From: Larkinella humicola
Lineage (GTDB): Bacteria > Bacteroidota > Bacteroidia > Cytophagales > Spirosomataceae
DNA: 64,000 nucleotides
Reading direction: 5' to 3'
NCBI RefSeq assembly: GCF_008727875.1
Contig: NZ_VTWS01000005.1
Span: 620,001-684,000 of the forward strand
Part shown: in pieces, positions 1-64,000 of the stretch
Numbering within the stretch: the stretch's first letter is position 1
Layout: every line of letters begins with the position of its first letter
Notes under the pieces: generated by a model
Told to the model about the DNA's origin: nothing
Seen by the model: only the letters and a program-made list of their open reading frames with translations
Database searches by the model: none
Program-made: the position numbers and the translations under genes

Positions 1-611
1 GCTCGTACAACCGGCGGTTTACGGGCCACTGCGGGTTGAACGTTGGGTTTTACCGCCACCGGTTTAGGCACGACCTTCGGCGCAGCGGGTTTTGGCGGCT
101 GAAAGTCGGGCCTGAACAGATAGTTACCGGTAACGGGGCTGGGTGCGGTTTGGTTGGGTGGTATCCAAAACAAACTGATGCTTCCTCCCAGCGGATCATT
201 GAAAAAATCGACCCGCAAGTCGTAGTACTGACCCGCTTTCAGATAAACATCGCCTTTAAAGGTCTGATTATCATTTAATCGCCACACGTCGATCACCTTC
301 TTGCCCCCCACCCAAAGGCGGATTCCATCGTCTACCGTAGCCGTAAATTTATAAACGCCGGTCGTGGGTGCATACAATTTCCCGGTCCATCGAACGGAGT
401 AATACGAGCGCCCAAGCCCCGGCCCCGGTCGGCGGCCCTCCCAATCAAAATCGATCTGCGGATCCATCCGGGTGAACACTTTTCGTTCGAAGTTCGTACC
501 ATCGAAATAGTCTCCCCTTAATCCATTTCCTGCCGTAGCTGTCGATTGACCATTGGCACTTTGCACCACAAACAGGCCGATCATCCCCCCAATCAAACAC
601 CTCGCGACCAT
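1..611 (-). CDS. Secreted PA14-domain protein, N-terminal part (runs off window)
   Basis: The reading frame opens at an ATG (609-611, minus strand) and stays open to base 1, so about 203 codons are visible and the C-terminus is missing. Residues 1-22 are a signal peptide ending near SANGQS. A PA14 domain follows (about residues 28-150), with the typical RGDYFDGTNFE opening, the VDDGIRLWVGGKKVID core and a late FWIPP. PA14 domains bind carbohydrate and are usually found in surface proteins or glycosidases. After it comes a linker rich in proline, lysine and valine, typical of a tether between domains. The downstream domain cannot be seen, so the full function is open: candidates are an OmpA-anchored surface protein or a carbohydrate-active enzyme. 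Confidence 0.8.
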   Translation of the reverse strand, partial: MVARCLIGGMIGLFVVQSANGQSTATAGNGLRGDYFDGTNFERKVFTRMDPQIDFDWEGRRPGPGLGRSYYSVRWTGKLYAPTTGVYKFTATVDDGIRLWVGGKKVIDVWRLNDNQTFKGDVYLKAGQYYDLRVDFFNDPLGGSISLFWIPPNQTAPSPVTGNYLFRPDFQPPKPAAPKVVPKPVAVKPNVQPAVARKPPVVR

Positions 612-698
612 AGCTTCAGCAGTTAAGTTTCGGATGTATTAAAGATAAATGCGAGCGGTTTTTAATGGTTTCGTTTTGGTACAGACGGCTGTTATTCC

Positions 699-1076
699 GT
701 TAAGAATGAAGAGGTAAGATGGAAGCGCCCGTTCGGTGAAGGATAGAAGGCGTCGTTCGGGTGAAGGCCGGAGGCCTTTTAATAGAAAGCGAGTCGCCCC
801 TTTAAAGAAGTATGACGGGAGTGCTCGTGCAGAATGGAAGGCGTCGTTCGGGTGAAGGCCGGAGGCCTTGCCTGTCAATAGAAAGCGGTTCGCCCATTTA
901 CCGATAGCTCCGGAGGAGCGGTCTGAGCGTGTCTTTTAGGCCGCTCCTCCGGAGCTTCGACTACCCAGGGTTCATTTATTACTATTAACAGGAAAGGCCT
1001 CCGGCCTTCACCCGAACGACGCCTTCCATTCTTCACCCGAATGACGCCTTCCATTCTGTACGGGCGCTTCCATCTT
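699..1076. repeat. Composite palindromic element behind a permease gene
   Basis: A 17-bp perfect terminal inverted repeat (716-732 with 1060-1076, AAGATGGAAGCGCCCGT) encloses further inverted copies of a GGCGTCGTTCGGGTGAAGG module and a central 16-bp perfect hairpin (906-921 with 941-956, AGCTCCGGAGGAGCGG). A word GTTAAGAATGAAGAG (699-713) precedes it. The element ends one base before the stop codon of the permease at 1078-3456. No protein is encoded. It is a non-autonomous extragenic palindrome of REP/MITE type; related copies occur at 12868-13057, 39219-39374 and 53687-53835. This fills the whole intergenic space 612-1077. Confidence 0.75.
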
Positions 1077-1077
1077 T

Positions 1078-3456
1078 TCATTCCGACCGCAGCGAGGTCA
1101 CCGGATTCATCAAAGCGGCTTTGATGCTTTGGAACGAAACCGTCAGCAGCGCAATCAGAATCGCCAGCCCGCCCGCCAGCACAAACACCCCGACGCTCAG
1201 GCTAATGCGGTAATCAAACTGTGAGAGCCAGTCGTTCAGGAAATAAGCCGCCAGGGGTGATGCCAGCAGACAGGCGACGATCACCAGCCCGACAAACTCG
1301 CGGGACAACAACCCCCATAAACTCACGACGCTGGCCCCCAGCACCTTGCGAATCCCGACTTCTTTGGTCCTTTGTTCGGCGAGAGAAGCCGCCAGCCCAA
1401 ATAGCCCGAGGCAGGCAATGAAAACGGCCAGAACCGCAAACACGCCCGCCAGTTTGCCGATCAGTTCTTCCTGTTTAAACTTGCGGTTGTAGGCATCGTC
1501 GACAAACTGGTAATCGAAGGGGAAAGCCGGGTTGAATTTCTGAAAAATCGGTTCGATCCGCGCCAGGGCTTCGGTCGTGTTGAGATTCGCAGCCAACCGA
1601 AAAATCACGTAACGTTCAAACGGACGGCCGGTGATCAGAATGAGCGGATTGACGGGCGTATACGGCGATTCGATGATCGAATTTTCGACCACGCCGACGA
1701 TTCGCAGCTTTGTGCCGGGGTCCCAGACAAAACTCAACTCCTGGTTCAGCGGATTCTTCAGCCGCATGGCTTTCACGGCTGCTTCGTTTAGAATGGCCGA
1801 TACCGAATCCGTGCCGTTGGCATAAAAATCGCGACCAGTTTTCAGTTCAATTCCCATCGTTTTCAGATAATCCGGCGAAGCGGCAATCAGGTTGAGCCGC
1901 ATGATTTCGTCGGGGGCTTTGCCCGACCAGTCCACCCGCGTGTCGCCCGTGATGGTGGTGGCCGGACTCGACGCTTTCGTCACGCTTTCCACCGCGCCAG
2001 AACCCAGCAACGCATTCCGAACAGCCTCGTAATTCCGGTTCAGATCGTTGGTTAGCGAAACCGTTAGCAACCGATCGGGATTATAGCCGATCGGGCGGTT
2101 TTTCGCGTATTGAATTTGTTGGTAGACCAAGATAGCACTGATGATGAAGGCAATACAGCCCGTAAACTGAGCGACCACCAGCACCTTGCGCGGCCAGTTC
2201 GCGTTTCGCCCAACGCGAACGCTGCCTTTCAACACCCGCACGGCCTTGAACGACGACAGGTAAAAAGCCGGATAACTCCCCGCCAAAACGCCCGTCAGCA
2301 CCGTAAAGCCCAGCGACAGCAGCCAGAAACCAGGTTTGGCCCACGGAAACGAAAGTTGTTTCTGAGTGATTTCGTTGAAAACCGGTAGAAAGAGCAACGC
2401 CAAAACCAACGCCAGCACGAGCGCCAGACCGGCAATCAGCAAGGATTCGCTCAGAAACTGGCCAACGAGCTGCGACCGAAACGAGCCAACGGCCTTCCGA
2501 ACACCCACTTCTTTCGCCCGTTTTTCGGACCGGGCGGTGGCCAGGTTCATGAAATTGATGCAGGCAATCAGCAAAACCGCCAGACCAACGATGCCGAAAA
2601 GCCGCACGTAGCGAATGAAACCGCCGGTATTTTTGCCGTTCTCGAACTCGCCGTATAAATGCCATTTTTCAACCGGGTGCAGGAAAGCCTCAAAAACCGA
2701 TTCCGGGTTATGCCGCTTGATCAGGCCCCGCAGTTTTTGGTTGACCTTCGCAGGATCCGCATTCGGATGCAGTTCGACCAGGTATTCGATAACGTTGTTG
2801 TTCCAGTTGGTCCGGCTGCTTTCAATCCAGGGCGCATTGGCTTCCAGGTGACTAAACGGGACCAGAAAATGAAAATCCCAGGCGGTGTTGGTCGGGAGCT
2901 TTTTCAAAACACCGGTCACTTTCAGGTCAAACGCGTCGTTAAGCCGAACGGTTTTCCCCATCGGGTCCGTCTGGCCAAACAGGGCGTTGGCGGTTTGTTC
3001 GGTCAGGACAATGGAATTCGGGTCCTGCAACGCCGTCGCCGAACTGCCCTGCCTCATCGGCAGATCGAACAGCTGTAAAAACGCTTTTCCGACATTCTGG
3101 CCTTTGCGAATCAGCTTTTTATCTCCAACTTTCAAGCCGTCTTCGGCTCGCAAATTGGTATTCAGCGATTCAACAACCCGCTTGAACTCCGGAATTTCGG
3201 TTCGCAGCACATTTCCCAGCGGGAGAGCGCCGTTGGCCTGGGTGGTGGTTTCGCCGTTGGCGGTCCGGTTGAGCATAATCCGGTACAGATTCGCTTCGTT
3301 TTTATAAAACCGGTCGAAGGTCAGTTCGTCCCAGACCCAGATGCCGATCAGCATGGCAACCGCCATGCCGACGGCCAAACCCAGGATGTTAATCAAGCTG
3401 AACCCCTTGTTTTTACGCAGATTGCGCCAGGCGATTTTGAAGTAATTTTGAAGCAT
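1078..3456 (-). CDS. FtsX/MacB-type ABC transporter permease (paralogue 1)
   Basis: A 792-residue inner-membrane protein of the double-FtsX family: an N-terminal helix (about 18-42), a periplasmic MacB-type domain, a block of helices around 285-430, a second periplasmic domain, and three C-terminal helices. It begins MLQNYFKIAWRNLRKNKGF and ends ALMNPVTSLRSE, the signature shared by all five paralogues here. EKRAKEVGVRKAVGS and EQRTKEVGIRKVLGA are the cytoplasmic coupling segments that normally contact an ATPase. No ATPase gene lies nearby, so the partner must be encoded elsewhere if one is used. Such permeases are thought to drive lipoprotein, peptide or drug export, but the substrate here is unknown. 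A palindromic element abuts its 3' end. Confidence 0.9.
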   Translation of the reverse strand: MLQNYFKIAWRNLRKNKGFSLINILGLAVGMAVAMLIGIWVWDELTFDRFYKNEANLYRIMLNRTANGETTTQANGALPLGNVLRTEIPEFKRVVESLNTNLRAEDGLKVGDKKLIRKGQNVGKAFLQLFDLPMRQGSSATALQDPNSIVLTEQTANALFGQTDPMGKTVRLNDAFDLKVTGVLKKLPTNTAWDFHFLVPFSHLEANAPWIESSRTNWNNNVIEYLVELHPNADPAKVNQKLRGLIKRHNPESVFEAFLHPVEKWHLYGEFENGKNTGGFIRYVRLFGIVGLAVLLIACINFMNLATARSEKRAKEVGVRKAVGSFRSQLVGQFLSESLLIAGLALVLALVLALLFLPVFNEITQKQLSFPWAKPGFWLLSLGFTVLTGVLAGSYPAFYLSSFKAVRVLKGSVRVGRNANWPRKVLVVAQFTGCIAFIISAILVYQQIQYAKNRPIGYNPDRLLTVSLTNDLNRNYEAVRNALLGSGAVESVTKASSPATTITGDTRVDWSGKAPDEIMRLNLIAASPDYLKTMGIELKTGRDFYANGTDSVSAILNEAAVKAMRLKNPLNQELSFVWDPGTKLRIVGVVENSIIESPYTPVNPLILITGRPFERYVIFRLAANLNTTEALARIEPIFQKFNPAFPFDYQFVDDAYNRKFKQEELIGKLAGVFAVLAVFIACLGLFGLAASLAEQRTKEVGIRKVLGASVVSLWGLLSREFVGLVIVACLLASPLAAYFLNDWLSQFDYRISLSVGVFVLAGGLAILIALLTVSFQSIKAALMNPVTSLRSE

Positions 3457-3522
3457 AAGCTGTTCGTCCTTGATGGTGTTTCAAGGTACGGACAACCCAC
3501 AAAAGTAGGGCGTTAAAAAAAG

Positions 3523-3597
3523 TTAAGAGTGAAGAGTTAAGAATGAAGAGTTGGCTGACGCATACATAACTCTTCATTCTTAACTCTTCACTCTTAA
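3523..3597. repeat. 30-bp perfect inverted repeat between permease genes
   Basis: Arms 3523-3552 and 3568-3597 are exact reverse complements with a 15-base loop. The arms are built from a GAAGAGTTAAGAATGAAGAGT-like purine-rich phrase. The right arm ends two bases before the stop codon of the permease at 3600-6038, and the left arm lies 67 bases beyond the start codon of the permease at 1078-3456. There is no run of T after the stem that would make a classic intrinsic terminator, though so long a stem could halt transcription or protect the mRNA 3' end. The same word recurs at 699-713 and 13043-13057. Confidence 0.85.
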
Positions 3598-3599
3598 TT

Positions 3600-6038
3600 C
3601 TATTCCGAACGAAGTGAGGAAACCGGATTCATCAAAGCCGCCTTGATGCTTTGGAACGAAATGGTTGCCAGCGCCACCAGCACGGCGGTTCCGCCCGCCA
3701 ACCCGAAGACCCACCATTCCAGATCAACCTTGTACTCGAAATTCTGCAACCACTGCCGGGTGGCATACCAGGCAATGGGCGAAGCAATCAGAAACGCGAT
3801 CAGCACCAGCTTCATGAAATCTTTCGACAGCAGCGTCACGATGCTGCCCACCGAAGCACCCAGCACTTTCCGGACACCGATTTCTTTCGTCCGTTGCTCG
3901 GTCATAAACGTTGCCAGTCCGAACAGACCCAGGCAGGCAATGAAAATCGCCAGCAGCGACGCCGTGACGAAAATCTTCCCGTATTGCTGCTCGGTCTGGT
4001 ATTGCTGGTTGTAATTCTCGTCAACGAAAAAGAATTCAAAGGGATTGCCGGGGTAGGTCGCTTTGTAAAGCCGCTCCAGAGCTCCCATTTTCGCCTGAAT
4101 CTGATCAGTGCCCAACTGAATGGTGAGCCAGTTCCCGTAGCGGCTGGGCATGAAAATAATCGGATCGATGGCTTCCCGAAGCGACTGGTGGTGGTAGTCT
4201 TTCACAACCCCCACAATTTCAAAGGCTTGCCCCCAGTTGATGATTTTCCCCACCGCGTCGGCCGCCGACGGGAAGCCCAGACGCCGGGCACCCGTCTCGT
4301 TCACCATCAGTTTGCCACTTTTCACGTAACCAGCCTCGCATTCGGTAGTCAGAAAATTCCGACCGGCCGCCAGGGCAATACCATACGTCGTCAAGTACCG
4401 GTGATCGATGAAACCCATCGAATACACGATTTTGTCAGCCTCTGCCTGCGGATTTTGCTTGACAATACCGCTGGTCGAGAAATTGTAAAAATTCCCCGGT
4501 ACGGTTCCCGAACTGGAAAAATTTTTGATGGAAGGTACTTGTTCCAGCTCGTGTTGAAAAGCCGCCGTCCGCGCTTGAAACGACTCGTCTTTTCCGACTT
4601 CCGGGCCGTGAATCACGACACGTTGCTCCAAACTGACGCCCAGATGCTGGTTTTGCATAAACTGCAACTGCCGGTACAGCACGAACGTGCAAATGATGAG
4701 GACCACCGACACGCTGAATTGAAAAACAACCAGCGATTTCCGCAGCGAGCCGCCTTTGGCACGGTTGCCAAAGGCGCCTTTCAAGGTCTGAAGTGGCTGG
4801 AAAGAGGATAACGCAAAAGCCGTATATCCGCCCGACGCCAGCGCACCGACAAGCAACAGGCACAATCCGATTAGCCAGAAACTATTGGAAGTCAGAATAC
4901 GGAGCGACAATTCTTTTTTAATTAGTTCATTGAATACGGTTTGCAAGCCGCTGATCAGCAGAATCGCCAGACCAAAACCAAGCAGGTTGAGCAGGAACGA
5001 TTCGCCCAGAAACTGGCCGATCAACTGTCGCTGACCAGCGCCAACGACTTTCCGCACGCCCACTTCTTTCGCCCGTTTCAAGGCCCCCGCCGTCGAGAGG
5101 TTGATGTAGTTGAACCAGGCAATCGCCAGAATCAGCACGGCAATCCCGCCCAGCAAGTAGACAAAAGCCAGCTTGCCCGTGGTCGGATACGGATCGCTGA
5201 GCGACGCACCCAGGTGGATGGTCGCGGCCGGTTGCAACACCATCCGGTTCTCGTCCGGCGGGCGGATTTTCTGCTTCAACTGATCAAATTTATCCTCCAG
5301 TTTTCGGGTATCCGTGCCTTCGGGCAATTGCAGATACGTCATCAGGTACGACCCGTCGAAACTGTCAAGCCGCGCCCAGTCGTTGCCGTTGAGGTTGGCC
5401 GGGTTCGCCAGCGTTTGCAGCGAAAACACCATACCAAACTGCATATCCGAATTTTGGGGCATGTCGGCATAAACCGCCGAAACTGTAAAAGGCGTTGTTC
5501 CAAACTGATTGTTCATCGTCACCAATTGCCCCAGCGCCTTCGCATCGCCAAAATACTTCCGGGCGTAGGATTCGGACACGGCTACCGTATTGGGCCGGGT
5601 CAGCGCGGTGGCAGCATCGCCCTGAAGGAGCGGAAACGTGAACAGGGTAAAAAAACTGGCATCGGCATAGGCGACGTCGGTTTCCCGGAAGGCCTTCGGC
5701 GACAGGCGGTTTTTCCCATCAGAAGCCGAAACGATACCGGAGATCGAATTGTCGACCACCCGGCAATACGTTTTCACTTCGGGAAATTGCTGCTTCATCA
5801 GCGTTGCCACCGCCGGAGCCATATCCGGCCAGACCTCGCCGGCTTTGTTCTGCCACAACATCCGGTAGAGCGTCGGCAGGTTGGCATGGAATCCGTTGAC
5901 GCTTTTCTCAAAACTGATGTACTCCAGAATCAGCACAAAAGCGGCAATGCCGAGCGCCAGCCCGGCCATATTGACGCCCGAAAAAACCTTGTTTTTCCAA
6001 AGGTTTCGAAACGCAATTTTGAAGTAGTTTTTGAGCAT
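3600..6038 (-). CDS. FtsX/MacB-type ABC transporter permease (paralogue 2)
   Basis: An 812-residue protein with the same plan as the gene at 1078-3456: start MLKNYFKIAFRNLWKNKVF, periplasmic MacB-like domain, central helices beginning ILAIAWFNYINLSTA, coupling segments KRAKEVGVRKVVGAG and EQRTKEIGVRKVLGA, three C-terminal helices, and end ALMNPVSSLRSE. The ATG at 6038 is chosen because it starts this conserved motif. It follows on the same strand as paralogue 1 but with a 143-base gap holding a perfect palindrome, so cotranscription is uncertain. About 105 bases upstream lies a pair of TGTCCG-N4-CGGACA boxes (6144-6181), likely a regulator site. Substrate and ATPase partner are unknown. Confidence 0.9.
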   Translation of the reverse strand: MLKNYFKIAFRNLWKNKVFSGVNMAGLALGIAAFVLILEYISFEKSVNGFHANLPTLYRMLWQNKAGEVWPDMAPAVATLMKQQFPEVKTYCRVVDNSISGIVSASDGKNRLSPKAFRETDVAYADASFFTLFTFPLLQGDAATALTRPNTVAVSESYARKYFGDAKALGQLVTMNNQFGTTPFTVSAVYADMPQNSDMQFGMVFSLQTLANPANLNGNDWARLDSFDGSYLMTYLQLPEGTDTRKLEDKFDQLKQKIRPPDENRMVLQPAATIHLGASLSDPYPTTGKLAFVYLLGGIAVLILAIAWFNYINLSTAGALKRAKEVGVRKVVGAGQRQLIGQFLGESFLLNLLGFGLAILLISGLQTVFNELIKKELSLRILTSNSFWLIGLCLLLVGALASGGYTAFALSSFQPLQTLKGAFGNRAKGGSLRKSLVVFQFSVSVVLIICTFVLYRQLQFMQNQHLGVSLEQRVVIHGPEVGKDESFQARTAAFQHELEQVPSIKNFSSSGTVPGNFYNFSTSGIVKQNPQAEADKIVYSMGFIDHRYLTTYGIALAAGRNFLTTECEAGYVKSGKLMVNETGARRLGFPSAADAVGKIINWGQAFEIVGVVKDYHHQSLREAIDPIIFMPSRYGNWLTIQLGTDQIQAKMGALERLYKATYPGNPFEFFFVDENYNQQYQTEQQYGKIFVTASLLAIFIACLGLFGLATFMTEQRTKEIGVRKVLGASVGSIVTLLSKDFMKLVLIAFLIASPIAWYATRQWLQNFEYKVDLEWWVFGLAGGTAVLVALATISFQSIKAALMNPVSSLRSE

Positions 6039-6143
6039 GGTCGTTTAGGTTTCTAAAATGGATGACTTATTCAGTCCAAACGCTGTACCAGAAAGAATAA
6101 ACTCCTGATTATAAAATAATTACATTACAGACAAAAAGCATTT

Positions 6144-6181
6144 TGTCCGCAAACGGACGACCTGTTTTCCGCTTTCGGACA
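6144..6181. promoter_or_regulatory. Candidate tandem operator, TGTCCG-N4-CGGACA
   Basis: Two 16-bp near-perfect palindromes: 6144-6159 (TGTCCGCAAACGGACG) and 6166-6181 (TTTCCGCTTTCGGACA). Each has one mismatch in a half-site. Their starts are 22 bp apart, two helical turns. They lie between a divergent pair, the permease starting at 6038 (minus) and the peptidase starting at 6316 (plus). The same arrangement occurs at 21937-21974 before another permease. The binding protein is unknown. Confidence 0.5.
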
Positions 6182-6315
6182 AGCCTGTAAAAACGTATAT
6201 GGCGACGTATAGAGGTACCCATAACGAAGCCGGTATTTGCAGCCACAATGGCGATTTCTGGGTTAGAATTGCTATTTTTAGGCCATCTCCACGGTTTTCC
6301 TTCATCACAAAATCC

Positions 6316-7617
6316 ATGACGCATCTTTTCAAAGCAGCGGTTTTTAGCTTCGTAATTATTTTCACCTATTCGCATGCCCTCCACGCGCAGGAGTCTGTTG
6401 CCGTCGAGAAACGCTACACGGATGAAATCAAAACCCTGGCAAATCGCCCGGCGGTGAAGGCGGTTTTTCAACATTTTGTGGCGTGGGAACCGCAGACGAA
6501 GCAGGACCTGATTACACTCACCGAAACCCCGGCTCCCCCTTTCAAGGAATCGGTGAAAGCCAAAAAATATGCCGCCATGCTGAAAGAAGCGGGCGTCGAT
6601 TCGGTCTGGATCGACGAAATCGGGAATGTGATCGGCAAACGCAAAGGCCGCTCCGGCCAGAAAACCGTGGTGGTCGAAGCACATCTGGACACGGTTTTTC
6701 CGGAAGGCACCGACGTGAAAGTAAAGCAAAAAGGTGACACGCTCTACGCGCCCGGTGTCGGCGACGACACCCGGGGGTTGGTGGCCATTCTGACGGTTTT
6801 GAAAGGATTGGAAAAGGCGAAGATCGAAACCGACGCGGATGTCTGGTTTGTCGGGGCCGTGGGCGAAGAAGGCCTGGGCGACTTGCGGGGTGTCAAGCAT
6901 CTGTTCAAAACGAACGGTTCCAAAATCAACTCATACATCGCCGTCGATGGCGACGGCATCAGCGAAATTGTTCACCGCGGTCTGGGTTCCTACCGCTACC
7001 GGATCACGTTCAAAGGGCCGGGCGGGCATTCCTACGGCGCGTTCGGCATCGTGAATCCGCACAGTGCGCTCGGAAAAGCTATTTATTATTTCACCAACGA
7101 AGCCGATAAATTCACGCGGCAGGGCATCAAAACCACCTACAGCGTCAGTGTCATCGGCGGAGGCACGTCGGTGAATGCCATTCCGTTTGAGTCGTGGATG
7201 GAAATCGACATGCGCTCCGAAAGCCCCGAACGGCTCAAGGGCATCGATCAGTTGCTGCAAGCCGCCGTTCAACGGGCGTTGAAAGAAGAAAATGGACTGA
7301 AACGCAGCGGCCCCGATCTGACGGTCGAGGTGAAGAAAATCGGCGACCGTCCTTCCGGCAAAATCGAGCCGACGGTGCCGCTGGTGCAACGGGCAATGGC
7401 GGTTTCCAAACACCTGGGTGCCACGCCCCAACTGGATGTTTCCTCGACCAATGCCAACACGCCGATTTCGCTGGGCGTTCCTGCCGTCACGATTGGCAGC
7501 GGTGGCAAGGGCGGAAACGTCCATGCGCTGAACGAATGGTGGCTGAACGACCAGGGCGTTCTGGGCCTTCAAAACGTCCTGCTGGTGTTGCTGGCCGAAG
7601 CCGGTGTAGCCAACTAG
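6316..7617 (+). CDS. Secreted M20-family metallopeptidase
   Basis: A 433-residue two-zinc exopeptidase or deacylase of the M20 clan. The ATG at 6316 is preferred over upstream in-frame starts because it gives a clean signal peptide (MTHLFKAAVFSFVIIFTYSHALHA). The catalytic core is intact: AHLDTVFPEG (about residue 122, metal His and nearby Asp), GVGDDTRG (bridging Asp), GAVGEEGLGD (catalytic Glu pair), YIAVDGDGI (metal Asp), and a late GKGGNVHALNEWW (metal His). Between these sits the lid/dimerisation domain. The secreted location suggests cleavage of small peptides or acyl-amino acids in the periplasm; the exact substrate cannot be read from sequence. It is transcribed divergently from the permease at 3600-6038 and may share its regulatory region. 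Confidence 0.88.
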   Translation: MTHLFKAAVFSFVIIFTYSHALHAQESVAVEKRYTDEIKTLANRPAVKAVFQHFVAWEPQTKQDLITLTETPAPPFKESVKAKKYAAMLKEAGVDSVWIDEIGNVIGKRKGRSGQKTVVVEAHLDTVFPEGTDVKVKQKGDTLYAPGVGDDTRGLVAILTVLKGLEKAKIETDADVWFVGAVGEEGLGDLRGVKHLFKTNGSKINSYIAVDGDGISEIVHRGLGSYRYRITFKGPGGHSYGAFGIVNPHSALGKAIYYFTNEADKFTRQGIKTTYSVSVIGGGTSVNAIPFESWMEIDMRSESPERLKGIDQLLQAAVQRALKEENGLKRSGPDLTVEVKKIGDRPSGKIEPTVPLVQRAMAVSKHLGATPQLDVSSTNANTPISLGVPAVTIGSGGKGGNVHALNEWWLNDQGVLGLQNVLLVLLAEAGVAN

Positions 7618-7650
7618 CCGACGCATTCTAAGCATAATCTAATCGTCCGG

Positions 7651-7684
7651 TTTCGCCCTAACTACCACGTTTACATTACCTTTG
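7651..7684 (+). promoter_or_regulatory. Candidate Bacteroidota promoter for nhaD
   Basis: TACCTTTG at 7677-7684 matches the -7 consensus TAnnTTTG of the Bacteroidota primary sigma factor. TTTC at 7651-7654, 22 bases upstream, resembles the -33 TTTG element. The ATG at 7708 follows 23 bases later, which argues against the in-frame TTG at 7687 as the start. Confidence 0.45.
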
Positions 7685-7707
7685 GGTTGGACAAGTCCAT
7701 CCGCTGC

Positions 7708-9003
7708 ATGACCACACTCATCATCCTCGTTTTCGTAATTGGGTATCTTTTAATTACGCTCGAACATCCCATCCGGCTCAACAAAACCGCTACGGCCCTC
7801 ATTACGGGCGTGCTTTGCTGGACCCTCTACATCCTGCATGTTCCGGAACCGGAGCCGGTGCTGGAGCGTCTGGGGCACCATCTTGCCGAAATTGCCCAGA
7901 TTCTGTTCTTCCTGATGGGCGCCATGACCATTGTGGAGCTGATCGATATTCACGATGGCTTTTCCATCATCACCGACCGCATTGCCAGCCGCAATGCGCG
8001 GGTTTTGCTCTGGCTGATTTGCGGGCTGACGTTCTTCCTGTCGGCCATGCTCGACAACCTGGCTTCGGCCATCGTGATGGTTTCGGTCACCCGCAAACTG
8101 GTGAAAGACCCGGAACAACGGCGGCTGATGGCCGGTATGATCATCATTTCCGCCAATGCCGGGGGCGCCTGGTCACCCATCGGCGACGTCACCACCACCA
8201 TGCTCTGGATTGGCGGCCAGGTCACGACGATGAACATCATTTCGCAACTGTTTCTGCCCAGTTTGGTCTGTTTGCTGGTGCCGCTGGTGTGGCTGACTTT
8301 CACCATCAAACCGACCTCCGAAACCGAAATTGCCACGACGAAAAAAGGCATCAGCCGCCCCTACGTTACCCCGCTTCAACGGCGCGACCGGCGCATTATG
8401 TTTGCCACCGGATTAACCGCCATTCTCTTTGTTCCGATCTTCAAAACCGTCACCCACCTCCCGCCCTACATGGCCATGATGCTGGCCTTAGGAGCCGTTT
8501 GGGTGGTTTCGGAGATTATTCATGCCGATAAAGATGAAGAACACCGCCAGCGATTTACGGCGGCTTATGCCCTCAGTAAAATCGACATTCCCAGTATTTT
8601 ATTCTTTCTGGGCATTTTACTGGCCGTCGGTGCCCTGCAATCGACTGAAATTCTTTCGCGTGTGGCTTTCGCACTCGATGAAGCTGTCGGCGATCTCGAC
8701 CTCATTGTAATGATCATCGGGGTGGCATCGGCCATTGTCGACAACGTCCCGATTGTGGCGGCAGCGATGGGCATGTATGATCTGACGACCTACCCGGCCG
8801 ATGCCAAACTCTGGGAATTTCTGGCCTACTGCGCCGGAACGGGCGGCAGTCTGCTCGTCATTGGCTCAGCCGCCGGAGTGGCGGTTATGGGCATGGAAAA
8901 GCTGGAATTTGGCTGGTATCTGCGCCGGATCAGCGGACTTGCCTTGCTGGGCTACATCGCCGGTGCTTTGACCTACTTTGCCGTCTACGGACTCACACAC
9001 TGA
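7708..9003 (+). CDS. nhaD: NhaD-type Na+/H+ antiporter
   Basis: A 431-residue polytopic inner-membrane protein of the ion transporter superfamily, about 11-12 hydrophobic segments. Family marks are the hairpin SAMLDNLASAIVMVS (around residue 120), NAGGAWSPIGDVTTTMLW (around 155-172) and a second-half repeat IVDNVPIVAAAMGMYDL, the two inverted discontinuous helices that carry Asp residues for Na+ and H+. It should expel Na+ (possibly Li+) in exchange for protons. An upstream in-frame TTG at 7687 is rejected because a promoter box overlaps it. The gene ends at 9003 and the convergent tenA stop begins at 9004, so the two share no spacer at all. Confidence 0.88.
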   Translation: MTTLIILVFVIGYLLITLEHPIRLNKTATALITGVLCWTLYILHVPEPEPVLERLGHHLAEIAQILFFLMGAMTIVELIDIHDGFSIITDRIASRNARVLLWLICGLTFFLSAMLDNLASAIVMVSVTRKLVKDPEQRRLMAGMIIISANAGGAWSPIGDVTTTMLWIGGQVTTMNIISQLFLPSLVCLLVPLVWLTFTIKPTSETEIATTKKGISRPYVTPLQRRDRRIMFATGLTAILFVPIFKTVTHLPPYMAMMLALGAVWVVSEIIHADKDEEHRQRFTAAYALSKIDIPSILFFLGILLAVGALQSTEILSRVAFALDEAVGDLDLIVMIIGVASAIVDNVPIVAAAMGMYDLTTYPADAKLWEFLAYCAGTGGSLLVIGSAAGVAVMGMEKLEFGWYLRRISGLALLGYIAGALTYFAVYGLTH

Positions 9004-9654
9004 TCAAACCGGCCAGTTCTCCCGACGGTAGGCGCTATCCCAGAAACTGTATTCCAGCCGGGACGAGGTCAGATAGGCTTCGGTCATGCGGTTTTTGGTG
9101 GATTCGGAAGCCTGTTCGCCCAGACGGTCGCAGATGGCAAGGGCTTTGTTCACGGCTACGCCAAACTCCTCCCCGGCGTAGGCATCGATCCAGTTCTGAT
9201 AGGGATTGGGCGTGGTCTGGTTGGCGTAAATAAAATCCCCGACCCGTTTGTAAATCCAGAAACAGGGCAGCAGCGCGGCTACAGCCACTTCGTAGGACTC
9301 GAACGTGCTGGTAGCCAGCAGGTAATTCGTATACGCAAAACAGCCCGGTGCCTTGCCGCTGGTGAACCCGATGTTGTACGCAGCAAAGTAACTTTCGTGC
9401 AGCGCGCGTTCTACCAGAATGGCGTTTTGGGCAAATTGCAGAAACTCCAGCAACTCTTCACTCGTCGAAGACCGGGTTCCCGCAACAGCCAGCGCCCTCG
9501 CAAAATCTGCCAGATAGAGCGAATCCTGGTAAATATAAAACGTGAACGTTTCCACCGGTAACGTCCCGGTTTTTAGTTCTTCATTAAAGGGATGCGCCTG
9601 TATTTTTTCGTACACCGGCAACGCGGCATTCCAGAGCTGTTCCGTGAATTTCAT
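9004..9654 (-). CDS. tenA: TenA-type thiaminase II / aminopyrimidine aminohydrolase
   Basis: A 216-residue helical protein of the TenA family, which hydrolyses aminopyrimidine breakdown products of thiamin to HMP for salvage. The start MKFTEQLW at 9654 is chosen because it overlaps the thiD stop as ATGA and matches the family N-terminus; the longer open frame upstream lies inside thiD. LLPCFWIYKRVG contains the nucleophilic Cys, YQNWIDAYAGEEF is the conserved mid-motif, and LEYSFWDSAYRRENW near the C-terminus holds the catalytic Glu. It is the last gene of the riboswitch-controlled operon thiM-thiE-thiD-tenA, which fits a salvage role. Confidence 0.92.
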   Translation of the reverse strand: MKFTEQLWNAALPVYEKIQAHPFNEELKTGTLPVETFTFYIYQDSLYLADFARALAVAGTRSSTSEELLEFLQFAQNAILVERALHESYFAAYNIGFTSGKAPGCFAYTNYLLATSTFESYEVAVAALLPCFWIYKRVGDFIYANQTTPNPYQNWIDAYAGEEFGVAVNKALAICDRLGEQASESTKNRMTEAYLTSSRLEYSFWDSAYRRENWPV

Positions 9655-10472
9655 GACCGGATTACCAGGGGTTTTGGAGAAAAGGAATGATTCAAAGGGC
9701 CGGAACCGCGCCCGGTGGTGACGTCTTTTCCAGCCCGAATAGCCTCGGATATATACGCTTTCGCTAGTGAAACGGCCTCGGTCAGCGCGTATCCCAATGC
9801 CAGATGCGTGGCAATCGCCGACGAAAGCGTACACCCCGTCCCGTGGACATTCCTGCTTTCGATGTAGTCCGACTCAAAAACCTGCGTTGGTTCATCCCGA
9901 ACCGCCAGCACATCATACAACCGGGCCGCAATGAGGTGACCGCCTTTCAGCAAAACCGCCCGACAGCCCTGATCGATCAATTCTTCGGCCGCTTCCTGCA
10001 TCTGCTCAACCGATTCGATCGGTTTTTTCAGCAGAATCCGGGCTTCGTCCAGGTTGGGGGTAATCAGGGTAGCGCGCGGAAAAAGCTGATTTTTCAGGAC
10101 GTCAACGGTTTCGTCCAGAATCAGTTTCGCTCCGCTCGTGGCCACCATCACCGGATCAAAAACCACAAACGGCGGCTGAAACCGATCCAGAACGTCGGCA
10201 ATGACCTCCACCACGTCAACGGTATTGATCATCCCGATTTTGACGGCGTCGATGGTGATGTCCTCAAAAACCGCTTCGAGCTGTTCTTGCAGAAAAACCG
10301 CCGGAACCGCGTGAATGGCCCGAACGCCCTGCGTATTCTGGGCCGTCAGCGCGGTAATGGCCGAGGTTCCGTAGGCCCCCAATGCTGCAATCGTCTTCAA
10401 ATCAGCCTGAATACCGGCCCCTCCGCCACTGTCCGAACCCGCAATGGTCAACACCGTTGGATAGCGTTTCAT
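9651..10472 (-). CDS. thiD: Hydroxymethylpyrimidine/phosphomethylpyrimidine kinase
   Basis: A 273-residue ribokinase-fold kinase that phosphorylates HMP to HMP-P and then HMP-PP, the pyrimidine half of thiamin phosphate. The N-terminal IAGSDSGGGAGIQADLKT and the C-terminal VHGTGCTLSSAIATHLALG (anion hole and catalytic Asp region; here the usual GTGC element is intact) identify it. GMINTVDVVEVIAD and DPVMVATSGAKL are further family blocks. It overlaps thiE upstream by four bases (ATGA, 10469-10472) and tenA downstream by four bases, so the three genes are probably translationally coupled. No thiC was found in the window, so HMP is likely salvaged or supplied by a distant gene. Confidence 0.95.
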   Translation of the reverse strand: MKRYPTVLTIAGSDSGGGAGIQADLKTIAALGAYGTSAITALTAQNTQGVRAIHAVPAVFLQEQLEAVFEDITIDAVKIGMINTVDVVEVIADVLDRFQPPFVVFDPVMVATSGAKLILDETVDVLKNQLFPRATLITPNLDEARILLKKPIESVEQMQEAAEELIDQGCRAVLLKGGHLIAARLYDVLAVRDEPTQVFESDYIESRNVHGTGCTLSSAIATHLALGYALTEAVSLAKAYISEAIRAGKDVTTGRGSGPLNHSFSPKPLVIRS

Positions 10473-11095
10473 CGTTTTTTCACTCCGGTTTGTAACGTTT
10501 TCTTCAATTTAAAAGCCGCCGTCCGGGGCGATTCGGCACTACAGATCGCGGAAATAACCGCAATGCCGTCGGCTCCGTTTTCAATCGCTTCGGCGGTATT
10601 CAGTACATTCAACCCACCGATGACCACCAGCGGATGGCGGCTGTTGGCCCGAACCCACTGCAAACCGGCCAGCCCCCACGGTTCGGCATGATCGGTTTTG
10701 GAAGGCGTTGCGTACAACGGACTTAACGCCAGATAGGAAAGATCCCAATCCTCGGCTTCCTGAACGTGCTCTTTCGTTTCAGCCGATAAGCCGATGATTT
10801 TACCGGGTGGTAGCAGGGCGCGTACGGTTTCGTACGACATGTCGCTCTGCCCGATGTGAACACCGTCGGCATCGCTGGCCAGCGCCACATCGACCCGGTC
10901 GTTGATAATCAGCGGAACATTATGCGGTTTTAACAACGCCTTCAGACGGATCGCCCGATCCACAAAAGCCCGCGTGCCGAGCGATTTTTCACGCAATTGC
11001 ACCATTGTCACCCCGCCTTTGACGGCTTCTTCAACGACCCAAAAGAGATCCCGGCCCAGGCAAGCGGTTTCGTCGGTTACTAAATAGAGTTGCAT
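10469..11095 (-). CDS. thiE: Thiamin phosphate synthase
   Basis: A 208-residue TIM-barrel enzyme that joins HMP-PP and hydroxyethylthiazole phosphate to thiamin phosphate. Conserved blocks: MVQLREKSL near residue 32 (Lys and Gln for the pyrophosphate), NDRVDVALASDADGVHIGQ, SPLYATPSKTDH (the usual GPxFxTxTK loop in variant form), VVIGGLN, and GIAVISAI for phosphate binding. It overlaps thiD by four bases. It is separated from the upstream thiM by 103 bases containing a 13-bp inverted repeat, so expression of thiE-thiD-tenA may partly differ from that of thiM. Confidence 0.94.
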   Translation of the reverse strand: MQLYLVTDETACLGRDLFWVVEEAVKGGVTMVQLREKSLGTRAFVDRAIRLKALLKPHNVPLIINDRVDVALASDADGVHIGQSDMSYETVRALLPPGKIIGLSAETKEHVQEAEDWDLSYLALSPLYATPSKTDHAEPWGLAGLQWVRANSRHPLVVIGGLNVLNTAEAIENGADGIAVISAICSAESPRTAAFKLKKTLQTGVKKR

Positions 11096-11112
11096 GTTTC
11101 TAGATGAAAGAG

Positions 11113-11175
11113 GTGAGACAAGAGAATAAAGACGAGGATTCCGACTGACCCGGTTTTCATGGTCTCTTGTCTCAC
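11113..11175. repeat. Inverted repeat between thiM and thiE
   Basis: GTGAGACAAGAGA (11113-11125) and its exact reverse complement (11163-11175) enclose 37 bases; an AGAG/CTCT extension continues outside with a two-base shift. It sits between two genes of the same operon. It may be an mRNA-processing or stabilising stem-loop, or another of the extragenic palindromes in this window. No T-run follows on the minus strand. Confidence 0.6.
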
Positions 11176-11198
11176 TTCTCTACTCTTTTCTCTGTTTC

Positions 11199-11987
11199 TT
11201 ATCGAATCCGCGCCAGTTCAACCAGTTTTTCGGGGGCCAATTCAGCCAGCGCATCCAGAAACGCGATCTGGAAACTACCGGGCGCGGTGGCTTTGCTGAA
11301 AGCCAGTTGCCCGCAAACGCCCATCGTTGCGGCAGCCGACACGGCCGCCTGAAACGAATCCGGCTGAACGGCACAAAACGCACCCGCAATCGCCGAAGCC
11401 GAGCAGCCCATGCCCGTCACCTTCGTCATGAGCGGATGGCCGTTTTCCACGTACGCAACGCGGTTTTTCTGCACAATGACATCGATGGCTCCGCTGACGC
11501 TGACGACACAACCCAACCGCTCGCTGAGGGAGTGGGCCGCGTCCAGACTGCTCATGGACGATGCCGTACTGTCGACGCCTTTGGTCTGCCCGCCCAAACC
11601 GGCCAGCGCCAGAATTTCGGACGCATTGCCGCGAATCACCGTCGGCGCAGCGGTTTCCAGCAGTTCGGACAAGACGGTATTTCGGTAGCCCGTCGCGCCC
11701 GCACCGACCGGGTCCAGCACGATGGATTTTCCGAGGTCGGCGGCTTTTTTCATCGCCAGTTTCATGGCCTGCACCCAGGGTGCCGAGAGCGTCCCGATGT
11801 TGATGACCAGTGCGCCGGCAATGCCGGCCATTTCTTCCACTTCTTCGATGGCGTGGGCCATCACCGGTGAAGCGCCGACGGCCAGCAGGGCGTTGGCCGT
11901 GTAGTTCATCACCACGTAATTGGTGATGTTATGCACCAGCGGAGCCGTGGCCCGCAGGGCGTTTAAATCGTGTTCGAGGGTATTCAC
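11199..11987 (-). CDS. thiM: Hydroxyethylthiazole kinase
   Basis: A 262-residue ribokinase-fold kinase that phosphorylates the thiazole alcohol THZ for salvage. Family marks are PLVHNITNYVVMNYTANALL at the N-terminus, IGTLSAPWVQAM, VLDPVGAGATGYR, IRGNASEILALAG, and the catalytic GMGCSASAIAGAF around residue 195. It is the first gene of the thi operon, 96 bases downstream of a TPP riboswitch. Together with tenA and without thiC, thiG or thiS nearby, it marks the cluster as salvage rather than de novo synthesis. Confidence 0.95.
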   Translation of the reverse strand: MNTLEHDLNALRATAPLVHNITNYVVMNYTANALLAVGASPVMAHAIEEVEEMAGIAGALVINIGTLSAPWVQAMKLAMKKAADLGKSIVLDPVGAGATGYRNTVLSELLETAAPTVIRGNASEILALAGLGGQTKGVDSTASSMSSLDAAHSLSERLGCVVSVSGAIDVIVQKNRVAYVENGHPLMTKVTGMGCSASAIAGAFCAVQPDSFQAAVSAAATMGVCGQLAFSKATAPGSFQIAFLDALAELAPEKLVELARIR

Positions 11988-12083
11988 AACGTACCGGGTT
12001 TTGACGTGAGCAAAAGCTGAATGGACGCGTGGGTGCGTTTCCCGGTACGGAAATCAAAAAGAAAGAAGCAAGCGCTCTCTCCA

Positions 12084-12159
12084 GCTTTTCCCTACGACAG
12101 TCTCAACTGTGTCAGGTTCGAAGGGTATTATCTCAGTCCGCACGGGACACCCCCAAAGC
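12084..12159 (-). promoter_or_regulatory. TPP riboswitch (THI element)
   Basis: Read on the minus strand, the sequence has all conserved THI-box segments: GGGGGTGTCC, the CTGAGATAATACCC pyrimidine-sensor loop, GAACCTGACACAGTTGAG and the pyrophosphate-sensor GTAGGGAA. P1 closes with GCTTT (12155-12159) against AAAGC (12084-12088). It stands upstream of thiM and should shut off the thi operon when thiamin pyrophosphate is high. A perfect CCGCTA/TAGCGG hairpin (12169-12183) lies just 5' of it. No clear T-rich terminator follows, so control may act on translation initiation or by an expression platform I cannot resolve. Confidence 0.96.
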
Positions 12160-12246
12160 CATTCATGGCCGCTAAAATAGCGGTTTAAAGTTAGGTCCGA
12201 AAGTGATTTTTCGTTTTTCTCGTCAGCAGGAATGATGAGTAGGCGG

Positions 12247-12280
12247 TTTACTCTGTTAAGCCAGGATAAAAGTATATTTG
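12247..12280 (+). promoter_or_regulatory. Candidate promoter for the Uma2-family gene
   Basis: TATATTTG (12273-12280) fits TAnnTTTG; TTTA (12247-12250) lies 22 bases upstream in place of the -33 TTTG. The start codon at 12298 follows 17 bases later. The site is divergent to the thi operon leader. Confidence 0.4.
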
Positions 12281-12297
12281 GAAAACTTACATTGATT

Positions 12298-12777
12298 ATG
12301 AAAGCCACTGCTGACCAAAAACTTTCTAATCAGGAATCCGAGGACACAAAAGTGTCAAGCCGGAACCATTCTAAGCTACAAAGTCAGTTGGCTTTTTTAC
12401 TGCGTTTGTCATACCGGACGCAATACAGTGTTCTAACCAATTTAGACCTTAGCTTTGCCAATGGCAAAATTAGTCCCGATCTATGCATCTTTCCCAAGCA
12501 AACCGCGGATTGGCTGAATGATGAACCAATCGTTCACGATGTTCCGCTGACTATTATTGAGATTCTTTTTCCTGATCAAAGTCTAAATAGTCTGCTCGAA
12601 CGGATTTATAAAAAACATTTTCCAGCCGGTGTCAAAACCGTCTGGCTAATCATACCAGCGCTGCAAATCGTTTCCATTTTGTTGCCCAACCGCAAACAGA
12701 TCAATTTTACGGAAGGGACGATTACCGATCCCGAAACCGGTATTCAGCTTCAGTTAGCTGAGATTTTTGAAGGATAA
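12298..12777 (+). CDS. Uma2-family (DUF820) PD-(D/E)XK nuclease-like protein
   Basis: A 159-residue protein of the Uma2 family. The active-site pattern of the restriction-endonuclease fold is partly visible: SPDLCIF (Asp) followed by LTIIEILFP (Glu-x-Leu), then helices ending in VKTVWLIIPALQIV, a typical Uma2 C-terminal strand. The ATG at 12298 is chosen over upstream codons because a TAnnTTTG box lies just before it. A paralogue at 18775-19242 shares the same layout. Uma2 proteins are common in Cytophagales and cyanobacteria, but their role is unproven; nuclease activity is only predicted. Here it lies between the thi operon and a permease, with no toxin, methylase or transposase partner. 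Confidence 0.75.
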   Translation: MKATADQKLSNQESEDTKVSSRNHSKLQSQLAFLLRLSYRTQYSVLTNLDLSFANGKISPDLCIFPKQTADWLNDEPIVHDVPLTIIEILFPDQSLNSLLERIYKKHFPAGVKTVWLIIPALQIVSILLPNRKQINFTEGTITDPETGIQLQLAEIFEG

Positions 12778-12867
12778 AGCAGGGGTATTGAGTTCAGATA
12801 GCCATTCCAATTAACCTAAAAGCCCTCTGGAAGGGTGATCTGCTAATAGAAAATCTCGGTTTCAGCA

Positions 12868-13057
12868 GGAGCGGTTTAAGCATGTTTTTTAGACCGCTCC
12901 TCCGGAGCTTGCAATATGTAGGTGACCAGCGTTTCTATTGACAGGACAGGCCTCCGGCCTTCACCCGAACGATTCCTTACTCCTCACGCTTAACTGATCA
13001 CTCATTATTCTATACTCTCAATTCCTCACTCTTAATTCTTAACTCTTCATTCTTAAC
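12868..13057. repeat. Extragenic palindrome array behind permease 3
   Basis: A GGAGCGGT/ACCGCTCC stem (12868-12875 with 12893-12900) runs into CCTCCGGAGCTT, followed by an AGGCCTCCGGCCTTCACCCG module and then a pyrimidine-rich stretch with AACTCTTCATTCTTAAC (13041-13057). The same words occur at 699-1076 and 3523-3597. The array ends three bases before the stop codon of the permease at 13061. It fills most of the gap 12778-13060. Confidence 0.7.
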
Positions 13058-13060
13058 GCA

Positions 13061-15526
13061 TTATTCTGAACGCAGTGACTTCACCGGATTCATCAAAGCC
13101 GTTCGAATGGAGTGGTAGCTGACCGCAGCCAGCGCGACAGAAACGCCCAACGCTCCCGCGAGCGCAAAAATGGGCCAGTTCAGCGGAATGCGGTAGGCAA
13201 AACTATCCAGCCAGCGGTTCATTAGCCAGGTCGATAGCGGGATGGCCAGAGCGAAAGCCAGCCCCACCAGCGTCAGCGTCCGGCGGTTGAGCAAGACCCA
13301 GAGTTGCCCCACGGTGGCGCCCATCACTTTGCGAATACCGACTTCCCGCATCCGGTTGATGGCCTGAATGCCCGCCAGCCCGAACAATCCCAAAGCCGCG
13401 ATCAGCAACGCAATGCCGGTGGCGAGTTGGGTCAGCGTGGTCCAGCGTTGGTAGTCGCGATACCGGGCTTGCAGATCCTGATCCAGAAAAGAATACTCGA
13501 AAGGTTGCCCGTCGGAAAGCTGCGGCCAGTCGCGGGCAATGCGGGCGACTTTGTCGGACAGATGGCCGGGCGTCAGTTTCAGGTAAAACACGCCCTGAAA
13601 GCCCAGATCCAGTTTGTAATATGCGGGCTGAATGGCTTTGGTGAGCGGTTCGATGTTGTGGTCATTCACGACGCCAATCACCGTCCGCCCATTCAAGGTT
13701 TCCAGCGGTTTGTTGAAAACCAGCTCCTGACCCAGCAACTTCGCCAGCGTTTCGTTGATCACCACCGCCTTGACGCTTTTTGCCGTATCCGATCGAAACG
13801 CCGGCGAAAAAATCCGGCCCTGTTTGAGTTTGATTCCCAGCAACGTGAAGAAGTTGTAATCGATGGCCTGTTGCAAGGCCCAGTATTTCTGTCCGTTGAT
13901 CGTGGTGCCGTTGCGGTTAAAACCGTCTTCGCCGTAACCGCCCGCACTGCTCGCTACCAGCAATACGTCCGGGTTCGCCGACTGATACCGCAGCAACCGT
14001 TCATAAATCCGGGGGCCGCTGCCGTCCTCAAACGGTTGCAGGTTTTTGACCTTGAGAACCAGTTCTTTCGTCAATCCCAGTTCCTTTTCCTGCACAAAAC
14101 TCAACTGTTTATGCATCGTAATGGCCGCCGTCACCAGCACCAGCGACAACACAAACTGCGTTCCCATCATCGCCTGAATCACCAGCGGATTGATTTTGTA
14201 GGTTCGGTTTTGACCCAGAAACAAATTCGGTCGTAGACGGGCGAACAGCAACGCCGGATAAATTCCCGCGATTACGCTGACCGCCAATACCATGCTCAAC
14301 AAGCCCAGCAAATTACCCGCCTGAAAAACGTCGAAAACCGTCAGCGTCCGGTCGGTCAGGCCATTGAAGGTCGGCAACAGCAGCAACGCCAGCAGCAGGC
14401 TGATGACCGACGCCAGGCCCACAACCAGCACGGTTTCCAGCCAGAGCTGCACGGCCAGGTGTTGCGGAGCCGCCCCCACCACTTTCCGAACGCCCACTTC
14501 CTGCAAACGCCCCGCCAGTTTCGACAGCGAAATGATGATGTAATTCAGACCGGCCACGAGCAGAATCAACAGACTGATGGACACCAGCAGGTACACATTC
14601 GTCGGCGAAACCGTACGGTTCCAGCGTTCGCTGAACGAAAAATGCGTATCGGTCAGCGGGCGAATGGTCAGTAAAAACGGGTTATTGGTCAGGCGGTCTT
14701 TGTGTTCAGGCGACGCTGATTTGAGCATATCACCGATCACTTCGTTGAAGAGTTTCGGTCCCAGATTAGCCAGTTTGGCCGTAGCCTGCGGCAGCGAAGC
14801 CGTCGGACTCAGTTTACCGAATGTATGGACATTGCTCGTGTTGTACCGTTGTTCGAGTTGCTTCTTGTAGTAGTCATCGCTCTCCAATCGCACCACCAGT
14901 TCGGCGGTGAGTGCCGTGTTCGACGGCGGGTTTTGCATCACGCCCGAAACCGTGTAGAATTTACCATCGTACCGGATGGTTTTGCCCACCGGATGATCGT
15001 TCGCAAACAGTTTCTGCTTCAGCCGTTCCGAAATCACCGCGTTGTGCAAACCGGCCAGCACCTGCTCCGGGCGACCCACCGTCAACGGAATCGAGAAAAA
15101 CGTGAAATAATTGGAATCCGCAAACAGAATGGCCTTTTCATACACCGCGTTCGTTCCGTATTTCACGATGCTTTCCTGAAGCCTTGTCATTCGAACGATG
15201 TCCTGAAATTCCGGCATTTGCTGTTTGATTTCCATCCCGAAAACCACCGGAAAGATCAGACTCCGGTGTTCTTCGGCCGGAAAAAACGGCAGGTTGAGCG
15301 GGTGCCGTTTCGGCTTCCCCTCAAAATCAAACAAATCGGTCGATTCAAACCGGTAGATGCGGTCGGCGTCGGCCTGAAACCGGTCGAACGAGCGTTCATG
15401 GCGCACAAAGGCGTAGGTCAGCAGGCCGAACGCCAGGGCAACGGACAAACCCGCCAAATGGATACTGGAATAAACCGGATCGCGCCGGAGGCTGCGGAGA
15501 GCGACTTTGAGGTAGTTTTGAAGCAT
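13061..15526 (-). CDS. FtsX/MacB-type ABC transporter permease (paralogue 3)
   Basis: An 821-residue member of the same family, the most divergent of the five: MLQNYLKVALRSLRRDPVY at the start, a His-rich region after residue 40, and ALMNPVKSLRSE at the end. Coupling segments are RLQEVGVRKVVGAA and MREVGIRKVMGAT. The central helix block starts LLILLVAGLNYIII. Its first periplasmic domain contains SERWNRTVSP, not seen in the others. No TGTCCG boxes were found upstream. It is followed by the repeat array at 12868-13057. ATPase partner and substrate are unknown. Confidence 0.88.
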   Translation of the reverse strand: MLQNYLKVALRSLRRDPVYSSIHLAGLSVALAFGLLTYAFVRHERSFDRFQADADRIYRFESTDLFDFEGKPKRHPLNLPFFPAEEHRSLIFPVVFGMEIKQQMPEFQDIVRMTRLQESIVKYGTNAVYEKAILFADSNYFTFFSIPLTVGRPEQVLAGLHNAVISERLKQKLFANDHPVGKTIRYDGKFYTVSGVMQNPPSNTALTAELVVRLESDDYYKKQLEQRYNTSNVHTFGKLSPTASLPQATAKLANLGPKLFNEVIGDMLKSASPEHKDRLTNNPFLLTIRPLTDTHFSFSERWNRTVSPTNVYLLVSISLLILLVAGLNYIIISLSKLAGRLQEVGVRKVVGAAPQHLAVQLWLETVLVVGLASVISLLLALLLLPTFNGLTDRTLTVFDVFQAGNLLGLLSMVLAVSVIAGIYPALLFARLRPNLFLGQNRTYKINPLVIQAMMGTQFVLSLVLVTAAITMHKQLSFVQEKELGLTKELVLKVKNLQPFEDGSGPRIYERLLRYQSANPDVLLVASSAGGYGEDGFNRNGTTINGQKYWALQQAIDYNFFTLLGIKLKQGRIFSPAFRSDTAKSVKAVVINETLAKLLGQELVFNKPLETLNGRTVIGVVNDHNIEPLTKAIQPAYYKLDLGFQGVFYLKLTPGHLSDKVARIARDWPQLSDGQPFEYSFLDQDLQARYRDYQRWTTLTQLATGIALLIAALGLFGLAGIQAINRMREVGIRKVMGATVGQLWVLLNRRTLTLVGLAFALAIPLSTWLMNRWLDSFAYRIPLNWPIFALAGALGVSVALAAVSYHSIRTALMNPVKSLRSE

Positions 15527-15624
15527 GGTTCAGGACGTTTTAGCACCTCTTTCGGGCCATTTTTCAATAGACGGATTGAAGTGGACGCGTGTTGCACCGT
15601 CGATTCGTTTTCGAATGAAATAAA

Positions 15625-15662
15625 AAATCCCGGCTGAAGACGCGAGCCTTGAGTCGGGATTT
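15625..15662 (-). terminator. Intrinsic terminator of the small secreted-protein gene
   Basis: An 8-bp stem AAATCCCG (15625-15632) with CGGGATTT (15655-15662), loop 22 bases. On the minus strand it is followed by a run of T. It lies 38 bases after the stop of the gene at 15700-16305 and before the start of the permease at 15526, so the two genes are probably separate transcripts. Confidence 0.65.
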
Positions 15663-15699
15663 TCAATCCATACCGGATCAGTTATTTATCGTTCACTGC

Positions 15700-16305
15700 T
15701 CACTTTCGCGCATTCGACAGGCCCAGCGTTCGCTCCGTTTCGGCAATGAGCTGCTGTTTTTCGGATTCGCTTTTGCCCTGTAAGTTGATCGTCCGCTCGA
15801 AAACGTGTTCTTCGCCGTCGAGCTTGTATTCATACTTCATTTTCAGGCGGTTATTTTCGGGATCTTCGATAAGGGTTTTGGTATACGGCGTTCCATCCGG
15901 TGCCACAATCACGTTTTTCGGCAACTGACTGTCCTCATTTTTCGACCGGTTGCCGGATATGCCGGTTCCCCGCGCAGCTACGGCCACTTCGCCCGATTCA
16001 TAGCGCGTTGGTCGGACACCACCCCGGGGGGCCACCGGCGGCTTGGGCGCGCGGGGCGGACTGACCACGACATGGACGCCCAGTGAATCCTGAATCGAGC
16101 TGATCAATGCTTCTTTTTCTTCCTTGCTCATCCCCATCGCATCGAACTCCTGATCGTAGTGAATGTTGCGGCTGGGCTGTTCAACGTCGATCTTTATACG
16201 CAACGTTTTGCCATTGTCATTGATGCTCCGGCTGATCGACGAGCGTTCCTGGGCGACAGCCGCGACGCTGATTCCGAAGAGTGCGAGGGTAATTGCTGTT
16301 TTCAT
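15700..16305 (-). CDS. Secreted protein of unknown function
   Basis: A 201-residue protein that I do not assign to a family. Residues 1-18 form a signal peptide (MKTAITLALFGISVAAVA, then QE). The mature part is hydrophilic, with a proline-rich middle (VVSPPRAPKPPVAPRGG) and charged ends; MGMSKEEKEALISSIQ and KSESEKQQLIAETERTLG look like two amphipathic helices with similar spacing, perhaps a repeat. No cysteine or catalytic motif is seen. It lies between permeases 3 and 4 on the same strand, with a terminator behind it and a 10-bp stem-loop in front, so it is likely expressed alone. A periplasmic accessory of the permeases is possible but only by position. Confidence 0.65.
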   Translation of the reverse strand: MKTAITLALFGISVAAVAQERSSISRSINDNGKTLRIKIDVEQPSRNIHYDQEFDAMGMSKEEKEALISSIQDSLGVHVVVSPPRAPKPPVAPRGGVRPTRYESGEVAVAARGTGISGNRSKNEDSQLPKNVIVAPDGTPYTKTLIEDPENNRLKMKYEYKLDGEEHVFERTINLQGKSESEKQQLIAETERTLGLSNARK

Positions 16306-16328
16306 GTGTTTACTGTTTTAGGGAGAGT

Positions 16329-16374
16329 ACCCTGAACCCGCACCATTCCAAAGGCTACCCGGGCGGTTCAGGGT
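16329..16374. repeat. 10-bp stem-loop between permease 4 and the secreted protein gene
   Basis: ACCCTGAACC (16329-16338) pairs with GGTTCAGGGT (16365-16374), loop 26 bases, two bases before the stop codon of the permease at 16377. On the minus strand no T-run follows, so it is a weak terminator at best; it would lie in the leader of the downstream gene if the transcript continues. Confidence 0.55.
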
Positions 16375-16376
16375 GT

Positions 16377-18731
16377 TCATTCTGATTTTAAACTGTTAAC
16401 CGGATTCATTAATGCGGCATTGATAGACTGAAACGACACCGTCAGCACGGCAATCAGTGTGACCAGACCACCCGCTGCTGCGAAGAGTCCTCCTTCCAAT
16501 CCGACACGGTACGCGAAATCCTGCAACCAGCGATCCAGCGCATACCAGGCAACCGGAGCAGCAATGAAAAAGGCAATGAGAACTAACTTGAGAAAATCTT
16601 TGGAGAGCAATAACACCACGTTAACGACGGACGCACCTAAAATCTTGCGTATCCCGATCTCTTTTGTTCGTTGCCCGGTTGTAAAGGTAACAAAACCGAA
16701 TAGTCCTAAACAAGAAACCAGGATGGTTAATGTGGCGAAACCATTAAAAACTGTTGCCAACACCCGGTCTTTGTGGTATTGAGCCTCAAACGATCGGTCC
16801 AGAAATTCATAATCGAACGGATAGAGCGGGTAATGTTGCTGCCAGATGGTTTTCACCACCGGCAACTGATCGGCCCGCAGGTTCAGCATAACGCTGCTGG
16901 CCGGAACGGTGTTGTACACCAGCACCAAAGGTTCGATCAGGTTGTGCAGGGAGCGATAATGGAAATTCTTCACGACGCCAACCACCTTCCCCTTGTGACC
17001 AAATCCGTCGATTGTCTGCCCGATGCCGTCCTTCCAACCCGCCAGTTTAACAAACGCTTCATTGACGAGAAATCCCCCTTTCAAATCGGCTTTCGATTGC
17101 GACGACAGGTTGCGCCCGGCTTTCAGCTTCATGTTCAGTAAGGGTAAAAACTGGTCATCCACAAACAGGAAATTACTCATCAGTTCCCGTTTTCGTCCAT
17201 TGCTCCGGAAGGTCGTGGAGGCCATGGGCAGCAAACCCGATGGCTGCAAACCGGAGCCCAGCGTCACCGCGCCGACCTCACTGCGGTTTTTCAGGCTGTT
17301 GGCAAACGCGGTGGCGGCCGCCCGCGCCGTCGAGTCGTCGGGCAGGTGAACGCTCAGAATGCGATCTTTCGAAAAACCCAGATCTTTGGTTTGCAGAAAA
17401 TTCATCTGCCGGCGAATTACCAGAACCCCGGCGATCATGCCGACGGCTAGCACAAACTGAAAAACAATCACGGACTTTCGCAACCACGCGCCTTTTCCGT
17501 AGCTGCCCAGCCGCCCTTTCAACACCTCGACCGGGCGGTAATTGGACAACACAAAAGCCGGGTATAAACCGCCTGCCAGCGTGATCAGCAGCCACGTAAA
17601 ACCGATCAGCGGCACGGCTTCTGCGAAGACGATTGACAGGCGGATTTGTAACAGTTCATTGAAAAAAGAAAGGGCCAAATACACCAGCACCACGGCAATA
17701 CCGACCGAAAAACCGCTTAACAAAAACGATTCCAACAGAAATTGCCGGATCAACTGACCGCGTTGGGCGCCGTTGGCCTTCCGAATCCCGACTTCTTTGG
17801 CGCGTTCGGTGGCTTTGGCCGTCAGCAGGTTGATGTAGTTCAGCAGGGCAATGGCCAGGACAAATACCGACAGAAAAGCGAATAGATACCCGTACTGTTT
17901 GTTGCCTTTGGGCGTATCGGCCATTTTGCCCTGGCTGTAATGGACGTCTTGCAACACCTCCGCCGGGAAGCTGAGCGAGTAGCCCTCCGCGCCCATTTTT
18001 TTCAGTTCCGGGTTAGCGTATTTATTCGCAAGCTGGGTTAGTTTTTTACCGAAACCCGCCAGATTGGGTTCGTCCCGGAAAAGAACGTAGGTATAACACG
18101 GAAAATCATCTTCCACCCACGACCGGCTTCCGGTGAACACTTTGGAAAGCAGGGCGCTCACGGGCAAATCGGTATTGCTCGGCGCATCGGACACCACGCC
18201 GGTGATCTGAAAAAGCTGCTTGTTGAATTCGAGGGTTTTTCCCAGCACATCCGTCTTCCCGAAATACTTTTTTGCCAGCCCTTCGGTCAGAACCGCGCTG
18301 TTCGGATTTGCCAGCGCCGACGCCGGATTTCCCGCCAGAAATGCATACGAGAAAACCGAGAACACTTCCTTGTCGGCGTAATAGACGTTCGATTCTTTGA
18401 GCAACTTATCCTCATGGCGGATGACGGCATCCGTAGGCAGCAAACGCACGGCGGTTTCGACTTCCGGGTAATCGCGTTTCAGCGCTTCCGCCAGCGGAAC
18501 CGGGCTGGAGGCAATCGACAAAACCGACTCCGGCGTTTTCATATCAGTCGTCACGCGCACGATGCGGTGGGCGTTGGCGTGGTAGCCGTCATACGAAAAC
18601 TCGTGGTCGACATACAGCGCCATCAGCAGACAGGCCGCCAGCCCGATGGCCAGCCCACCGACGTTCAAACCGGTGTAGAGTTTGTTGCGCCAGAGGTTGC
18701 GCAGGGCGATTTTGAGGTAATTGCTCAGCAT
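16377..18731 (-). CDS. FtsX/MacB-type ABC transporter permease (paralogue 4)
   Basis: A 784-residue paralogue: MLSNYLKIALRNLWRNKLY at the start, first helix at about 20-42, periplasmic domain, central helices from VFVLAIALLNYINLL, coupling segments ERAKEVGIRKANGAQ and GQRTKEIGIRKILGA, and end ALMNPVNSLKSE. The central coupling segment has Asn-Gly in place of Val-Gly. The start codon at 18731 lies only 43 bases from the divergent Uma2-family gene at 18775, so their promoters must overlap. No ATPase gene is near. Confidence 0.9.
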   Translation of the reverse strand: MLSNYLKIALRNLWRNKLYTGLNVGGLAIGLAACLLMALYVDHEFSYDGYHANAHRIVRVTTDMKTPESVLSIASSPVPLAEALKRDYPEVETAVRLLPTDAVIRHEDKLLKESNVYYADKEVFSVFSYAFLAGNPASALANPNSAVLTEGLAKKYFGKTDVLGKTLEFNKQLFQITGVVSDAPSNTDLPVSALLSKVFTGSRSWVEDDFPCYTYVLFRDEPNLAGFGKKLTQLANKYANPELKKMGAEGYSLSFPAEVLQDVHYSQGKMADTPKGNKQYGYLFAFLSVFVLAIALLNYINLLTAKATERAKEVGIRKANGAQRGQLIRQFLLESFLLSGFSVGIAVVLVYLALSFFNELLQIRLSIVFAEAVPLIGFTWLLITLAGGLYPAFVLSNYRPVEVLKGRLGSYGKGAWLRKSVIVFQFVLAVGMIAGVLVIRRQMNFLQTKDLGFSKDRILSVHLPDDSTARAAATAFANSLKNRSEVGAVTLGSGLQPSGLLPMASTTFRSNGRKRELMSNFLFVDDQFLPLLNMKLKAGRNLSSQSKADLKGGFLVNEAFVKLAGWKDGIGQTIDGFGHKGKVVGVVKNFHYRSLHNLIEPLVLVYNTVPASSVMLNLRADQLPVVKTIWQQHYPLYPFDYEFLDRSFEAQYHKDRVLATVFNGFATLTILVSCLGLFGFVTFTTGQRTKEIGIRKILGASVVNVVLLLSKDFLKLVLIAFFIAAPVAWYALDRWLQDFAYRVGLEGGLFAAAGGLVTLIAVLTVSFQSINAALMNPVNSLKSE

Positions 18732-18748
18732 ACTCTTACTATTTTTGT

Positions 18749-18756
18749 TACATTTG
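18749..18756 (+). promoter_or_regulatory. Candidate -7 box of the second Uma2-family gene
   Basis: TACATTTG fits TAnnTTTG and ends 18 bases before the ATG at 18775, almost the same spacing as in the paralogue at 12298. The matching -33 region would fall inside the first codons of the divergent permease; no good TTTG is seen there. Confidence 0.35.
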
Positions 18757-18774
18757 ATAAAAACTCAAAGCGCT

Positions 18775-19242
18775 ATGGAAACACCCCCGTATGATGTATT
18801 CGAGGAGTTTCAAACGGAAGATGTCATGTCGTACAACCACGCTAAGCTTACGTATCGTCTCACGAAAAGCCTTGGTCAGTATGATGAACTATTCGATATT
18901 CTGCCGGAACTGGAGTTTGATCTTTCGCACGGTCGGGCAAAACCGGATGTTGCCATTTGTCTCCCTGGAAAAGCAAACTGGCTCAAAGACATCATTCGTC
19001 CCACAACTCCACCGTTGATCGCCATTGAGATTTTGTCCCCCCGGCAGGCGTTGTCGGACCTCACCGACAAGGCATTGGACGTGTATTTCCCGTCCGGCGT
19101 AACAACTGTCTGGGTTATTATTCCTCAGTTCAAGCAAGTAACCGTGTTATCCCCTACTCAACAGGAGGTCTTTACCGATGGCACTTTACGCGATGAGCTG
19201 ACGGGTATTGAATTGAGTCCTGCTTCCCTGTTTCAAGAATAG
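18775..19242 (+). CDS. Uma2-family (DUF820) PD-(D/E)XK nuclease-like protein, second copy
   Basis: A 155-residue Uma2-family protein. The core shows KPDVAICLP (Asp) and LIAIEILSPRQ (Glu-x-Leu), then VTTVWVIIPQFKQV and a C-terminal GTLRDELTGIELSPASLF. The catalytic arrangement is closer to the family consensus than in the copy at 12298-12777. The start METPPYD is chosen because the longer frame has a hydrophobic N-terminus that overlaps the divergent permease start and the promoter box. It lies between two permease genes, divergent from one and convergent with the other (38-base gap). Function is unproven. Confidence 0.8.
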   Translation: METPPYDVFEEFQTEDVMSYNHAKLTYRLTKSLGQYDELFDILPELEFDLSHGRAKPDVAICLPGKANWLKDIIRPTTPPLIAIEILSPRQALSDLTDKALDVYFPSGVTTVWVIIPQFKQVTVLSPTQQEVFTDGTLRDELTGIELSPASLFQE

Positions 19243-19280
19243 TCTTCGACCGAACCGACTTTGTGTTCTTTCTTTCAATT

Positions 19281-21674
19281 TTACTCCGTGCGCAAACTCT
19301 TCACCGGATTCGCCAAAGCCGCTTTGATGCTCTGGAATGAAACCGTCACCAGAGCGACCAAAACCGCCAAACCACCCGCCAGCGCGAACATCCACCATGC
19401 CAGACTGATCTTATAGGCAAAATCCTGTAACCATTGATTCATGGCGTATCCCGCAATCGGGCTGGCAATCACCATGGCTACCACCACCAGTTTCAGGAAG
19501 TCTTTCGAGAGCAGCGCAACAATGCCGGCCACCGACGCGCCCAGCACTTTTCGAATGCCGATTTCCTTCGTCCGCTGAACGACTACCAACGACACCAGAC
19601 CGTATAACCCGAGTCCGCAAATCAGGATGGCGATGCCGGCAAAGGTGTTGACCAGCCGGAAAATCAGGTTCTCGGTTTCGTAGAACTGCGCCAGTTGCTC
19701 GTCCAGAAATTCGTATTCAAAAACCGCATCGGGAAACTGTTTCTCCCAAACCTTCTGAATGCGCTGAACGGTTTGCTGCGGATTGTGACCCGAAATCCGA
19801 ATACCGATCCGCTGATACATTTTAAAGTAACTGGCAATGAAACAGGGCGCAATTTCGTCGCGCAGCGACCGCAGGTGAAAGTCCTTCACCACCCCCACAA
19901 TCGGCAGCGCAACCGGCGACAGGTAATACTGCATTTTGCGGCCCAGCACCTGCTGTGGATCACGGATGTTCAGCTTCCGCAGAAGTGCTTCGTTGATGAG
20001 GTATTCCCGAATCGTATCGCTTTCGGTCAGGTTACGGCCCGCAACGAGTTGTAAGCCATACGTTTTGAGGTAATCGGCATCGGCCAGCCGTTCCCGAATC
20101 GGGAAATCCGTCCATTCGGCCCTGTCGCCAAATTTGAACGAACCGCCGTTCATAATCAGGGCGGATGGCGGGCGGTGGCTGGCACTGATTGATTTAATTT
20201 CAGGATACTGAAGCAACTCATTCTTAAAGGTTTCCCGTGACGCTTTCTGTGGGTCGGGCAAGTTCACGATCACGACATTGTCTTTTGTAAAACCCACATC
20301 GGTCGTCTGGATGTAACGAACCTGCGTGGCTACCACCAGCGAGCCGATGATCAAAGCCTGGCAAATGACAAACTGCAGGACGATCAACGACTGCCGTACG
20401 GAATAACTACCCCCCGATTTAGCCGACAGTTTCCCTTTCAAAGCCGCCCACGGACTAAACCCCGACAACACTGCGGCCGGATAACCACCCGCCAGCAGAA
20501 TGACGACCAGAACGAGTAGCGCTGTAAAACCAAGCGTCAAACCGTCCGGACGCAGCGACAAACCGATGTTGACCCACCGATTGAAAACCGGCAGACTCCC
20601 TGCGGCCATCAGGAGGGCCAACGCGGTTGCGGCCAGCACGATCAGCGCGGTTTCGAGCAAAAACTGCCGAACCAGTTGCCCCCGCGTACTGCCGAGTGTT
20701 TTGCGAATACCGACTTCTTTGCCCCGCCGGAGTGCCTGGGCCGTCGCCAGATTGACGAAATTGATGCAGGCCGTCAGCACCAGAAACAGGCCTACCAGAC
20801 CCAGCGACCAGAGCAGCGACGGGCGGATGGCCGTGGCACCACCCAAAATGCGCCGAACATCGAAATGGCTCTCCCGGAGCGGCTGGAAATGAAAGTGAAG
20901 GACGTTGGAACCCAAATGCTTTTTGGCCAGAGCGGGCATGGCAGCTTCCAGACTGCCGACCGATTGGGGATCTTTTAACGTCACGAAAAGCCGGTAATTG
21001 CTATTGAGCCAGCTCCAATCCGCCTGATTAAAGTCCGGACTAAACTCCTTGAGGGTTGCAAGGGAAATAAAAAAACGAATATCGGTGTCGGTCGTTTTGG
21101 GAGGCTCGGCCAGAATACCGGTTACTTTGGCATCGATTCCGGATTTTAGATTCAGCGTTTGGCCCATCGGGTCGGTGTTGTCGAAATACTTTTTAGCCCA
21201 CGACTCGGTCAGGACGATGCTGTTGGGTTCACGGAGGGCGGTTTTGGGGTTGCCGCGCAGCCATTGATAATCGAAAATCTTAAACAATTCCGGCTCAACA
21301 AAAGCGGTTCCTTTGTGCTCCATAAAGCGAAGCGGTTTCCCGTTCTTCTGGTACGTTACGGTCAGTTCGCGGTTCATGATCAGAAAAGCCGCCTGGTCGA
21401 CCTGCGAAAAATCCGTACGCAACGCCTGCGCCATCGGCAGCGGAGCTTCGGGGTAGTACTCGACGGAACCGTCGTCGAGGTGCATGTCTGTCACCACCCG
21501 GAAAATGCGGTCAAATTGGGTGTGATGCCGGTCGGTGCTGAGGTGGTAGCGGACGAATAGAAAAATGAGCAGTCCGCCGGCCATTCCGATGGACAACCCC
21601 AGGATGTTGAGCAGGGTATAGCTCCGTTGCGCAGTTAAATTCCGCCAGGCGATTTTGAAGTAGTTCTGTAGCAT
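19281..21674 (-). CDS. FtsX/MacB-type ABC transporter permease (paralogue 5)
   Basis: A 797-residue paralogue starting MLQNYFKIAWRNLTAQRSY; this ATG (21674) is preferred over one 15 bases upstream because it begins the conserved motif. Central helices start LFLVLTACINFVNLATA; coupling segments are RRGKEVGIRKTLGST and VQRTKEIGIRKVLGA; the end is ALANPVKSLRTE, with Ala for Met and Thr for Ser compared with the others. An 866-base region separates it from the divergent susC and holds a pair of TGTCCG-type boxes at 21937-21974. ATPase partner and substrate are unknown. Confidence 0.9.
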   Translation of the reverse strand: MLQNYFKIAWRNLTAQRSYTLLNILGLSIGMAGGLLIFLFVRYHLSTDRHHTQFDRIFRVVTDMHLDDGSVEYYPEAPLPMAQALRTDFSQVDQAAFLIMNRELTVTYQKNGKPLRFMEHKGTAFVEPELFKIFDYQWLRGNPKTALREPNSIVLTESWAKKYFDNTDPMGQTLNLKSGIDAKVTGILAEPPKTTDTDIRFFISLATLKEFSPDFNQADWSWLNSNYRLFVTLKDPQSVGSLEAAMPALAKKHLGSNVLHFHFQPLRESHFDVRRILGGATAIRPSLLWSLGLVGLFLVLTACINFVNLATAQALRRGKEVGIRKTLGSTRGQLVRQFLLETALIVLAATALALLMAAGSLPVFNRWVNIGLSLRPDGLTLGFTALLVLVVILLAGGYPAAVLSGFSPWAALKGKLSAKSGGSYSVRQSLIVLQFVICQALIIGSLVVATQVRYIQTTDVGFTKDNVVIVNLPDPQKASRETFKNELLQYPEIKSISASHRPPSALIMNGGSFKFGDRAEWTDFPIRERLADADYLKTYGLQLVAGRNLTESDTIREYLINEALLRKLNIRDPQQVLGRKMQYYLSPVALPIVGVVKDFHLRSLRDEIAPCFIASYFKMYQRIGIRISGHNPQQTVQRIQKVWEKQFPDAVFEYEFLDEQLAQFYETENLIFRLVNTFAGIAILICGLGLYGLVSLVVVQRTKEIGIRKVLGASVAGIVALLSKDFLKLVVVAMVIASPIAGYAMNQWLQDFAYKISLAWWMFALAGGLAVLVALVTVSFQSIKAALANPVKSLRTE

Positions 21675-21936
21675 AAGCCCCGTTGGCAAGCCTGATTTGG
21701 TTGCCCTAAAGGTACTGGCTATCCCCTTCCAAGCATCGTTCTGCCTTATAAACAGCCTGTTAAAAAAAGTTAAGAAACCAACAACTTCGACGTGCGGTAA
21801 CTATTAAAATATTGAATACGGACCATTGAACAACGAATTTTGAAACGATTGATTCGGTTTTCGTTCTTCAATAGTCGATAGTACTCCTTCATTCCGGCGA
21901 AGCGGGTAAGCGGAATCAAAACAAACCGCTGCTTTC

Positions 21937-21974
21937 TGTCCGCAAATGGGTAAATTTTCGTGCGGCAACGGACA
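21937..21974. promoter_or_regulatory. Candidate tandem operator, second copy
   Basis: TGTCCG (21937-21942) and CGGACA (21969-21974) are the good half-sites of two degenerate 16-bp palindromes, 21937-21952 and 21959-21974, again 22 bp apart as at 6144-6181. CGGACAACCCA (21969-21979) is also found at 3489-3499 before permease 1. Alternatively TGTCCG...ATGGGT...CGGACA...ACCCAT could pair as an H-type pseudoknot in RNA. Confidence 0.45.
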
Positions 21975-22036
21975 ACCCATCAACTTAGGATCATTTGTCT
22001 TATTTATCCGACATAAATCCGTCAAATCCGGAACGG

Positions 22037-22062
22037 CAGTCACCGGAGAGTGACTGATTTTT
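22037..22062 (+). terminator. Stem-loop with T-run and no obvious gene before it
   Basis: CAGTCAC (22037-22043) pairs with GTGACTG (22050-22056) over a 6-base loop and is followed by ATTTTT. This is a classic plus-strand terminator shape, but the last plus-strand gene ended at 19242. It may end a small RNA starting in 21680-22030 or attenuate an early susC transcript. Confidence 0.5.
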
Positions 22063-22540
22063 AACCGGTTTTGACTTCGTTTTGACTTTTATTGTTCCAA
22101 TATTTTATTATTTATATTCTATTATTAACTTAACGTTTGAAATACGATCCACGCCCCCACGCAGGACTTTTTCAATCTGAATTCGGCAGGCAATTCATTT
22201 TACCAATTTTGGTCGCTGTAACAGGCAATAGGATGGTACTATTCTTCCGTATTCTGTTACAAATTGACGAAAAAATTTGGGAAATAATTTTTTCTTTGCA
22301 TAATTCAATTGTTTCAAACCATCTCTATTAATTATGATAAACACTTACTACAATCATTCAAGTTTTCCCCCTGTTTAACCCATTTCCCATTCTTTTTTGA
22401 CTAGCACCCCCGGTATTACCAGACGCCGGGGGTCTTAGTGACACCTATAGTCTTCTTGCTGTCCACGCTTCCCTACACCTGAAAGAGTGTTGCCTGTTAA
22501 ATCTTACCAACTCTATTACTTACTTAATCTAATCCGTCTT
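22063..22540 (+). other. AT-rich upstream region and leader of susC
   Basis: No gene is seen. 22080-22135 is very AT-rich and is the likely promoter zone, although no convincing TTTG/TAnnTTTG pair was found. Near the gene, ACCCCCGG (22406-22413) pairs perfectly with CCGGGGGT (22426-22433) over a 12-base loop, without a T-run, so a structured 5' leader is likely. Confidence 0.45.
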
Positions 22541-25500
22541 ATGCGTATGAAAAAGTCTACTCATCGGGTACCTCCAAAAAACAGGTACCTATTGGTGCTT
22601 TATCTGATGATTGCTTCTGTCACCCTTTCCTTTGCTCAAAACTCGACCATAAAAGGGAAAGTGACCGGTGGACAGGGAGACGCACTGCCTGGCGTGAGTA
22701 TCGTGGTCAAAGGCACCACGCAGGGAACCACGACGGCTTCGGACGGCACGTATTCGCTCAACGTTCCGAACAAGAATGCAACGCTGGTGTATTCATTCAT
22801 TGGATATGTGAGCCAGGAATTAGCCATCGGCGGCCGGTCGGTGATCGACGTGAAGCTGGCTGACGACATCAGTACCCTGAACGAAGTGGTCGTTGTGGGG
22901 TATGGTGAGCAAAAGAAAGAAACCATTACGGGTTCGGTTGCCACCGTAAAAGGAACCGATCTGGTGAAGTCACCGGCCATGAACATGAGTAACTCGATTG
23001 CGGGACGGATGCCGGGCGTTATTGCTACCAACTCCAGTGGCGAACCGGGTTATGACGGTTCGGCCATCCGGATTCGGGGTTCCAATACTCTGGGAAACAA
23101 CGACGCCCTGATCGTTATCGACGGTGTTCCGGCCCGGGCCGGGGGGTTCGACCGGATCAACCCGCAGGATGTCGAAAGCATTTCCGTCCTGAAAGATGCC
23201 GCAGCGGCCATTTACGGGTCACGGGCGGCTAACGGGGTTATCCTGGTGACCACCAAGCGGGGAAAAACCGGCAAACCGGAACTTTCCTACAGCTTCAACC
23301 AGGGCTTTTCACAGGCGACGGTTATTCCCAAAATGGCGACGGCGGCTGAATATGCCCAGTTGAACAACGAGATCAACGTCTATAACCTGCCTCCGCAGTA
23401 CTGGAAAGCCGCTTCGGATGCTTTCAAAACCACGGGCAGCTTCACCCGCCCCGACAACGGAGCGATTGCCAAAGCCGCTTTTACGCCGGATGACATCAAG
23501 AAGTTTAACGATGGCTCTGATCCGTGGGGACACCCCAACACCGACTGGTTCGGCGAAGCGCTGAAAACCTGGGCTCCTCAGGTGAAGCACACACTCCAGT
23601 TGATTGGCGGTAGCGAAAACATCAAATACCTGGTGTCGGCCAACTACCAGAATCAGGATGGCTACTACAAAAACTCCGCAACGGGTTACAAGCAGTATGA
23701 CTTCCGCCTGAACCTGGACGCCAAAGTTAATAAGTACATCAACACGGTGGTGGGTGTGGTCGGTCGTCAGGAAAACCGGTTTTTCCCAACGGTGGGTGCC
23801 GGGGCTATTTTCCGGATGCTGATGCGGGGCTATCCGAACAAACCGGCTTTCTGGCCGAATGGGCTTCCCGCTCCGGACATCGAAAACGGTCAGCAACCCG
23901 TTCTGGTCACGACGGATGCTACCGGCTACGACCGGGATACACGCTACTACATGCAAAGTAATGCCACCGTCAACATCACTAACCCCTGGATTCCGGGTCT
24001 GAAATTCAGCGGCAGCGTTGCCCTCGACAAATACATCCAGCAAGGCAAGAGATGGCAGACGCCCTGGTACGTCTATAGCTGGGACTACACGTCCTATGAT
24101 GCCAACAAGCAGCCCATCCTGAACCGGGTGGCAAAAGGTCCCGCTCAGGCAGAGCTTAATCAATACACAAACGACCAGTTCAACTCGCTGCTGTCGGGGA
24201 TTCTAACCTACGATCACGTATTCGGCGGTAGCCACGGCATCACTTTGCTGGCGGGGATCACCAAAGAAGCGTCGAATTCAGCCGGTTTCTCCGGTTTCCG
24301 GCGGTATTTTGCCTCCACAGCCATCGATCAATTGTTTGCCGGTGGTAGTGCCGAGAAAAACAGCAACACAACGGCAGCCTGGGAACGGGCGCGGATGAGC
24401 TACTTCGGTCGGGCTGCCTATAACTACAAAGAAAAGTACCTCGCCGAATTCCTGTGGCGGTATGACGGTTCGTACATGTTCCCGAAAGCAAGCCGGTGGG
24501 GCTTCTTCCCCGGCGTGTCGGCGGGCTGGCGGATTTCCGAAGAGAACTTCTTCAAAAATGCCATTCCAGCCATCAATTCACTGAAACTGCGGGCATCGTG
24601 GGGTCAGTTGGGGAACGACCAGGTGTATTTCAACGGTGCCTTGCGCGAGTATGACTACCTGCCTACCTATGCCTATGGAGACCCCGTCAATGCAAACTGG
24701 GGCTATGTAACGGGCGGTCAGGTTGCCCAAACGCTGTATGAGAACGGTGTTCCAAACACCACGCTCACCTGGGAAGTAGCCAACAACGCCGACATCGGTC
24801 TGGAAGGTTCCGCCCTGAACGGGAAGATTTTCTTCGAGTTCGACGTATTCCAGAACAAGCGGTCGAACATCCTGTGGCGCAAAAGTGCTTCCATTCCGCA
24901 AACCACGGGGATGACCCTGCCAGCCACCAACATCGGGAAAGTAACCAACAAAGGCTATGAATTCCGGGTGGGTTACAACGGTCAGGCCGGTGCTTTGAAA
25001 TACAGCGTGAGTGTAAACGGCGGGTATGCCAAAAACGAAATCACGTTCTGGGACGAAACCCCGGGAGCACCCGAATGGCAGCGTTCAACCGGAAAACCCA
25101 TTCCGAGCAACGTCAACGATCCAAACCAGCAGAACGGTACGCTGTTGTATCAATATGACGGTATTTTCACATCACAGGCTGACATCGACCAGAATACCCT
25201 GGATTACAGCGGTGTAGGAGCCAGCTTGCTGCGCCCCGGCGATATGAAACTGAAAGACATCAACGGGGATAAAAAAATCAACGGCGATGACCGCGTCCGG
25301 GCCGACCGCAACAACCAACCCCGGTTCCAGGGCGGTTTTAATGGAACGATGTCTTACAAAGGCTTCGACTTCAGCATCCTGGTTCAGGCGTCGGCAGGTG
25401 GTCAGATCTTCCTGCAAACCGAGTCGGGAACGATCGGTAACTTCCTGAAATGGAGTTATGACAACCGGTGGACGGTGGACAACCCCAGCACGGAAAATCC

Positions 25501-25786
25501 CCGTATCGTTGACCGTAGCAACCAGTACTTCTCCAACGGTACCAGCTACTGGTTGAAAAAGACCGATTACATCCGTTTGAAAAACGTTGAAATCGGGTAT
25601 ACGTTGCCCGCGCTGATCTCCAGCAAAGTGGGATTGAACAACCTGCGGGTTTATGTAAACGGACTGAACCTGGCCACGTATGCACCAGCCATGAAAGGCC
25701 TGTTCGATCCGGAATCGACCAGCGGCAGCGCCCAGTACTATCCGCAGGCCCGGGTACTTAACGCCGGTTTATCAGTCAGTTTTTAA
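22541..25786 (+). CDS. SusC/RagA-family TonB-linked outer-membrane transporter
   Basis: A 1081-residue outer-membrane receptor that imports oligosaccharides or other large nutrients with its SusD partner, powered by TonB. Signal peptide at 1-33 (ending SVTLSFAQ), carboxypeptidase-like regulatory domain at about 36-120 (KGKVTGGQGDALPGVSIVVK), TonB-box region NEVVVVGYGEQKKETITGS, plug domain with RIRGSNTLGNNDALIVIDG and AAAIYGSRAANGVILVTTK, then the 22-strand barrel ending with an aromatic residue (LSVSF). The start at 22541 is chosen over a GTG at 22487, which would prepend residues before the signal peptide. susD begins within 25 bases of its stop. No carbohydrate-active enzyme lies beside it. 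Confidence 0.95.
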   Translation: MRMKKSTHRVPPKNRYLLVLYLMIASVTLSFAQNSTIKGKVTGGQGDALPGVSIVVKGTTQGTTTASDGTYSLNVPNKNATLVYSFIGYVSQELAIGGRSVIDVKLADDISTLNEVVVVGYGEQKKETITGSVATVKGTDLVKSPAMNMSNSIAGRMPGVIATNSSGEPGYDGSAIRIRGSNTLGNNDALIVIDGVPARAGGFDRINPQDVESISVLKDAAAAIYGSRAANGVILVTTKRGKTGKPELSYSFNQGFSQATVIPKMATAAEYAQLNNEINVYNLPPQYWKAASDAFKTTGSFTRPDNGAIAKAAFTPDDIKKFNDGSDPWGHPNTDWFGEALKTWAPQVKHTLQLIGGSENIKYLVSANYQNQDGYYKNSATGYKQYDFRLNLDAKVNKYINTVVGVVGRQENRFFPTVGAGAIFRMLMRGYPNKPAFWPNGLPAPDIENGQQPVLVTTDATGYDRDTRYYMQSNATVNITNPWIPGLKFSGSVALDKYIQQGKRWQTPWYVYSWDYTSYDANKQPILNRVAKGPAQAELNQYTNDQFNSLLSGILTYDHVFGGSHGITLLAGITKEASNSAGFSGFRRYFASTAIDQLFAGGSAEKNSNTTAAWERARMSYFGRAAYNYKEKYLAEFLWRYDGSYMFPKASRWGFFPGVSAGWRISEENFFKNAIPAINSLKLRASWGQLGNDQVYFNGALREYDYLPTYAYGDPVNANWGYVTGGQVAQTLYENGVPNTTLTWEVANNADIGLEGSALNGKIFFEFDVFQNKRSNILWRKSASIPQTTGMTLPATNIGKVTNKGYEFRVGYNGQAGALKYSVSVNGGYAKNEITFWDETPGAPEWQRSTGKPIPSNVNDPNQQNGTLLYQYDGIFTSQADIDQNTLDYSGVGASLLRPGDMKLKDINGDKKINGDDRVRADRNNQPRFQGGFNGTMSYKGFDFSILVQASAGGQIFLQTESGTIGNFLKWSYDNRWTVDNPSTENPRIVDRSNQYFSNGTSYWLKKTDYIRLKNVEIGYTLPALISSKVGLNNLRVYVNGLNLATYAPAMKGLFDPESTSGSAQYYPQARVLNAGLSVSF

Positions 25787-25808
25787 CTAAATGCTCAATC
25801 ATTCTCTT

Positions 25809-27656
25809 ATGAACCATATCGTAAAATGCCTGTCGTCCAGTTTACTCGTAGGGATGACGATGGTAGCTTGCAATAGCGATTTTCTGGATACCAAACCCCT
25901 CGATAAAGTATCGGGGGATGCGGTCTGGGCAGATCAGGCCCTCTCCGAAGCGTTTGTGACGGACGTCTACAACGGGATTCGGGACGGGATTCTGGACCAG
26001 ATGAGTTTCGATTGTCAGACCGACAATGCCCTCTACAGTTTTGGGAAACAGGATGTCAACGAAGCCAACGTGAGTCCATCGAACCTGGGAACGGTAAAAA
26101 ACACGATGGAATGGAGTGCGATGTACTCCCGGATTCGGGCGGCTAACATTGCGCTGGCCAACCTGGCCAAGCCCAAGTTTGACAATGCTACGGTTGCTGC
26201 CCGGATGCGGGGTGAAATGTACTTCATGCGGGGCTATTTTTACAACCAACTGCTTCGCTATTACGGTGCTATTCCACTGATCAAGTCGCCTTATACGCTG
26301 GATAACCCCGATTTTACCATCGCCCGGAATACCTACGAAGAGTGCGTAAACTCCATCGTGAGTGACCTGGATTCGGCCGCGATCCTGCTGAAAGGAAAAA
26401 CCCTGACCAGCGGCCGCGCCACGATGGGTGCCGCCATGGCCCTGAAAGCCCGCGTGTTGTTGTATGCTGCCAGTGACCTGTATGACGTTCCAACGGCTAA
26501 AGCCAAGTCGACGGTACTTGCCGGTTTTAACAAACCCGAACTGCTGGGATACGTCAGTGGTGACCGGGTTGCCCGCTGGACGAAAGCCCGGGATGCCGCC
26601 AAAGCAGTGATCGATCTGAACCAGTATGGTTATAAACTGAACCTGACTGCACCGGTTTCTGCGGCCGAAGGGCAACAGAACTACATCAACATGTATCTGT
26701 CGCGCAACGGTGGTGAAGCCGACGGTATCTTCCTGAAATACTACATTCGCGCTTCGTTCGATGATTGGGGTTCGTGGTATCCACGGAACAACATGCCGAA
26801 CGGTTATCATGGCTGGACATCGAGTGAACCCACTCAGAATCTGGTGGATAACTACGAAATGATGGACGGCACGAAGTTCGACTGGAAGAATCCCGCCCAC
26901 GCGGCAACGCCTTATGAAAACCGCGATCCGCGTTTCTATGCGTCTATCCTGTATGACGGAGCCCAATGGAAACCCCGCACGCCCGACGGAGCCGGTATTG
27001 ACCCGGCCGGACAGATTCAGATGGGTGAGTATGAAGTAGGTAGCTCGTCTGCTCCCACCAAATACTCCGGTTTGGATACCCGCAACAGCTCCATCGAAAA
27101 CTGGAACGGAACCTGGACAGGGTATGCCATCCGGAAGTTCATGGACCCGGATCCAACGCTTGTCGATCAGAACATCCGTCAGGAAGTCCCTTCCATCCAG
27201 ATCCGGTTTACGGAAGTGGTCTTAAACTACGTGGAAGCCTGTCTGGCACTAGGTCAGGAAACTGAAGCCAAAACCTGGCTGAACAAAGTCCGGTTCCGGG
27301 TGGGGATGCCCGCCATTACGGAAACCGGAGCAGCCCTCGTTGCCCGGTATCAGAACGAACGGAACATCGAAATGCTGTTTGAAGATCAACGGTTCTACGA
27401 CGTTCGGCGCTGGATGATCGCCCCAACGGTATTGGGCAAACAAGCCCAGATCATTGTCATCACCGGTAAACTGAAACCCGGTAAAACTGTGACGACGTAT
27501 AAGTACAGCAAAGACAATTATACGTATTCCTACAGCGTTCAGGATTTGGGAACCGGTAAGGAAAACCGGAAGTGGGCTGATAAAATCTACTTCCTGCCGA
27601 TCAGTCGGGACGAGATTAACCGGAATAAGCAATTGATACAAAACCCCGGTTATTAA
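25809..27656 (+). CDS. SusD/RagB-family nutrient-binding lipoprotein
   Basis: A 615-residue outer-membrane lipoprotein that caps the SusC channel and binds substrate. The ATG at 25809 places the lipobox Cys (MTMVAC) at residue 21; an in-frame ATG at 25791 is also possible. The family pattern is clear: FLDTKPLDKVSGDAVW after the Cys, tetratricopeptide-like helices with GEMYFMRGYFYNQLLRYYG, and the C-terminal block FLPISRDEINRNKQLIQNP. It is cotranscribed with susC (4-22 base gap) and followed by a strong terminator at 27680-27720, so the pair probably forms its own transcript. Confidence 0.94.
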   Translation: MNHIVKCLSSSLLVGMTMVACNSDFLDTKPLDKVSGDAVWADQALSEAFVTDVYNGIRDGILDQMSFDCQTDNALYSFGKQDVNEANVSPSNLGTVKNTMEWSAMYSRIRAANIALANLAKPKFDNATVAARMRGEMYFMRGYFYNQLLRYYGAIPLIKSPYTLDNPDFTIARNTYEECVNSIVSDLDSAAILLKGKTLTSGRATMGAAMALKARVLLYAASDLYDVPTAKAKSTVLAGFNKPELLGYVSGDRVARWTKARDAAKAVIDLNQYGYKLNLTAPVSAAEGQQNYINMYLSRNGGEADGIFLKYYIRASFDDWGSWYPRNNMPNGYHGWTSSEPTQNLVDNYEMMDGTKFDWKNPAHAATPYENRDPRFYASILYDGAQWKPRTPDGAGIDPAGQIQMGEYEVGSSSAPTKYSGLDTRNSSIENWNGTWTGYAIRKFMDPDPTLVDQNIRQEVPSIQIRFTEVVLNYVEACLALGQETEAKTWLNKVRFRVGMPAITETGAALVARYQNERNIEMLFEDQRFYDVRRWMIAPTVLGKQAQIIVITGKLKPGKTVTTYKYSKDNYTYSYSVQDLGTGKENRKWADKIYFLPISRDEINRNKQLIQNPGY

Positions 27657-27679
27657 GGTTCTCTTCTGCCTGTTTACGG

Positions 27680-27720
27680 AACTGGTGCCAACGTATCGTC
27701 ATGCGTTGGCACCAGTTTTT
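27680..27720 (+). terminator. Strong intrinsic terminator after susD
   Basis: A 14-bp perfect stem (27680-27693 with 27704-27717, core ACTGGTGCCAACG) over a 10-base loop, followed by a T-run (27716-27720). It closes the susCD transcript and makes the gene at 27743 depend on its own promoter or on read-through. Confidence 0.9.
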
Positions 27721-27742
27721 GGTGTTACTTCATTCGGTAGCC

Positions 27743-28477
27743 ATGAAAACAATACTGTTTGCGGTAGGAATCGGGTTTGTTACGCCGTGTACACTCCAGG
27801 CGCAATCATCGGATGTGATTCGGATTAAAGGCGGATCGGGGGGCGAAAAAGCCGTCTCCGTCCCGGTTCGATACCGCTATGATCAGTTTTGCGCCGGGAA
27901 GGTGATCTACCGGAATGGAACCATGGCCACGGCTCGGTTCAACTACAATATTCTGCTGGGCGAAATGCAGTTCATCAATGCCAGCGGAGACACGCTGGCC
28001 CTGGCCAACGAACCTGTTGTCCGACAGGTCGACCTCAGTGAACCCACATCCGCAGGGGCTCCCCGGCAAACGGTCTTTCTGTATGATCCCAAAAAAGGTT
28101 ACCTGGAGGTGCTTGCCGATCATACAACCCTGAAACTAGTGGTAAAACAGGGATTGAAAATGGCTAGAAACGAGAAGGCGGGCGGGTACGATCAATCGTC
28201 TGGCACAGCCGCCACAACCACCTACCAGTCCTATTCTTCCGGAAACACGTCCGTTAGTAAACTGGACTGGAAAGGGGATTTGGTGGTGATAAAAGGCCGT
28301 GACTATTTTATTATTGACCGAAATGACCGTTCTTATCCCCTCAACAAAGCCAGTCTATTAAAAGTATTTGCTAAACATCGTCAACAGGTACTGGCCTATC
28401 TGGAAACAGAATCCATCAATTTTAAACAGGAGGATGATTTGAAAAAACTCCTGAACTATTGCAGTGAATTCCCCTAA
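27743..28477 (+). CDS. Secreted protein of unknown function
   Basis: A 244-residue protein with a signal peptide (MKTILFAVGIGFVTPCTLQA). The start at 27743 is preferred because the upstream extension lies inside the terminator stem. The mature part has FCAGKVIYRNGTMATARFNY and LLGEMQFINASGDTLAL, strand-rich segments also seen in other Bacteroidota periplasmic unknowns, then a charged C-terminal half ending DDLKKLLNYCSEF. No enzyme motif is seen and I do not name a family. It stands between susD and the FG-GAP lipoprotein and ends 37 bases before the latter's start, so it may be cotranscribed with that gene. Confidence 0.7.
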   Translation: MKTILFAVGIGFVTPCTLQAQSSDVIRIKGGSGGEKAVSVPVRYRYDQFCAGKVIYRNGTMATARFNYNILLGEMQFINASGDTLALANEPVVRQVDLSEPTSAGAPRQTVFLYDPKKGYLEVLADHTTLKLVVKQGLKMARNEKAGGYDQSSGTAATTTYQSYSSGNTSVSKLDWKGDLVVIKGRDYFIIDRNDRSYPLNKASLLKVFAKHRQQVLAYLETESINFKQEDDLKKLLNYCSEFP

Positions 28478-28514
28478 CTTAGCTCTCCGTGCCTTTTCAC
28501 TCCTTCTTTCATTT

Positions 28515-31500
28515 ATGAGTTTTTTTTTACGTGCTTTCTGGAGTTGCCTCATCATTGCAATGGGTTTGTTCTCAACGGGTTGCCAGAAAAAACCGGCTTC
28601 TACCGAGCAGACGGCACCCAACAGCGGCCCTCCGCTCTTTACGCTGCTGGCTCCTGAGCAAACCGGCATTTCATTTGTCAATACGCTGAACGAGGGGCTA
28701 AATACCAACGTGCTCATGTACGAATATTTTTACAACGGTGGTGGCGTGGCCGTTGGTGACCTCAACGGCGACGGCCTGGAAGATATCTATTTCAGCGGCA
28801 ACATGGTTCCGAACCAGTTGTATCTCAACAAAGGCAATCTGAAATTTACCGATATTACCGCCACTGCGGGCGTAGCCGGGCGCGAAGGCCCCTGGCGAAC
28901 GGGCGTGACGATGGCCGATGTCAACGGCGACGGTCGGCTTGATCTCTTTCTCTCCTATTCGGGAAGTCTGCCGCCCCAAAAACGAACGCCCCAACTGTTT
29001 ATCAACGACGGCCCCGACGCGCAGGGCGTTCCCCGTTTCTCCGATCAAACCGCCCAATGGGGGCTGGACAAACCCGGTCAGACGACCCAGGGGACGTTTT
29101 TCGACTACGACCGCGATGGCGATCTGGATTTGTTTCTGCTCAACCACAACCCCCGGCTCCTGCCCATCCTCGACCCGGATGCCACGGCGGAGCTGATGAA
29201 GAAAAAAAGCCCGGAAATCGGGGTTTGCCTGCTTCGGAATACCGGCACCCGTTTCGAGGATGTAACCGAACGGGCGGGTCTGCTCAATTCGGTGCTGAGC
29301 TATGGCCTGGGATTGGGCGTCTCCGATCTCAACGGCGATGGCTGGCCCGATCTGTACGTTTCCAACGACTACAACGTTCCTGATTTTCTGTACCTCAATA
29401 ACCGCAACGGGACCTTTACAAACCAGTTGCAAACCGGCATCGGCCACATTTCCCACTTCTCGATGGGAAACGATGTTGCCGACATGAACAACGACGCCCG
29501 GCCCGATATTCTGACGCTCGACATGCTGCCCGAAGACAACCGGCGGCAGAAACTCCTGATGTCGCCCGACAATTACGAAAAGTTCGATCTGGCCGTCAAT
29601 TCGGGGTTTTATTACCAGCACATGCGGAACATGCTGCAACTGAACGTCGGCACGGATGGCAAAAAAGGAACCGGGGGCATTCCCGAATTCAGCGAAGTGG
29701 GGCAGTTGTCCGGGATTTCCAACACCGACTGGAGTTGGGCTCCCCTCCTGGCCGACTACGACAACGACGGCTGGAAAGATCTGTTCGTTACCAACGGGTA
29801 TCTGCGCGATTATACCAACCAGGATTTCCTGAAATACATGGGTGATTTCCTGCTCAACCGCAAGGTCATGCGCCAGGATTTGCTGGAACTCGTCTATAAA
29901 ATACCGGCTTCCGATGTGATTAATTACGCCTTTAAAAACAACGGCGACCTTACCTTCACCGACGTCAGCCGGGCGTGGGGCATGAACCTGCCTTCGAACA
30001 GCAACGGCGCGGTGTATGCCGATCTCGACAACGATGGCGACCTGGATCTAGCCATCAACAACATCAACAAACCGGCTTTTATCTACCGCAACGAAGCCAG
30101 CAACCAACTCAAAAATCACTACCTGAACGTCAAATTGGACGGTGCCGGAGCAAACCGGTTTGGACTGGGCACCAAAGTGACCCTGTATCGGAACGGCCGG
30201 CAGCAGTATCTGGAGCAGATGCCATCTCGCGGCTATCAGTCGAGCGTATCGCCCATTCTGCACTTCGGACTGGGAAAAGAATCTACCATCGACTCGCTGC
30301 GCATTGTGTGGCCGGGCGACAAACAACAACTGCTGACCAACGTCAAGGTCGATCAGGTACTGGCGGTTTCGGAAAAGAATGCCAAAACGTCCCGGCGGTC
30401 AACGCCTTCTGCTCCGGCTGTGTTTACGGAACTGAAATCCCCGGTGGCGTATCAGCACCCCAAAAATACCGTCAATGATTTTAAACGGCAACCACTGCTG
30501 GTCAATCCGGCGTCGTTTGTGGGGCCGTGTCTGACCAAAGCGGACGTCAACGGCGATGGTCTGGAAGACGTGTTCGTGGGCGGGAGCAGCGGGCAGGCCG
30601 GGGCGGTTTTTCTCCAGCAAGCCAACCAGCAGTTTTTACAGAAAGCCCAACCCGCGCTGGAAACCGACAAAGCCAGCGACGACGCCGACGCGGTTTTCTT
30701 CGATGCCAACGGCGACGGGATGAAGGATTTGTACGTGTGTAGCGGTGGTTACGCGAACTTCATGCCCGACGACGCCTTGTTGCAGGATCGGCTTTACATG
30801 AATGATGGCAAGGGGAATTTCACTAAAAATCCGGCGGCTTTGCCCGTCATGCGCACCAGCAAAAGCTGCGTTCGGGTGGCCGACCTCAACGGCGATGGCA
30901 AACCGGATCTGTTCGTGGGCGGGCGGGTGATTCCGGGCCGCTATCCCGAAACGCCCCCGAGTTTTCTGTTGATCAACGACGGCAAGGGGAAATTTACCGA
31001 CCAGACGGCGAGCCTGGCTCCCGATCTCCAGCGCATTGGCATGGTGACCGATGCCGCCTGGACCGACCTCAACGGTGATAAAAAACCGGAACTGGTGGTC
31101 GTGGGCGAGTGGATGCCGGTGACGGTTTTCGGCAACGACGATGGCAAATTTACGGATCAGACCAAGACCTATTTTGACAAAGAATACCGGGGCTGGTGGA
31201 ATAAACTGCTGGTTGATGACCTGAATGGCGATGGCAAACCGGATCTGGTGGTGGGCAATCAGGGCCTGAACACGCAGTGTAAAGCCAGCGACAAAGAGCC
31301 CGCCGAACTGTTTTACAAGGACTTTGACGACAACGGTTCGGTCGATCCGATTCTGTGTTTTTACATCCAGGGCAAAACCTATCCCTATGTCACCCGCGAC
31401 GAATTACTGGATCAGCTCAGCATCATGCGAACGCGCTTCCCGGATTACAAAAGCTACGCCGATGCGACGATGAAGGATATTTTCACGGAAGACGAACTGA

Positions 31501-31883
31501 AAGGCGCGAATAAACTGGAAGCCAATCACCTGAAAACAAGCTATTTTGAAAGTACATCCCAGGGGAAATGGCAGGAAAAAGCGTTACCGGCGGAGGTGCA
31601 GGTTTCCCCGGTTTTTGCACTCACGGCGTTCGATTACGATCACGACGGCAAAAAAGACTTGCTTCTGTGCGGCAACATCAGCCGGGCGCGGTTGCGGTTC
31701 GGCAAGTATGATGCCAACTACGGTGTTTTGCTGAAAGGCAACGGGAAAGGCCAGTTTTCGTATGTGCCGCAGCCCCAATCCGGTTTTCTGCTGAAAGGCG
31801 ATGTCCGGAGTGTGCTGCCAGTTGGAAACACGGTTTTAATTGGGATTAACCAGGTTGGCGTAAAAGCGTATGGGTTTAAATGA
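28515..31883 (+). CDS. FG-GAP/VCBS-repeat lipoprotein with ASPIC/UnbV domain
   Basis: A 1122-residue lipoprotein; the ATG at 28515 puts the lipobox (LFSTGC) Cys at residue 23. About 14 Asp-rich FG-GAP repeats can be counted (DLNGDGLEDIYFSG, DVNGDGRLDLFLS, DYDRDGDLDLFLL, DLNGDGWPDLYVS and so on); these Ca2+-binding loops build beta-propellers. In the middle, around residues 545-630, lies an ASPIC/UnbV (CRTAC1-type) segment with NRFGLGTKVTLYRNG, YQSSVSPILHFGLG and SLRIVWPGD. The arrangement suggests two propellers joined by this domain. Such proteins are surface lipoproteins often next to SusC/SusD pairs; their role is probably ligand binding or scaffolding. The vanadium-haloperoxidase-like gene follows 85 bases downstream. 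Confidence 0.9.
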   Translation: MSFFLRAFWSCLIIAMGLFSTGCQKKPASTEQTAPNSGPPLFTLLAPEQTGISFVNTLNEGLNTNVLMYEYFYNGGGVAVGDLNGDGLEDIYFSGNMVPNQLYLNKGNLKFTDITATAGVAGREGPWRTGVTMADVNGDGRLDLFLSYSGSLPPQKRTPQLFINDGPDAQGVPRFSDQTAQWGLDKPGQTTQGTFFDYDRDGDLDLFLLNHNPRLLPILDPDATAELMKKKSPEIGVCLLRNTGTRFEDVTERAGLLNSVLSYGLGLGVSDLNGDGWPDLYVSNDYNVPDFLYLNNRNGTFTNQLQTGIGHISHFSMGNDVADMNNDARPDILTLDMLPEDNRRQKLLMSPDNYEKFDLAVNSGFYYQHMRNMLQLNVGTDGKKGTGGIPEFSEVGQLSGISNTDWSWAPLLADYDNDGWKDLFVTNGYLRDYTNQDFLKYMGDFLLNRKVMRQDLLELVYKIPASDVINYAFKNNGDLTFTDVSRAWGMNLPSNSNGAVYADLDNDGDLDLAINNINKPAFIYRNEASNQLKNHYLNVKLDGAGANRFGLGTKVTLYRNGRQQYLEQMPSRGYQSSVSPILHFGLGKESTIDSLRIVWPGDKQQLLTNVKVDQVLAVSEKNAKTSRRSTPSAPAVFTELKSPVAYQHPKNTVNDFKRQPLLVNPASFVGPCLTKADVNGDGLEDVFVGGSSGQAGAVFLQQANQQFLQKAQPALETDKASDDADAVFFDANGDGMKDLYVCSGGYANFMPDDALLQDRLYMNDGKGNFTKNPAALPVMRTSKSCVRVADLNGDGKPDLFVGGRVIPGRYPETPPSFLLINDGKGKFTDQTASLAPDLQRIGMVTDAAWTDLNGDKKPELVVVGEWMPVTVFGNDDGKFTDQTKTYFDKEYRGWWNKLLVDDLNGDGKPDLVVGNQGLNTQCKASDKEPAELFYKDFDDNGSVDPILCFYIQGKTYPYVTRDELLDQLSIMRTRFPDYKSYADATMKDIFTEDELKGANKLEANHLKTSYFESTSQGKWQEKALPAEVQVSPVFALTAFDYDHDGKKDLLLCGNISRARLRFGKYDANYGVLLKGNGKGQFSYVPQPQSGFLLKGDVRSVLPVGNTVLIGINQVGVKAYGFK

Positions 31884-31887
31884 GTTA

Positions 31888-31952
31888 TTACACAGAGTTG
31901 ATCAGAGGTTATCAAAGTTTTTCTCTGATTTCCTCTGATCAACTCTGTGTAA
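31888..31952. repeat. 21-bp perfect inverted repeat between FG-GAP and haloperoxidase-like genes
   Basis: Arms 31888-31908 and 31932-31952 are exact reverse complements (core ACAGAGTTGATCAGAGG) with a 23-base loop. It starts four bases after the stop at 31883 and ends 16 bases before the next ATG. The word CAGAGTTGATCAG recurs at 53687-53699. It could weaken read-through or shield mRNA; it is not followed by a T-run. Confidence 0.8.
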
Positions 31953-31968
31953 CAACCTTTCAATTTCA

Positions 31969-33270
31969 ATGAAAAAAATCTTCCTCTCTCTTTTCGTTAT
32001 AGCCCTAATAAGCAGTTGCCAGACTGAAAAAACACCGGAATTGGGCAACCGGGAGATCACCGGCGTCATTGCCGAGATGACCGAGGTCATGATCCATGAC
32101 GTAACCAATCCCCCCCTGGCCGCCCGGTTTTTCACTTACGCCTGTCTGGCTGGCTACGAAGTGGTTGCCCAGAACGACAAGGCTTACCGGAGCATGCAAG
32201 GCGTTCTGAACGGTTACCCGGCGATGGAAAAGCCGAACGTCAGCGGACACTCCACACACCTCAGCGCGGTGCTGGCGATGCTCAAAACCGCCCAGAAAAT
32301 GCAGCCTTCGGGCAAGCGGCTGGAAAAGCTGGAAAAGCAGTTGCTGGATTCGTGCCGAACCGTGGGGTTTTCCGACGAAGTGATCGAGCAGTCGGCAACC
32401 TATGCGCTGGAGGTGAGCAAACAGATGCTGAAATACGCCAAAGCCGACCAGTATAACCGGATCAGCAACTACCCGCGGTATACGCCCTCCGAAAAGGCCG
32501 GAAGCTGGTATCCGACCCCGCCGGGGTATTTTGCCCCGGTCGAACCGTATTTCAACACCGTCCGCCCGTTCACGCTGGACTCGGCGGCCCAGTTCAAACC
32601 CGCTCCGCCAGCGGCTTATTCCACCGATAAAAGCTCGTCTTTTTACCGGATGCTGCTGCAAAATCAGAAGGAAGGTGGCAACAGCCTGACGGAAGAACAC
32701 CGGCAGATTGCGGCTTTCTGGGACTGCAATCCGTTTGCGCTCGAAAACAACGGCCACATGATGGTGGGTCTCAAAAAAATCTCCCCCGGCGCTCACTGGC
32801 TGGGCATCACCGGGATTGCCTGCACCAAAGCGAAAAAGAGCTTCGCCGAATCGCTGAAGATCTACACGGCCGTAGCCATCGGATTAACGGACGGTTTTAT
32901 CTGTTGCTGGGACGAAAAATACCGCAGCAACCGCGTCCGACCCGAAACCGCCATCCGCAAGCTCATCGATCCCGACTGGAAACCGTTTTTGCAAACGCCC
33001 CCGTTTCCCGAATACCTGAGCGGACATTCCACCATATCGGCGGCTTCGGAAGTGATTCTGACGCATTATTTCGGCGATCATTTTGAGTATACCGACACCG
33101 TCGAAGAGCCGTATGGCCTGAAAGCCCGCACGTTCCATTCGTTCCGCGAAGCAGCCACGGAGGCCGGGCTTTCCCGGTTTTACGGCGGTATTCACTTCAT
33201 GGATGCCATCGATCAGGGACGGGCGCAGGGACTGAAAGTGGGCAAATGGGTGGTGAAGAAAGTGGGGTAA
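31969..33270 (+). CDS. Vanadium-dependent haloperoxidase / PAP2-superfamily lipoprotein
   Basis: A 433-residue lipoprotein (MKKIFLSLFVIALISSC, lipobox Cys at 17). The helical C-terminal half carries the three-part PAP2/vanadium site: RSNRVRPETAIR, PFPEYLSGHSTISAASE and GLSRFYGGIHFMDAIDQG. The Arg, Ser-Gly-His, Arg and His residues that hold vanadate or phosphate are all present. The family includes both haloperoxidases and acid phosphatases, and sequence alone does not separate them; the long N-terminal helical part favours the haloperoxidase-like group common in Bacteroidota. It commonly neighbours FG-GAP lipoproteins, as here. It is followed by a convergent gene 21 bases away. Confidence 0.87.
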   Translation: MKKIFLSLFVIALISSCQTEKTPELGNREITGVIAEMTEVMIHDVTNPPLAARFFTYACLAGYEVVAQNDKAYRSMQGVLNGYPAMEKPNVSGHSTHLSAVLAMLKTAQKMQPSGKRLEKLEKQLLDSCRTVGFSDEVIEQSATYALEVSKQMLKYAKADQYNRISNYPRYTPSEKAGSWYPTPPGYFAPVEPYFNTVRPFTLDSAAQFKPAPPAAYSTDKSSSFYRMLLQNQKEGGNSLTEEHRQIAAFWDCNPFALENNGHMMVGLKKISPGAHWLGITGIACTKAKKSFAESLKIYTAVAIGLTDGFICCWDEKYRSNRVRPETAIRKLIDPDWKPFLQTPPFPEYLSGHSTISAASEVILTHYFGDHFEYTDTVEEPYGLKARTFHSFREAATEAGLSRFYGGIHFMDAIDQGRAQGLKVGKWVVKKVG

Positions 33271-33291
33271 AATCGGCAGAAGAAAACCGTA

Positions 33292-33840
33292 TTAGTTATC
33301 AACCTTCGCATTTTGTTCCGGGTTTCGGCCCGGTGGAAACGTATGACGCCATTTTTCACCATAAACGGACTTGTATAGAATGGAGATCCTGGCGTCACTC
33401 ATACTCTGACGAATCGCCCGCTCTGCCGTTCGGCTGTGCAACTCGATGAGAGTAACCTTTCCACCCTGCGGGATCACGAGGCCTTTCCAGAGATCGCTGA
33501 CCATGCTCGTGCTATCGATAATGCCGGCCTGCTTCAGAATAGCGTTTTCGAAATCAGAGACCGTATCGTATTTTTTTCCGGCATAATAATAGGACGCTTC
33601 CTCGATAAAAGCGGGTCCTAGTCCATTGTTATCAATCATAATCGCATAGCCCGAACTTCCATCTCCTAATTTGGAGGTATTGTAACTGTCCAGAATCGGC
33701 ATCACCGAGGCATATTGCTGCGTTCGTTGCAGATACGCCTGGTAAAACGTGATGCCGATGGCGCAGAAGCTGGAAACGACGGCCAGAATACTCAGGTACG
33801 TATCCAGTGAAACGACAACTTTACGGGTACGGTTAGCCAT
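33292..33840 (-). CDS. Membrane-anchored protein of unknown function
   Basis: A 182-residue protein with one N-terminal membrane segment (about 14-34, YLSILAVVSSFCAIGITFY) preceded by Arg/Lys, predicting an inner-membrane anchor with the rest outside or inside depending on orientation. The soluble part contains GYAIMIDNNGLGPAFIEEA and VIPQGGKVTLIEL, reminiscent of a small immunoglobulin-like beta domain. I do not recognise a named family. It is monocistronic and converges on the haloperoxidase-like gene; a 103-base divergent gap separates it from the zinc peptidase gene at 33944. Confidence 0.7.
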   Translation of the reverse strand: MANRTRKVVVSLDTYLSILAVVSSFCAIGITFYQAYLQRTQQYASVMPILDSYNTSKLGDGSSGYAIMIDNNGLGPAFIEEASYYYAGKKYDTVSDFENAILKQAGIIDSTSMVSDLWKGLVIPQGGKVTLIELHSRTAERAIRQSMSDARISILYKSVYGEKWRHTFPPGRNPEQNAKVDN

Positions 33841-33943
33841 ACATTCGTAGCAAATACTATTTTTATATTTTCATACCAGGTTCTAAAATAGCTAATTCCA
33901 GCCAGAACATTTCATTAGATGCCTGGCCAATTTTCTCTACAGA

Positions 33944-35050
33944 ATGAAAATAGTCGCGTGTATTTTGCTTTTACTGATCAATCCGAAGGCTTTTGGTCAG
34001 GAACGTAAAAAACCGTCTCCACAACCCGACATGGCCATTCAGCTCGATTTCGGGAGTGCGCAGGCGGTTACGAATCTGCTGGCCAAAACGAAAACGACCG
34101 ATGCCGAACTGGACGGGATTGCGAAACTTTACGGTAGTCAGCAATTGATCCGAAAGGTCACCAGTTACAACAAAACAGGAACCGAGGCCGCTTTTAAACA
34201 AACCTTGCGGGAGATCGTCGAAACGGGAACCGTGAAAGGCAACGACCCATTTGAGTGGAAAGCCGTCAAAGCCAAACTTCCGGAAATCAGAGCGTTAGTT
34301 CGTCAACTGGAAACGAAGGCATCGTTTATTGAGGACGTAAAAGCCCTCATTTCGCCGTATTCACCGGCTACGCTGCCCGTAAAAGCCCGGGCCTGTTTCC
34401 TGGTCGGCGGGGGAGCACTGGGCTTCACCTTTGGGGGCGACGACACCTTCAATGTAGCTTTGCAGAAAATTGGCGATGATTATGAAGGACTGGTTTATCT
34501 GGTTGCCCATGAACTTTATCATACCATTCAACAGGTGGGCGAACACCATCGCACGAACGGAAAAACCGCAGCAAATCCGCCGAAAAATATTGACAATACC
34601 TATACGCTCCTGGCCAATCTGTGGGCCGAAGGCTCCGCCAGTCTGGTCGGTGATTTTACAAAAATCAAACAGCCGGGCGGTTTCTCAAAAGAGCAGCAGG
34701 AACAGTATGACCGCAACGGGCAGCGTTCACGGCAGAATTTTGCACTCTTCGAGAGCCTGTTATTTTCCGCTTTTCACGACTCCACCGCCAATCTCAGCGA
34801 GCTTTACAACATTGGTTTTACGGTTGCCTTCGATGAAACCAGTTATTTTATGGGGTATCGGATGGCGAAAGTGATTGAGGAATACCGGGGTAAAGACGTC
34901 CTGGCCGGGTTAATCACCCAAAATCCCATCGAATTCTGTCGGGTATACCGAGCGATTTACAAGCAGTTTCCAGACAGAAACATCATCGAGTTTAGCGGCT
35001 CAACCGAAGCAATTCTGACCCGGATGGAAGCCTGGAACGATAAACTGTAG
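33944..35050 (+). CDS. Secreted putative zinc metallopeptidase (DUF5700-like)
   Basis: A 368-residue protein with a signal peptide (MKIVACILLLLINPKAFG). VAHELYHTIQ at about residues 188-197 is a gluzincin-type HExxH zinc motif, and LWAEGSASLVGD about 40 residues later supplies a candidate third ligand Glu. A glycine-rich FLVGGGALGFTFGGDD precedes the site. The layout resembles the putative zinc-dependent peptidases grouped as DUF5700; the family name is given from memory and should be treated as likely, not certain. It stands alone with no operon partner. Substrate unknown. Confidence 0.7.
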   Translation: MKIVACILLLLINPKAFGQERKKPSPQPDMAIQLDFGSAQAVTNLLAKTKTTDAELDGIAKLYGSQQLIRKVTSYNKTGTEAAFKQTLREIVETGTVKGNDPFEWKAVKAKLPEIRALVRQLETKASFIEDVKALISPYSPATLPVKARACFLVGGGALGFTFGGDDTFNVALQKIGDDYEGLVYLVAHELYHTIQQVGEHHRTNGKTAANPPKNIDNTYTLLANLWAEGSASLVGDFTKIKQPGGFSKEQQEQYDRNGQRSRQNFALFESLLFSAFHDSTANLSELYNIGFTVAFDETSYFMGYRMAKVIEEYRGKDVLAGLITQNPIEFCRVYRAIYKQFPDRNIIEFSGSTEAILTRMEAWNDKL

Positions 35051-35142
35051 CCCGAAATCACAAGGCGATTTCGATCGCTCAATCTGCTTGCAGAACGGCA
35101 TCGGCCCGTACTTTCAACACTTTCCTGACTGGAAGGGGTCGA

Positions 35143-35400
35143 TCAGGCACCCAGATAGAGGGCAGCCAATTGATCCAGTTGTTCCTGTTGTGTGGGTTTG
35201 TCAGAAGAGGGAAGTTCCCACGTTAGCCGAACCCCTGTAGCGTTCTGTACAATGTCAGCGATTCGCTGAATCATCTGGTTCACCTCTGTCGGGTTTCGGT
35301 TTGATACATTCATCAGATTAGACGCCAGTTGCTCCATTACCCCTTTTTCAAGTCGTTCCAGTCGTGCTGTCATGTGAAATTCGTTTTCCAGGTTCTCCAT
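35143..35400 (-). CDS. Small soluble protein of unknown function
   Basis: An 85-residue, mostly helical and charged protein (MENLENEFHMTARLERLEKG at the start, QLDQLAALYLGA at the end) with no signal peptide and no known motif. The upstream sequence AGGTAGAG is a fair ribosome-binding site. There is no homologue I can name, so the call rests on the open frame and plausible composition. It converges on the zinc peptidase gene. Confidence 0.45.
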   Translation of the reverse strand: MENLENEFHMTARLERLEKGVMEQLASNLMNVSNRNPTEVNQMIQRIADIVQNATGVRLTWELPSSDKPTQQEQLDQLAALYLGA

Positions 35401-35526
35401 CTACTCTACCTGTATCGACAAGGAATGTTTCCGGAAGGTTGTCAGTAAAAACAAAAAATGAGGGTGTGGCTCCGGTATTTTTTCATTTCCCGGGGTAGTA
35501 TTTTCGTATAAACCGGAAAAATAAAG

Positions 35527-35555
35527 TCCGGTCGGCGTCAAGAACCCCGACCGGA
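35527..35555 (-). terminator. Stem-loop in the gap 35401-35723
   Basis: TCCGGTCGG (35527-35535) pairs with CCGACCGGA (35547-35555) over an 11-base loop. On the minus strand it is followed by CTTTATTTTT, a terminator shape that could end the cupin transcript from 35724. The rest of the gap shows no gene; only a 15-codon open frame starting at 35632 was noticed. Confidence 0.5.
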
Positions 35556-35723
35556 ACCGTACTAACTCTAACAAAGTATGCCCACTCTCCAGGCGAAAGA
35601 ATGATCACCTATCCTGTAGTAAGACGGTGAATATGAAAAAAGTAACGATAGACGGTGAAATAAACTTTCGGGCCTAAAAGATGGACCGGATTTGTCGTTC
35701 GTTCTGGCGTCAAACGCGTTGGA

Positions 35724-36281
35724 TTAACGCAGTTTCACGGCTTCGGGGGCATCGTTGAAATGTTCGTACTTATTTAGCAGCTTTCCGAGGGCATAGGTAA
35801 TGGGAATCATTACTTTTCTGACGAATGTGGGAATTTCCAGCATGTCGTATTCGCTGGCGTACCGGGTCAGCAGGTAGGCTGCGTCGAAGGCTTCCGGCTG
35901 GGTCCTGCCCGATTTGGCCTGGGCCGCAAAGATGGCCGAGAGAAAGAACACAATGGTATTAGCCGGCTTGATCCAGGCCTGGCACTGGAGCGTTTCGGTC
36001 CCTGCATTCCAGAACCGGTGGGGTTCACCGCGTTTAAACACAATGGACTCTCCCTCACCGGCATACTGCTCTTTTTGCCCCTGAATCTGGTAGCCAATTT
36101 TGCCTTTAACCACCGTAAAACCCTCATCCTGCAGCCAGTGAACGTGCATGGGCGGGCCACTGCCGGGTGTCACAAAGTTTTCTCCGACGACCCGGTCACC
36201 GTCCGGCTCCTGGGTCACGCCCAGAAAGACCAATTTTTCGCCGTGGCCGTTCTCAATCGTGTGGGGGTAGGTAATGTTCAT
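35724..36281 (-). CDS. Cupin-domain protein
   Basis: A 185-residue protein with a single cupin barrel at about residues 20-110: GSGPPMHVHWLQDEGFTVVKG is motif 1 with two His and a Glu for the metal, GEPHRFWNAGTETLQC is motif 2 with the third His. The C-terminal 70 residues are helical and moderately hydrophobic (AIFAAQAKSGRTQPEAFDAA, VRKVMIPITYALGKLL). The start MNITYPHT at 36281 is chosen as the first residue of the fold; the upstream extension is unlike it. Metal cupins of this type include dioxygenases, isomerases and sugar-binding regulators; the exact role is unknown. The FucP-like transporter lies upstream on the same strand. Confidence 0.8.
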   Translation of the reverse strand: MNITYPHTIENGHGEKLVFLGVTQEPDGDRVVGENFVTPGSGPPMHVHWLQDEGFTVVKGKIGYQIQGQKEQYAGEGESIVFKRGEPHRFWNAGTETLQCQAWIKPANTIVFFLSAIFAAQAKSGRTQPEAFDAAYLLTRYASEYDMLEIPTFVRKVMIPITYALGKLLNKYEHFNDAPEAVKLR

Positions 36282-36313
36282 GGTAATTGATATTTGTTGT
36301 TTGGTAACAAAGA

Positions 36314-36460
36314 TCACCACCCAACCACCACGCTGAAACGCCGGTTCGGTTCAACCGGAAAAAGCAATCCCTGAAGCGTCGTTTTCCAGTCTTCAGGTTT
36401 CGGCGAGGTTGCCAACGTTTTCTGATGGGGCGTCAGGGATAGTCGGCTCAGAGTGAGTGG
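36314..36460 (-). pseudogene. Possible gene remnant between transporter and cupin genes
   Basis: This frame reads 48 residues without a start codon and ends in TGA, with a protein-like composition (PKPEDWKTTLQGLLFPVEPN then RRFSVVVGW). An in-frame stop lies directly upstream. It could be the 3' stump of a deleted gene, or chance. Confidence 0.25.
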
Positions 36461-36465
36461 TCAAC

Positions 36466-37788
36466 TCACCCTACCCACCTCCGCACCCGATGCCCCCAAA
36501 ACGCATAGTACACCAGATACAAATAACACGGAAACAACACCCAATACGCGAGTTTGACCCCGTACAAATCCGCAAAATACCCGTAGAAAAGGGGCATAAT
36601 GGCGTTCCCGCAGAGTCCCATGATCAGGATGGCCGCGCCCAGTTTGGTAAACCGCCCCAGACCGTCGAGTGCCAGCGGCCAGATGCCCGCCCAAACCAGC
36701 GAATTGGCCAGCCCCAGCAACACCACAAACCAGATCGAGCGGTCGGCCTGATGACCCAAGATCGAAACCGGCCCGCTCGTGTAGATGATCAGCAACGTCA
36801 AAACCGCGCCCAACAACGTGCAAAACCGGAAAGCGGTTACCTGGCTGATGGTTTTCGGAATCAGCGAAATGCCGAGAATATACCCGCAGATCGTCGCCGT
36901 TAAGGTATACGCCGGAAACGTCTTGGCTTCCAGCAGGCTGATTCCCATGGAATTGGCGTAGCCGATCACCGTATCGATGGCAATGACCTGACTGCCCACG
37001 TGCAGAAAAATAGCCACGGCACCCAGAATCAGGTGCGGAAACTGGAAAATTGAGGTTTTTCCGGAATTGGCAGCCGCCACTTCGGAGGTTTCCTGCTCCG
37101 TATCGATTTCCGGCAAAGGCGAAAACCGCACCAGCAACCCCAGGCCGATCAGTACCACGCCCATCAGCGAATACGGCACGATCACCCGCCGAACCAGCTC
37201 ATCCAGGGCCGCACTCCGCTCCACGGCCGACATCGTTGGCAGTTGCGCAAACAGATCGGTGTCGGTCGCCCTCAGAATCACGGCGGCAAACAGAATCGGG
37301 GCCAGCACCCCAGCCCCTTTGTTGCAAATGCCCATGATGCTGATTCGCTGGGCGGCCCGTTCCTGCGGCCCCAGAATGGTGATGAACGGGTTGGCCGCCG
37401 TCTGCAAAACCGCCAGTCCGACGCCGATCATGAACAGTCCCAGCAGAAAAATCCCGTAGGTTCGGGTCAGAGCGGCCGGTACGAAAATGAACGCCCCCAC
37501 CGCCATAATCCAGAAACCGATCATCATGCCTTTCTTGAAACCGGTGGCTTTCAGCAGATACGACGACGGCACCGACATGACGAAATACGAGATGTAAAAC
37601 GCAAACGTGACCAGATACGACTGAAAATTGGTGAGTTCGCAGGCGATTTTGAAATACGGAATCAGGATCGCATTGACCCAGGTCACAAAACCAAATATGA
37701 AAAATAACAGGCCGATGATCAGGATCGAAATGAGCGTGTCCCGCTTGCTTAACGAACTGACCTCGACAGCCGCCAGAGTTGCTTTCAT
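36466..37788 (-). CDS. FucP-like sugar:proton symporter (MFS)
   Basis: A 440-residue major facilitator with 12 predicted helices. The FucP subfamily is shown by FFIFGFVTWVNAILIPYFK in helix 1, FYISYFVMSVPSSYLLK, GLAVLQTAANPFITILGP and RISIMGICNKGAGVLAPIL. Family members import L-fucose, glucose, galactose or related sugars with protons. Here the neighbour 50 bases upstream is a TAT-exported Gfo/Idh/MocA oxidoreductase, so the pair may handle a sugar or sugar acid first modified in the periplasm. The specific sugar cannot be read. Confidence 0.88.
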   Translation of the reverse strand: MKATLAAVEVSSLSKRDTLISILIIGLLFFIFGFVTWVNAILIPYFKIACELTNFQSYLVTFAFYISYFVMSVPSSYLLKATGFKKGMMIGFWIMAVGAFIFVPAALTRTYGIFLLGLFMIGVGLAVLQTAANPFITILGPQERAAQRISIMGICNKGAGVLAPILFAAVILRATDTDLFAQLPTMSAVERSAALDELVRRVIVPYSLMGVVLIGLGLLVRFSPLPEIDTEQETSEVAAANSGKTSIFQFPHLILGAVAIFLHVGSQVIAIDTVIGYANSMGISLLEAKTFPAYTLTATICGYILGISLIPKTISQVTAFRFCTLLGAVLTLLIIYTSGPVSILGHQADRSIWFVVLLGLANSLVWAGIWPLALDGLGRFTKLGAAILIMGLCGNAIMPLFYGYFADLYGVKLAYWVLFPCYLYLVYYAFWGHRVRRWVG

Positions 37789-37838
37789 CTAATTCAATGA
37801 GTGAATGGGCGATTGAGTAAATGAGTAAATAACAGTGG

Positions 37839-39191
37839 TTAAACCGTTGGTTCCCAGCCGGATTGGTAGTCCCGCTGCCAGTATTTTTTCATCAGGCCTT
37901 TGTTCTTGATGTGGCCGTTGCTGGGGTCGATGTTCAGCGTTTCGCCGGACCGGAGGGCGATGTTGCCCAACTGGCAAAGCAGCGTACTCTGGTGCCCGCC
38001 TTTAATTTCGGCAGCCAGAGCCGTGCCTTTCCGAATACCGTCGAAGAAGTTCTGAATGTGAATCGCATCCAGCGCCTGCGACGGGTTCATGCGGTCGCGG
38101 GCATCGATGACAAAATCGTTTTTGACATCCTTGACCAGTTTGCTCTGCAAGTCATACACCTTGTAGGTATTCCCGCTTTCGATGACAACCGAACCGGTTT
38201 CGCCGTAAAATTCGACGCCCACGCTGTTGTCTTCGACCGTGCGGCCGTTGCAACTGCGACCTTCCCAAACGATGCTGGTGTTGTTGTCAAATTCCAGCGT
38301 AATAACCTGCGTATCGGGCGTTTCCCAATCATCCTTGTAGCGATACCGCCCACCCGCGGAGGAAACCCGCGTCGGGTATTCGACGCCCAGGCCCCAGCGC
38401 ATCAGGTCGATCATGTGGGTGCCGTTGTTGAGCGCTTCGCCCGTTCCCCAATGCCAGAACCAGTGCCAGTTGTAATGCAACAGATTGTCTTTGAACGGTC
38501 GGCGCGGAGCCGGACCCTGCCACAAATCGTAGTTCAGCCACGACGGAACGGGGGCTTCTTTCCCGACACCAATCGACGCCCGGTTGTTGGTATACCACCC
38601 TTTCGCAAAATACGGACGACCGATGATGCCGCCCTTCACTTCCTGAATCGCCTTGGCCACGTTCGGCCACGACCGGCGCTGGTTGCCCATCTGCACGACC
38701 TTTTTGTATTTTTCAGTTACGGCCAGCAGCAGTTCTCCCTCATGCGGATTGTGACTACACGGTTTTTCGAGGTACACATGCTTGCCAGCTTTGCAGCCCA
38801 AAATAGCCGCCGGCGCATGCCAATGGTCGGGCGCAGCCACCACCAGGGCTTCCAGATCCTTGTCTTCCAAAGCTTTGCGAAAATCGGGAGCGGCTTTCGG
38901 GCGGCTTTTTTGCAGGTCTTCCACCGTCGCAATGGCTTTATCAGCAGCCCGGGAATCGACATCGCAGATGTACAAAACCTCGCAGTTTTTCTGAAGCGCA
39001 AAGTTGCTCGCCAGCGCCAGCCCCCGCGAGTTGACGCCCATCACGGCCACCTTGATTCGCTCGTTGGCCCCCAGAATATTGGCGTAACTTTTGGCACTAA
39101 AACCGGGCAGAATACCGCCCAGCGACAACGCGGCTGTGCCCGACACGGTTTTTTTGATAAACGCCCGACGGGTTTTATTCGATGATTGCAT
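37839..39191 (-). CDS. TAT-exported Gfo/Idh/MocA-family oxidoreductase
   Basis: A 450-residue protein with a twin-arginine signal (TRRAFIKKT, then a hydrophobic stretch to about residue 33). The Rossmann domain begins IKVAVMGVNSRGLALASN; PDHWHAPAAILGCKAGKHVYLEKP carries the EKP motif around 140, and the C-terminal half has GTGEALNNGTHMIDLMRWGL, the substrate-domain helix with His. TAT export fits folding with NAD(P) in the cytoplasm. Relatives act on glycans or inositols, some as GH109-type glycosidases; I cannot fix the substrate. Lies upstream of the FucP-like transporter. Confidence 0.88.
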   Translation of the reverse strand: MQSSNKTRRAFIKKTVSGTAALSLGGILPGFSAKSYANILGANERIKVAVMGVNSRGLALASNFALQKNCEVLYICDVDSRAADKAIATVEDLQKSRPKAAPDFRKALEDKDLEALVVAAPDHWHAPAAILGCKAGKHVYLEKPCSHNPHEGELLLAVTEKYKKVVQMGNQRRSWPNVAKAIQEVKGGIIGRPYFAKGWYTNNRASIGVGKEAPVPSWLNYDLWQGPAPRRPFKDNLLHYNWHWFWHWGTGEALNNGTHMIDLMRWGLGVEYPTRVSSAGGRYRYKDDWETPDTQVITLEFDNNTSIVWEGRSCNGRTVEDNSVGVEFYGETGSVVIESGNTYKVYDLQSKLVKDVKNDFVIDARDRMNPSQALDAIHIQNFFDGIRKGTALAAEIKGGHQSTLLCQLGNIALRSGETLNIDPSNGHIKNKGLMKKYWQRDYQSGWEPTV

Positions 39192-39218
39192 GGATTGAAG
39201 GGTTATAGGTTGTGAAAC

Positions 39219-39374
39219 ATACCCCAGAGGGGTAAAATGTTAATAGCCCAATCAGCTAAACTTATCTTTTAAGCTCCGGAGGAGCGCCCTGATGGTGCTT
39301 TGAGGACACTCCTCCGGAGCTTGGACTTGACGCTAACTTCGTGTATCTATTAACATTCCACCCCTCCGGGGTAT
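39219..39374. repeat. Nested palindromic element between two oxidoreductase genes
   Basis: Outer arms 39219-39246 and 39347-39374 are 28-base imperfect inverted repeats (25 of 28 matching) carrying ACCCC-GGGGT and ATGTTAATAG. An inner 14-bp perfect stem pairs 39271-39284 with 39309-39322 (AAGCTCCGGAGGAG). Same CTCCGGAG core as at 906-956. No coding capacity. It occupies most of the gap 39192-39418. Confidence 0.8.
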
Positions 39375-39418
39375 TTTTGTTTTGATCCGGTTTTGAACTA
39401 CGATCTAAAGAACCGTCT

Positions 39419-40438
39419 TTACACTTTTCGCAGCACGCTTTCCAGCGTCACGGTGGCTCCGCCCTGCCGTTTGCTTTCTTCGGCGGCTTCCATAAAGGCA
39501 AAAATTTCCAGCGTTTCGGCGGCACTGACCGGCGGTTTTCCGGTATTGAAAAAGGTTACGATTTGTACCAGCAGGGCTTTATAGCCTTCGTAGGGACCGA
39601 TGGGTGCGATGCCTTTTTCGCCGTACGCCGTGCCGCCATACCCGGTTTTTCCGGAACGGATTCCCCGGAAAGTCCCGATCCGATCATCATTCCAGACACC
39701 AACCACTACGTCCATATCCTTCGTGTGCGTCCGGCTCACCTGCTTGCAACCCGGCCCCATCACCGTGAAAAGCGTTTCGACGCCGTGGATGCCGTACCAG
39801 AACAGATCCGGATGGGTTTTCTCGATGGGCGACGGACTGTAGGTGTCAGCCCCCAGCACTTTCCCGACGGTTTTTCCCTGCGCGATGTCCTGCGCGCTGG
39901 TCATATAGCGGAGCGATGAGGCCGAAAAAACCGGCACGTTGGCCTTTTTAGCGGCTTCAAAAATAGCTTTTGTATCGGCCAGCGAAGCCGCAATCGGTTT
40001 GTCGATAAACACCCGCTTCCCGGCCTTGAACACCTTCAGCGCCTGCTCCAGATGCAACCGGCCGTCGTTGGTTTCCAGCAACACCACATCCACTTTGCGG
40101 AGCAGTTCGTCAATGGAACCGACGATTTCAACGCCCAGTTTTTTCACTTCTTCCGTATAGCCTGCCACCCGGCTGACGCTCGATTCGATGTCATTGCTGC
40201 CCTTCGGATAAGCCGCCACGACGCGGTAGCCGTCCAGTTCAGGACCGGCGGTCGGGCTGTTGAGTTCTTTGGTGAAAGCGGTGCTGTGCGAGGTGTCCAG
40301 ACCGATGATACCCACCCGTTTTCCCTCTGCCGACGGAGTCGGTTCGGGCATCGAAAAAAGGGTGTGCGGCAGGCTGAGCGAGAGTCCCGTAGTGGCTGTC
40401 ACACCCAGAAATTTTCTACGGTTAAGCAATTGATTCAT
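39419..40438 (-). CDS. TAT-exported Gfo/Idh/MocA-family oxidoreductase, second
   Basis: A 339-residue protein with twin-arginine signal (NRRKFLGVTATTGLSLSL). After a low-complexity link the Rossmann fold begins RVGIIGLDTSHSTAFTKEL; GKRVFIDKPIAASLADTKAI holds the family DKP motif in place of EKP. The second half has FWYGIHGVETLFTVMG with the substrate-domain His, and ends in a short oligomer strand. It is shorter than its neighbour at 37839 and only distantly related. Substrate unknown. It is divergent from the CPA2 antiporter with 107 bases between. Confidence 0.85.
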   Translation of the reverse strand: MNQLLNRRKFLGVTATTGLSLSLPHTLFSMPEPTPSAEGKRVGIIGLDTSHSTAFTKELNSPTAGPELDGYRVVAAYPKGSNDIESSVSRVAGYTEEVKKLGVEIVGSIDELLRKVDVVLLETNDGRLHLEQALKVFKAGKRVFIDKPIAASLADTKAIFEAAKKANVPVFSASSLRYMTSAQDIAQGKTVGKVLGADTYSPSPIEKTHPDLFWYGIHGVETLFTVMGPGCKQVSRTHTKDMDVVVGVWNDDRIGTFRGIRSGKTGYGGTAYGEKGIAPIGPYEGYKALLVQIVTFFNTGKPPVSAAETLEIFAFMEAAEESKRQGGATVTLESVLRKV

Positions 40439-40545
40439 CCGATTCGGGCTAAAAAGGTCGTATTATTGTAAGAATAGCAATTTTATTCGTTTTATCCTTC
40501 TGCCGTTTCAAGGGTAGGTCGATAAAAATACGGTTTTTTCCAGAT

Positions 40546-42795
40546 ATGGCTCATTTACCAAACCTGATCATTGATCTGGCGATCATTTTGGGAACCGCAG
40601 CCGTAACGACGCTTCTTTTCAAATGGCTTAAACAACCCCTCGTTCTGGGTTATATTCTGGCCGGAGTGCTCGTAGGGCCAAAGTTTTCATTATTCCCGAC
40701 CATTTCCGACCCGGCCACCATTCGCATCTGGGCCGACATTGGCGTCATTGTACTGCTGTTCAGCCTCGGGCTTGAATTTAACATCAAAAAGCTCGTCAAG
40801 GTCGGCGGCACGGCTTCCATGACGGGCGTCATCGAAATTTCGGCGATGGTTCTTCTGGGTTACCTCACCGGCATGTGCCTGGGCTGGTCGACGATGGACA
40901 GCATTTTTCTGGGCGGCATTGTCTGCATTTCTTCCACCACCATCATCATCCGGGCGTTCGACGAACTGGGCATCAAAACCCAGCAGTTTGCCGGTATTGT
41001 TTTCGGGATTCTGGTCATCGAAGACATCGTAGCGGTTTTGCTGCTCGTGCTGCTTTCTACGCTGGCCGTCAGCAAGCAGTTTTTCAGTGCCGAAATGCTG
41101 GTCGCCATCATGAAACTGGCGTTCTTTCTGGTCATCTGGTTTCTGGGCGGTATCTTTCTCGTTCCCTCCCTGTTACGAAGCGGCCGAAAATTCATCACCG
41201 ACGAAACCCTGCTGATCATCTCGCTGGCGCTGTGTCTGCTCATGGTGGTTTTCGCAACGAGCGTCGGTTTTTCGCCCGCTTTGGGTGCTTTCATCATGGG
41301 TTCGATTCTGGCCGGAACCATTTACGCCGAACGCATCGAACACCTGCTGACCTCCATCAAGGATCTGTTTGGGGCGGTATTTTTTGTCTCGGTCGGCATG
41401 TTGATCGACCCGGCCCTTCTGGTCGAATACGCCGGACCGATTGCAATCGTTACCCTTGTCGTTATTCTCGGCAAATCCATTTTTGTTACCCTCGGTGCGC
41501 TCGTGGTGGGCCAGCCGCTGAAACAGTCGATCCAGACCGGGATGAGTCTGGCGCAGATCGGGGAGTTTTCGTTCATCATCGCCACACTGGGCCTCAATCT
41601 GAAAGTCACCAGCGGTTTTCTGTATCCCATTGCCGTTGCCGTTTCCGCCCTGACGGCCTTCACCACACCCTACATGATCAAGGCTTCCGGCCCGCTCTGT
41701 ACCTGGGTGGAAAGCAAACTGAGCCCGCGAACCAAACTCTTCCTGACGGCCTACAGCTCCGGAGCGCAAACCATCGGCAGCGTCAGTGACTGGTATCAAC
41801 TCCTTCGCGAACACATTCAGATCATCATTGTCAACACCGCCGTCATTCTGGGCATCATTCTGTTGGCATCCCGCTGGCTGATGCCCCTTGTTTCGGCAGA
41901 AATCATCAGCAGTCCGGGAGCCGATATCCTGACCGGTTTTCTGTCCATTCTGCTGATGGCTCCGTTCCTGTGGGCGCTGGTGCTGAAACGAATCAACCGA
42001 CCGGTTTATACCCGGCTCTGGACCGAACGACGCGCGTATCGGGGGCCGCTGGTGACACTGGCGATTGCCCGTGGCGTCATCGGTTTGGGGCTGGTGCTGC
42101 TGTTGCTGCAACAGTTTTTCTCCGTTAGCCTGCTGCTTTTCGTCGTCGTCGTGCTGACCGGCGGCTGGCTTGTGCTGGGCAAGCGGCTTCCCCTGATTTA
42201 TGAACTGATCGAAAAGCGGTTTCTGGTCAACCTCAATTCCCGCCAGATTTACCAGGAAAACCGCATGGGGCGGAATCTGTTGCCGTGGGACGCCCACCTT
42301 TCCTATTTCGAAGTCAATGCCGAATCGCCGGGTGTCGGGTCTACGCTCGCTGAGCTGGCGCTTCGCGAAAAATACGGCGTCAACGTCATTTCCATTGCAC
42401 GCGGCAGCGTGACCATGCTGGTGCCGGGCCGCAACGAACGGCTGTTTCCGGGCGATAAAATTGCCGTAATTGGCACCGACAAGCAACTGGAACATTTTAT
42501 CAGCCTGATCGAACCGGCTAAAAAAGAGAAGGTTCAGACCACGACGGCGCAGGAAATATCACTCCAGAAAATTGCCGTCGATGAGTCGTTTCCGTACATC
42601 GACCAGAGTATTCGAAATTCCGGAATTCGGGAAAAAACCCAGGGGCTCATTGTGGGTATCGAACGCAAAGGAACACGCATTTTAAATCCGGATTCAACGA
42701 CCTTTTTCCTCCCGGGCGATGTTATCTGGCTGGCCGGGAACACAAAACTCATCAAGGAGTTTCAGCGGGAAAACCGCTTGCGGACGATGCAGTGA
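40546..42795 (+). CDS. CPA2-family cation:proton antiporter with TrkA-C domains
   Basis: A 749-residue protein: 12-13 helices in the first 400 residues (GYILAGVLVGP, FSLGLEFNIKKL and VIEDIVAVLLLVLLS with the ion-binding Asp), a second hydrophobic block at 425-560, then two regulatory RCK_C/TrkA-C-type modules (around 590-660, ending LFPGDKIAVIGTDKQLEHF, and 680-745, ending FLPGDVIWLAGNTKLIKEF). The family exchanges K+ or Na+ for protons (KefB-like). The additional second membrane block before the regulatory modules makes it longer than a standard Kef protein. It stands 70 bases before the ABC exporter. Confidence 0.85.
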   Translation: MAHLPNLIIDLAIILGTAAVTTLLFKWLKQPLVLGYILAGVLVGPKFSLFPTISDPATIRIWADIGVIVLLFSLGLEFNIKKLVKVGGTASMTGVIEISAMVLLGYLTGMCLGWSTMDSIFLGGIVCISSTTIIIRAFDELGIKTQQFAGIVFGILVIEDIVAVLLLVLLSTLAVSKQFFSAEMLVAIMKLAFFLVIWFLGGIFLVPSLLRSGRKFITDETLLIISLALCLLMVVFATSVGFSPALGAFIMGSILAGTIYAERIEHLLTSIKDLFGAVFFVSVGMLIDPALLVEYAGPIAIVTLVVILGKSIFVTLGALVVGQPLKQSIQTGMSLAQIGEFSFIIATLGLNLKVTSGFLYPIAVAVSALTAFTTPYMIKASGPLCTWVESKLSPRTKLFLTAYSSGAQTIGSVSDWYQLLREHIQIIIVNTAVILGIILLASRWLMPLVSAEIISSPGADILTGFLSILLMAPFLWALVLKRINRPVYTRLWTERRAYRGPLVTLAIARGVIGLGLVLLLLQQFFSVSLLLFVVVVLTGGWLVLGKRLPLIYELIEKRFLVNLNSRQIYQENRMGRNLLPWDAHLSYFEVNAESPGVGSTLAELALREKYGVNVISIARGSVTMLVPGRNERLFPGDKIAVIGTDKQLEHFISLIEPAKKEKVQTTTAQEISLQKIAVDESFPYIDQSIRNSGIREKTQGLIVGIERKGTRILNPDSTTFFLPGDVIWLAGNTKLIKEFQRENRLRTMQ

Positions 42796-42865
42796 CCCGC
42801 CACGGGTTGTCCTGTTTTGAAAACCGTACGCAGCCCGGTCGAAACCAAACCTCTTCTTTTACTTT

Positions 42866-44638
42866 ATGAAATTACTGTACAGCTACTTACGCGGTTTCTG
42901 GCCACTCCTCATTCTGGCCTTGCTATTGGCCGCAATCAACCAGATTTTTTCGCTGCTCGATCCGTACATCTTCCGAAAAATCATCGATCAGTACGTCGTC
43001 AAACCGGGTTCGGCCATCCAGCGACTGGATTTTGTGAGCTTCCTGAGCGACGGTGCCGGGCTGCTGATTTTGCAGGCACTGGGTGTTGCGATGGTGAGCC
43101 GCATCGCCAAAAACTTCCAGGATTATTACGTCAACGTCATCACGCAGCGACTCGGCGCCCGGCTGTATTCCGACGGGTTGCGCCACTCACTCGACCTCCC
43201 CTATCAGGTTTTTGAAGACCAGCGTTCGGGCGAAACACTGGGCAAACTCCAGAAAGTGCGGACGGATGTGGAAAAACTCATCCAGTCATTTGTCAACGTA
43301 TTGTTCACATCGGTAGTCGGGATTATTTTCGTCATGTGGTACGCCAGCACGGTATACTGGCCCATTGCGCCCGCCTATTTTCTGACCATTCCGCTGCTCG
43401 GATTTGTCAGTTCGCTGCTCAGCAAAAAAATCAAGGTTGTTCAAAAGAACATCGTGGCCGAAACCACCGCGCTGGCCGGTTCGACCACCGAAAGCCTGCG
43501 CAACATCGAACTCGTGAAAAGCCTCGGGCTGGCCCAGCAGGAAACCGAACGGCTGAATGCGACTACCGAAAAAATCCTGCGGCTCGAACTCAAAAAAGTC
43601 CGTTACGTGCGTTCGCTATCGTTCGTGCAGGGCACGTTTGTCAACTTACTGCGGAATGCGATCATGCTGATGATGCTGTTTCTGGTGGTGCAGGGACGCA
43701 TTACGGTGGGCGAATTTTTCTCGCTCTTCATTTACTCCTTCGCCATTTTCGGCCCCTTGCAGGAACTGGGCAACATCATCAACATTTACCGGGAAACGGA
43801 AGCCTCGCTGGCGAATTTCCAGCAGATTCTCGACACGCCCCGCGATGTCAAACCGGCCCATCCGATCCCCATTAAAAAGATTCAGACCCTGGCGTTCGAG
43901 GACGTCCGTTTCAAACACTTATCTGCCGATAACCCGGCCCTCGACGGGATTTCATTCGACGTCAAACTGGGCGAAACCATCGCGTTTGTCGGGCCGTCCG
44001 GTTCCGGGAAGACGACGTTGGTCAAGCTGCTGGTGGGTCTGTATCCCCCGCTGGTAGGCCGGATTCTGTACAACGACATCCCCAGTTCGGAAGTCGATCT
44101 GGACGAATTGCGCGAACAAATCGGCTTTGTGACGCAGGATACGCAGCTTTTTGCGGGGACCATTCGCGAAAACCTGCGGTTCGTTGCGCCCAATGCCACA
44201 GACGCCGAATGCCTCACGGCACTCCACCAGGCGGCCGCCGACACCCTGCTGAGTCGCGCTCCACAAGGGCTCGATACCGTGATTGGTGAAGGCGGGGTGA
44301 AAGTTTCCGGGGGTGAAAAACAGCGGTTGAGCATCGCCCGCGCGTTGCTGCGCCGTCCGACCCTGCTGGTGTTCGACGAGGCCACGTCGGCCCTCGATTC
44401 GCTGACGGAGGAGGAAATCGGCAAAACCGTCCGCCAGCTTTCGGGTTCGCGGCAGCACATCACGATTCTGATTGCCCACCGCCTGAGCACGATTCTGCAC
44501 GCCGACCGGATTTTTGTGTTGGAAAAAGGCCACGTCGCCGAGCAGGGGCGTCATGCGGATTTGTTGCTGCAGAAAGGACTGTATTACGCCATGTGGCGGC
44601 AGCAAATCGGCGAACGCAAGGAAATGGCGACGGTGTAA
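42866..44638 (+). CDS. ABC exporter (fused membrane and ATPase domains)
   Basis: A 590-residue half-transporter: six-helix membrane domain at about 15-320 and nucleotide-binding domain at 345-585. Walker A is GPSGSGKTT near 376, the Q-loop lies in IGFVTQDTQLF, signature VSGGEKQRLSIARALL near 480, Walker B LLVFDEATSALD near 503, and H-loop IAHRLST near 537. It should work as a homodimer for lipid, peptide or drug export. It is the only ABC ATPase in the window, but it is a complete exporter and not a plausible partner of the FtsX permeases. A 12-bp terminator follows its stop. Confidence 0.92.
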   Translation: MKLLYSYLRGFWPLLILALLLAAINQIFSLLDPYIFRKIIDQYVVKPGSAIQRLDFVSFLSDGAGLLILQALGVAMVSRIAKNFQDYYVNVITQRLGARLYSDGLRHSLDLPYQVFEDQRSGETLGKLQKVRTDVEKLIQSFVNVLFTSVVGIIFVMWYASTVYWPIAPAYFLTIPLLGFVSSLLSKKIKVVQKNIVAETTALAGSTTESLRNIELVKSLGLAQQETERLNATTEKILRLELKKVRYVRSLSFVQGTFVNLLRNAIMLMMLFLVVQGRITVGEFFSLFIYSFAIFGPLQELGNIINIYRETEASLANFQQILDTPRDVKPAHPIPIKKIQTLAFEDVRFKHLSADNPALDGISFDVKLGETIAFVGPSGSGKTTLVKLLVGLYPPLVGRILYNDIPSSEVDLDELREQIGFVTQDTQLFAGTIRENLRFVAPNATDAECLTALHQAAADTLLSRAPQGLDTVIGEGGVKVSGGEKQRLSIARALLRRPTLLVFDEATSALDSLTEEEIGKTVRQLSGSRQHITILIAHRLSTILHADRIFVLEKGHVAEQGRHADLLLQKGLYYAMWRQQIGERKEMATV

Positions 44639-44651
44639 TCACGGATTTCTA

Positions 44652-44684
44652 CGAAAAAACCGGGGCTCAACTCCGGTTTTTTCG
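44652..44684. terminator. Bidirectional terminator between ABC exporter and arsO
   Basis: CGAAAAAACCGG (44652-44663) pairs perfectly with CCGGTTTTTTCG (44673-44684), loop 9 bases. A-tract and T-tract lie within the stem, so it works for both converging genes; the arsO stop codon starts at the next base. Confidence 0.9.
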
Positions 44685-45743
44685 TTAAGGAGACGGATCT
44701 TTTTGCAAAAAACCGATGACTTCCTGCGCCGTCTGGCGGGCGGACCGATTGACGCCGATGAGGGTTGCCGAAGCAAAACCGGTCCAACTGCCGTAGCCCA
44801 CCAGCCACAAACCCGGCTGCTGAACCGAGTGCGTTCCGGCCACCTCGACCTTTCCATCCGGCTTAAGCACGTCAAGCGGTTCTAAAAACGCGAGGGCGGG
44901 CCGGAAACCGGTACACCAGATCACCGCATCGACCGCTTCGGTTCTTCCATCGAACCAGATTACTCCGGTTGGGGTGAGGGCGATAAAGGGTCGAACGGAA
45001 TGCAGAACGCCCCGGCTGCGGGCCTCTTTCACGGGTGCGACCATGACGATGTCGGCCAGACTGCCTCCGGTTTTGGTGTCCCCCGCCTGAAACCGCTGGG
45101 TGGCTGCCTGAAACAAATACCGTCCATCGACTTCGTCCGGCAAAAAAGTGGGTTCGGTCAACGTAACCCAGGTCGCATTCGCCACCTTCGACACTTCTGC
45201 CAGAATCTGGGCCGCCGAGTTGCCTCCGCCCACCACCAGCACCCGTTTTCCGGCAAATTCTTCGGGGGAGCGATAGTGTGCCGAATGGAGTTGCCGGCCT
45301 TGAAAATTTTCGCTTCCGGGATACGCAGGCATGTACGGATTGCTCCAGCTTCCGGTGGCACACACCAGTGCCCGGGCGCGGTAATCGCCCCGGTTGGTCG
45401 TGATCCGAAACAACGAATCGGCACGCTCCACGGATTGTACCTGAACCGGGCGGTGAACGGGAAACGAATACCGTTTCTCATACTGCGTAAGGTACTCGAT
45501 GACCTCCAGCCGCGACGGATAGAGCGACGCGGTACGGGGCATCAGCCAGCCGGGCAGGGAACTGGCATCTGCCGGCGAAAAAAGTCGCAGCGACTCCCAG
45601 CCGTGCAGCCACGCCCCACCGGGGGCCGATTGCTCATCCAGCAGGATCAAATCGAGGGAACTGCGTTGCAGATGGTAGGCCGTTGCCAGAGCGGATTGCC
45701 CCCCTCCGATAATAATGAGATCCCGTACCGGTGATTCGTTCAT
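44685..45743 (-). CDS. arsO: ArsO-type flavin-dependent monooxygenase
   Basis: A 352-residue protein with two dinucleotide folds: [17 protein letters not shown] at residues 9-25 for FAD and [17 protein letters not shown] around 167 for NAD(P)[19 protein letters not shown] is the stretch that marks the ArsO group found in arsenic operons; WCTGFRPAL is the usual late flavoprotein motif. ArsO is linked to arsenic resistance by context, its reaction is not settled. It is 24 bases downstream of nhaA on the same strand and 2.5 kb from the main ars operon. The identity as a flavin monooxygenase is firm; the ArsO label is a family-plus-context call. Confidence 0.82.
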
Positions 45744-45767
45744 GGAGCCGTTGTCGTATTCGTGAAC

Positions 45768-46958
45768 TTACTCTTCAGCGATTAACAAATCGTCTTTCCG
45801 GGCGACGGCCCTCAAAACGAGATAGCCAAAACCGCCGGCCAAAACCGATCCAATGAGAATGGTAAACTTGGCTCCGGCGGCAAAAACCGGCTGATCGGCA
45901 AACGAAAGAAGTGCGATAAAAATGGACATGGTAAAGCCGATGCCGCCCAACAGGCCTAATCCGATAATATGGGGCCAGCGGGCACCGTCCGGCAAGGTGC
46001 ACAAACCCGCTTTTACCGAGCACCAGGAAAGCAGCGTAATGCCCAGCGGTTTTCCAACCACCAGCCCCACCAGAATGCCCAGCCCCAGCGGGGTCGACAA
46101 GCCTTGCAGCATACCGGATTCAAACCGGATGTTGGTATTGGCGAGCGCAAACAGCGGCATGATGGCAAAATTGACCGGTTTGATCAGCCTGTGTTCCAGT
46201 TTTTCCAGTGCCGACTCGGTGTCGTCGGGCGTCGTGGGAAGCGTAAAGGCCGTAAGCACCCCGGCAATGGTGGCGTGGATGCCCGAATGGTGGATAAAAT
46301 ACCAGATGAACAGGCCGGGAATCAGGTAAAAGGCCAGATTCGTTACGCCCATCCGATTGAAAATAATCAATACCAGAAAAACGCCCCCTGCATACGCCAG
46401 GTAATTGACATGCAGATCCGTGCTGTAGAAAATGGCAATCACCACGATGGCGACCAGATCATCCACAATAGCCAGAGCAGTCAGAAAGATTTTCAGCGAC
46501 GCCGGAACCCGTTTTCCCAACAAGGTGATCAGGGCTAGGGCAAACGCAATGTCCGTTGCCATCGGAATCCCCCAGCCCACGGCGGTTTCGGTTCCGCGGT
46601 TCAGCACACTGTAAATCAACGCCGGAGCAACCACGCCACCGATGGCCGCAAAAATGGGTAAAGCCGCTTTTTGGATGGACGACAGTTCCCCCTCGATCAA
46701 CTCCCTTTTGATCTCCAGGCCCACCATCAGAAAAAAGATGGCCATCAGGCCATCGTTGATCCAGATCAGAACAGAGTATTGTAAATCCAGACCGGCCCAA
46801 TCTGTTCCCAGACGGGCGGCCAGCAGGCTTTCAAAAGGCGTGCCCAACGGCGAATTGGCAACACCGAGCGAGATCATCACACAGAGAAACAGAAGAATAC
46901 CGCCTGTTGAACCCGATGTAAAAAATTCCTGGAAGTGTTTCAGCAGCGTTGCTTTCAT
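45768..46958 (-). CDS. nhaA: NhaA-type Na+/H+ antiporter
   Basis: A 396-residue inner-membrane antiporter with 12 helices that exchanges Na+ (and Li+) for protons. Landmarks: GGILLFLCVMISLGVANS in helix 1, DGLMAIFFLMVGLEIKREL, GWGIPMATDIAFAL and LTALAIVDDLVAIVVIAIFY with the two adjacent Asp of the ion site. The end is at 45768 (TAA). A 430-base region upstream contains a potential structured RNA (47120-47199). Its downstream partner is arsO, an unusual pairing. Confidence 0.95.
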   Translation of the reverse strand: MKATLLKHFQEFFTSGSTGGILLFLCVMISLGVANSPLGTPFESLLAARLGTDWAGLDLQYSVLIWINDGLMAIFFLMVGLEIKRELIEGELSSIQKAALPIFAAIGGVVAPALIYSVLNRGTETAVGWGIPMATDIAFALALITLLGKRVPASLKIFLTALAIVDDLVAIVVIAIFYSTDLHVNYLAYAGGVFLVLIIFNRMGVTNLAFYLIPGLFIWYFIHHSGIHATIAGVLTAFTLPTTPDDTESALEKLEHRLIKPVNFAIMPLFALANTNIRFESGMLQGLSTPLGLGILVGLVVGKPLGITLLSWCSVKAGLCTLPDGARWPHIIGLGLLGGIGFTMSIFIALLSFADQPVFAAGAKFTILIGSVLAGGFGYLVLRAVARKDDLLIAEE

Positions 46959-47119
46959 CGGTTTTTCAATTGATCAACTGCAATAGTAAGAAGAAAAATG
47001 AAGCGGGCCATTGAATCTGTTTTTAATACATCGTCTTGCTTTTTTTAATTTCTTTTTAATCTTTGTATACGCTGACCGGCCCAAAGAAAGCGGGTCACAT
47101 TCAAAATATGCTGCAACTT

Positions 47120-47199
47120 ACTCCCCCCTGACGACGATTTTTCGCTAGCCCCAGCCCTGGGCTAGATCGTTGACGCGGCCTGATCGAGGGCCGGGGAGT
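47120..47199. ncRNA. Candidate structured RNA, three-way junction
   Basis: P1: ACTCCCC (47120-47126) with GGGGAGT (47193-47199). P2: CGACGAT (47132-47138) with ATCGTTG (47166-47172), continued by CTAGCCC (47145-47151) with GGGCTAG (47159-47165). P3: GGCC (47177-47180) with GGCC (47189-47192). One P2 pair is G-U on the plus strand and A-C on the minus strand, slightly favouring plus, where CTCTTTTTT follows. It lies in the 431-base gap between divergent nhaA and the methyltransferase gene. Two more hairpins follow (47231-47247; 47330-47345 with a TTCC loop). The class is not identified. Confidence 0.4.
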
Positions 47200-47389
47200 T
47201 CCTCTTTTTTCCAAGTTTTCGAGCAGTGTTCAGCCGTTTTGCGGCTGGCCGATCTGGCTTTTCCGTTCTGCCATTTCGCGGAAGAAAAGCTGTAAATCTC
47301 GTTTTAGCCATGCTACACCGTATTCCACCCTGATCTTCCGATCAGAGATCAATAGCATTTTTACTTTTCTCCATCTAACCTCCATCACC

Positions 47390-48116
47390 ATGAATACGAC
47401 GCTGAAAAAAAAACGTCCAGGAGTTCAACCGGAATGTGAACGAAAATGGCGGATTTCTCTACACCACCAATGCGCAGTTTTCGTCGCATGTTGCCAACAA
47501 ACGCATTTCGGATGAGATCTTCAAGCTCATCAAACCGCACTACAAAACCCTGGTGGATATTGGTTGTGGCGACGGCATGTACACGAATAATATCAAGGAA
47601 AACTTCCCGCATTTGAACGTTCACGGCTTTGACCCTGCTGCTTCGGCCATACAAATCGCCCGAAAAAATTACCCATCGGTACAGTTTGATACCATTAATT
47701 TGCTGGACAACCAGTTGCCGGTTCCAGCTAAAAAATACGATGTAGCCGTCATTCGGGGCGTTCTCCACCACCTTTCCGATCAGCAAAAAGCCATCACCAA
47801 TGCATTTCGGCTCGCCGACCACCTGATTATCATGGAACCGAATGGCAACAATCCCGTTCTGAAAGTCATCGAAAAAACGTCCCAATACCACATCGAACAC
47901 GAAGAACAATCGTTCTTCGAATGGGAATTGAAACGCTGGATACGCAATGCGGGCGGACAAGTTGATGCGTGGAAATATGTGGGTTACGTCCCGTTCTTTT
48001 TCCCAACCGGCCCTGCCAAGGTGATCTATTTCTTACAGCCTTTTCTGGAAAAAATTCCGGGTTTAAAACACATCTTTTCGGCCCAGTTCATCATTTCATG
48101 CACGAAAAAGCCTTAA
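47390..48116 (+). CDS. Class I SAM-dependent methyltransferase, frame disrupted at a poly-A run
   Basis: The ATG at 47390 reads MNTTLKKK and then leaves frame at a run of nine A (47405-47413), ending after 16 codons. With eight A it would read MNTTLKKNVQEFNRNVNENG and join the long frame that continues to 48116. As given, the intact frame can only start at the GTG at 47436 (226 residues). Motif I is LVDIGCGDGMYTNN, with GFDP (acidic residue after strand 2) and VAVIRGVLHHLSD as later family motifs; the C-terminal part has PFFFPTGPAKVIYF, perhaps membrane-facing. Substrate unknown. Either a sequencing indel, a real mutation, or slippage that tunes expression. The upstream leader contains several stem-loops. 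Confidence 0.75.
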
Positions 48117-48259
48117 GCCCGTTCGGCTCCTCTGGCTCTGGTGAGTGCCTTGGGAAACGGCCTCGGTAGTAACGGGAAAATACCGTCACGTAGAGATTCT
48201 CCCGGCCGTAGGTCAGGTTTGATTGTACCAGACATACGACTGGAAACAAGCGTTCTTAC

Positions 48260-49063
48260 TCATTTCGCCAACCGCAACGCCTGGGCATACACGTCCGGTA
48301 ATTCACTCTGCTCAACGGCCAGAGCCGCCCGTTCCACATCATAGGGCACCCGAACAAACTCGACGTGAACGCCTTCGGCAGAACCGGGCCGGGCGGTTTC
48401 GTCGATCGTGAGCAAAACGTACCCCGCACGCGGATCACCGTCTTTGGGTTTGCCGACGGAACCGATGTTGATGGCGTGCCGGTAATACGGCGTTTCGTCT
48501 TCGCCCAGCGCGTTCACCACTTTGTAATACGGTTTGTGCGTGTGGCCAAAACACAGAATATCAGCGCTGGCACCTTCCAGAACGCGCGCCAGACTGCGGT
48601 CTCCGCGATCTTCAAACAGGTATTCGTTGACGCGCCGGGGACTGCCGTGTACCAGCAACAGGGAAACCGGCGTTTGCTTCTGCCAAAGGTGTTCCGGATC
48701 GTTGCCCAATTCAAACTCGACGCGAAGGTGGGTGGGTAACGTCCGCAGATACGCCCGTTCGTCGTCACCTACGGTTTTGTTGGTGTAGGCAATCGAAACC
48801 TTGCCATTGGCTTTTTCGTCGTCGGTTTTGTAGGCGCACCCGCAATCGTCCGACGAGCGGCCGATGCCGTAGTCGTAATTACCGGCAATGGTCGGAATGT
48901 TCCGTCGGCGGATTTCGGCGATCACCTCGTTGGGCCAGGTATTGTAGCCCACCAAATCGCCAAGGCAATACACGGCGTCCGGTTTTTGACGGTCGATGTC
49001 GGCTAAAACCGCTTCCAGAGCGGGCAGGTTGGCGTGGATGTCGGAAAACAGGGCAATTTTCAT
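48260..49063 (-). CDS. Calcineurin-like metallophosphoesterase in the ars operon
   Basis: A 267-residue cytoplasmic metallophosphatase. The two-metal site is visible: [10 protein letters not shown] (DxH), [10 protein letters not shown] (GD), AGNYDYG (GNxD; Tyr in place of the usual His of GNHD), LLVHGSPRR (H) and [10 protein letters not shown] (GHTH). [13 protein letters not shown] following GNYD is typical of a subgroup of YfcE-like proteins. The start overlaps the acr3 stop as ATGA, so it is translationally coupled to the arsenite pump and is the last gene of arsR-arsM-arsN2-acr3. Its role in arsenic metabolism is not known; the substrate may be a phosphoester or an arsenate ester. Confidence 0.9.
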
Positions 49064-50124
49064 ACGGTTTTTGGGGACGGCTTTTGGGAGGAAATTCCAA
49101 ATGCATTCTTCTGTTTACGCGCAAAGTTGACCATCAGGATCAACACCGGCACTTCGATCAGCGGGCCGATGACGGCGGCAAAAGCGGCCCCGGAGTCGAT
49201 GCCGAACACCGCAATGGCCACGGCGATACCCAGCTCAAAGTTGTTCCCGGCGGCCGTGAAAGCCAGCGAGGTGGATTTGGCGTAATCGGCACCGGCCCGT
49301 TTGGACAGGTAGAAGGCCGAAAAAAACATGATGGCAAAATAGATCGTCAGCGGAACGGCAATCCGGAGCACATCGAGCGGAATGGAAACGATCAGTTTTC
49401 CTTTCAGGCTGAACATCACCACAATCGTGAACAGCAGGGCGATGAGAGTCAGCGGGCTGATGTCCGGTAAAAACGTCCCTTCGTACCACTGGCGGCTGAA
49501 AACGCGCGTCAGAATCAGCCGCGACAGCAAACCGGCCAGAAACGGAATGCCCAAATAAATAAAAACACTCTGCGCCACTTCGCCAATCGTGATATCGACC
49601 GTGAAGCCCTGTAAACCAAACCAGGGCGGCAAAACGGTGATGAAAACGTAGGCGTAAAGCGAATAGAACAGCACCTGAAAAATGCTGTTGAAAGCCACCA
49701 GACCGGCCGCGTAGAGCCGGTCGCCCCCCGCCAGATCGTTCCAGACGATGACCATCGCGATGCAGCGGGCAATCCCGATCAGGATCAAACCGGTCAGGTA
49801 GTCGGGTTTGTCGGGCAGGAAGATCACCGCCAGAAAAAACATCAGCAACGGGCCAACGATCCAGTTTTGCAGCAACGACAGCCCCAGAATTCTGGTATTG
49901 GCAAACACGGAGGGCAATTCGGAATACCGCACCTTCGCCAGGGGCGGATACATCATCAGAATCAGGCCGATGGCCAGCGGCACGTTGGTCGAACCGGAAT
50001 TAAACCCGTTGATGAAGCCTTCCGACTGCGGAAAAAAGTAGCCGATGCCCACGCCGGTGAGCATGGCCAGGAAAATCCACAGCGTTAAAAACCGGTCGAG
50101 AAACGAAAGGCGGGGGGTGTTCAT
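49060..50124 (-). CDS. acr3: ACR3-family arsenite efflux transporter
   Basis: A 354-residue polytopic protein with ten helices that extrudes arsenite. Signatures: [39 protein letters not shown] (the conserved Cys in the helix 4 region) and [19 protein letters not shown] with the conserved Glu. It is thus ACR3 and not ArsB. Coupled by ATGA overlaps to arsN2 upstream (50121-50124) and to the metallophosphoesterase downstream (49060-49063). Confidence 0.95.
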
Positions 50125-50582
50125 GCGGCATTGTCGTTTACGGTTCGCTTCATCACAATGGCTGAAGACGGACAGAGATCACTGAACTGCTGCGTTTGCT
50201 GAATCGCTTCAGGTACGTCCTGCCGGTCGATGGGCTGAAAACCGTGCCGCTCAAAATAGCGGTCGGCGGTGGTCGTGATCAGATAGACATCGGCCAACCC
50301 ATCGGCTTTGGCGGTTTCCAGCAGCCGGTCAACCAGTTGCGCAGCGATTTGCCGGCCCCGGTACTGCGGATCAACGGCCACGGAACGCAGCAGCGCCACG
50401 GTTCCGAAACGTTCCAGACCGGCCACGCCAACGCCGATTTCCTGTTCTTTCGCAATCACAAAACCGGGTAGTTCGGGTGGCAAATCATCGGTCAGCAACT
50501 CCGCCTGCTGCAACAGCGCCATAACGGCTTCCCGGTCTTCCGGGCGGGCATTTTCAATTGATAAAGCCATCATTTTCAGCAT
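50121..50582 (-). CDS. arsN2: ArsN2-type GNAT acetyltransferase
   Basis: A 153-residue GNAT-fold protein. The acetyl-CoA loop is [39 protein letters not shown] and [14 protein letters not shown] near the C-terminus are the marks of the ArsN2 group from arsenic operons. The start at 50582 is chosen because upstream codons overlap arsM; ATGs at 50573 and 50570 are possible alternatives. Members are linked to resistance to organoarsenicals by N-acetylation in related ArsN1; the substrate of ArsN2 is unsettled. The stop overlaps the acr3 start. Confidence 0.88.
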
Positions 50583-50601
50583 TGAACGCGTTGTTAAAAA
50601 A

Positions 50602-51489
50602 CTAATTGCAGCAGTCGGGTCCGCAGCAGGCAGCGGCATTGGTCGCTGCCGGGGCCAATTCGACAACCGGTACGGTAGGTTTTTCGGCATAAACCGTAAC
50701 GCTGTAGATACCTTTGTCCTGCTGGCGGTAGTCAGCGATTTCGTCCGCAGTCAGGTAGTTTTGCAGCAGTTCGTCGGGCAGAATAATTTCGCGTTCTTTT
50801 TGCAGGATGATCCCGGTAAAACCGGCTTCCTGAACAATCTGCAAATAGGTATCTTTCTGGATAGCGCCCGACACACAGCCCGCATACAATTCGGCATCCT
50901 TGATGACGCCCGCGGGCAAATCGCCTTTCAGCACAATGTCCGAAATGCTGAAATGACCGCCGGGCTTCAAAATCCGGAACGTCTCGGAAAACGCTTTCTG
51001 CTTGTCGGGAACCAGGTTCATCACGCAGTTGCTCACCACCACATCGGCCAGATTGTCGGGCAGCGGCATGTCTTCGATGTCGCCGTACACAAACTCGACG
51101 TTGGTATACCCCAGCGTTTTGGCGTTCCGGCGGGCGCGGTCGATCATGGCCGGCGTCATGTCCAGGCCAATCACCCGGCCGGTTTCGCCGGTTTCGGCCC
51201 GGGCCACAAAGCCGTCGTTGCCCGCTCCTGAGCCCAGGTCGACCACCACGTCGCCGGGTTTGATCTGCGCAAATTGCGTCGGCAGGCCACAGCCCAGCCC
51301 CAGATCGGCTTCAGCCACGTAGCCGTTCAATCCGTCGTAGCCAACGGCCATGGTGATGGGCACGTCATTCGAGGGGCCACAGCACGATGTAGGACCACAC
51401 CCGCAGCCAGCCGCTTCAGACTGCCCCCCTTCGGCAATAGCGCCGTAGGTCTGGCGCACGATTTCTTTTAGTTGTTCAGCCGTTTCCAT
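50602..51489 (-). CDS. arsM: Arsenite S-adenosylmethionine methyltransferase
   Basis: A 295-residue enzyme that methylates As(III) to volatile or less toxic forms. The SAM site is VVDLGSGAGNDGFVA near residue 83. Cys in NCVMNLVPDK and in YAGCVSGA are the arsenite-binding pair of the family. The N-terminus carries a CGCGPTSCCGPS cluster and the C-terminus ends ACCGPDCCN, so Cys-rich tails stand at both ends. It follows arsR after 69 bases that hold a second copy of the ArsR-box palindrome (51512-51527), and leads arsN2 by 19 bases. Confidence 0.94.
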   Translation of the reverse strand: METAEQLKEIVRQTYGAIAEGGQSEAAGCGCGPTSCCGPSNDVPITMAVGYDGLNGYVAEADLGLGCGLPTQFAQIKPGDVVVDLGSGAGNDGFVARAETGETGRVIGLDMTPAMIDRARRNAKTLGYTNVEFVYGDIEDMPLPDNLADVVVSNCVMNLVPDKQKAFSETFRILKPGGHFSISDIVLKGDLPAGVIKDAELYAGCVSGAIQKDTYLQIVQEAGFTGIILQKEREIILPDELLQNYLTADEIADYRQQDKGIYSVTVYAEKPTVPVVELAPAATNAAACCGPDCCN

Positions 51490-51511
51490 GTTTACGTTTA
51501 TTGATTTGTTT

Positions 51512-51527
51512 ATTGCAATATTACGAT
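51512..51527. promoter_or_regulatory. Second ArsR-type operator copy, before arsM
   Basis: ATTGCAATATTACGAT differs by one base from the 16-bp palindrome at 51913-51928. It lies between the arsR stop and the arsM start, so arsM may have a second repressed promoter. No good TAnnTTTG box was found between it and arsM. Confidence 0.55.
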
Positions 51528-51558
51528 TGATTCAGGTAAAAAAAGAGCGACGCTGGTT

Positions 51559-51885
51559 TTAGCAACAGGTCGCAGGCACGAATGAATCCAGCAGGGTGCC
51601 AAACGTTTGCCGGGCTTCTTCCCAAACGGTTTCGTTGATGCAATAGCACACGCGGGGCGGATCGATTTCGCCTTTAATGATTCCGATGCGTTTCAGTTCC
51701 TTCAAATGCTGGGAAACCGTGGGTTGTGCCAGCGGCAATTCGTCTACCAGATCGCCACAGACACAGGCTTTTTTTGCAATCAGCACTTGCAGGATGGCCA
51801 CCCGGGCGGGATGGGCAAAGGCTTTGGCCAGGTCGGCGATCCGGTTTTGCTGGTCAGAAAATATTTCGGTTTTGGTGAGTCCCAT
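51559..51885 (-). CDS. arsR: ArsR-family arsenic-responsive repressor
   Basis: A 108-residue winged-helix repressor. [12 protein letters not shown] near residues 39-50 carries the Cys-x-Cys that binds As(III) in classical ArsR proteins, directly before the recognition helix [13 protein letters not shown]. The protein ends PATCC, giving two further Cys that may add a metalloid ligand. It is the first gene of the ars operon. A TAnnTTTG box ends five bases before its ATG and a palindrome overlaps the -33 position, so autoregulation is expected. Confidence 0.94.
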
Positions 51886-51889
51886 GTCG

Positions 51890-51928
51890 CAAAGGTAACA
51901 GGCTTTTTATTAATCGCAATATTACGAT
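51890..51928 (-). promoter_or_regulatory. arsR promoter with ArsR-type operator
   Basis: On the minus strand TACCTTTG (51890-51897) fits the -7 box TAnnTTTG. The palindrome ATCGCAATATTACGAT (51913-51928; one mismatch) covers the -33 position, where ATTG stands 19 bases upstream of the -7 box. A repressor bound there would block the polymerase. The predicted start of transcription is at or within a few bases of the ATG at 51885. Confidence 0.65.
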
Positions 51929-52042
51929 AGAAAAAAATAGTATGGAATTGACTTCAGCGCGAAGCCGGGCCTAAAAACAATCTGTTTTTTTGTAAGTTGG
52001 CTTTCTGACGGTTTTGTTCCTGTTTTTCACCTTTACCCGCCC

Positions 52043-52837
52043 ATGCGCATCCGCCAAGCCTTTCTCCTTTTTGTCCTGCTGGGCTTTGCATCCGGTTGTG
52101 CCAGTGTAGCCCGGCGTTATCAGATTACCGAACTAAACCGGGTGTTCCGGGTGCGGGCGAATCAGACCTTTTTTACCCAGGATTCCCACGGCAAGGTTAC
52201 CAAAAAGACGCTGAACTATCCAGCGAAGGCGGCTCTCTATCAGGAGCAGGATACGCTTTATGCCGAGTTTGTATCGACCACACTTCGCGCTTCGGATAAC
52301 GATCCGACAACGATCGATCAGGCGGATTCGATGAAGACCCTGTTTGTACATTACAACCCCCGGGTTAATTTCGTCGAAGAAAAAAGCCCCTGGTTTTATT
52401 ACCAACTGACCACCTTTGACATCGATCTGTTTACAATTCCGTTCAAATACCGCTTTTCGACAGCCGGGCGTCCGGGTCAGCTTTCGACCAGTGCGAATGT
52501 AGGCGTGTATGCCGGGATTCGCTTCGATCTGGGCCGCTACCGAAATATTTATTACCGGCGCGACCAGCATTCCGACATCCAGTCGTTCAGTTTCGGGATC
52601 GGAACGGTGTTGAGCATTGATCCGGTGCTGGTGAACGGTTTCAACACGGCCGGCCGTGTAACCGACGAGTATGAGGCACTGGGAGTCAATTATGGTCTGG
52701 CTACCATTTTCGGCTACAAGCGGGTTACGGCGGGGCTGGTCCTGGGATTTGAGAATCTGGCCGACCGCAACAACCGCCTGTGGGTGTACCGCCAGAAACC
52801 CTGGCTGGGTCTGATGGTGGGCATCAACATCAATTAA
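52043..52837 (+). CDS. Outer-membrane lipoprotein of unknown function
   Basis: A 264-residue lipoprotein (MRIRQAFLLFVLLGFASGC, Cys at residue 19). The mature part is strand-rich with alternating residues: SANVGVYAGIRFDLGRY, SFSFGIGTVLSIDPVLV, NYGLATIFGYKRVTAGLVLG and GLMVGININ at the end, a pattern typical of a small outer-membrane barrel. I do not recognise the family. It is divergent from arsR and followed 24 bases later by another secreted unknown, so the two may be cotranscribed. Confidence 0.7.
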   Translation: MRIRQAFLLFVLLGFASGCASVARRYQITELNRVFRVRANQTFFTQDSHGKVTKKTLNYPAKAALYQEQDTLYAEFVSTTLRASDNDPTTIDQADSMKTLFVHYNPRVNFVEEKSPWFYYQLTTFDIDLFTIPFKYRFSTAGRPGQLSTSANVGVYAGIRFDLGRYRNIYYRRDQHSDIQSFSFGIGTVLSIDPVLVNGFNTAGRVTDEYEALGVNYGLATIFGYKRVTAGLVLGFENLADRNNRLWVYRQKPWLGLMVGININ

Positions 52838-52861
52838 GCACTCATTTTTTCCGTATTTTCT

Positions 52862-53638
52862 ATGAAAAAATCACTTGCAATCGCCTGTTTTATTCTGCTC
52901 ACCGACCGGGCCAATGCCCAAAATTCCACGGGTGCAAACGGCACGGATTACCTGAAACTCATTCCCGGTTCGGAGCAATCGGCTTATAAACGGGTAGAAA
53001 TTTCGTCCGACATCGACACGACCTGGAACCGCTGGAAAGAACGCGGGTATAACTTTGGCTTCAATCCGCAGATCACGCCAATGTACACCACCGTCAACGG
53101 GATTCTCAGTACGCCCTACATGATTCAGGTGCGGGGCAACGAAAACGAACGGAACCGCAAACGCTGGGGCTATCACGTGTTTGAAGGCTACGCCAAAGAC
53201 GACAAATCCCGCATTACGATGCTGGTCAATAAACACACGGAAGAAGAAAAACCGGTCGCCGAACTCTACTATTACAGCACGGTGTATACCCACGCCGAAC
53301 CGGCTTACAACTGGTTCAGGATTGGCTCCGATGTCCGGCAACACTCGTTTCTGTTCAGTCGGGATCAAGCGGTTTTCTACGGTTCACTGAAAATGACCAA
53401 TGCGCTGACGCTGGGCAACATCGGCCGCGATAATCTGCTGGCGGAAAAACCGACGGCGGATGCGGAAACGAATTATGCCGAAGATGCGAAACACGTCAAT
53501 TATGAAGCGTTGAAAAACAGCGAAAACGGAACGATCTTCTATGATAAAGACAACAACATCGTCGTGATCAAAATCAATGGAAAATGGATGAAACTGGCGG
53601 TGGAAGCCTTACCGAAAAATGTTCATTATCCGTTTTGA
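52862..53638 (+). CDS. Secreted protein of unknown function
   Basis: A 258-residue protein with a signal peptide (MKKSLAIACFILLTDRANA). Mature residues are polar with many Asn, Tyr and charged groups; near the end YDKDNNIVVIKINGKWMKL looks like the last strands of a beta-sandwich. GYAKDDKSRITMLVNKH and YSTVYTHAEPAYNWFRIG form the middle. There is no known catalytic motif. It may share a transcript with the lipoprotein before it; a repeat element follows. Confidence 0.65.
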   Translation: MKKSLAIACFILLTDRANAQNSTGANGTDYLKLIPGSEQSAYKRVEISSDIDTTWNRWKERGYNFGFNPQITPMYTTVNGILSTPYMIQVRGNENERNRKRWGYHVFEGYAKDDKSRITMLVNKHTEEEKPVAELYYYSTVYTHAEPAYNWFRIGSDVRQHSFLFSRDQAVFYGSLKMTNALTLGNIGRDNLLAEKPTADAETNYAEDAKHVNYEALKNSENGTIFYDKDNNIVVIKINGKWMKLAVEALPKNVHYPF

Positions 53639-53686
53639 AGCTACGGGTTGGAAGGAGCACTTTCTAAGCAGTATGTTAATGTGAGT

Positions 53687-53835
53687 CAGAGTTGATCAGG
53701 CTCCAGCGGAGCCCTCTGTCAATAGCCTGGTAGCAATCCGGTCATGAGCGTCCTGAAAAAGAAGGACGCTCCTCCGGAGCTTATCGCCTATTCGTACGTA
53801 TTTTCTATGAACAGGGAGCCCCTCCGGGGCAATCC
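53687..53835. repeat. Mosaic palindromic repeats behind the PUL susD
   Basis: A CAGAGTTGATCAG word (53687-53699, shared with the palindrome at 31888), a GGCTCC/GGAGCC hairpin (53699-53704 with 53708-53713), a 9-bp stem GAGCGTCCT/AGGACGCTC (53746-53754 with 53763-53771) running into CTCCGGAGCTT, and a GAGCCCCTCCGGGGC palindrome near 53817. It lies 18 bases before the susD stop codon. Confidence 0.7.
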
Positions 53836-53852
53836 CTGCTTATTCATTGGCT

Positions 53853-55292
53853 TCAATAGCCCGGATTCTGTGTCAGATTCGGGTTTAGATCGCGTTCACG
53901 CTGCGGAATGGGATACAGCTTGTGCGTTTCGGTGATGCTGGTTTTTCCTTTGGCTTTCAGCAGGGGCACCAGCCGATCGGTCCGCACCAGATCAAACCAG
54001 CGGTGGCCTTCGGCATTGAATTCCCAGCGCCGTTCGTCCCAGATCGCCTGCCGGAAAGCCTCTTTGGTTAAGGCCGCCGTGAAGTCGGCGGAAGAAGCTC
54101 CGGTCAACGGAAAACCGTAAGCCCGGCGCCGAACCGGATTGATGGCATCCAGAGCCGCAGCCGTGGGGCCGCTGATCTCATTGTCGGCTTCGGCAAACAT
54201 CATCAGCACGTCGGCATACCGGATGATCGGGAAGTTGTTGTTGGCATCGCCAAACGCCCGCGCCGACGGATCGACGTATTTGTTGAAGTGCTGGAAGGTG
54301 TTAACGGTTTTTCCGGCCCCGTCGACGTACGAATTCAGGAACAGTTCCTTGCGTTTATCGCCGGTTTTGAAGCTATTGTACAGGTCCATCGTCGGAATGA
54401 ACGACCCGAAACCCCGGCCCGTGATGGGCGAATTTTCCGGCGCAAAATACGTCACCATGCCGCTGCCCTGGCCACTGCCGCCACCCACAAACTGAATCTC
54501 GAAAACCGACTCTTTGACGTTTTTATTCGAAATCGCGAATACGTCAATGTACTTGTCGAACAAACCGTAGCCGTATTTGGCGGCATTGTCGATCACCTCT
54601 TTGGATTTGGCCCGCGCGTTCGCAAAATCCTTTTTGGTGAGGTACACCCGTGCCAGCATCGACTTGGCGGCACCGGCGGTAACCCGACCCAGATCGGCAC
54701 CCGTAAACTTGTCCGGCAACGACGTTTCGGCCTCGGTCAGGTCTTTGATGATTTGCGTATAGACCTCATCGGCACTGGCCCGGGCCACGTCTTTCCCGGC
54801 ACTCAGCGATTGGGTTTCGGTCAGCATCAGCGGCACCCCGCCATACCAGCGCACGAGGTAAAAATAGTAGTAGGCCCGCAGGAATTTGGCTTCCCCGATC
54901 AGCCGCTTTTTCAGTGTTTCGTCCATCGTAATGCCCGGAATCCGGTCGATGGCGGTGTTGGCGCGGTTGACGCCCTGGTAAATCACCTGCCAGCTCTGCG
55001 TCACCACACTGTTGGTCGGAATGGTCTGGAAACTCCAGAGTTGAACCCGGTCGGCATTGTTCAGCAGGGGGTCCATATCATCCGAGGGCAAATCACCCAT
55101 GATGATGAAATTCCGGCTTTGGTCGCCCACTTGGTTGGCGATGTCATACACGGCATTGACGGCCGCCGTGGCATCGTTCGCATTCGTATAAAAATTGACC
55201 GGAGCCAGCGACGACGGGGGCGTTTCTTCCAGCGAACACGCTCCCAGCCCGAAAGTCAACGCGGCAACAGCAAGGATAGGTTTGATTTTCAT
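53853..55292 (-). CDS. SusD/RagB-family nutrient-binding lipoprotein of the uronate PUL
   Basis: A 479-residue lipoprotein (MKIKPILAVAALTFGLGAC, Cys at residue 19). SLAPVNFYTNANDATAAVNA near the N-terminus, KFLRAYYYFYLVRWYGGVPL in the helical part and WDERRWEFNAEGHRWFDLVR late are diagnostic SusD blocks; it ends LNPNLTQNPGY. It binds the glycan for the SusC at 55319, from which it is separated by 26 bases on the same strand. It probably recognises the substrate of the lyase and GH88 on the other side of susC. Confidence 0.95.
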   Translation of the reverse strand: MKIKPILAVAALTFGLGACSLEETPPSSLAPVNFYTNANDATAAVNAVYDIANQVGDQSRNFIIMGDLPSDDMDPLLNNADRVQLWSFQTIPTNSVVTQSWQVIYQGVNRANTAIDRIPGITMDETLKKRLIGEAKFLRAYYYFYLVRWYGGVPLMLTETQSLSAGKDVARASADEVYTQIIKDLTEAETSLPDKFTGADLGRVTAGAAKSMLARVYLTKKDFANARAKSKEVIDNAAKYGYGLFDKYIDVFAISNKNVKESVFEIQFVGGGSGQGSGMVTYFAPENSPITGRGFGSFIPTMDLYNSFKTGDKRKELFLNSYVDGAGKTVNTFQHFNKYVDPSARAFGDANNNFPIIRYADVLMMFAEADNEISGPTAAALDAINPVRRRAYGFPLTGASSADFTAALTKEAFRQAIWDERRWEFNAEGHRWFDLVRTDRLVPLLKAKGKTSITETHKLYPIPQRERDLNPNLTQNPGY

Positions 55293-55318
55293 GATCGTAC
55301 AAAAAATTTAAGGTCGGA

Positions 55319-58300
55319 TTAGAGTCCAATGTTCAGACCGGCCAGAATCATTTTATTGCCCGGATAGCTCCCGTAGTCACTGCCCTGGCTCAGCGTACTT
55401 TGTCCAAACCGGTTTACTTCCGGATCAAAACCGCTGTACTTGGTGAACGTAATCCAGTTCTGTGCACTTACGTAGACCTTGACGTTATACAGCTTGATTT
55501 TACTGACCAGCGACGACGGCAGGGTGTACGACAAATTGATGTTTTTCACCCGCAAATACGAACCATCCTCGATCTGGCGGCTCGACAGCACGTAGGCATT
55601 GCCAACGGCATTGGCGCGTGGAATGGTGTTGCTCGGATTCGTCGGCGTCCAGCGGTTCAGCGTTTCCGTCGACTGGTTGCTCACGCCGGTCAGCGACTCC
55701 TGCTCAAAGCGGTTGATGTTGAAGATGCTGTTGCCGGAGGTTCCCTGCATGAAAATGCTCAGTTCGACGCCTTTGTAGGAGAACGTGTTGGTCAACCCGC
55801 CGTAGAGTTTCGGCTGGGCATATCCCAGAATCACGCGGTCGGTGGCGTTGATGGCACCGTCGCCGTTCTGATCGACGTAACGCCGGTCACCGGGTTTGGC
55901 GGTTTTCTGCGCCGATCCATCAACTTCGGCCTGCGTCTGAAAAATACCGTCCGTTTTATAACCGTAGAACAAGCCAATCTGCTCGCCCACGCGCACCAGC
56001 CCGGAGTTCGGAAGCTGGAGGTGACCGCTGGCGTCGCCCGACGCAAATTCCGTCTGATCGCCCAGATTCAGCACTTCGTTGCGGTTAGCCGCAATGTTGA
56101 ACGCCGTCGTCCACTTGAACGCCCCCGTCAAATTGGTGGAATTGATGCCCAGCTCAACCCCCTGATTGCGGATGCTCCCCAGGTTTTGCAGAGCCGACGC
56201 ATACCCCGAAACGTAAGGCAGCGGCACCGACAGCAGCAGATCGGTCGTTTTCTTGTTGTAATAATCCGCCGTCAGCGTGATGCGGTTATTCAAAACGCCC
56301 ACATCGACACCAATATCGAACTGCGCGGTGGTTTCCCAGCGCAAATCCGGGTTGGCCACGCGCGACGGCCCGATGCCGATCACAACCCCGTTGTTGAAGT
56401 TGGCATTTTGCGTTCCCAGTGTCGCCAGGGATTGGTATTGCGTAATTTCCTGGTTTCCGCTCAGGCCGTAGCTCACCCGCAGTTTCAGATCATTAACCAC
56501 GGCATTGCCTTTCAGGAAATCCTCTTCCGACAACCGCCACGCCACCGAAGCCGACGGGAAAACCGCCCATTTGTTGCTGGCACCAAACCGGGATGAACCG
56601 TCGGCCCGAACCGTTGCGGTCAGCAAATATTTGCCGGCATAATCGTAGTTGGCGCGACCAATGTACGAATTAAGCTGCCAGTTGCTGGCCGACGACGCCG
56701 GCACCAGTGCCGTTGACGCCGAACCCAGGTTTTCGTAGGTCAGAATGTCGTTGGCGAATCCCTGCGAACGGGCCTCGACGCTCTCGAACCGGTTTCCCTG
56801 CATGGTGTAGCCCGCCAGAAAAGTCAGGTTATGCACGTTGCCAAACGTTTTGTTGTAGGTCAGCGTGTTTTCGTTCAGCCAGGTCGACGACTGGTTGTTG
56901 ATGATCGACGCCTGACCGCTCAGTTGCGTACCGGTGGCCGTATTGCGCGACAGATACAGACTCCGTTTGGAATAATTGACATCGGCTCCGAAGCTCGTCC
57001 GGAACGTTAGGCCCGGAATGATTTTGTAATCGGCGAATACACTCCCGATCATCCGCGTCCCAACGGTTTTGTTGAACGTTCCCAGCGCCTGCGCCACCGG
57101 GCTACCAATCTGAATCCGGCCGGGCGTGTTGAAAACCACCAGCGTTCCGTCCGGGTTGCGAACCGGCTGCGTCGGCGAGAAGTTCAGCGCACTGTAGACG
57201 ACGGTTCCGCTCGTTCCGCCATCGGCGTCCGTCGGCACGGCATTGTTGCGGCTCCGGATCACGTTCAGGCTGGTTCCGATGTTGAACCGGTCGTTGATTT
57301 TATGATCGAAATTGAACCGGAACGAAGCGCGGTCGTACTCGGAATTGATGATAACACCCTGCTGATTCAGGTAATTGGCCGAAACTGCATAGCGCGTTTT
57401 GTCCGAACCGCCCGACGCCGTCAACTGGTAATTCTGAATCGGGGCCTCCCGGAAAATTTCATCCTGCCAGTTGGTGCCTTCGCCAAAACCGGCGATTTGC
57501 GCATCCGTGAAAACCGGCGCCCGGCCCGCATTCGTGTTGGCTTCGTTCACCAGCGTCGCGTATTGCGTCGCATTCAGCATCGGCAGTTTCTTCCGCACCT
57601 GCTGAATGCCGTAATAGGTCTCAAATTCGATGCGGTTTTGGCCCGATTTACCCCGTTTGGTCGTAATTAGCACTACGCCATTAGCACCCCGCGACCCGTA
57701 AATGGCCGTCGCCGACGCATCTTTCAGGATTTCCATTGACTCGATGTCGTTCGGGTTCAGGTTGGCACCGCTTTCGTTGTATACCGGAAAACCGTCGATG
57801 ACATAGAGCGGCTCATTCCCGGCATTGATGGAGTTGCCCCCGCGAATCCGAATCGTTACCCCACCGCCCGGCGCATTGGATGCCTGCGTTACCTGCACCC
57901 CGGCCGCCCGGCCCTGCAAAGCCTGCCCGACGCCCGTCACCGGAACGGACTTGATGTCTTTCGCCGTAACAGACGACAGCGAACCCGTCACGTCGCTTTT
58001 TCGCTGCGTTCCGTAGCCCACCACCACGACTTCTTCCAGCGCTTTCTGGTCTTCGGCCAGCGTAATCGTAAGCTGGCTCCGACCACCGATGTTCACTTCG
58101 AGCGAGGTGAACCCCAGCGACGAAACGACCAGCGTGCCGTTGGACGGCGCGTTCAAACTAAACGTACCCTGTGCATTGGTGGAGGTTCCGGTGGTCGTTC
58201 CTTTCACAACCACGTTGGCTCCGGGAATGGCCTCACCGTTGGCTCCCGTTACTTTCCCCGAAACCGGGGCGGTTTGCTGCGCCATGAGCAGGATTGGAAA

Positions 58301-58363
58301 CTGCAGGCCCACCAGCAGGGCGAACCAGATCCATCGGCTGGCTTTTGTACCGTTTTTTTTCAT
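55319..58363 (-). CDS. SusC/RagA-family TonB-linked transporter of the uronate PUL
   Basis: A 1014-residue outer-membrane transporter. Signal peptide at 1-29 (ending FPILLMAQQ), carboxypeptidase-like domain (SGKVTGANGEAIPGANVVVK), TonB box LEEVVVVGYGTQRKSDVTGS, plug with GGGVTIRIRGGNSINAG and SATAIYGSRGANGVVLITTK, and a 22-strand barrel ending LAGLNIGL. The start at 58363 is chosen because it opens the signal peptide; 14 further in-frame residues upstream do not fit. It is first of a minus-strand susC-susD pair, divergent from the lyase gene. Confidence 0.95.
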   Translation of the reverse strand: MKKNGTKASRWIWFALLVGLQFPILLMAQQTAPVSGKVTGANGEAIPGANVVVKGTTTGTSTNAQGTFSLNAPSNGTLVVSSLGFTSLEVNIGGRSQLTITLAEDQKALEEVVVVGYGTQRKSDVTGSLSSVTAKDIKSVPVTGVGQALQGRAAGVQVTQASNAPGGGVTIRIRGGNSINAGNEPLYVIDGFPVYNESGANLNPNDIESMEILKDASATAIYGSRGANGVVLITTKRGKSGQNRIEFETYYGIQQVRKKLPMLNATQYATLVNEANTNAGRAPVFTDAQIAGFGEGTNWQDEIFREAPIQNYQLTASGGSDKTRYAVSANYLNQQGVIINSEYDRASFRFNFDHKINDRFNIGTSLNVIRSRNNAVPTDADGGTSGTVVYSALNFSPTQPVRNPDGTLVVFNTPGRIQIGSPVAQALGTFNKTVGTRMIGSVFADYKIIPGLTFRTSFGADVNYSKRSLYLSRNTATGTQLSGQASIINNQSSTWLNENTLTYNKTFGNVHNLTFLAGYTMQGNRFESVEARSQGFANDILTYENLGSASTALVPASSASNWQLNSYIGRANYDYAGKYLLTATVRADGSSRFGASNKWAVFPSASVAWRLSEEDFLKGNAVVNDLKLRVSYGLSGNQEITQYQSLATLGTQNANFNNGVVIGIGPSRVANPDLRWETTAQFDIGVDVGVLNNRITLTADYYNKKTTDLLLSVPLPYVSGYASALQNLGSIRNQGVELGINSTNLTGAFKWTTAFNIAANRNEVLNLGDQTEFASGDASGHLQLPNSGLVRVGEQIGLFYGYKTDGIFQTQAEVDGSAQKTAKPGDRRYVDQNGDGAINATDRVILGYAQPKLYGGLTNTFSYKGVELSIFMQGTSGNSIFNINRFEQESLTGVSNQSTETLNRWTPTNPSNTIPRANAVGNAYVLSSRQIEDGSYLRVKNINLSYTLPSSLVSKIKLYNVKVYVSAQNWITFTKYSGFDPEVNRFGQSTLSQGSDYGSYPGNKMILAGLNIGL

Positions 58364-58792
58364 AGGATTTAGAATTGTAGAATAGGTTGTACCCTCGACG
58401 CCCACATGCTAGTTGATCGGGTTGACAAAGCTGATTGGTTAAACATAAAGCAATATTAATTGCCAGGAGCCTATAAAATGTCGGAATAATCTAAATCGAA
58501 CGGTTTGTCCACCTCTTTGAACGGTTTTTGATCGGCCTGAACGATTTGTCCACCAATTTGACCACTAGACGTTATCAAGAAAAAGTTGGACGTAACTAAA
58601 CTTGCACTTCCAAACCGTAGGAGCGATTCCTGTGAGAAAAAACAGACTTATTCTATCCATTGCTGAAGTCGGGTCCATCGTCGTACTCGTCTCCTTTCTC
58701 CTATATTTGCTTTCGATCCTGCTCTGATTTCACGCGTACGGCAGCCCAGTTTCGGGGTTGCCAAACAAGTCCGTACTTTTTAAGTGATACCG
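58364..58792. promoter_or_regulatory. Divergent control region of the uronate PUL
   Basis: No gene is seen in 429 bases. It must hold promoters for susC (minus) and the lyase (plus). TATATTTG at 58702-58709 fits the -7 box on the plus strand, 83 bases before the lyase ATG, without a recognisable -33 box. On the minus strand TAATATTG near 58448 is one mismatch from consensus. The regulator encoded at 61740 probably binds in this region. Confidence 0.4.
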
Positions 58793-59965
58793 ATGCAAAC
58801 ACGGTTACTCCTCTTTCCGGTTTTGATCTGCCACTGGCTGGCAGGGGTGGTTTATGGACAGTTGCCCAAACCGCCGAAAGCCGTTGTGTCCACGTTGAAG
58901 TCCGCCGTTCTGGCCGAAGCCCGCTGGGCCATGCAGCAGGAGCCCATCACCGTGACGGCGCAAACCTCGCCCCGGAGCGCGGGCGGCAAACACGATTTCT
59001 TTTCGGAAGGTGACTACTGGTGGCCCGATTCCGCCAATCCCCAGGGGCCGTATGTCCAGCGCGACGGCATGACCAACCCCGACAATTTTGTGGCCCACCG
59101 CCAGGCCATGATTCGCTTCAGCCGGGTGGTGGGGGCGCTGGCGTCGGCCTACGTCATTACCCGCGACGAAACCTACGTCCGGCAGGCTTTCCGGCACCTC
59201 AACGCCTGGTTTGTCGATCCGGCCACGCGCATGAATCCGTCGTTGCTCTACACCCAGGCCATCAAAGGTCGGGCAACGGGCCGGGGCATCGGCATCATTG
59301 ACACCATTCACCTGATGGAAGTGGCGCAGGGATTGCGGGTGATGGAAACCACCCGAAGCAGCGATAAACGATCTGTAGCGACTGTACGCCAATGGTTTGC
59401 CGACTACCTGACCTGGCTGACGACCCATCCGTACGGCAAAGACGAAATGAATGCGAAGAACAACCACGGCACCTGCTGGGTGATGCAGGTGGCGGCATTT
59501 GCCAAACTCACGAACAACGACTCGCTGCTGGCGTTCTGCCGAAACCGCTACAAAATCGTGCTGCTCCCCGACCAGATGGCCGCCGACGGCAGTTTTCCGC
59601 TGGAACTTCGCCGGACCAAACCGTACGGGTATTCGCTGTTCAACCTCGATGCCATGACGATGATCTGTCAGATTTTATCCACCAAAACCGACAACCTCTG
59701 GACGTACCAGACCGCCGACGGACGCGGTATTCAGAAAGGCATTTCTTATCTGGTTCCGTTTGTGCAGAACAAGGCGGAATGGCCGTTGAAACCCGATGTG
59801 ATGTACTGGAACGACTGGCCGGTGGCGCATCCGTTTCTGGTATTTGGGGCCGTGGTTTTCGACCAACCGGCCTGGCTGGCAACCTGGCAAAAACTGGAAC
59901 ATCGTCCGCAGGTTGAGGAAGTGCTGCGGAACCTACCCATTCGCAATCCGCTTATCTGGCTTTAA
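58793..59965 (+). CDS. Alginate-lyase-family polysaccharide lyase
   Basis: A 390-residue secreted enzyme (signal peptide MQTRLLLFPVLICHWLAG plus VVYG). The alpha-toroid alginate lyase fold (PL5/PL38-like) is shown by FFSEGDYWWPDSANPQGPY, AKNNHGTCWVMQV near residue 223 with the catalytic Asn-His, and ELRRTKPYGYSLFNLDAM around 272-289 with the catalytic Arg and Tyr. It should cut a uronic-acid polymer by beta-elimination, leaving unsaturated ends. The actual polymer (glucuronan, alginate or other) is not decided by sequence. The GH88 gene starts 13 bases downstream. A GTG at 58784 is a weaker start. Confidence 0.87.
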   Translation: MQTRLLLFPVLICHWLAGVVYGQLPKPPKAVVSTLKSAVLAEARWAMQQEPITVTAQTSPRSAGGKHDFFSEGDYWWPDSANPQGPYVQRDGMTNPDNFVAHRQAMIRFSRVVGALASAYVITRDETYVRQAFRHLNAWFVDPATRMNPSLLYTQAIKGRATGRGIGIIDTIHLMEVAQGLRVMETTRSSDKRSVATVRQWFADYLTWLTTHPYGKDEMNAKNNHGTCWVMQVAAFAKLTNNDSLLAFCRNRYKIVLLPDQMAADGSFPLELRRTKPYGYSLFNLDAMTMICQILSTKTDNLWTYQTADGRGIQKGISYLVPFVQNKAEWPLKPDVMYWNDWPVAHPFLVFGAVVFDQPAWLATWQKLEHRPQVEEVLRNLPIRNPLIWL

Positions 59966-59978
59966 TTTCCCCGTACCT

Positions 59979-61181
59979 ATGAAAAAAATAACCATCTCAC
60001 TACTGGCATTGCTGGGTCTGCTGACTAGCTTCATACCAAACTCTTCAATCAAATCCCTATTCGACCAGGCGGAACAGCAAACGCGGCTGATGCTGAGCGA
60101 AGTAGACGCTGCCGATAAAAAACCGGGCAACAACAAACCGCTTTTGGTCTCACCCCGAACGTTGAATGAAGCCGGTGCGTTGCAGCTTGTTCCCGCCCGC
60201 GACTGGACGAGCGGTTTTTTCCCCGGCGAACTGTGGTACCTCTACGAATTTACCGGTAAAAAAGAATGGGCTACCCAGGCCCGGTTCTACACGGTCAACC
60301 TGGAAGCCGAGAAGATGAATGCCGGTACGCACGACATGGGTTTCAAAATCTATTGCAGCTACGGCAACGGTTTTCGATTGACGCGCGATCCGGCGTACCG
60401 CGAGGTCATCATTCAGGGGGCGAAATCGTTGAGCAAACGGTTTAAACCGACGGCGGGCATCATCCGGTCGTGGGACCACCACAAGGAGGTCTGGCAGTGT
60501 CCGGTGATCATCGACAACATGATGAATCTGGAACTGCTGTTTGCGGCCACCCGCCTGACGGGCGATTCGACGTTCTACAAGATTGCCGTTACGCACGCCA
60601 AAACGACGCTGAAAAACCATTACCGCCCCGACCACAGCTCCTTTCACGTGGTCGATTATGATACGCTGACCGGGAAAGTTTTGAAGAAAAACACGCACCA
60701 GGGCTTCAACGACGCGTCGGCCTGGTCGCGGGGCCAAGCCTGGGGATTGTACGGCTACACGCTTTGTTACCGCGAAACCAACGATCCGCAGTTTCTGAAA
60801 CAGGCCGAAGCCATTGCCCGGTTTATGCTCGATCACCCCCGGATGCCCGCCGATCGGGTGCCGTATTACGATTATGATGCGCCGGGCATTCCGAACGAAC
60901 TGCGCGATGTTTCGGCGGCTGCGGTGATGGCTTCGGCACTGTATGAACTGAGTACCTACGGTTCCGGTAACGCGCACTACCGGGCCAAAGCCGACCAGGT
61001 CATCGCCAGTTTGTCGAAAAGCTATGCCTCACCGGTCGGAAAAAACCACGGTTTTCTGCTCCTGCACAGCACGGGCGCGAAGACGTTCGAGCGCGATGTG
61101 CCGCTGGTTTACGCCGATTATTATTACCTGGAAGCGTTGCTGCGGGCGAAGAAGCTGAATGAAAAGAAACCGCTGTTCTGA
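59979..61181 (+). CDS. GH88 unsaturated glucuronyl hydrolase
   Basis: A 400-residue periplasmic enzyme (signal peptide MKKITISLLALLGLLTSFI). The (alpha/alpha)6 barrel of GH88 is shown by VPARDWTSGFFPGELWYLYE, VIIDNMMNLELLF near residue 178 and NDASAWSRGQAWGLYGY near 244; the two Asp are the family's catalytic residues for hydration of 4,5-unsaturated uronates. DVSAAAVMASALYEL is the late signature. It removes the unsaturated sugar left by the lyase encoded 13 bases upstream, so the two act in sequence. The start at 59979 begins the signal peptide; the longer frame upstream overlaps the lyase. Confidence 0.94.
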   Translation: MKKITISLLALLGLLTSFIPNSSIKSLFDQAEQQTRLMLSEVDAADKKPGNNKPLLVSPRTLNEAGALQLVPARDWTSGFFPGELWYLYEFTGKKEWATQARFYTVNLEAEKMNAGTHDMGFKIYCSYGNGFRLTRDPAYREVIIQGAKSLSKRFKPTAGIIRSWDHHKEVWQCPVIIDNMMNLELLFAATRLTGDSTFYKIAVTHAKTTLKNHYRPDHSSFHVVDYDTLTGKVLKKNTHQGFNDASAWSRGQAWGLYGYTLCYRETNDPQFLKQAEAIARFMLDHPRMPADRVPYYDYDAPGIPNELRDVSAAAVMASALYELSTYGSGNAHYRAKADQVIASLSKSYASPVGKNHGFLLLHSTGAKTFERDVPLVYADYYYLEALLRAKKLNEKKPLF

Positions 61182-61317
61182 AGCATTTTCCGCTTAAACC
61201 ATCACCTCTTACCGGTTCAGCTTTGCAATTGAAGTGTTAATAAGATTGTGTAATAATCGGTTCTCTTGAAGTATCATCAAACCCAATCTCTTGATTTATA
61301 AAAACCCGGTAAAGCAA

Positions 61318-61704
61318 TTAAGCATGTTGAAGAATAAAAGCCGGGTCAATATCAAACTTTGTGTATAAACGCTTCGCAATATCCAGTGAAATCCGGCGTT
61401 TGCCCCGGATGATTTCCGATAAACGTGTTTCCGGTATTTCCAGCAAATGGGCCATATCCCGTTGTTTGAGCTTTTTTTCGTACATTTTAAACTCAATCAT
61501 CTCAACCAGAGATTGAGGCATCTTGATAGGCATCAGCGGAATACGGTCTTCGTAGGCTTCCGCCAGTTGGGATAGTTGAGCCAATTGGTCGGCCTCTTCA
61601 GGCGTTAGACTGGCGAAGCCTTTACCGATCGTGGCTTTTTGCAAAAAAGTTTCGATATGGTTCATCAACTCCCGGTAATCCGTTTCGTTTTTGGGCGCGT
61701 TCAT
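61318..61704 (-). CDS. HigA-like XRE-family helix-turn-helix protein
   Basis: A 128-residue protein of the HigA antitoxin group: an acidic N-terminal region with GFASLTPEEADQLAQLSQL, then a helix-turn-helix (KLKQRDMAHLLEIPETRLSE then IIRGKRRISL) and LDIAKRLYTKFDIDPAFIL. The ATG at 61704 is used; a TTG at 61743 would overlap the regulator stop and is unlikely. No HigB-type toxin gene is adjacent: upstream (35 bases) is the hybrid two-component regulator and downstream is only the end of GH88. It is either an orphan antitoxin or a plain transcription factor. Confidence 0.82.
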   Translation of the reverse strand: MNAPKNETDYRELMNHIETFLQKATIGKGFASLTPEEADQLAQLSQLAEAYEDRIPLMPIKMPQSLVEMIEFKMYEKKLKQRDMAHLLEIPETRLSEIIRGKRRISLDIAKRLYTKFDIDPAFILQHA

Positions 61705-61739
61705 AGAGCTATTGTTCAAATCGTTACTGTGAAATTCCT

Positions 61740-64000
61740 TCAAACCTTCACCTCCACCGACTCACCAATTTGATTGCTATACTCCGTCGGCGTGACACCA
61801 AACTGGGCGCGGAAAGCGCGGCTGAAATACCGGGGGTCGCTGAAACCGACGGCAAAGGCGATTTCCGATACGCTGGCTTTCTTCTGTTTCAGCAGGTTCT
61901 CCGCTTTTTTCAGCCGCGTGGTGCGCAACAGGTCGATCACCGACAAACCGGTCAGCATTTTCACTTTGCGGAACAAAACCGGGCGGCTCATGCCCATTTC
62001 GCCCACCAGACTGGTCACGTTGAAATCGGCATCGCTGAGGTGCGCGTCCAGAACCGTCATCAGTTGGTTCAAAAATTTATCGTCGGGGTGATCCAGTTGC
62101 TGCGCCTGTGGCTGCAGCGTCACGATCCGGTGGTATTTGGCCCGCAACTGCTCCCGCAGCAACAGCAGGTTGCGAACCCGGGCCTGGAGCAAAACCGGGT
62201 GAAAGGGCTTGGTCACGTAGTCGTCGGCACCGGTTTGCAGCCCCACCAACTGATCGTCGGTCGTGCCTTTGGCCGTGAGCATAATCACCGGAATGTGGCT
62301 GGTCCGCGGATCGGATTTGATGCGGTGGGTCAGCGCAAAACCGTCCATCACCGGCATGGCAACGTCGGTAATGATCAGATCGGGCAACACCTGCGATGCT
62401 TTTTCCCACGCCGTCAGTCCGTCAGCCGCTTCGATCACCTGAGCGGTGTCGGCCAGCAAATCCCGGATGTACGCCCGGATATCGTCCTGGTCTTCCACCA
62501 CCAGAACAAGTTTTTTGCCGGAAAACGATACTGCTTCCAATTCCTTCGCGCTTTCCTGGGCCACGATCAAAGCCGCTGGCCGAAGCACCTGAAAGTCCGG
62601 TTCTGCCGGTGAGTCGGCCGGTACGGGTTCGAACAAACCCGGCAAACCGACGGGGAGGGTGATCGTAAAGCGCGTAAAACCAGCCGTTTGCCACACCTGC
62701 TCCCGGCTCTCGACCGTGATCTGGCCTTGGTGCTGATCCACAATGCATTTGCTGAGCGCCAATCCCAGCCCAAAGCCGGAATCCCGCGTTTTGGAGCGGT
62801 TGACCTGATAAAATGGGTTAAAAATAGGGTCCAGTTCATTCGCCGGAATGCCGCTGCCTGTGTCTTCAACGGTAATAACCGCCCGATTGGCCGCGTCCGA
62901 CGCGCCAAAATCCTGTTGCAACCGCACGGAAATGGTGCCGCCCGCCGGGGTAAATTTAAACGCATTCAGCAGCAGGTTGTAGATCACCTTCTCCATTTCT
63001 CCGGCATCGATCCAAACCGGCAGGGCGGTCACTTCCGACTCCGTGAGCAGGACGACCTGACGCGAGCGGGCGTGTTCCAGAAACGAATCCGTGATTCTTT
63101 CCAGAAAAACCACCAGATCCGTCTGCCGTTTTTGCAACTGAACGTGCCCGGTTTCGTGCTTTCTGAAATCAAGAAGCTGGTTCAAAAGCCGCAACAGCCG
63201 GTCGGTACTGCCCCGCATGACGGCCAGTTGTTTTTGCAGAAAAGAATCGTCGGTCCGGTGGGCGGTCAAGACCTCAAGCGGCCCCATCACCAACGTTAAG
63301 GGTGTTCGGATTTCGTGCGCAATTTCCGTAAAGAAGTTCAGTTTGGTCTGGTGAAGCGCCTGCTGCTGGGCTTTTTCGATCTGCTCCACCTCCAGTTCAT
63401 GCGCCAGTCGAAGCCGGTTTCGGTTAAACCGCGACCAGAGTCCCAGCAATCCCACAAAAATCAGCGCATAGAGAATGTATGCCCAGACCGTTTTCCAGAT
63501 CGGCGGCAAAACCGTGATGCTCAGTTCCAGCGGCTGGGGGTTCCAGATGCCGTCGTTGTTGGCCCCTTTTACCTGAAGAACATACGCACCGGGAGCCAGA
63601 TTCATGTACATGGCGCGGGGTTCGTTCACGTAATTCCAGCCTTTGTCAAAGCCTTTCAACCGGTAGGCATACCGGTTTTTGAAGGAATTGATGTAATTGA
63701 AAGCCGCAAAATCCAGCGAAAAAACATTCTGCTGGTGCGTAAACGTAAGCCCCTGTTGGTAGTCGATGCCAGCGGAGGAAAGGCTGGTGACCGGCTCATT
63801 GAACAGCCGCAACTGGGTGAACGCCAGCCGGGGCGGGGCGGTGTTCCGGCGAATGCTGTCGGGGTGGAAATAGATAATGCCATCGTAGCCCCCGAAATAA
63901 AAATAGCCGTTCGCGTCCCGATGCGTTGAATTGGAGGTAAACTCCTTGCACACCAGCCCGTCGTGTTTGTTGTAGGAAATGATCTTCGACTGGTCGGGAT
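61740..64000 (-). CDS. Hybrid two-component system regulator of the PUL (5' part missing)
   Basis: The frame is open through base 64000, so the N-terminal propeller sensor is mostly outside the window; what is seen begins within its last blades. Order from there: Y_Y_Y domain (GGYDGIIYFHP to about 63530), membrane helix (63440-63510), HisKA with EIAHEIRTPLTL (63300-63335), HATPase with NLLLNAFKFTPAGG and GFGLGLALSK, receiver with VEDQDDIRAY, TDVAMPVMDGF and LTAKGTTDDQ (62210-62515), and an AraC-type DNA-binding domain (61760-62030, KKASVSEIAFAVGFSDPRYF). Such HTCS proteins sense a glycan fragment in the periplasm and switch on the adjacent PUL. It converges on the GH88 gene. Confidence 0.94.
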   Translation of the reverse strand, partial: PDQSKIISYNKHDGLVCKEFTSNSTHRDANGYFYFGGYDGIIYFHPDSIRRNTAPPRLAFTQLRLFNEPVTSLSSAGIDYQQGLTFTHQQNVFSLDFAAFNYINSFKNRYAYRLKGFDKGWNYVNEPRAMYMNLAPGAYVLQVKGANNDGIWNPQPLELSITVLPPIWKTVWAYILYALIFVGLLGLWSRFNRNRLRLAHELEVEQIEKAQQQALHQTKLNFFTEIAHEIRTPLTLVMGPLEVLTAHRTDDSFLQKQLAVMRGSTDRLLRLLNQLLDFRKHETGHVQLQKRQTDLVVFLERITDSFLEHARSRQVVLLTESEVTALPVWIDAGEMEKVIYNLLLNAFKFTPAGGTISVRLQQDFGASDAANRAVITVEDTGSGIPANELDPIFNPFYQVNRSKTRDSGFGLGLALSKCIVDQHQGQITVESREQVWQTAGFTRFTITLPVGLPGLFEPVPADSPAEPDFQVLRPAALIVAQESAKELEAVSFSGKKLVLVVEDQDDIRAYIRDLLADTAQVIEAADGLTAWEKASQVLPDLIITDVAMPVMDGFALTHRIKSDPRTSHIPVIMLTAKGTTDDQLVGLQTGADDYVTKPFHPVLLQARVRNLLLLREQLRAKYHRIVTLQPQAQQLDHPDDKFLNQLMTVLDAHLSDADFNVTSLVGEMGMSRPVLFRKVKMLTGLSVIDLLRTTRLKKAENLLKQKKASVSEIAFAVGFSDPRYFSRAFRAQFGVTPTEYSNQIGESVEVKV

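Follow-up and report, generated by a model that had tools for sequence, protein, structure and literature searches.

Tandem palindromic boxes upstream of FtsX-type permease genes in Larkinella humicola as putative enhancers of a sigma-54-type promoter

The window analysed here, a stretch of 64,000 nucleotides (C16:620001-684000) from the 7.86-Mb genome of Larkinella humicola (G000, 20 contigs), carries five genes for duplicated FtsX/MacB permeases of the ADOP type (Table 1). Permeases 2 and 1 probably belong to one operon, as suggested by their orientation and the 143-bp gap between them. The scores of nine permeases tested with TIGR03434 were 252-337 bits, which is under the curated cut-off of 622.3 bits, and we therefore call the proteins ADOP-type and not certified members of the family. 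Upstream of permease 2, an earlier note on this DNA had described two 16-bp palindromes 22 bp apart, and these were indeed found, each differing from TGTCCG-N4-CGGACA at a single position. A sigma-54-type promoter element stands between them and the gene. The gap between permease genes 1 and 2 holds an inverted repeat, AACTCTTCACTC...GAGTGAAGAGTT (window 3523-3597), of which a 12-mer had 17 exact matches in the stretches of the genome examined. Other copies occur in the permease clusters, several of them in the DNA separating ADOP genes; they are possibly hairpins or a small mobile repeat.

Table 1. Features of the window and of the candidate regulator locus on contig C13 (window positions unless a contig is named).
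Feature	Position	Strand	Remarks
Permease 1, 792-aa ADOP-type permease	1078..3456	-	Probably second gene of the permease 2 unit; TIGR03434 E 6.9e-93 (below cut-off)
Half-site word CGGACAACCCA	3489..3499	.	Probably chance; no partner box
Permease 2, 812-aa ADOP-type duplicated FtsX/MacB permease	3600..6038	-	First gene of unit; TIGR03434 E 4e-86 (below curated cut-off); PF12704
Sigma-54-type -24/-12 element TGGTACAGCGTTTGG	6076..6090	-	GG at 6088-6089, G of -12 at 6077; 54 bp from proximal box
Putative gene-proximal UAS box TGTCCGCAAACGGACG of permease 2	6144..6159	.	Palindrome, 1 mismatch
Putative distal UAS box TTTCCGCTTTCGGACA	6166..6181	.	22 bp from proximal box, 1 mismatch
821-aa ADOP-type permease	13061..15526	-	No UAS found (best pair 11 mismatches)
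784-aa ADOP-type permease	16377..18731	-	Grouped with the 802-aa permease; UAS: box scan only
802-aa ADOP-type permease	19281..21689	-	No convincing UAS
Degenerate box pair	21937..21974	.	3 + 2 mismatches; probably not functional
Candidate NtrC-family response regulator	G000:C13:205802-207187		Receiver + AAA+ sigma-54 activator + Fis-type HTH
Histidine kinase, 442-aa ORF	G000:C13, L193:2970-4298		Directly behind the regulator; HATPase_c in C-terminal part

The window pair is beyond chance, unlike lone boxes, which at up to three mismatches showed no excess in the window (29 against a shuffle mean of 35). Pairs were scored with a sequence-only model trained on 15 other pairs in the genome, all upstream of permease or PadR genes, with the window sites held out. 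The window pair reached an E-value of 6.1e-5 within the window and of 0.0075 (19.6 bits) at genome scale. Comparison with the upstream regions of related genomes showed that the proximal box and the promoter element (TGGT..A.C.TTTG in the alignment) are conserved in all six congeners aligned, out of eight in the set, while the spacer between them diverges. The same six congeners also retain the outer half of the distal box; three of them, G003, G008 and G001, have a degenerate inner half, with 5-6 mismatches over the pair. In G004, no pair was found within the best match to the 6144 region.

The earlier note had also pointed to two weaker sites in the window. The letters of the pair at 21937-21974 are as the earlier note gave them, but we rejected it as a second functional site: the model did not match it, whether at a genome-wide threshold of E <= 10 or at one of E <= 5 for the window, no sigma-54 element was found beside it, and alignment with three congeners (G006, G002 and G005) showed no conservation of its letters. 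These results, together with its five mismatches, indicate that the pair probably reflects chance or decay. The 11-base word upstream of permease 1 is likewise present, but as a lone half-site in a partnerless 16-mer with three mismatches.

The genome contains 38 boxes with at most one mismatch, versus 15 for the reversed pattern. A partner with up to three mismatches at a distance of 17-60 bp was present for 26 of the 38, at offsets of 21 bp (15), 22 bp (8) or 23 bp (3) and nowhere else in that range; this count took in all 38 boxes, and pairs of two good boxes count twice. The tandem arrangement is borne out, with a true range of 21-23 bp instead of the fixed 22 bp proposed earlier. Of the 12 boxes with no partner, ten fall within reading frames. 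C16:559945 and C18:275867 are the two exceptions; both have a sigma-54-type element at 53-55 bp and precede genes for secreted-looking proteins, i.e., a 368-aa protein with GGSI repeats (C16:558750-559856) and a 232-aa protein (C18:275039-275737), respectively. These two genes are likely further, one-box members of the regulon.

At E <= 0.01, the pair model matched 21 distinct sites in the genome, 20 of them over the full length and one over 37 of the 38 positions. Six were outside the training set, namely the window pair, C16:494068 in front of a PadR-ADOP unit, and four others. The sites are not scattered at random: 17 head ADOP units, eight of which are PadR-led, and four head genes for secreted-looking proteins. 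Three of the latter (C1:72788, C14:432480 and C15:646521) precede paralogues of 124-128 aa that are 49-54% identical, one with a weak match to DUF3244. The fourth (C18:276879) precedes the gene of a 237-aa protein, one region of which is shared by two of these paralogues.

On the side of the permeases, 27 units were grouped by eye from the map of open reading frames, one of which (C2:91) is only a candidate permease. A pair with 1-4 mismatches precedes 17 of these units, which together hold 48 of the 60 permeases listed. Among the remaining ten, the unit at 21689 is preceded by the five-mismatch pair at 21937, and in the other nine the best pair has 10 mismatches or more. The boxes are common to both permease classes in the genome, prefixed and PadR-led on the one hand and unprefixed on the other. 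Permease prefix domain 2, with 24 matches in the genome, was found in the four permeases of 878-904 aa tested, all from PadR-led units; the five window permeases (784-821 aa) had no match to it. The proposal of a dedicated regulator for the permease family is strongly supported by these data, since the boxes stand upstream of many permeases beyond chance and are kept at orthologues.

Between boxes and gene stands TGG[CT]A-N5-[AT]TTG, i.e., GG-N10-G, the spacing of a sigma-54 -24/-12 promoter. The pattern GG[CT]N7TTG was found at 52-56 or 64 bp from the proximal box at 20 of the 21 paired sites, and the 21st, on C14, has GG-N10-GC at 54 and 65 bp. Of 89698 random anchors, 503 showed the pattern at the same spacings. 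At other distances in the same genome, elements were sparse, save for an echo of the distal boxes. In the relatives, the distances peak at 53-56 and 65-66 bp, with five matches at 43-44 bp and a few elsewhere. Both in this genome and in the relatives, the two distance classes differ by roughly one turn of the helix, in keeping with an activator that has to approach the polymerase from a single side of the DNA. An element was present in 96 of 242 readings in the relatives, each pair being read from both sides, so some pairs there have none. For the window unit, the position of the element predicts a transcription start near 6065, about 87 and 109 bp downstream of the two boxes. One RpoN gene is present in the genome (PF04552 at C17:293172, E 1.6e-54, with the box ARRTVAKYRE).

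The element departs from the classical sequence at -12, where a C follows the G in just 2 of the 21 elements of this genome and 5 of the 96 in relatives; the -12 element is mostly TTG[GTA], not TTGC. The ordinary promoter of Bacteroidetes is TAnnTTTG. We rejected it as a description of the element, which in our compilation has GG ten bases before the G (a requirement of the compilation) and no preference for T-A at the two corresponding places of TAnnTTTG.

Because all 21 pairs face GG-N10-G at a fixed helical phase, the boxes are best read as sigma-54 enhancers and not as operators of PadR repressors, which were the first candidate. The earlier note had pointed to PadR-type proteins as frequent companions of such permeases. 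PadR matches, 14 in the genome, lie outside the window; nine adjoin ADOPs, and eight of these nine have a pair upstream. If the boxes were operators in front of prefixed permeases, PadR dimers would repress their own and other units. Such a role would fit the ADOP-linked PadR proteins, which match TIGR03433 weakly (below the curated cut-off), and the TGT-N10-ACA contained in the palindrome, which loosely resembles known PadR boxes. However, an operator for PadR would be expected to coincide with the promoter and to go with PadR-led genes. The boxes instead stand clear of the promoter element, at 52-56 or 64 bp on its upstream side, and nine of the 17 boxed ADOP units have no PadR gene in front. 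The pair also sits at a sigma-54 activator gene across genera, and 14 of 35 box-bearing genomes have no match to perm_prefix_2, the query used as a stand-in for the PadR-led class. Moreover, one PadR-ADOP unit, C11:438546, has no boxes. We consider operators of PadR very unlikely and dropped them on the strength of the fixed-phase element and the PadR-less sites.

The PadR genes preceded by boxes are probably targets within the regulon. One PadR unit, at C16:570, has its own pair and its own promoter element beside a neighbouring pair. In the sole PadR-ADOP unit devoid of boxes, a near-exact direct repeat, TTTTACATACATTT[AG]GTGAATTAATAA, precedes the PadR gene (C11:438761-439300); it is perhaps a true PadR site or a housekeeping promoter site.

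With the boxes taken as sigma-54 enhancers, the candidate for the protein that uses them is the response regulator encoded on C13, one of eight clear sigma-54 activators in the genome. Domains Response_reg, Sigma54_activat and HTH_8 were all found in it. The pair in front of its gene (C13:207332) has one mismatch in all and is common to the regulator and a divergent unit of HlyD, ABC ATPase and ADOP genes. Among the best 30 related loci, 24 have a pair with up to six mismatches upstream of the regulator. The same holds for 42 of the 80 named loci listed, from Larkinella, Emticicia, Runella, Dyadobacter, Spirosoma, Chitinophaga, Mucilaginibacter and others. In the control set, made up of other 450-bp windows of the same loci and possibly including some true sites, the figure was 15 of 1691. 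The best 30, the named loci and those used for promoter readings overlap in species and are not independent. In the other 38 named loci listed, no pair was found within 450 bp of the regulator; HlyD starts about 2 kb away in seven Spirosoma/Fibrisoma loci. Gene order is widely kept among the 80 named loci listed, with a divergent HlyD homologue in 61, an ABC homologue in 61 and a kinase homologue downstream of the regulator in 65. Identity to the regulator among the named matches listed is 87-92% in Larkinella and 70% or less in the next.

All eight activators could use a sigma-54 promoter, and the one on C1 shares with the C13 regulator the loop sequence GAFTDA and is encoded beside half-size MacB-type genes. 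Nevertheless, it is very unlikely that an activator other than the C13 regulator binds the boxes: the DNA stretches examined around the other seven genes contained no tandem pair, and it is at the C13 regulator that the pair is conserved across many genera. The C1 activator gene (G000:C1:8405-9787) also has a kinase-like gene nearby. The loop of the C13 regulator deviates from GAFTGA in the same way as in most of its relatives; among 110 proteins compared, its own included, 100 read GAFTDA and two GSFTDA, and eight gave no match.

Regulator and boxes agree in 51 of 59 genomes, 33 having both and 18 neither, with the regulator alone in six and the boxes alone in two. Fisher's test gave p 3e-8, or 1.3e-6 without the nine genomes of the genus, with presence of the regulator defined by a cut-off (E <= 1e-140) set after the values were seen. 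The search for boxes in relatives, a set of more than 40 genomes, used stricter filters, of a kind that lose weak matches. The six genomes without a model match, out of 39 with the regulator, are G024, G026, G028, G037, G045 and G047; the first three do have a pair with 2-6 mismatches beside the regulator, and in G037 and G045 no pair was seen there. Of the two genomes with boxes only, that of G032 is 66% complete, and in G009 part of the regulator (residues 154-460) has a match at 57%.

Half-sites and the recognition helix of the regulator may covary. A T at position 4 of the half-site was found in 0 of 88 cases with Q in the helix, versus 40 of 132 with A, which is suggestive only since the clades are related. 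A tandem pattern of the TGTT type had 40 matches in 26 of the 59 genomes and none in the reversed control. This search does not separate the helix classes because congeners also have one or two matches, and G022 has one though it is without the close regulator.

Taken together, the boxes are very probably enhancers of a sigma-54 promoter used by the C13 regulator, as judged from sequence, spacing, conservation, gene order and co-occurrence. The histidine kinase beside the regulator may sense a signal and phosphorylate it, and dimers of the regulator would then occupy both palindromes, whose spacing of 21-23 bp places them on the same side of the helix. The bound dimers could assemble into an AAA+ ring that loops to a sigma-54 RNA polymerase waiting at GG-N10-G, 52-56 or 64 bp further on, and ATP hydrolysis by the activator would open the promoter. 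In this way, one regulon would be switched on that comprises the 17 boxed ADOP units and several secreted-looking proteins, taking in the HlyD-ABC-ADOP unit beside the regulator and the eight PadR-led units. The permeases may have a role in stress or export.

There is next to no chance that the pairs are instead a dispersed repeat, or a site for a protein outside transcription, that travels with permease promoters. The permease clusters do hold other dispersed repeats, such as the inverted repeats in their gaps, but at the pairs the boxes and the -24/-12 element are kept while the DNA between them changes. The two spacing classes one helical turn apart, and the sites before genes other than permeases, also argue against a repeat. 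Counting against the sigma-54 enhancers themselves are the -12 doublet that is seldom GC, the GAFTDA loop, the pairs in relatives that have no element, and the genomes with the regulator only. A further reading, less likely than not, is a distinct Bacteroidota lineage of sigma-54 control, in which GAFTDA activators would have co-adapted with a -12 of TTG[GTA] and one two-component system might command about fifty paralogous orphan permeases, with PadR as an added layer, in a single envelope response.

The kind of system is known, and the literature searched gave no report of the regulon itself. In the textbook NtrC/ZraR/AtoC type, an enhancer-binding protein acts from a tandem palindromic UAS on a sigma-54 promoter. 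The present system resembles it in the receiver, AAA+ and Fis-type HTH domains of the regulator, the adjacent kinase, the two palindromes, GG-N10-G and RpoN. It differs in the -12 doublet and the loop, and in its reach, as a single regulator would act on about twenty promoters, most of them belonging to paralogous permeases. In Acidobacteria, ADOPs are associated with PadR. The genome studied here likewise has many duplicated orphan permeases, some behind a PadR gene (TIGR03434, TIGR03433), but scores are below the NCBIfam curated cut-offs and most units share the sigma-54-type enhancer. To our knowledge, no role has been assigned to the dozens of such permeases per genome. ADOP copy number in two Dyadobacter is noted in a passage of PMC11573002.

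A link of sigma-54 to FtsX-like permeases is already in print, in the sections of PMC12316311 (PLoS One 2025) considered here. Promoter matrices predicted enrichment of sigma-54 promoters for COG0577 (antimicrobial-peptide ABC permease) in gamma-Proteobacteria, Opitutia and Bacteroidia, which was called the first evidence for this family. These sections name no activator or UAS for the permeases, both of which are proposed here, and the word PadR is absent from the text of the paper. They describe a selection that kept only GAFTGA activators and a consensus of TGGCAC-N5-7-TTGCT, by which the C13 regulator and probably most of its promoters would be missed. Top-ranked matches for broad queries of open-licence full texts gave no description of the activator, its UAS or the ADOP/PadR regulon, and PMC3162934 had no match to the six terms probed for. 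The GAFTDA variant has precedents. In the part of PMC4641369 that concerns it, DVU2106 of Desulfovibrio vulgaris is listed with GAFTDA and target operons, and the variant is held able to activate; as described there, this is a single-component regulator with cell-division targets, unlike the one proposed here. In Dickeya, according to a passage of PMC10714721, pull-down with a GAFTDA regulator did not recover RpoN.

Should most ADOPs be driven by a single sensor-regulator pair, deleting that pair or locking it on would provide a one-step test of the role of the family. The box motif allows the regulon to be read in Larkinella, Dyadobacter, Runella, Emticicia and Chitinophaga. A natural case of what searches based on GAFTGA and TTGC would tend to miss is offered by the GAFTDA activator and its non-GC -12 promoters. 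In more distant Bacteroidota (L327, L332, L335, L336, L341 and L342), tandem words like TGT.CG-N4-[CT]GATAC or related ones were seen by eye upstream of the regulator; these are perhaps the same UAS with a shifted half-site.
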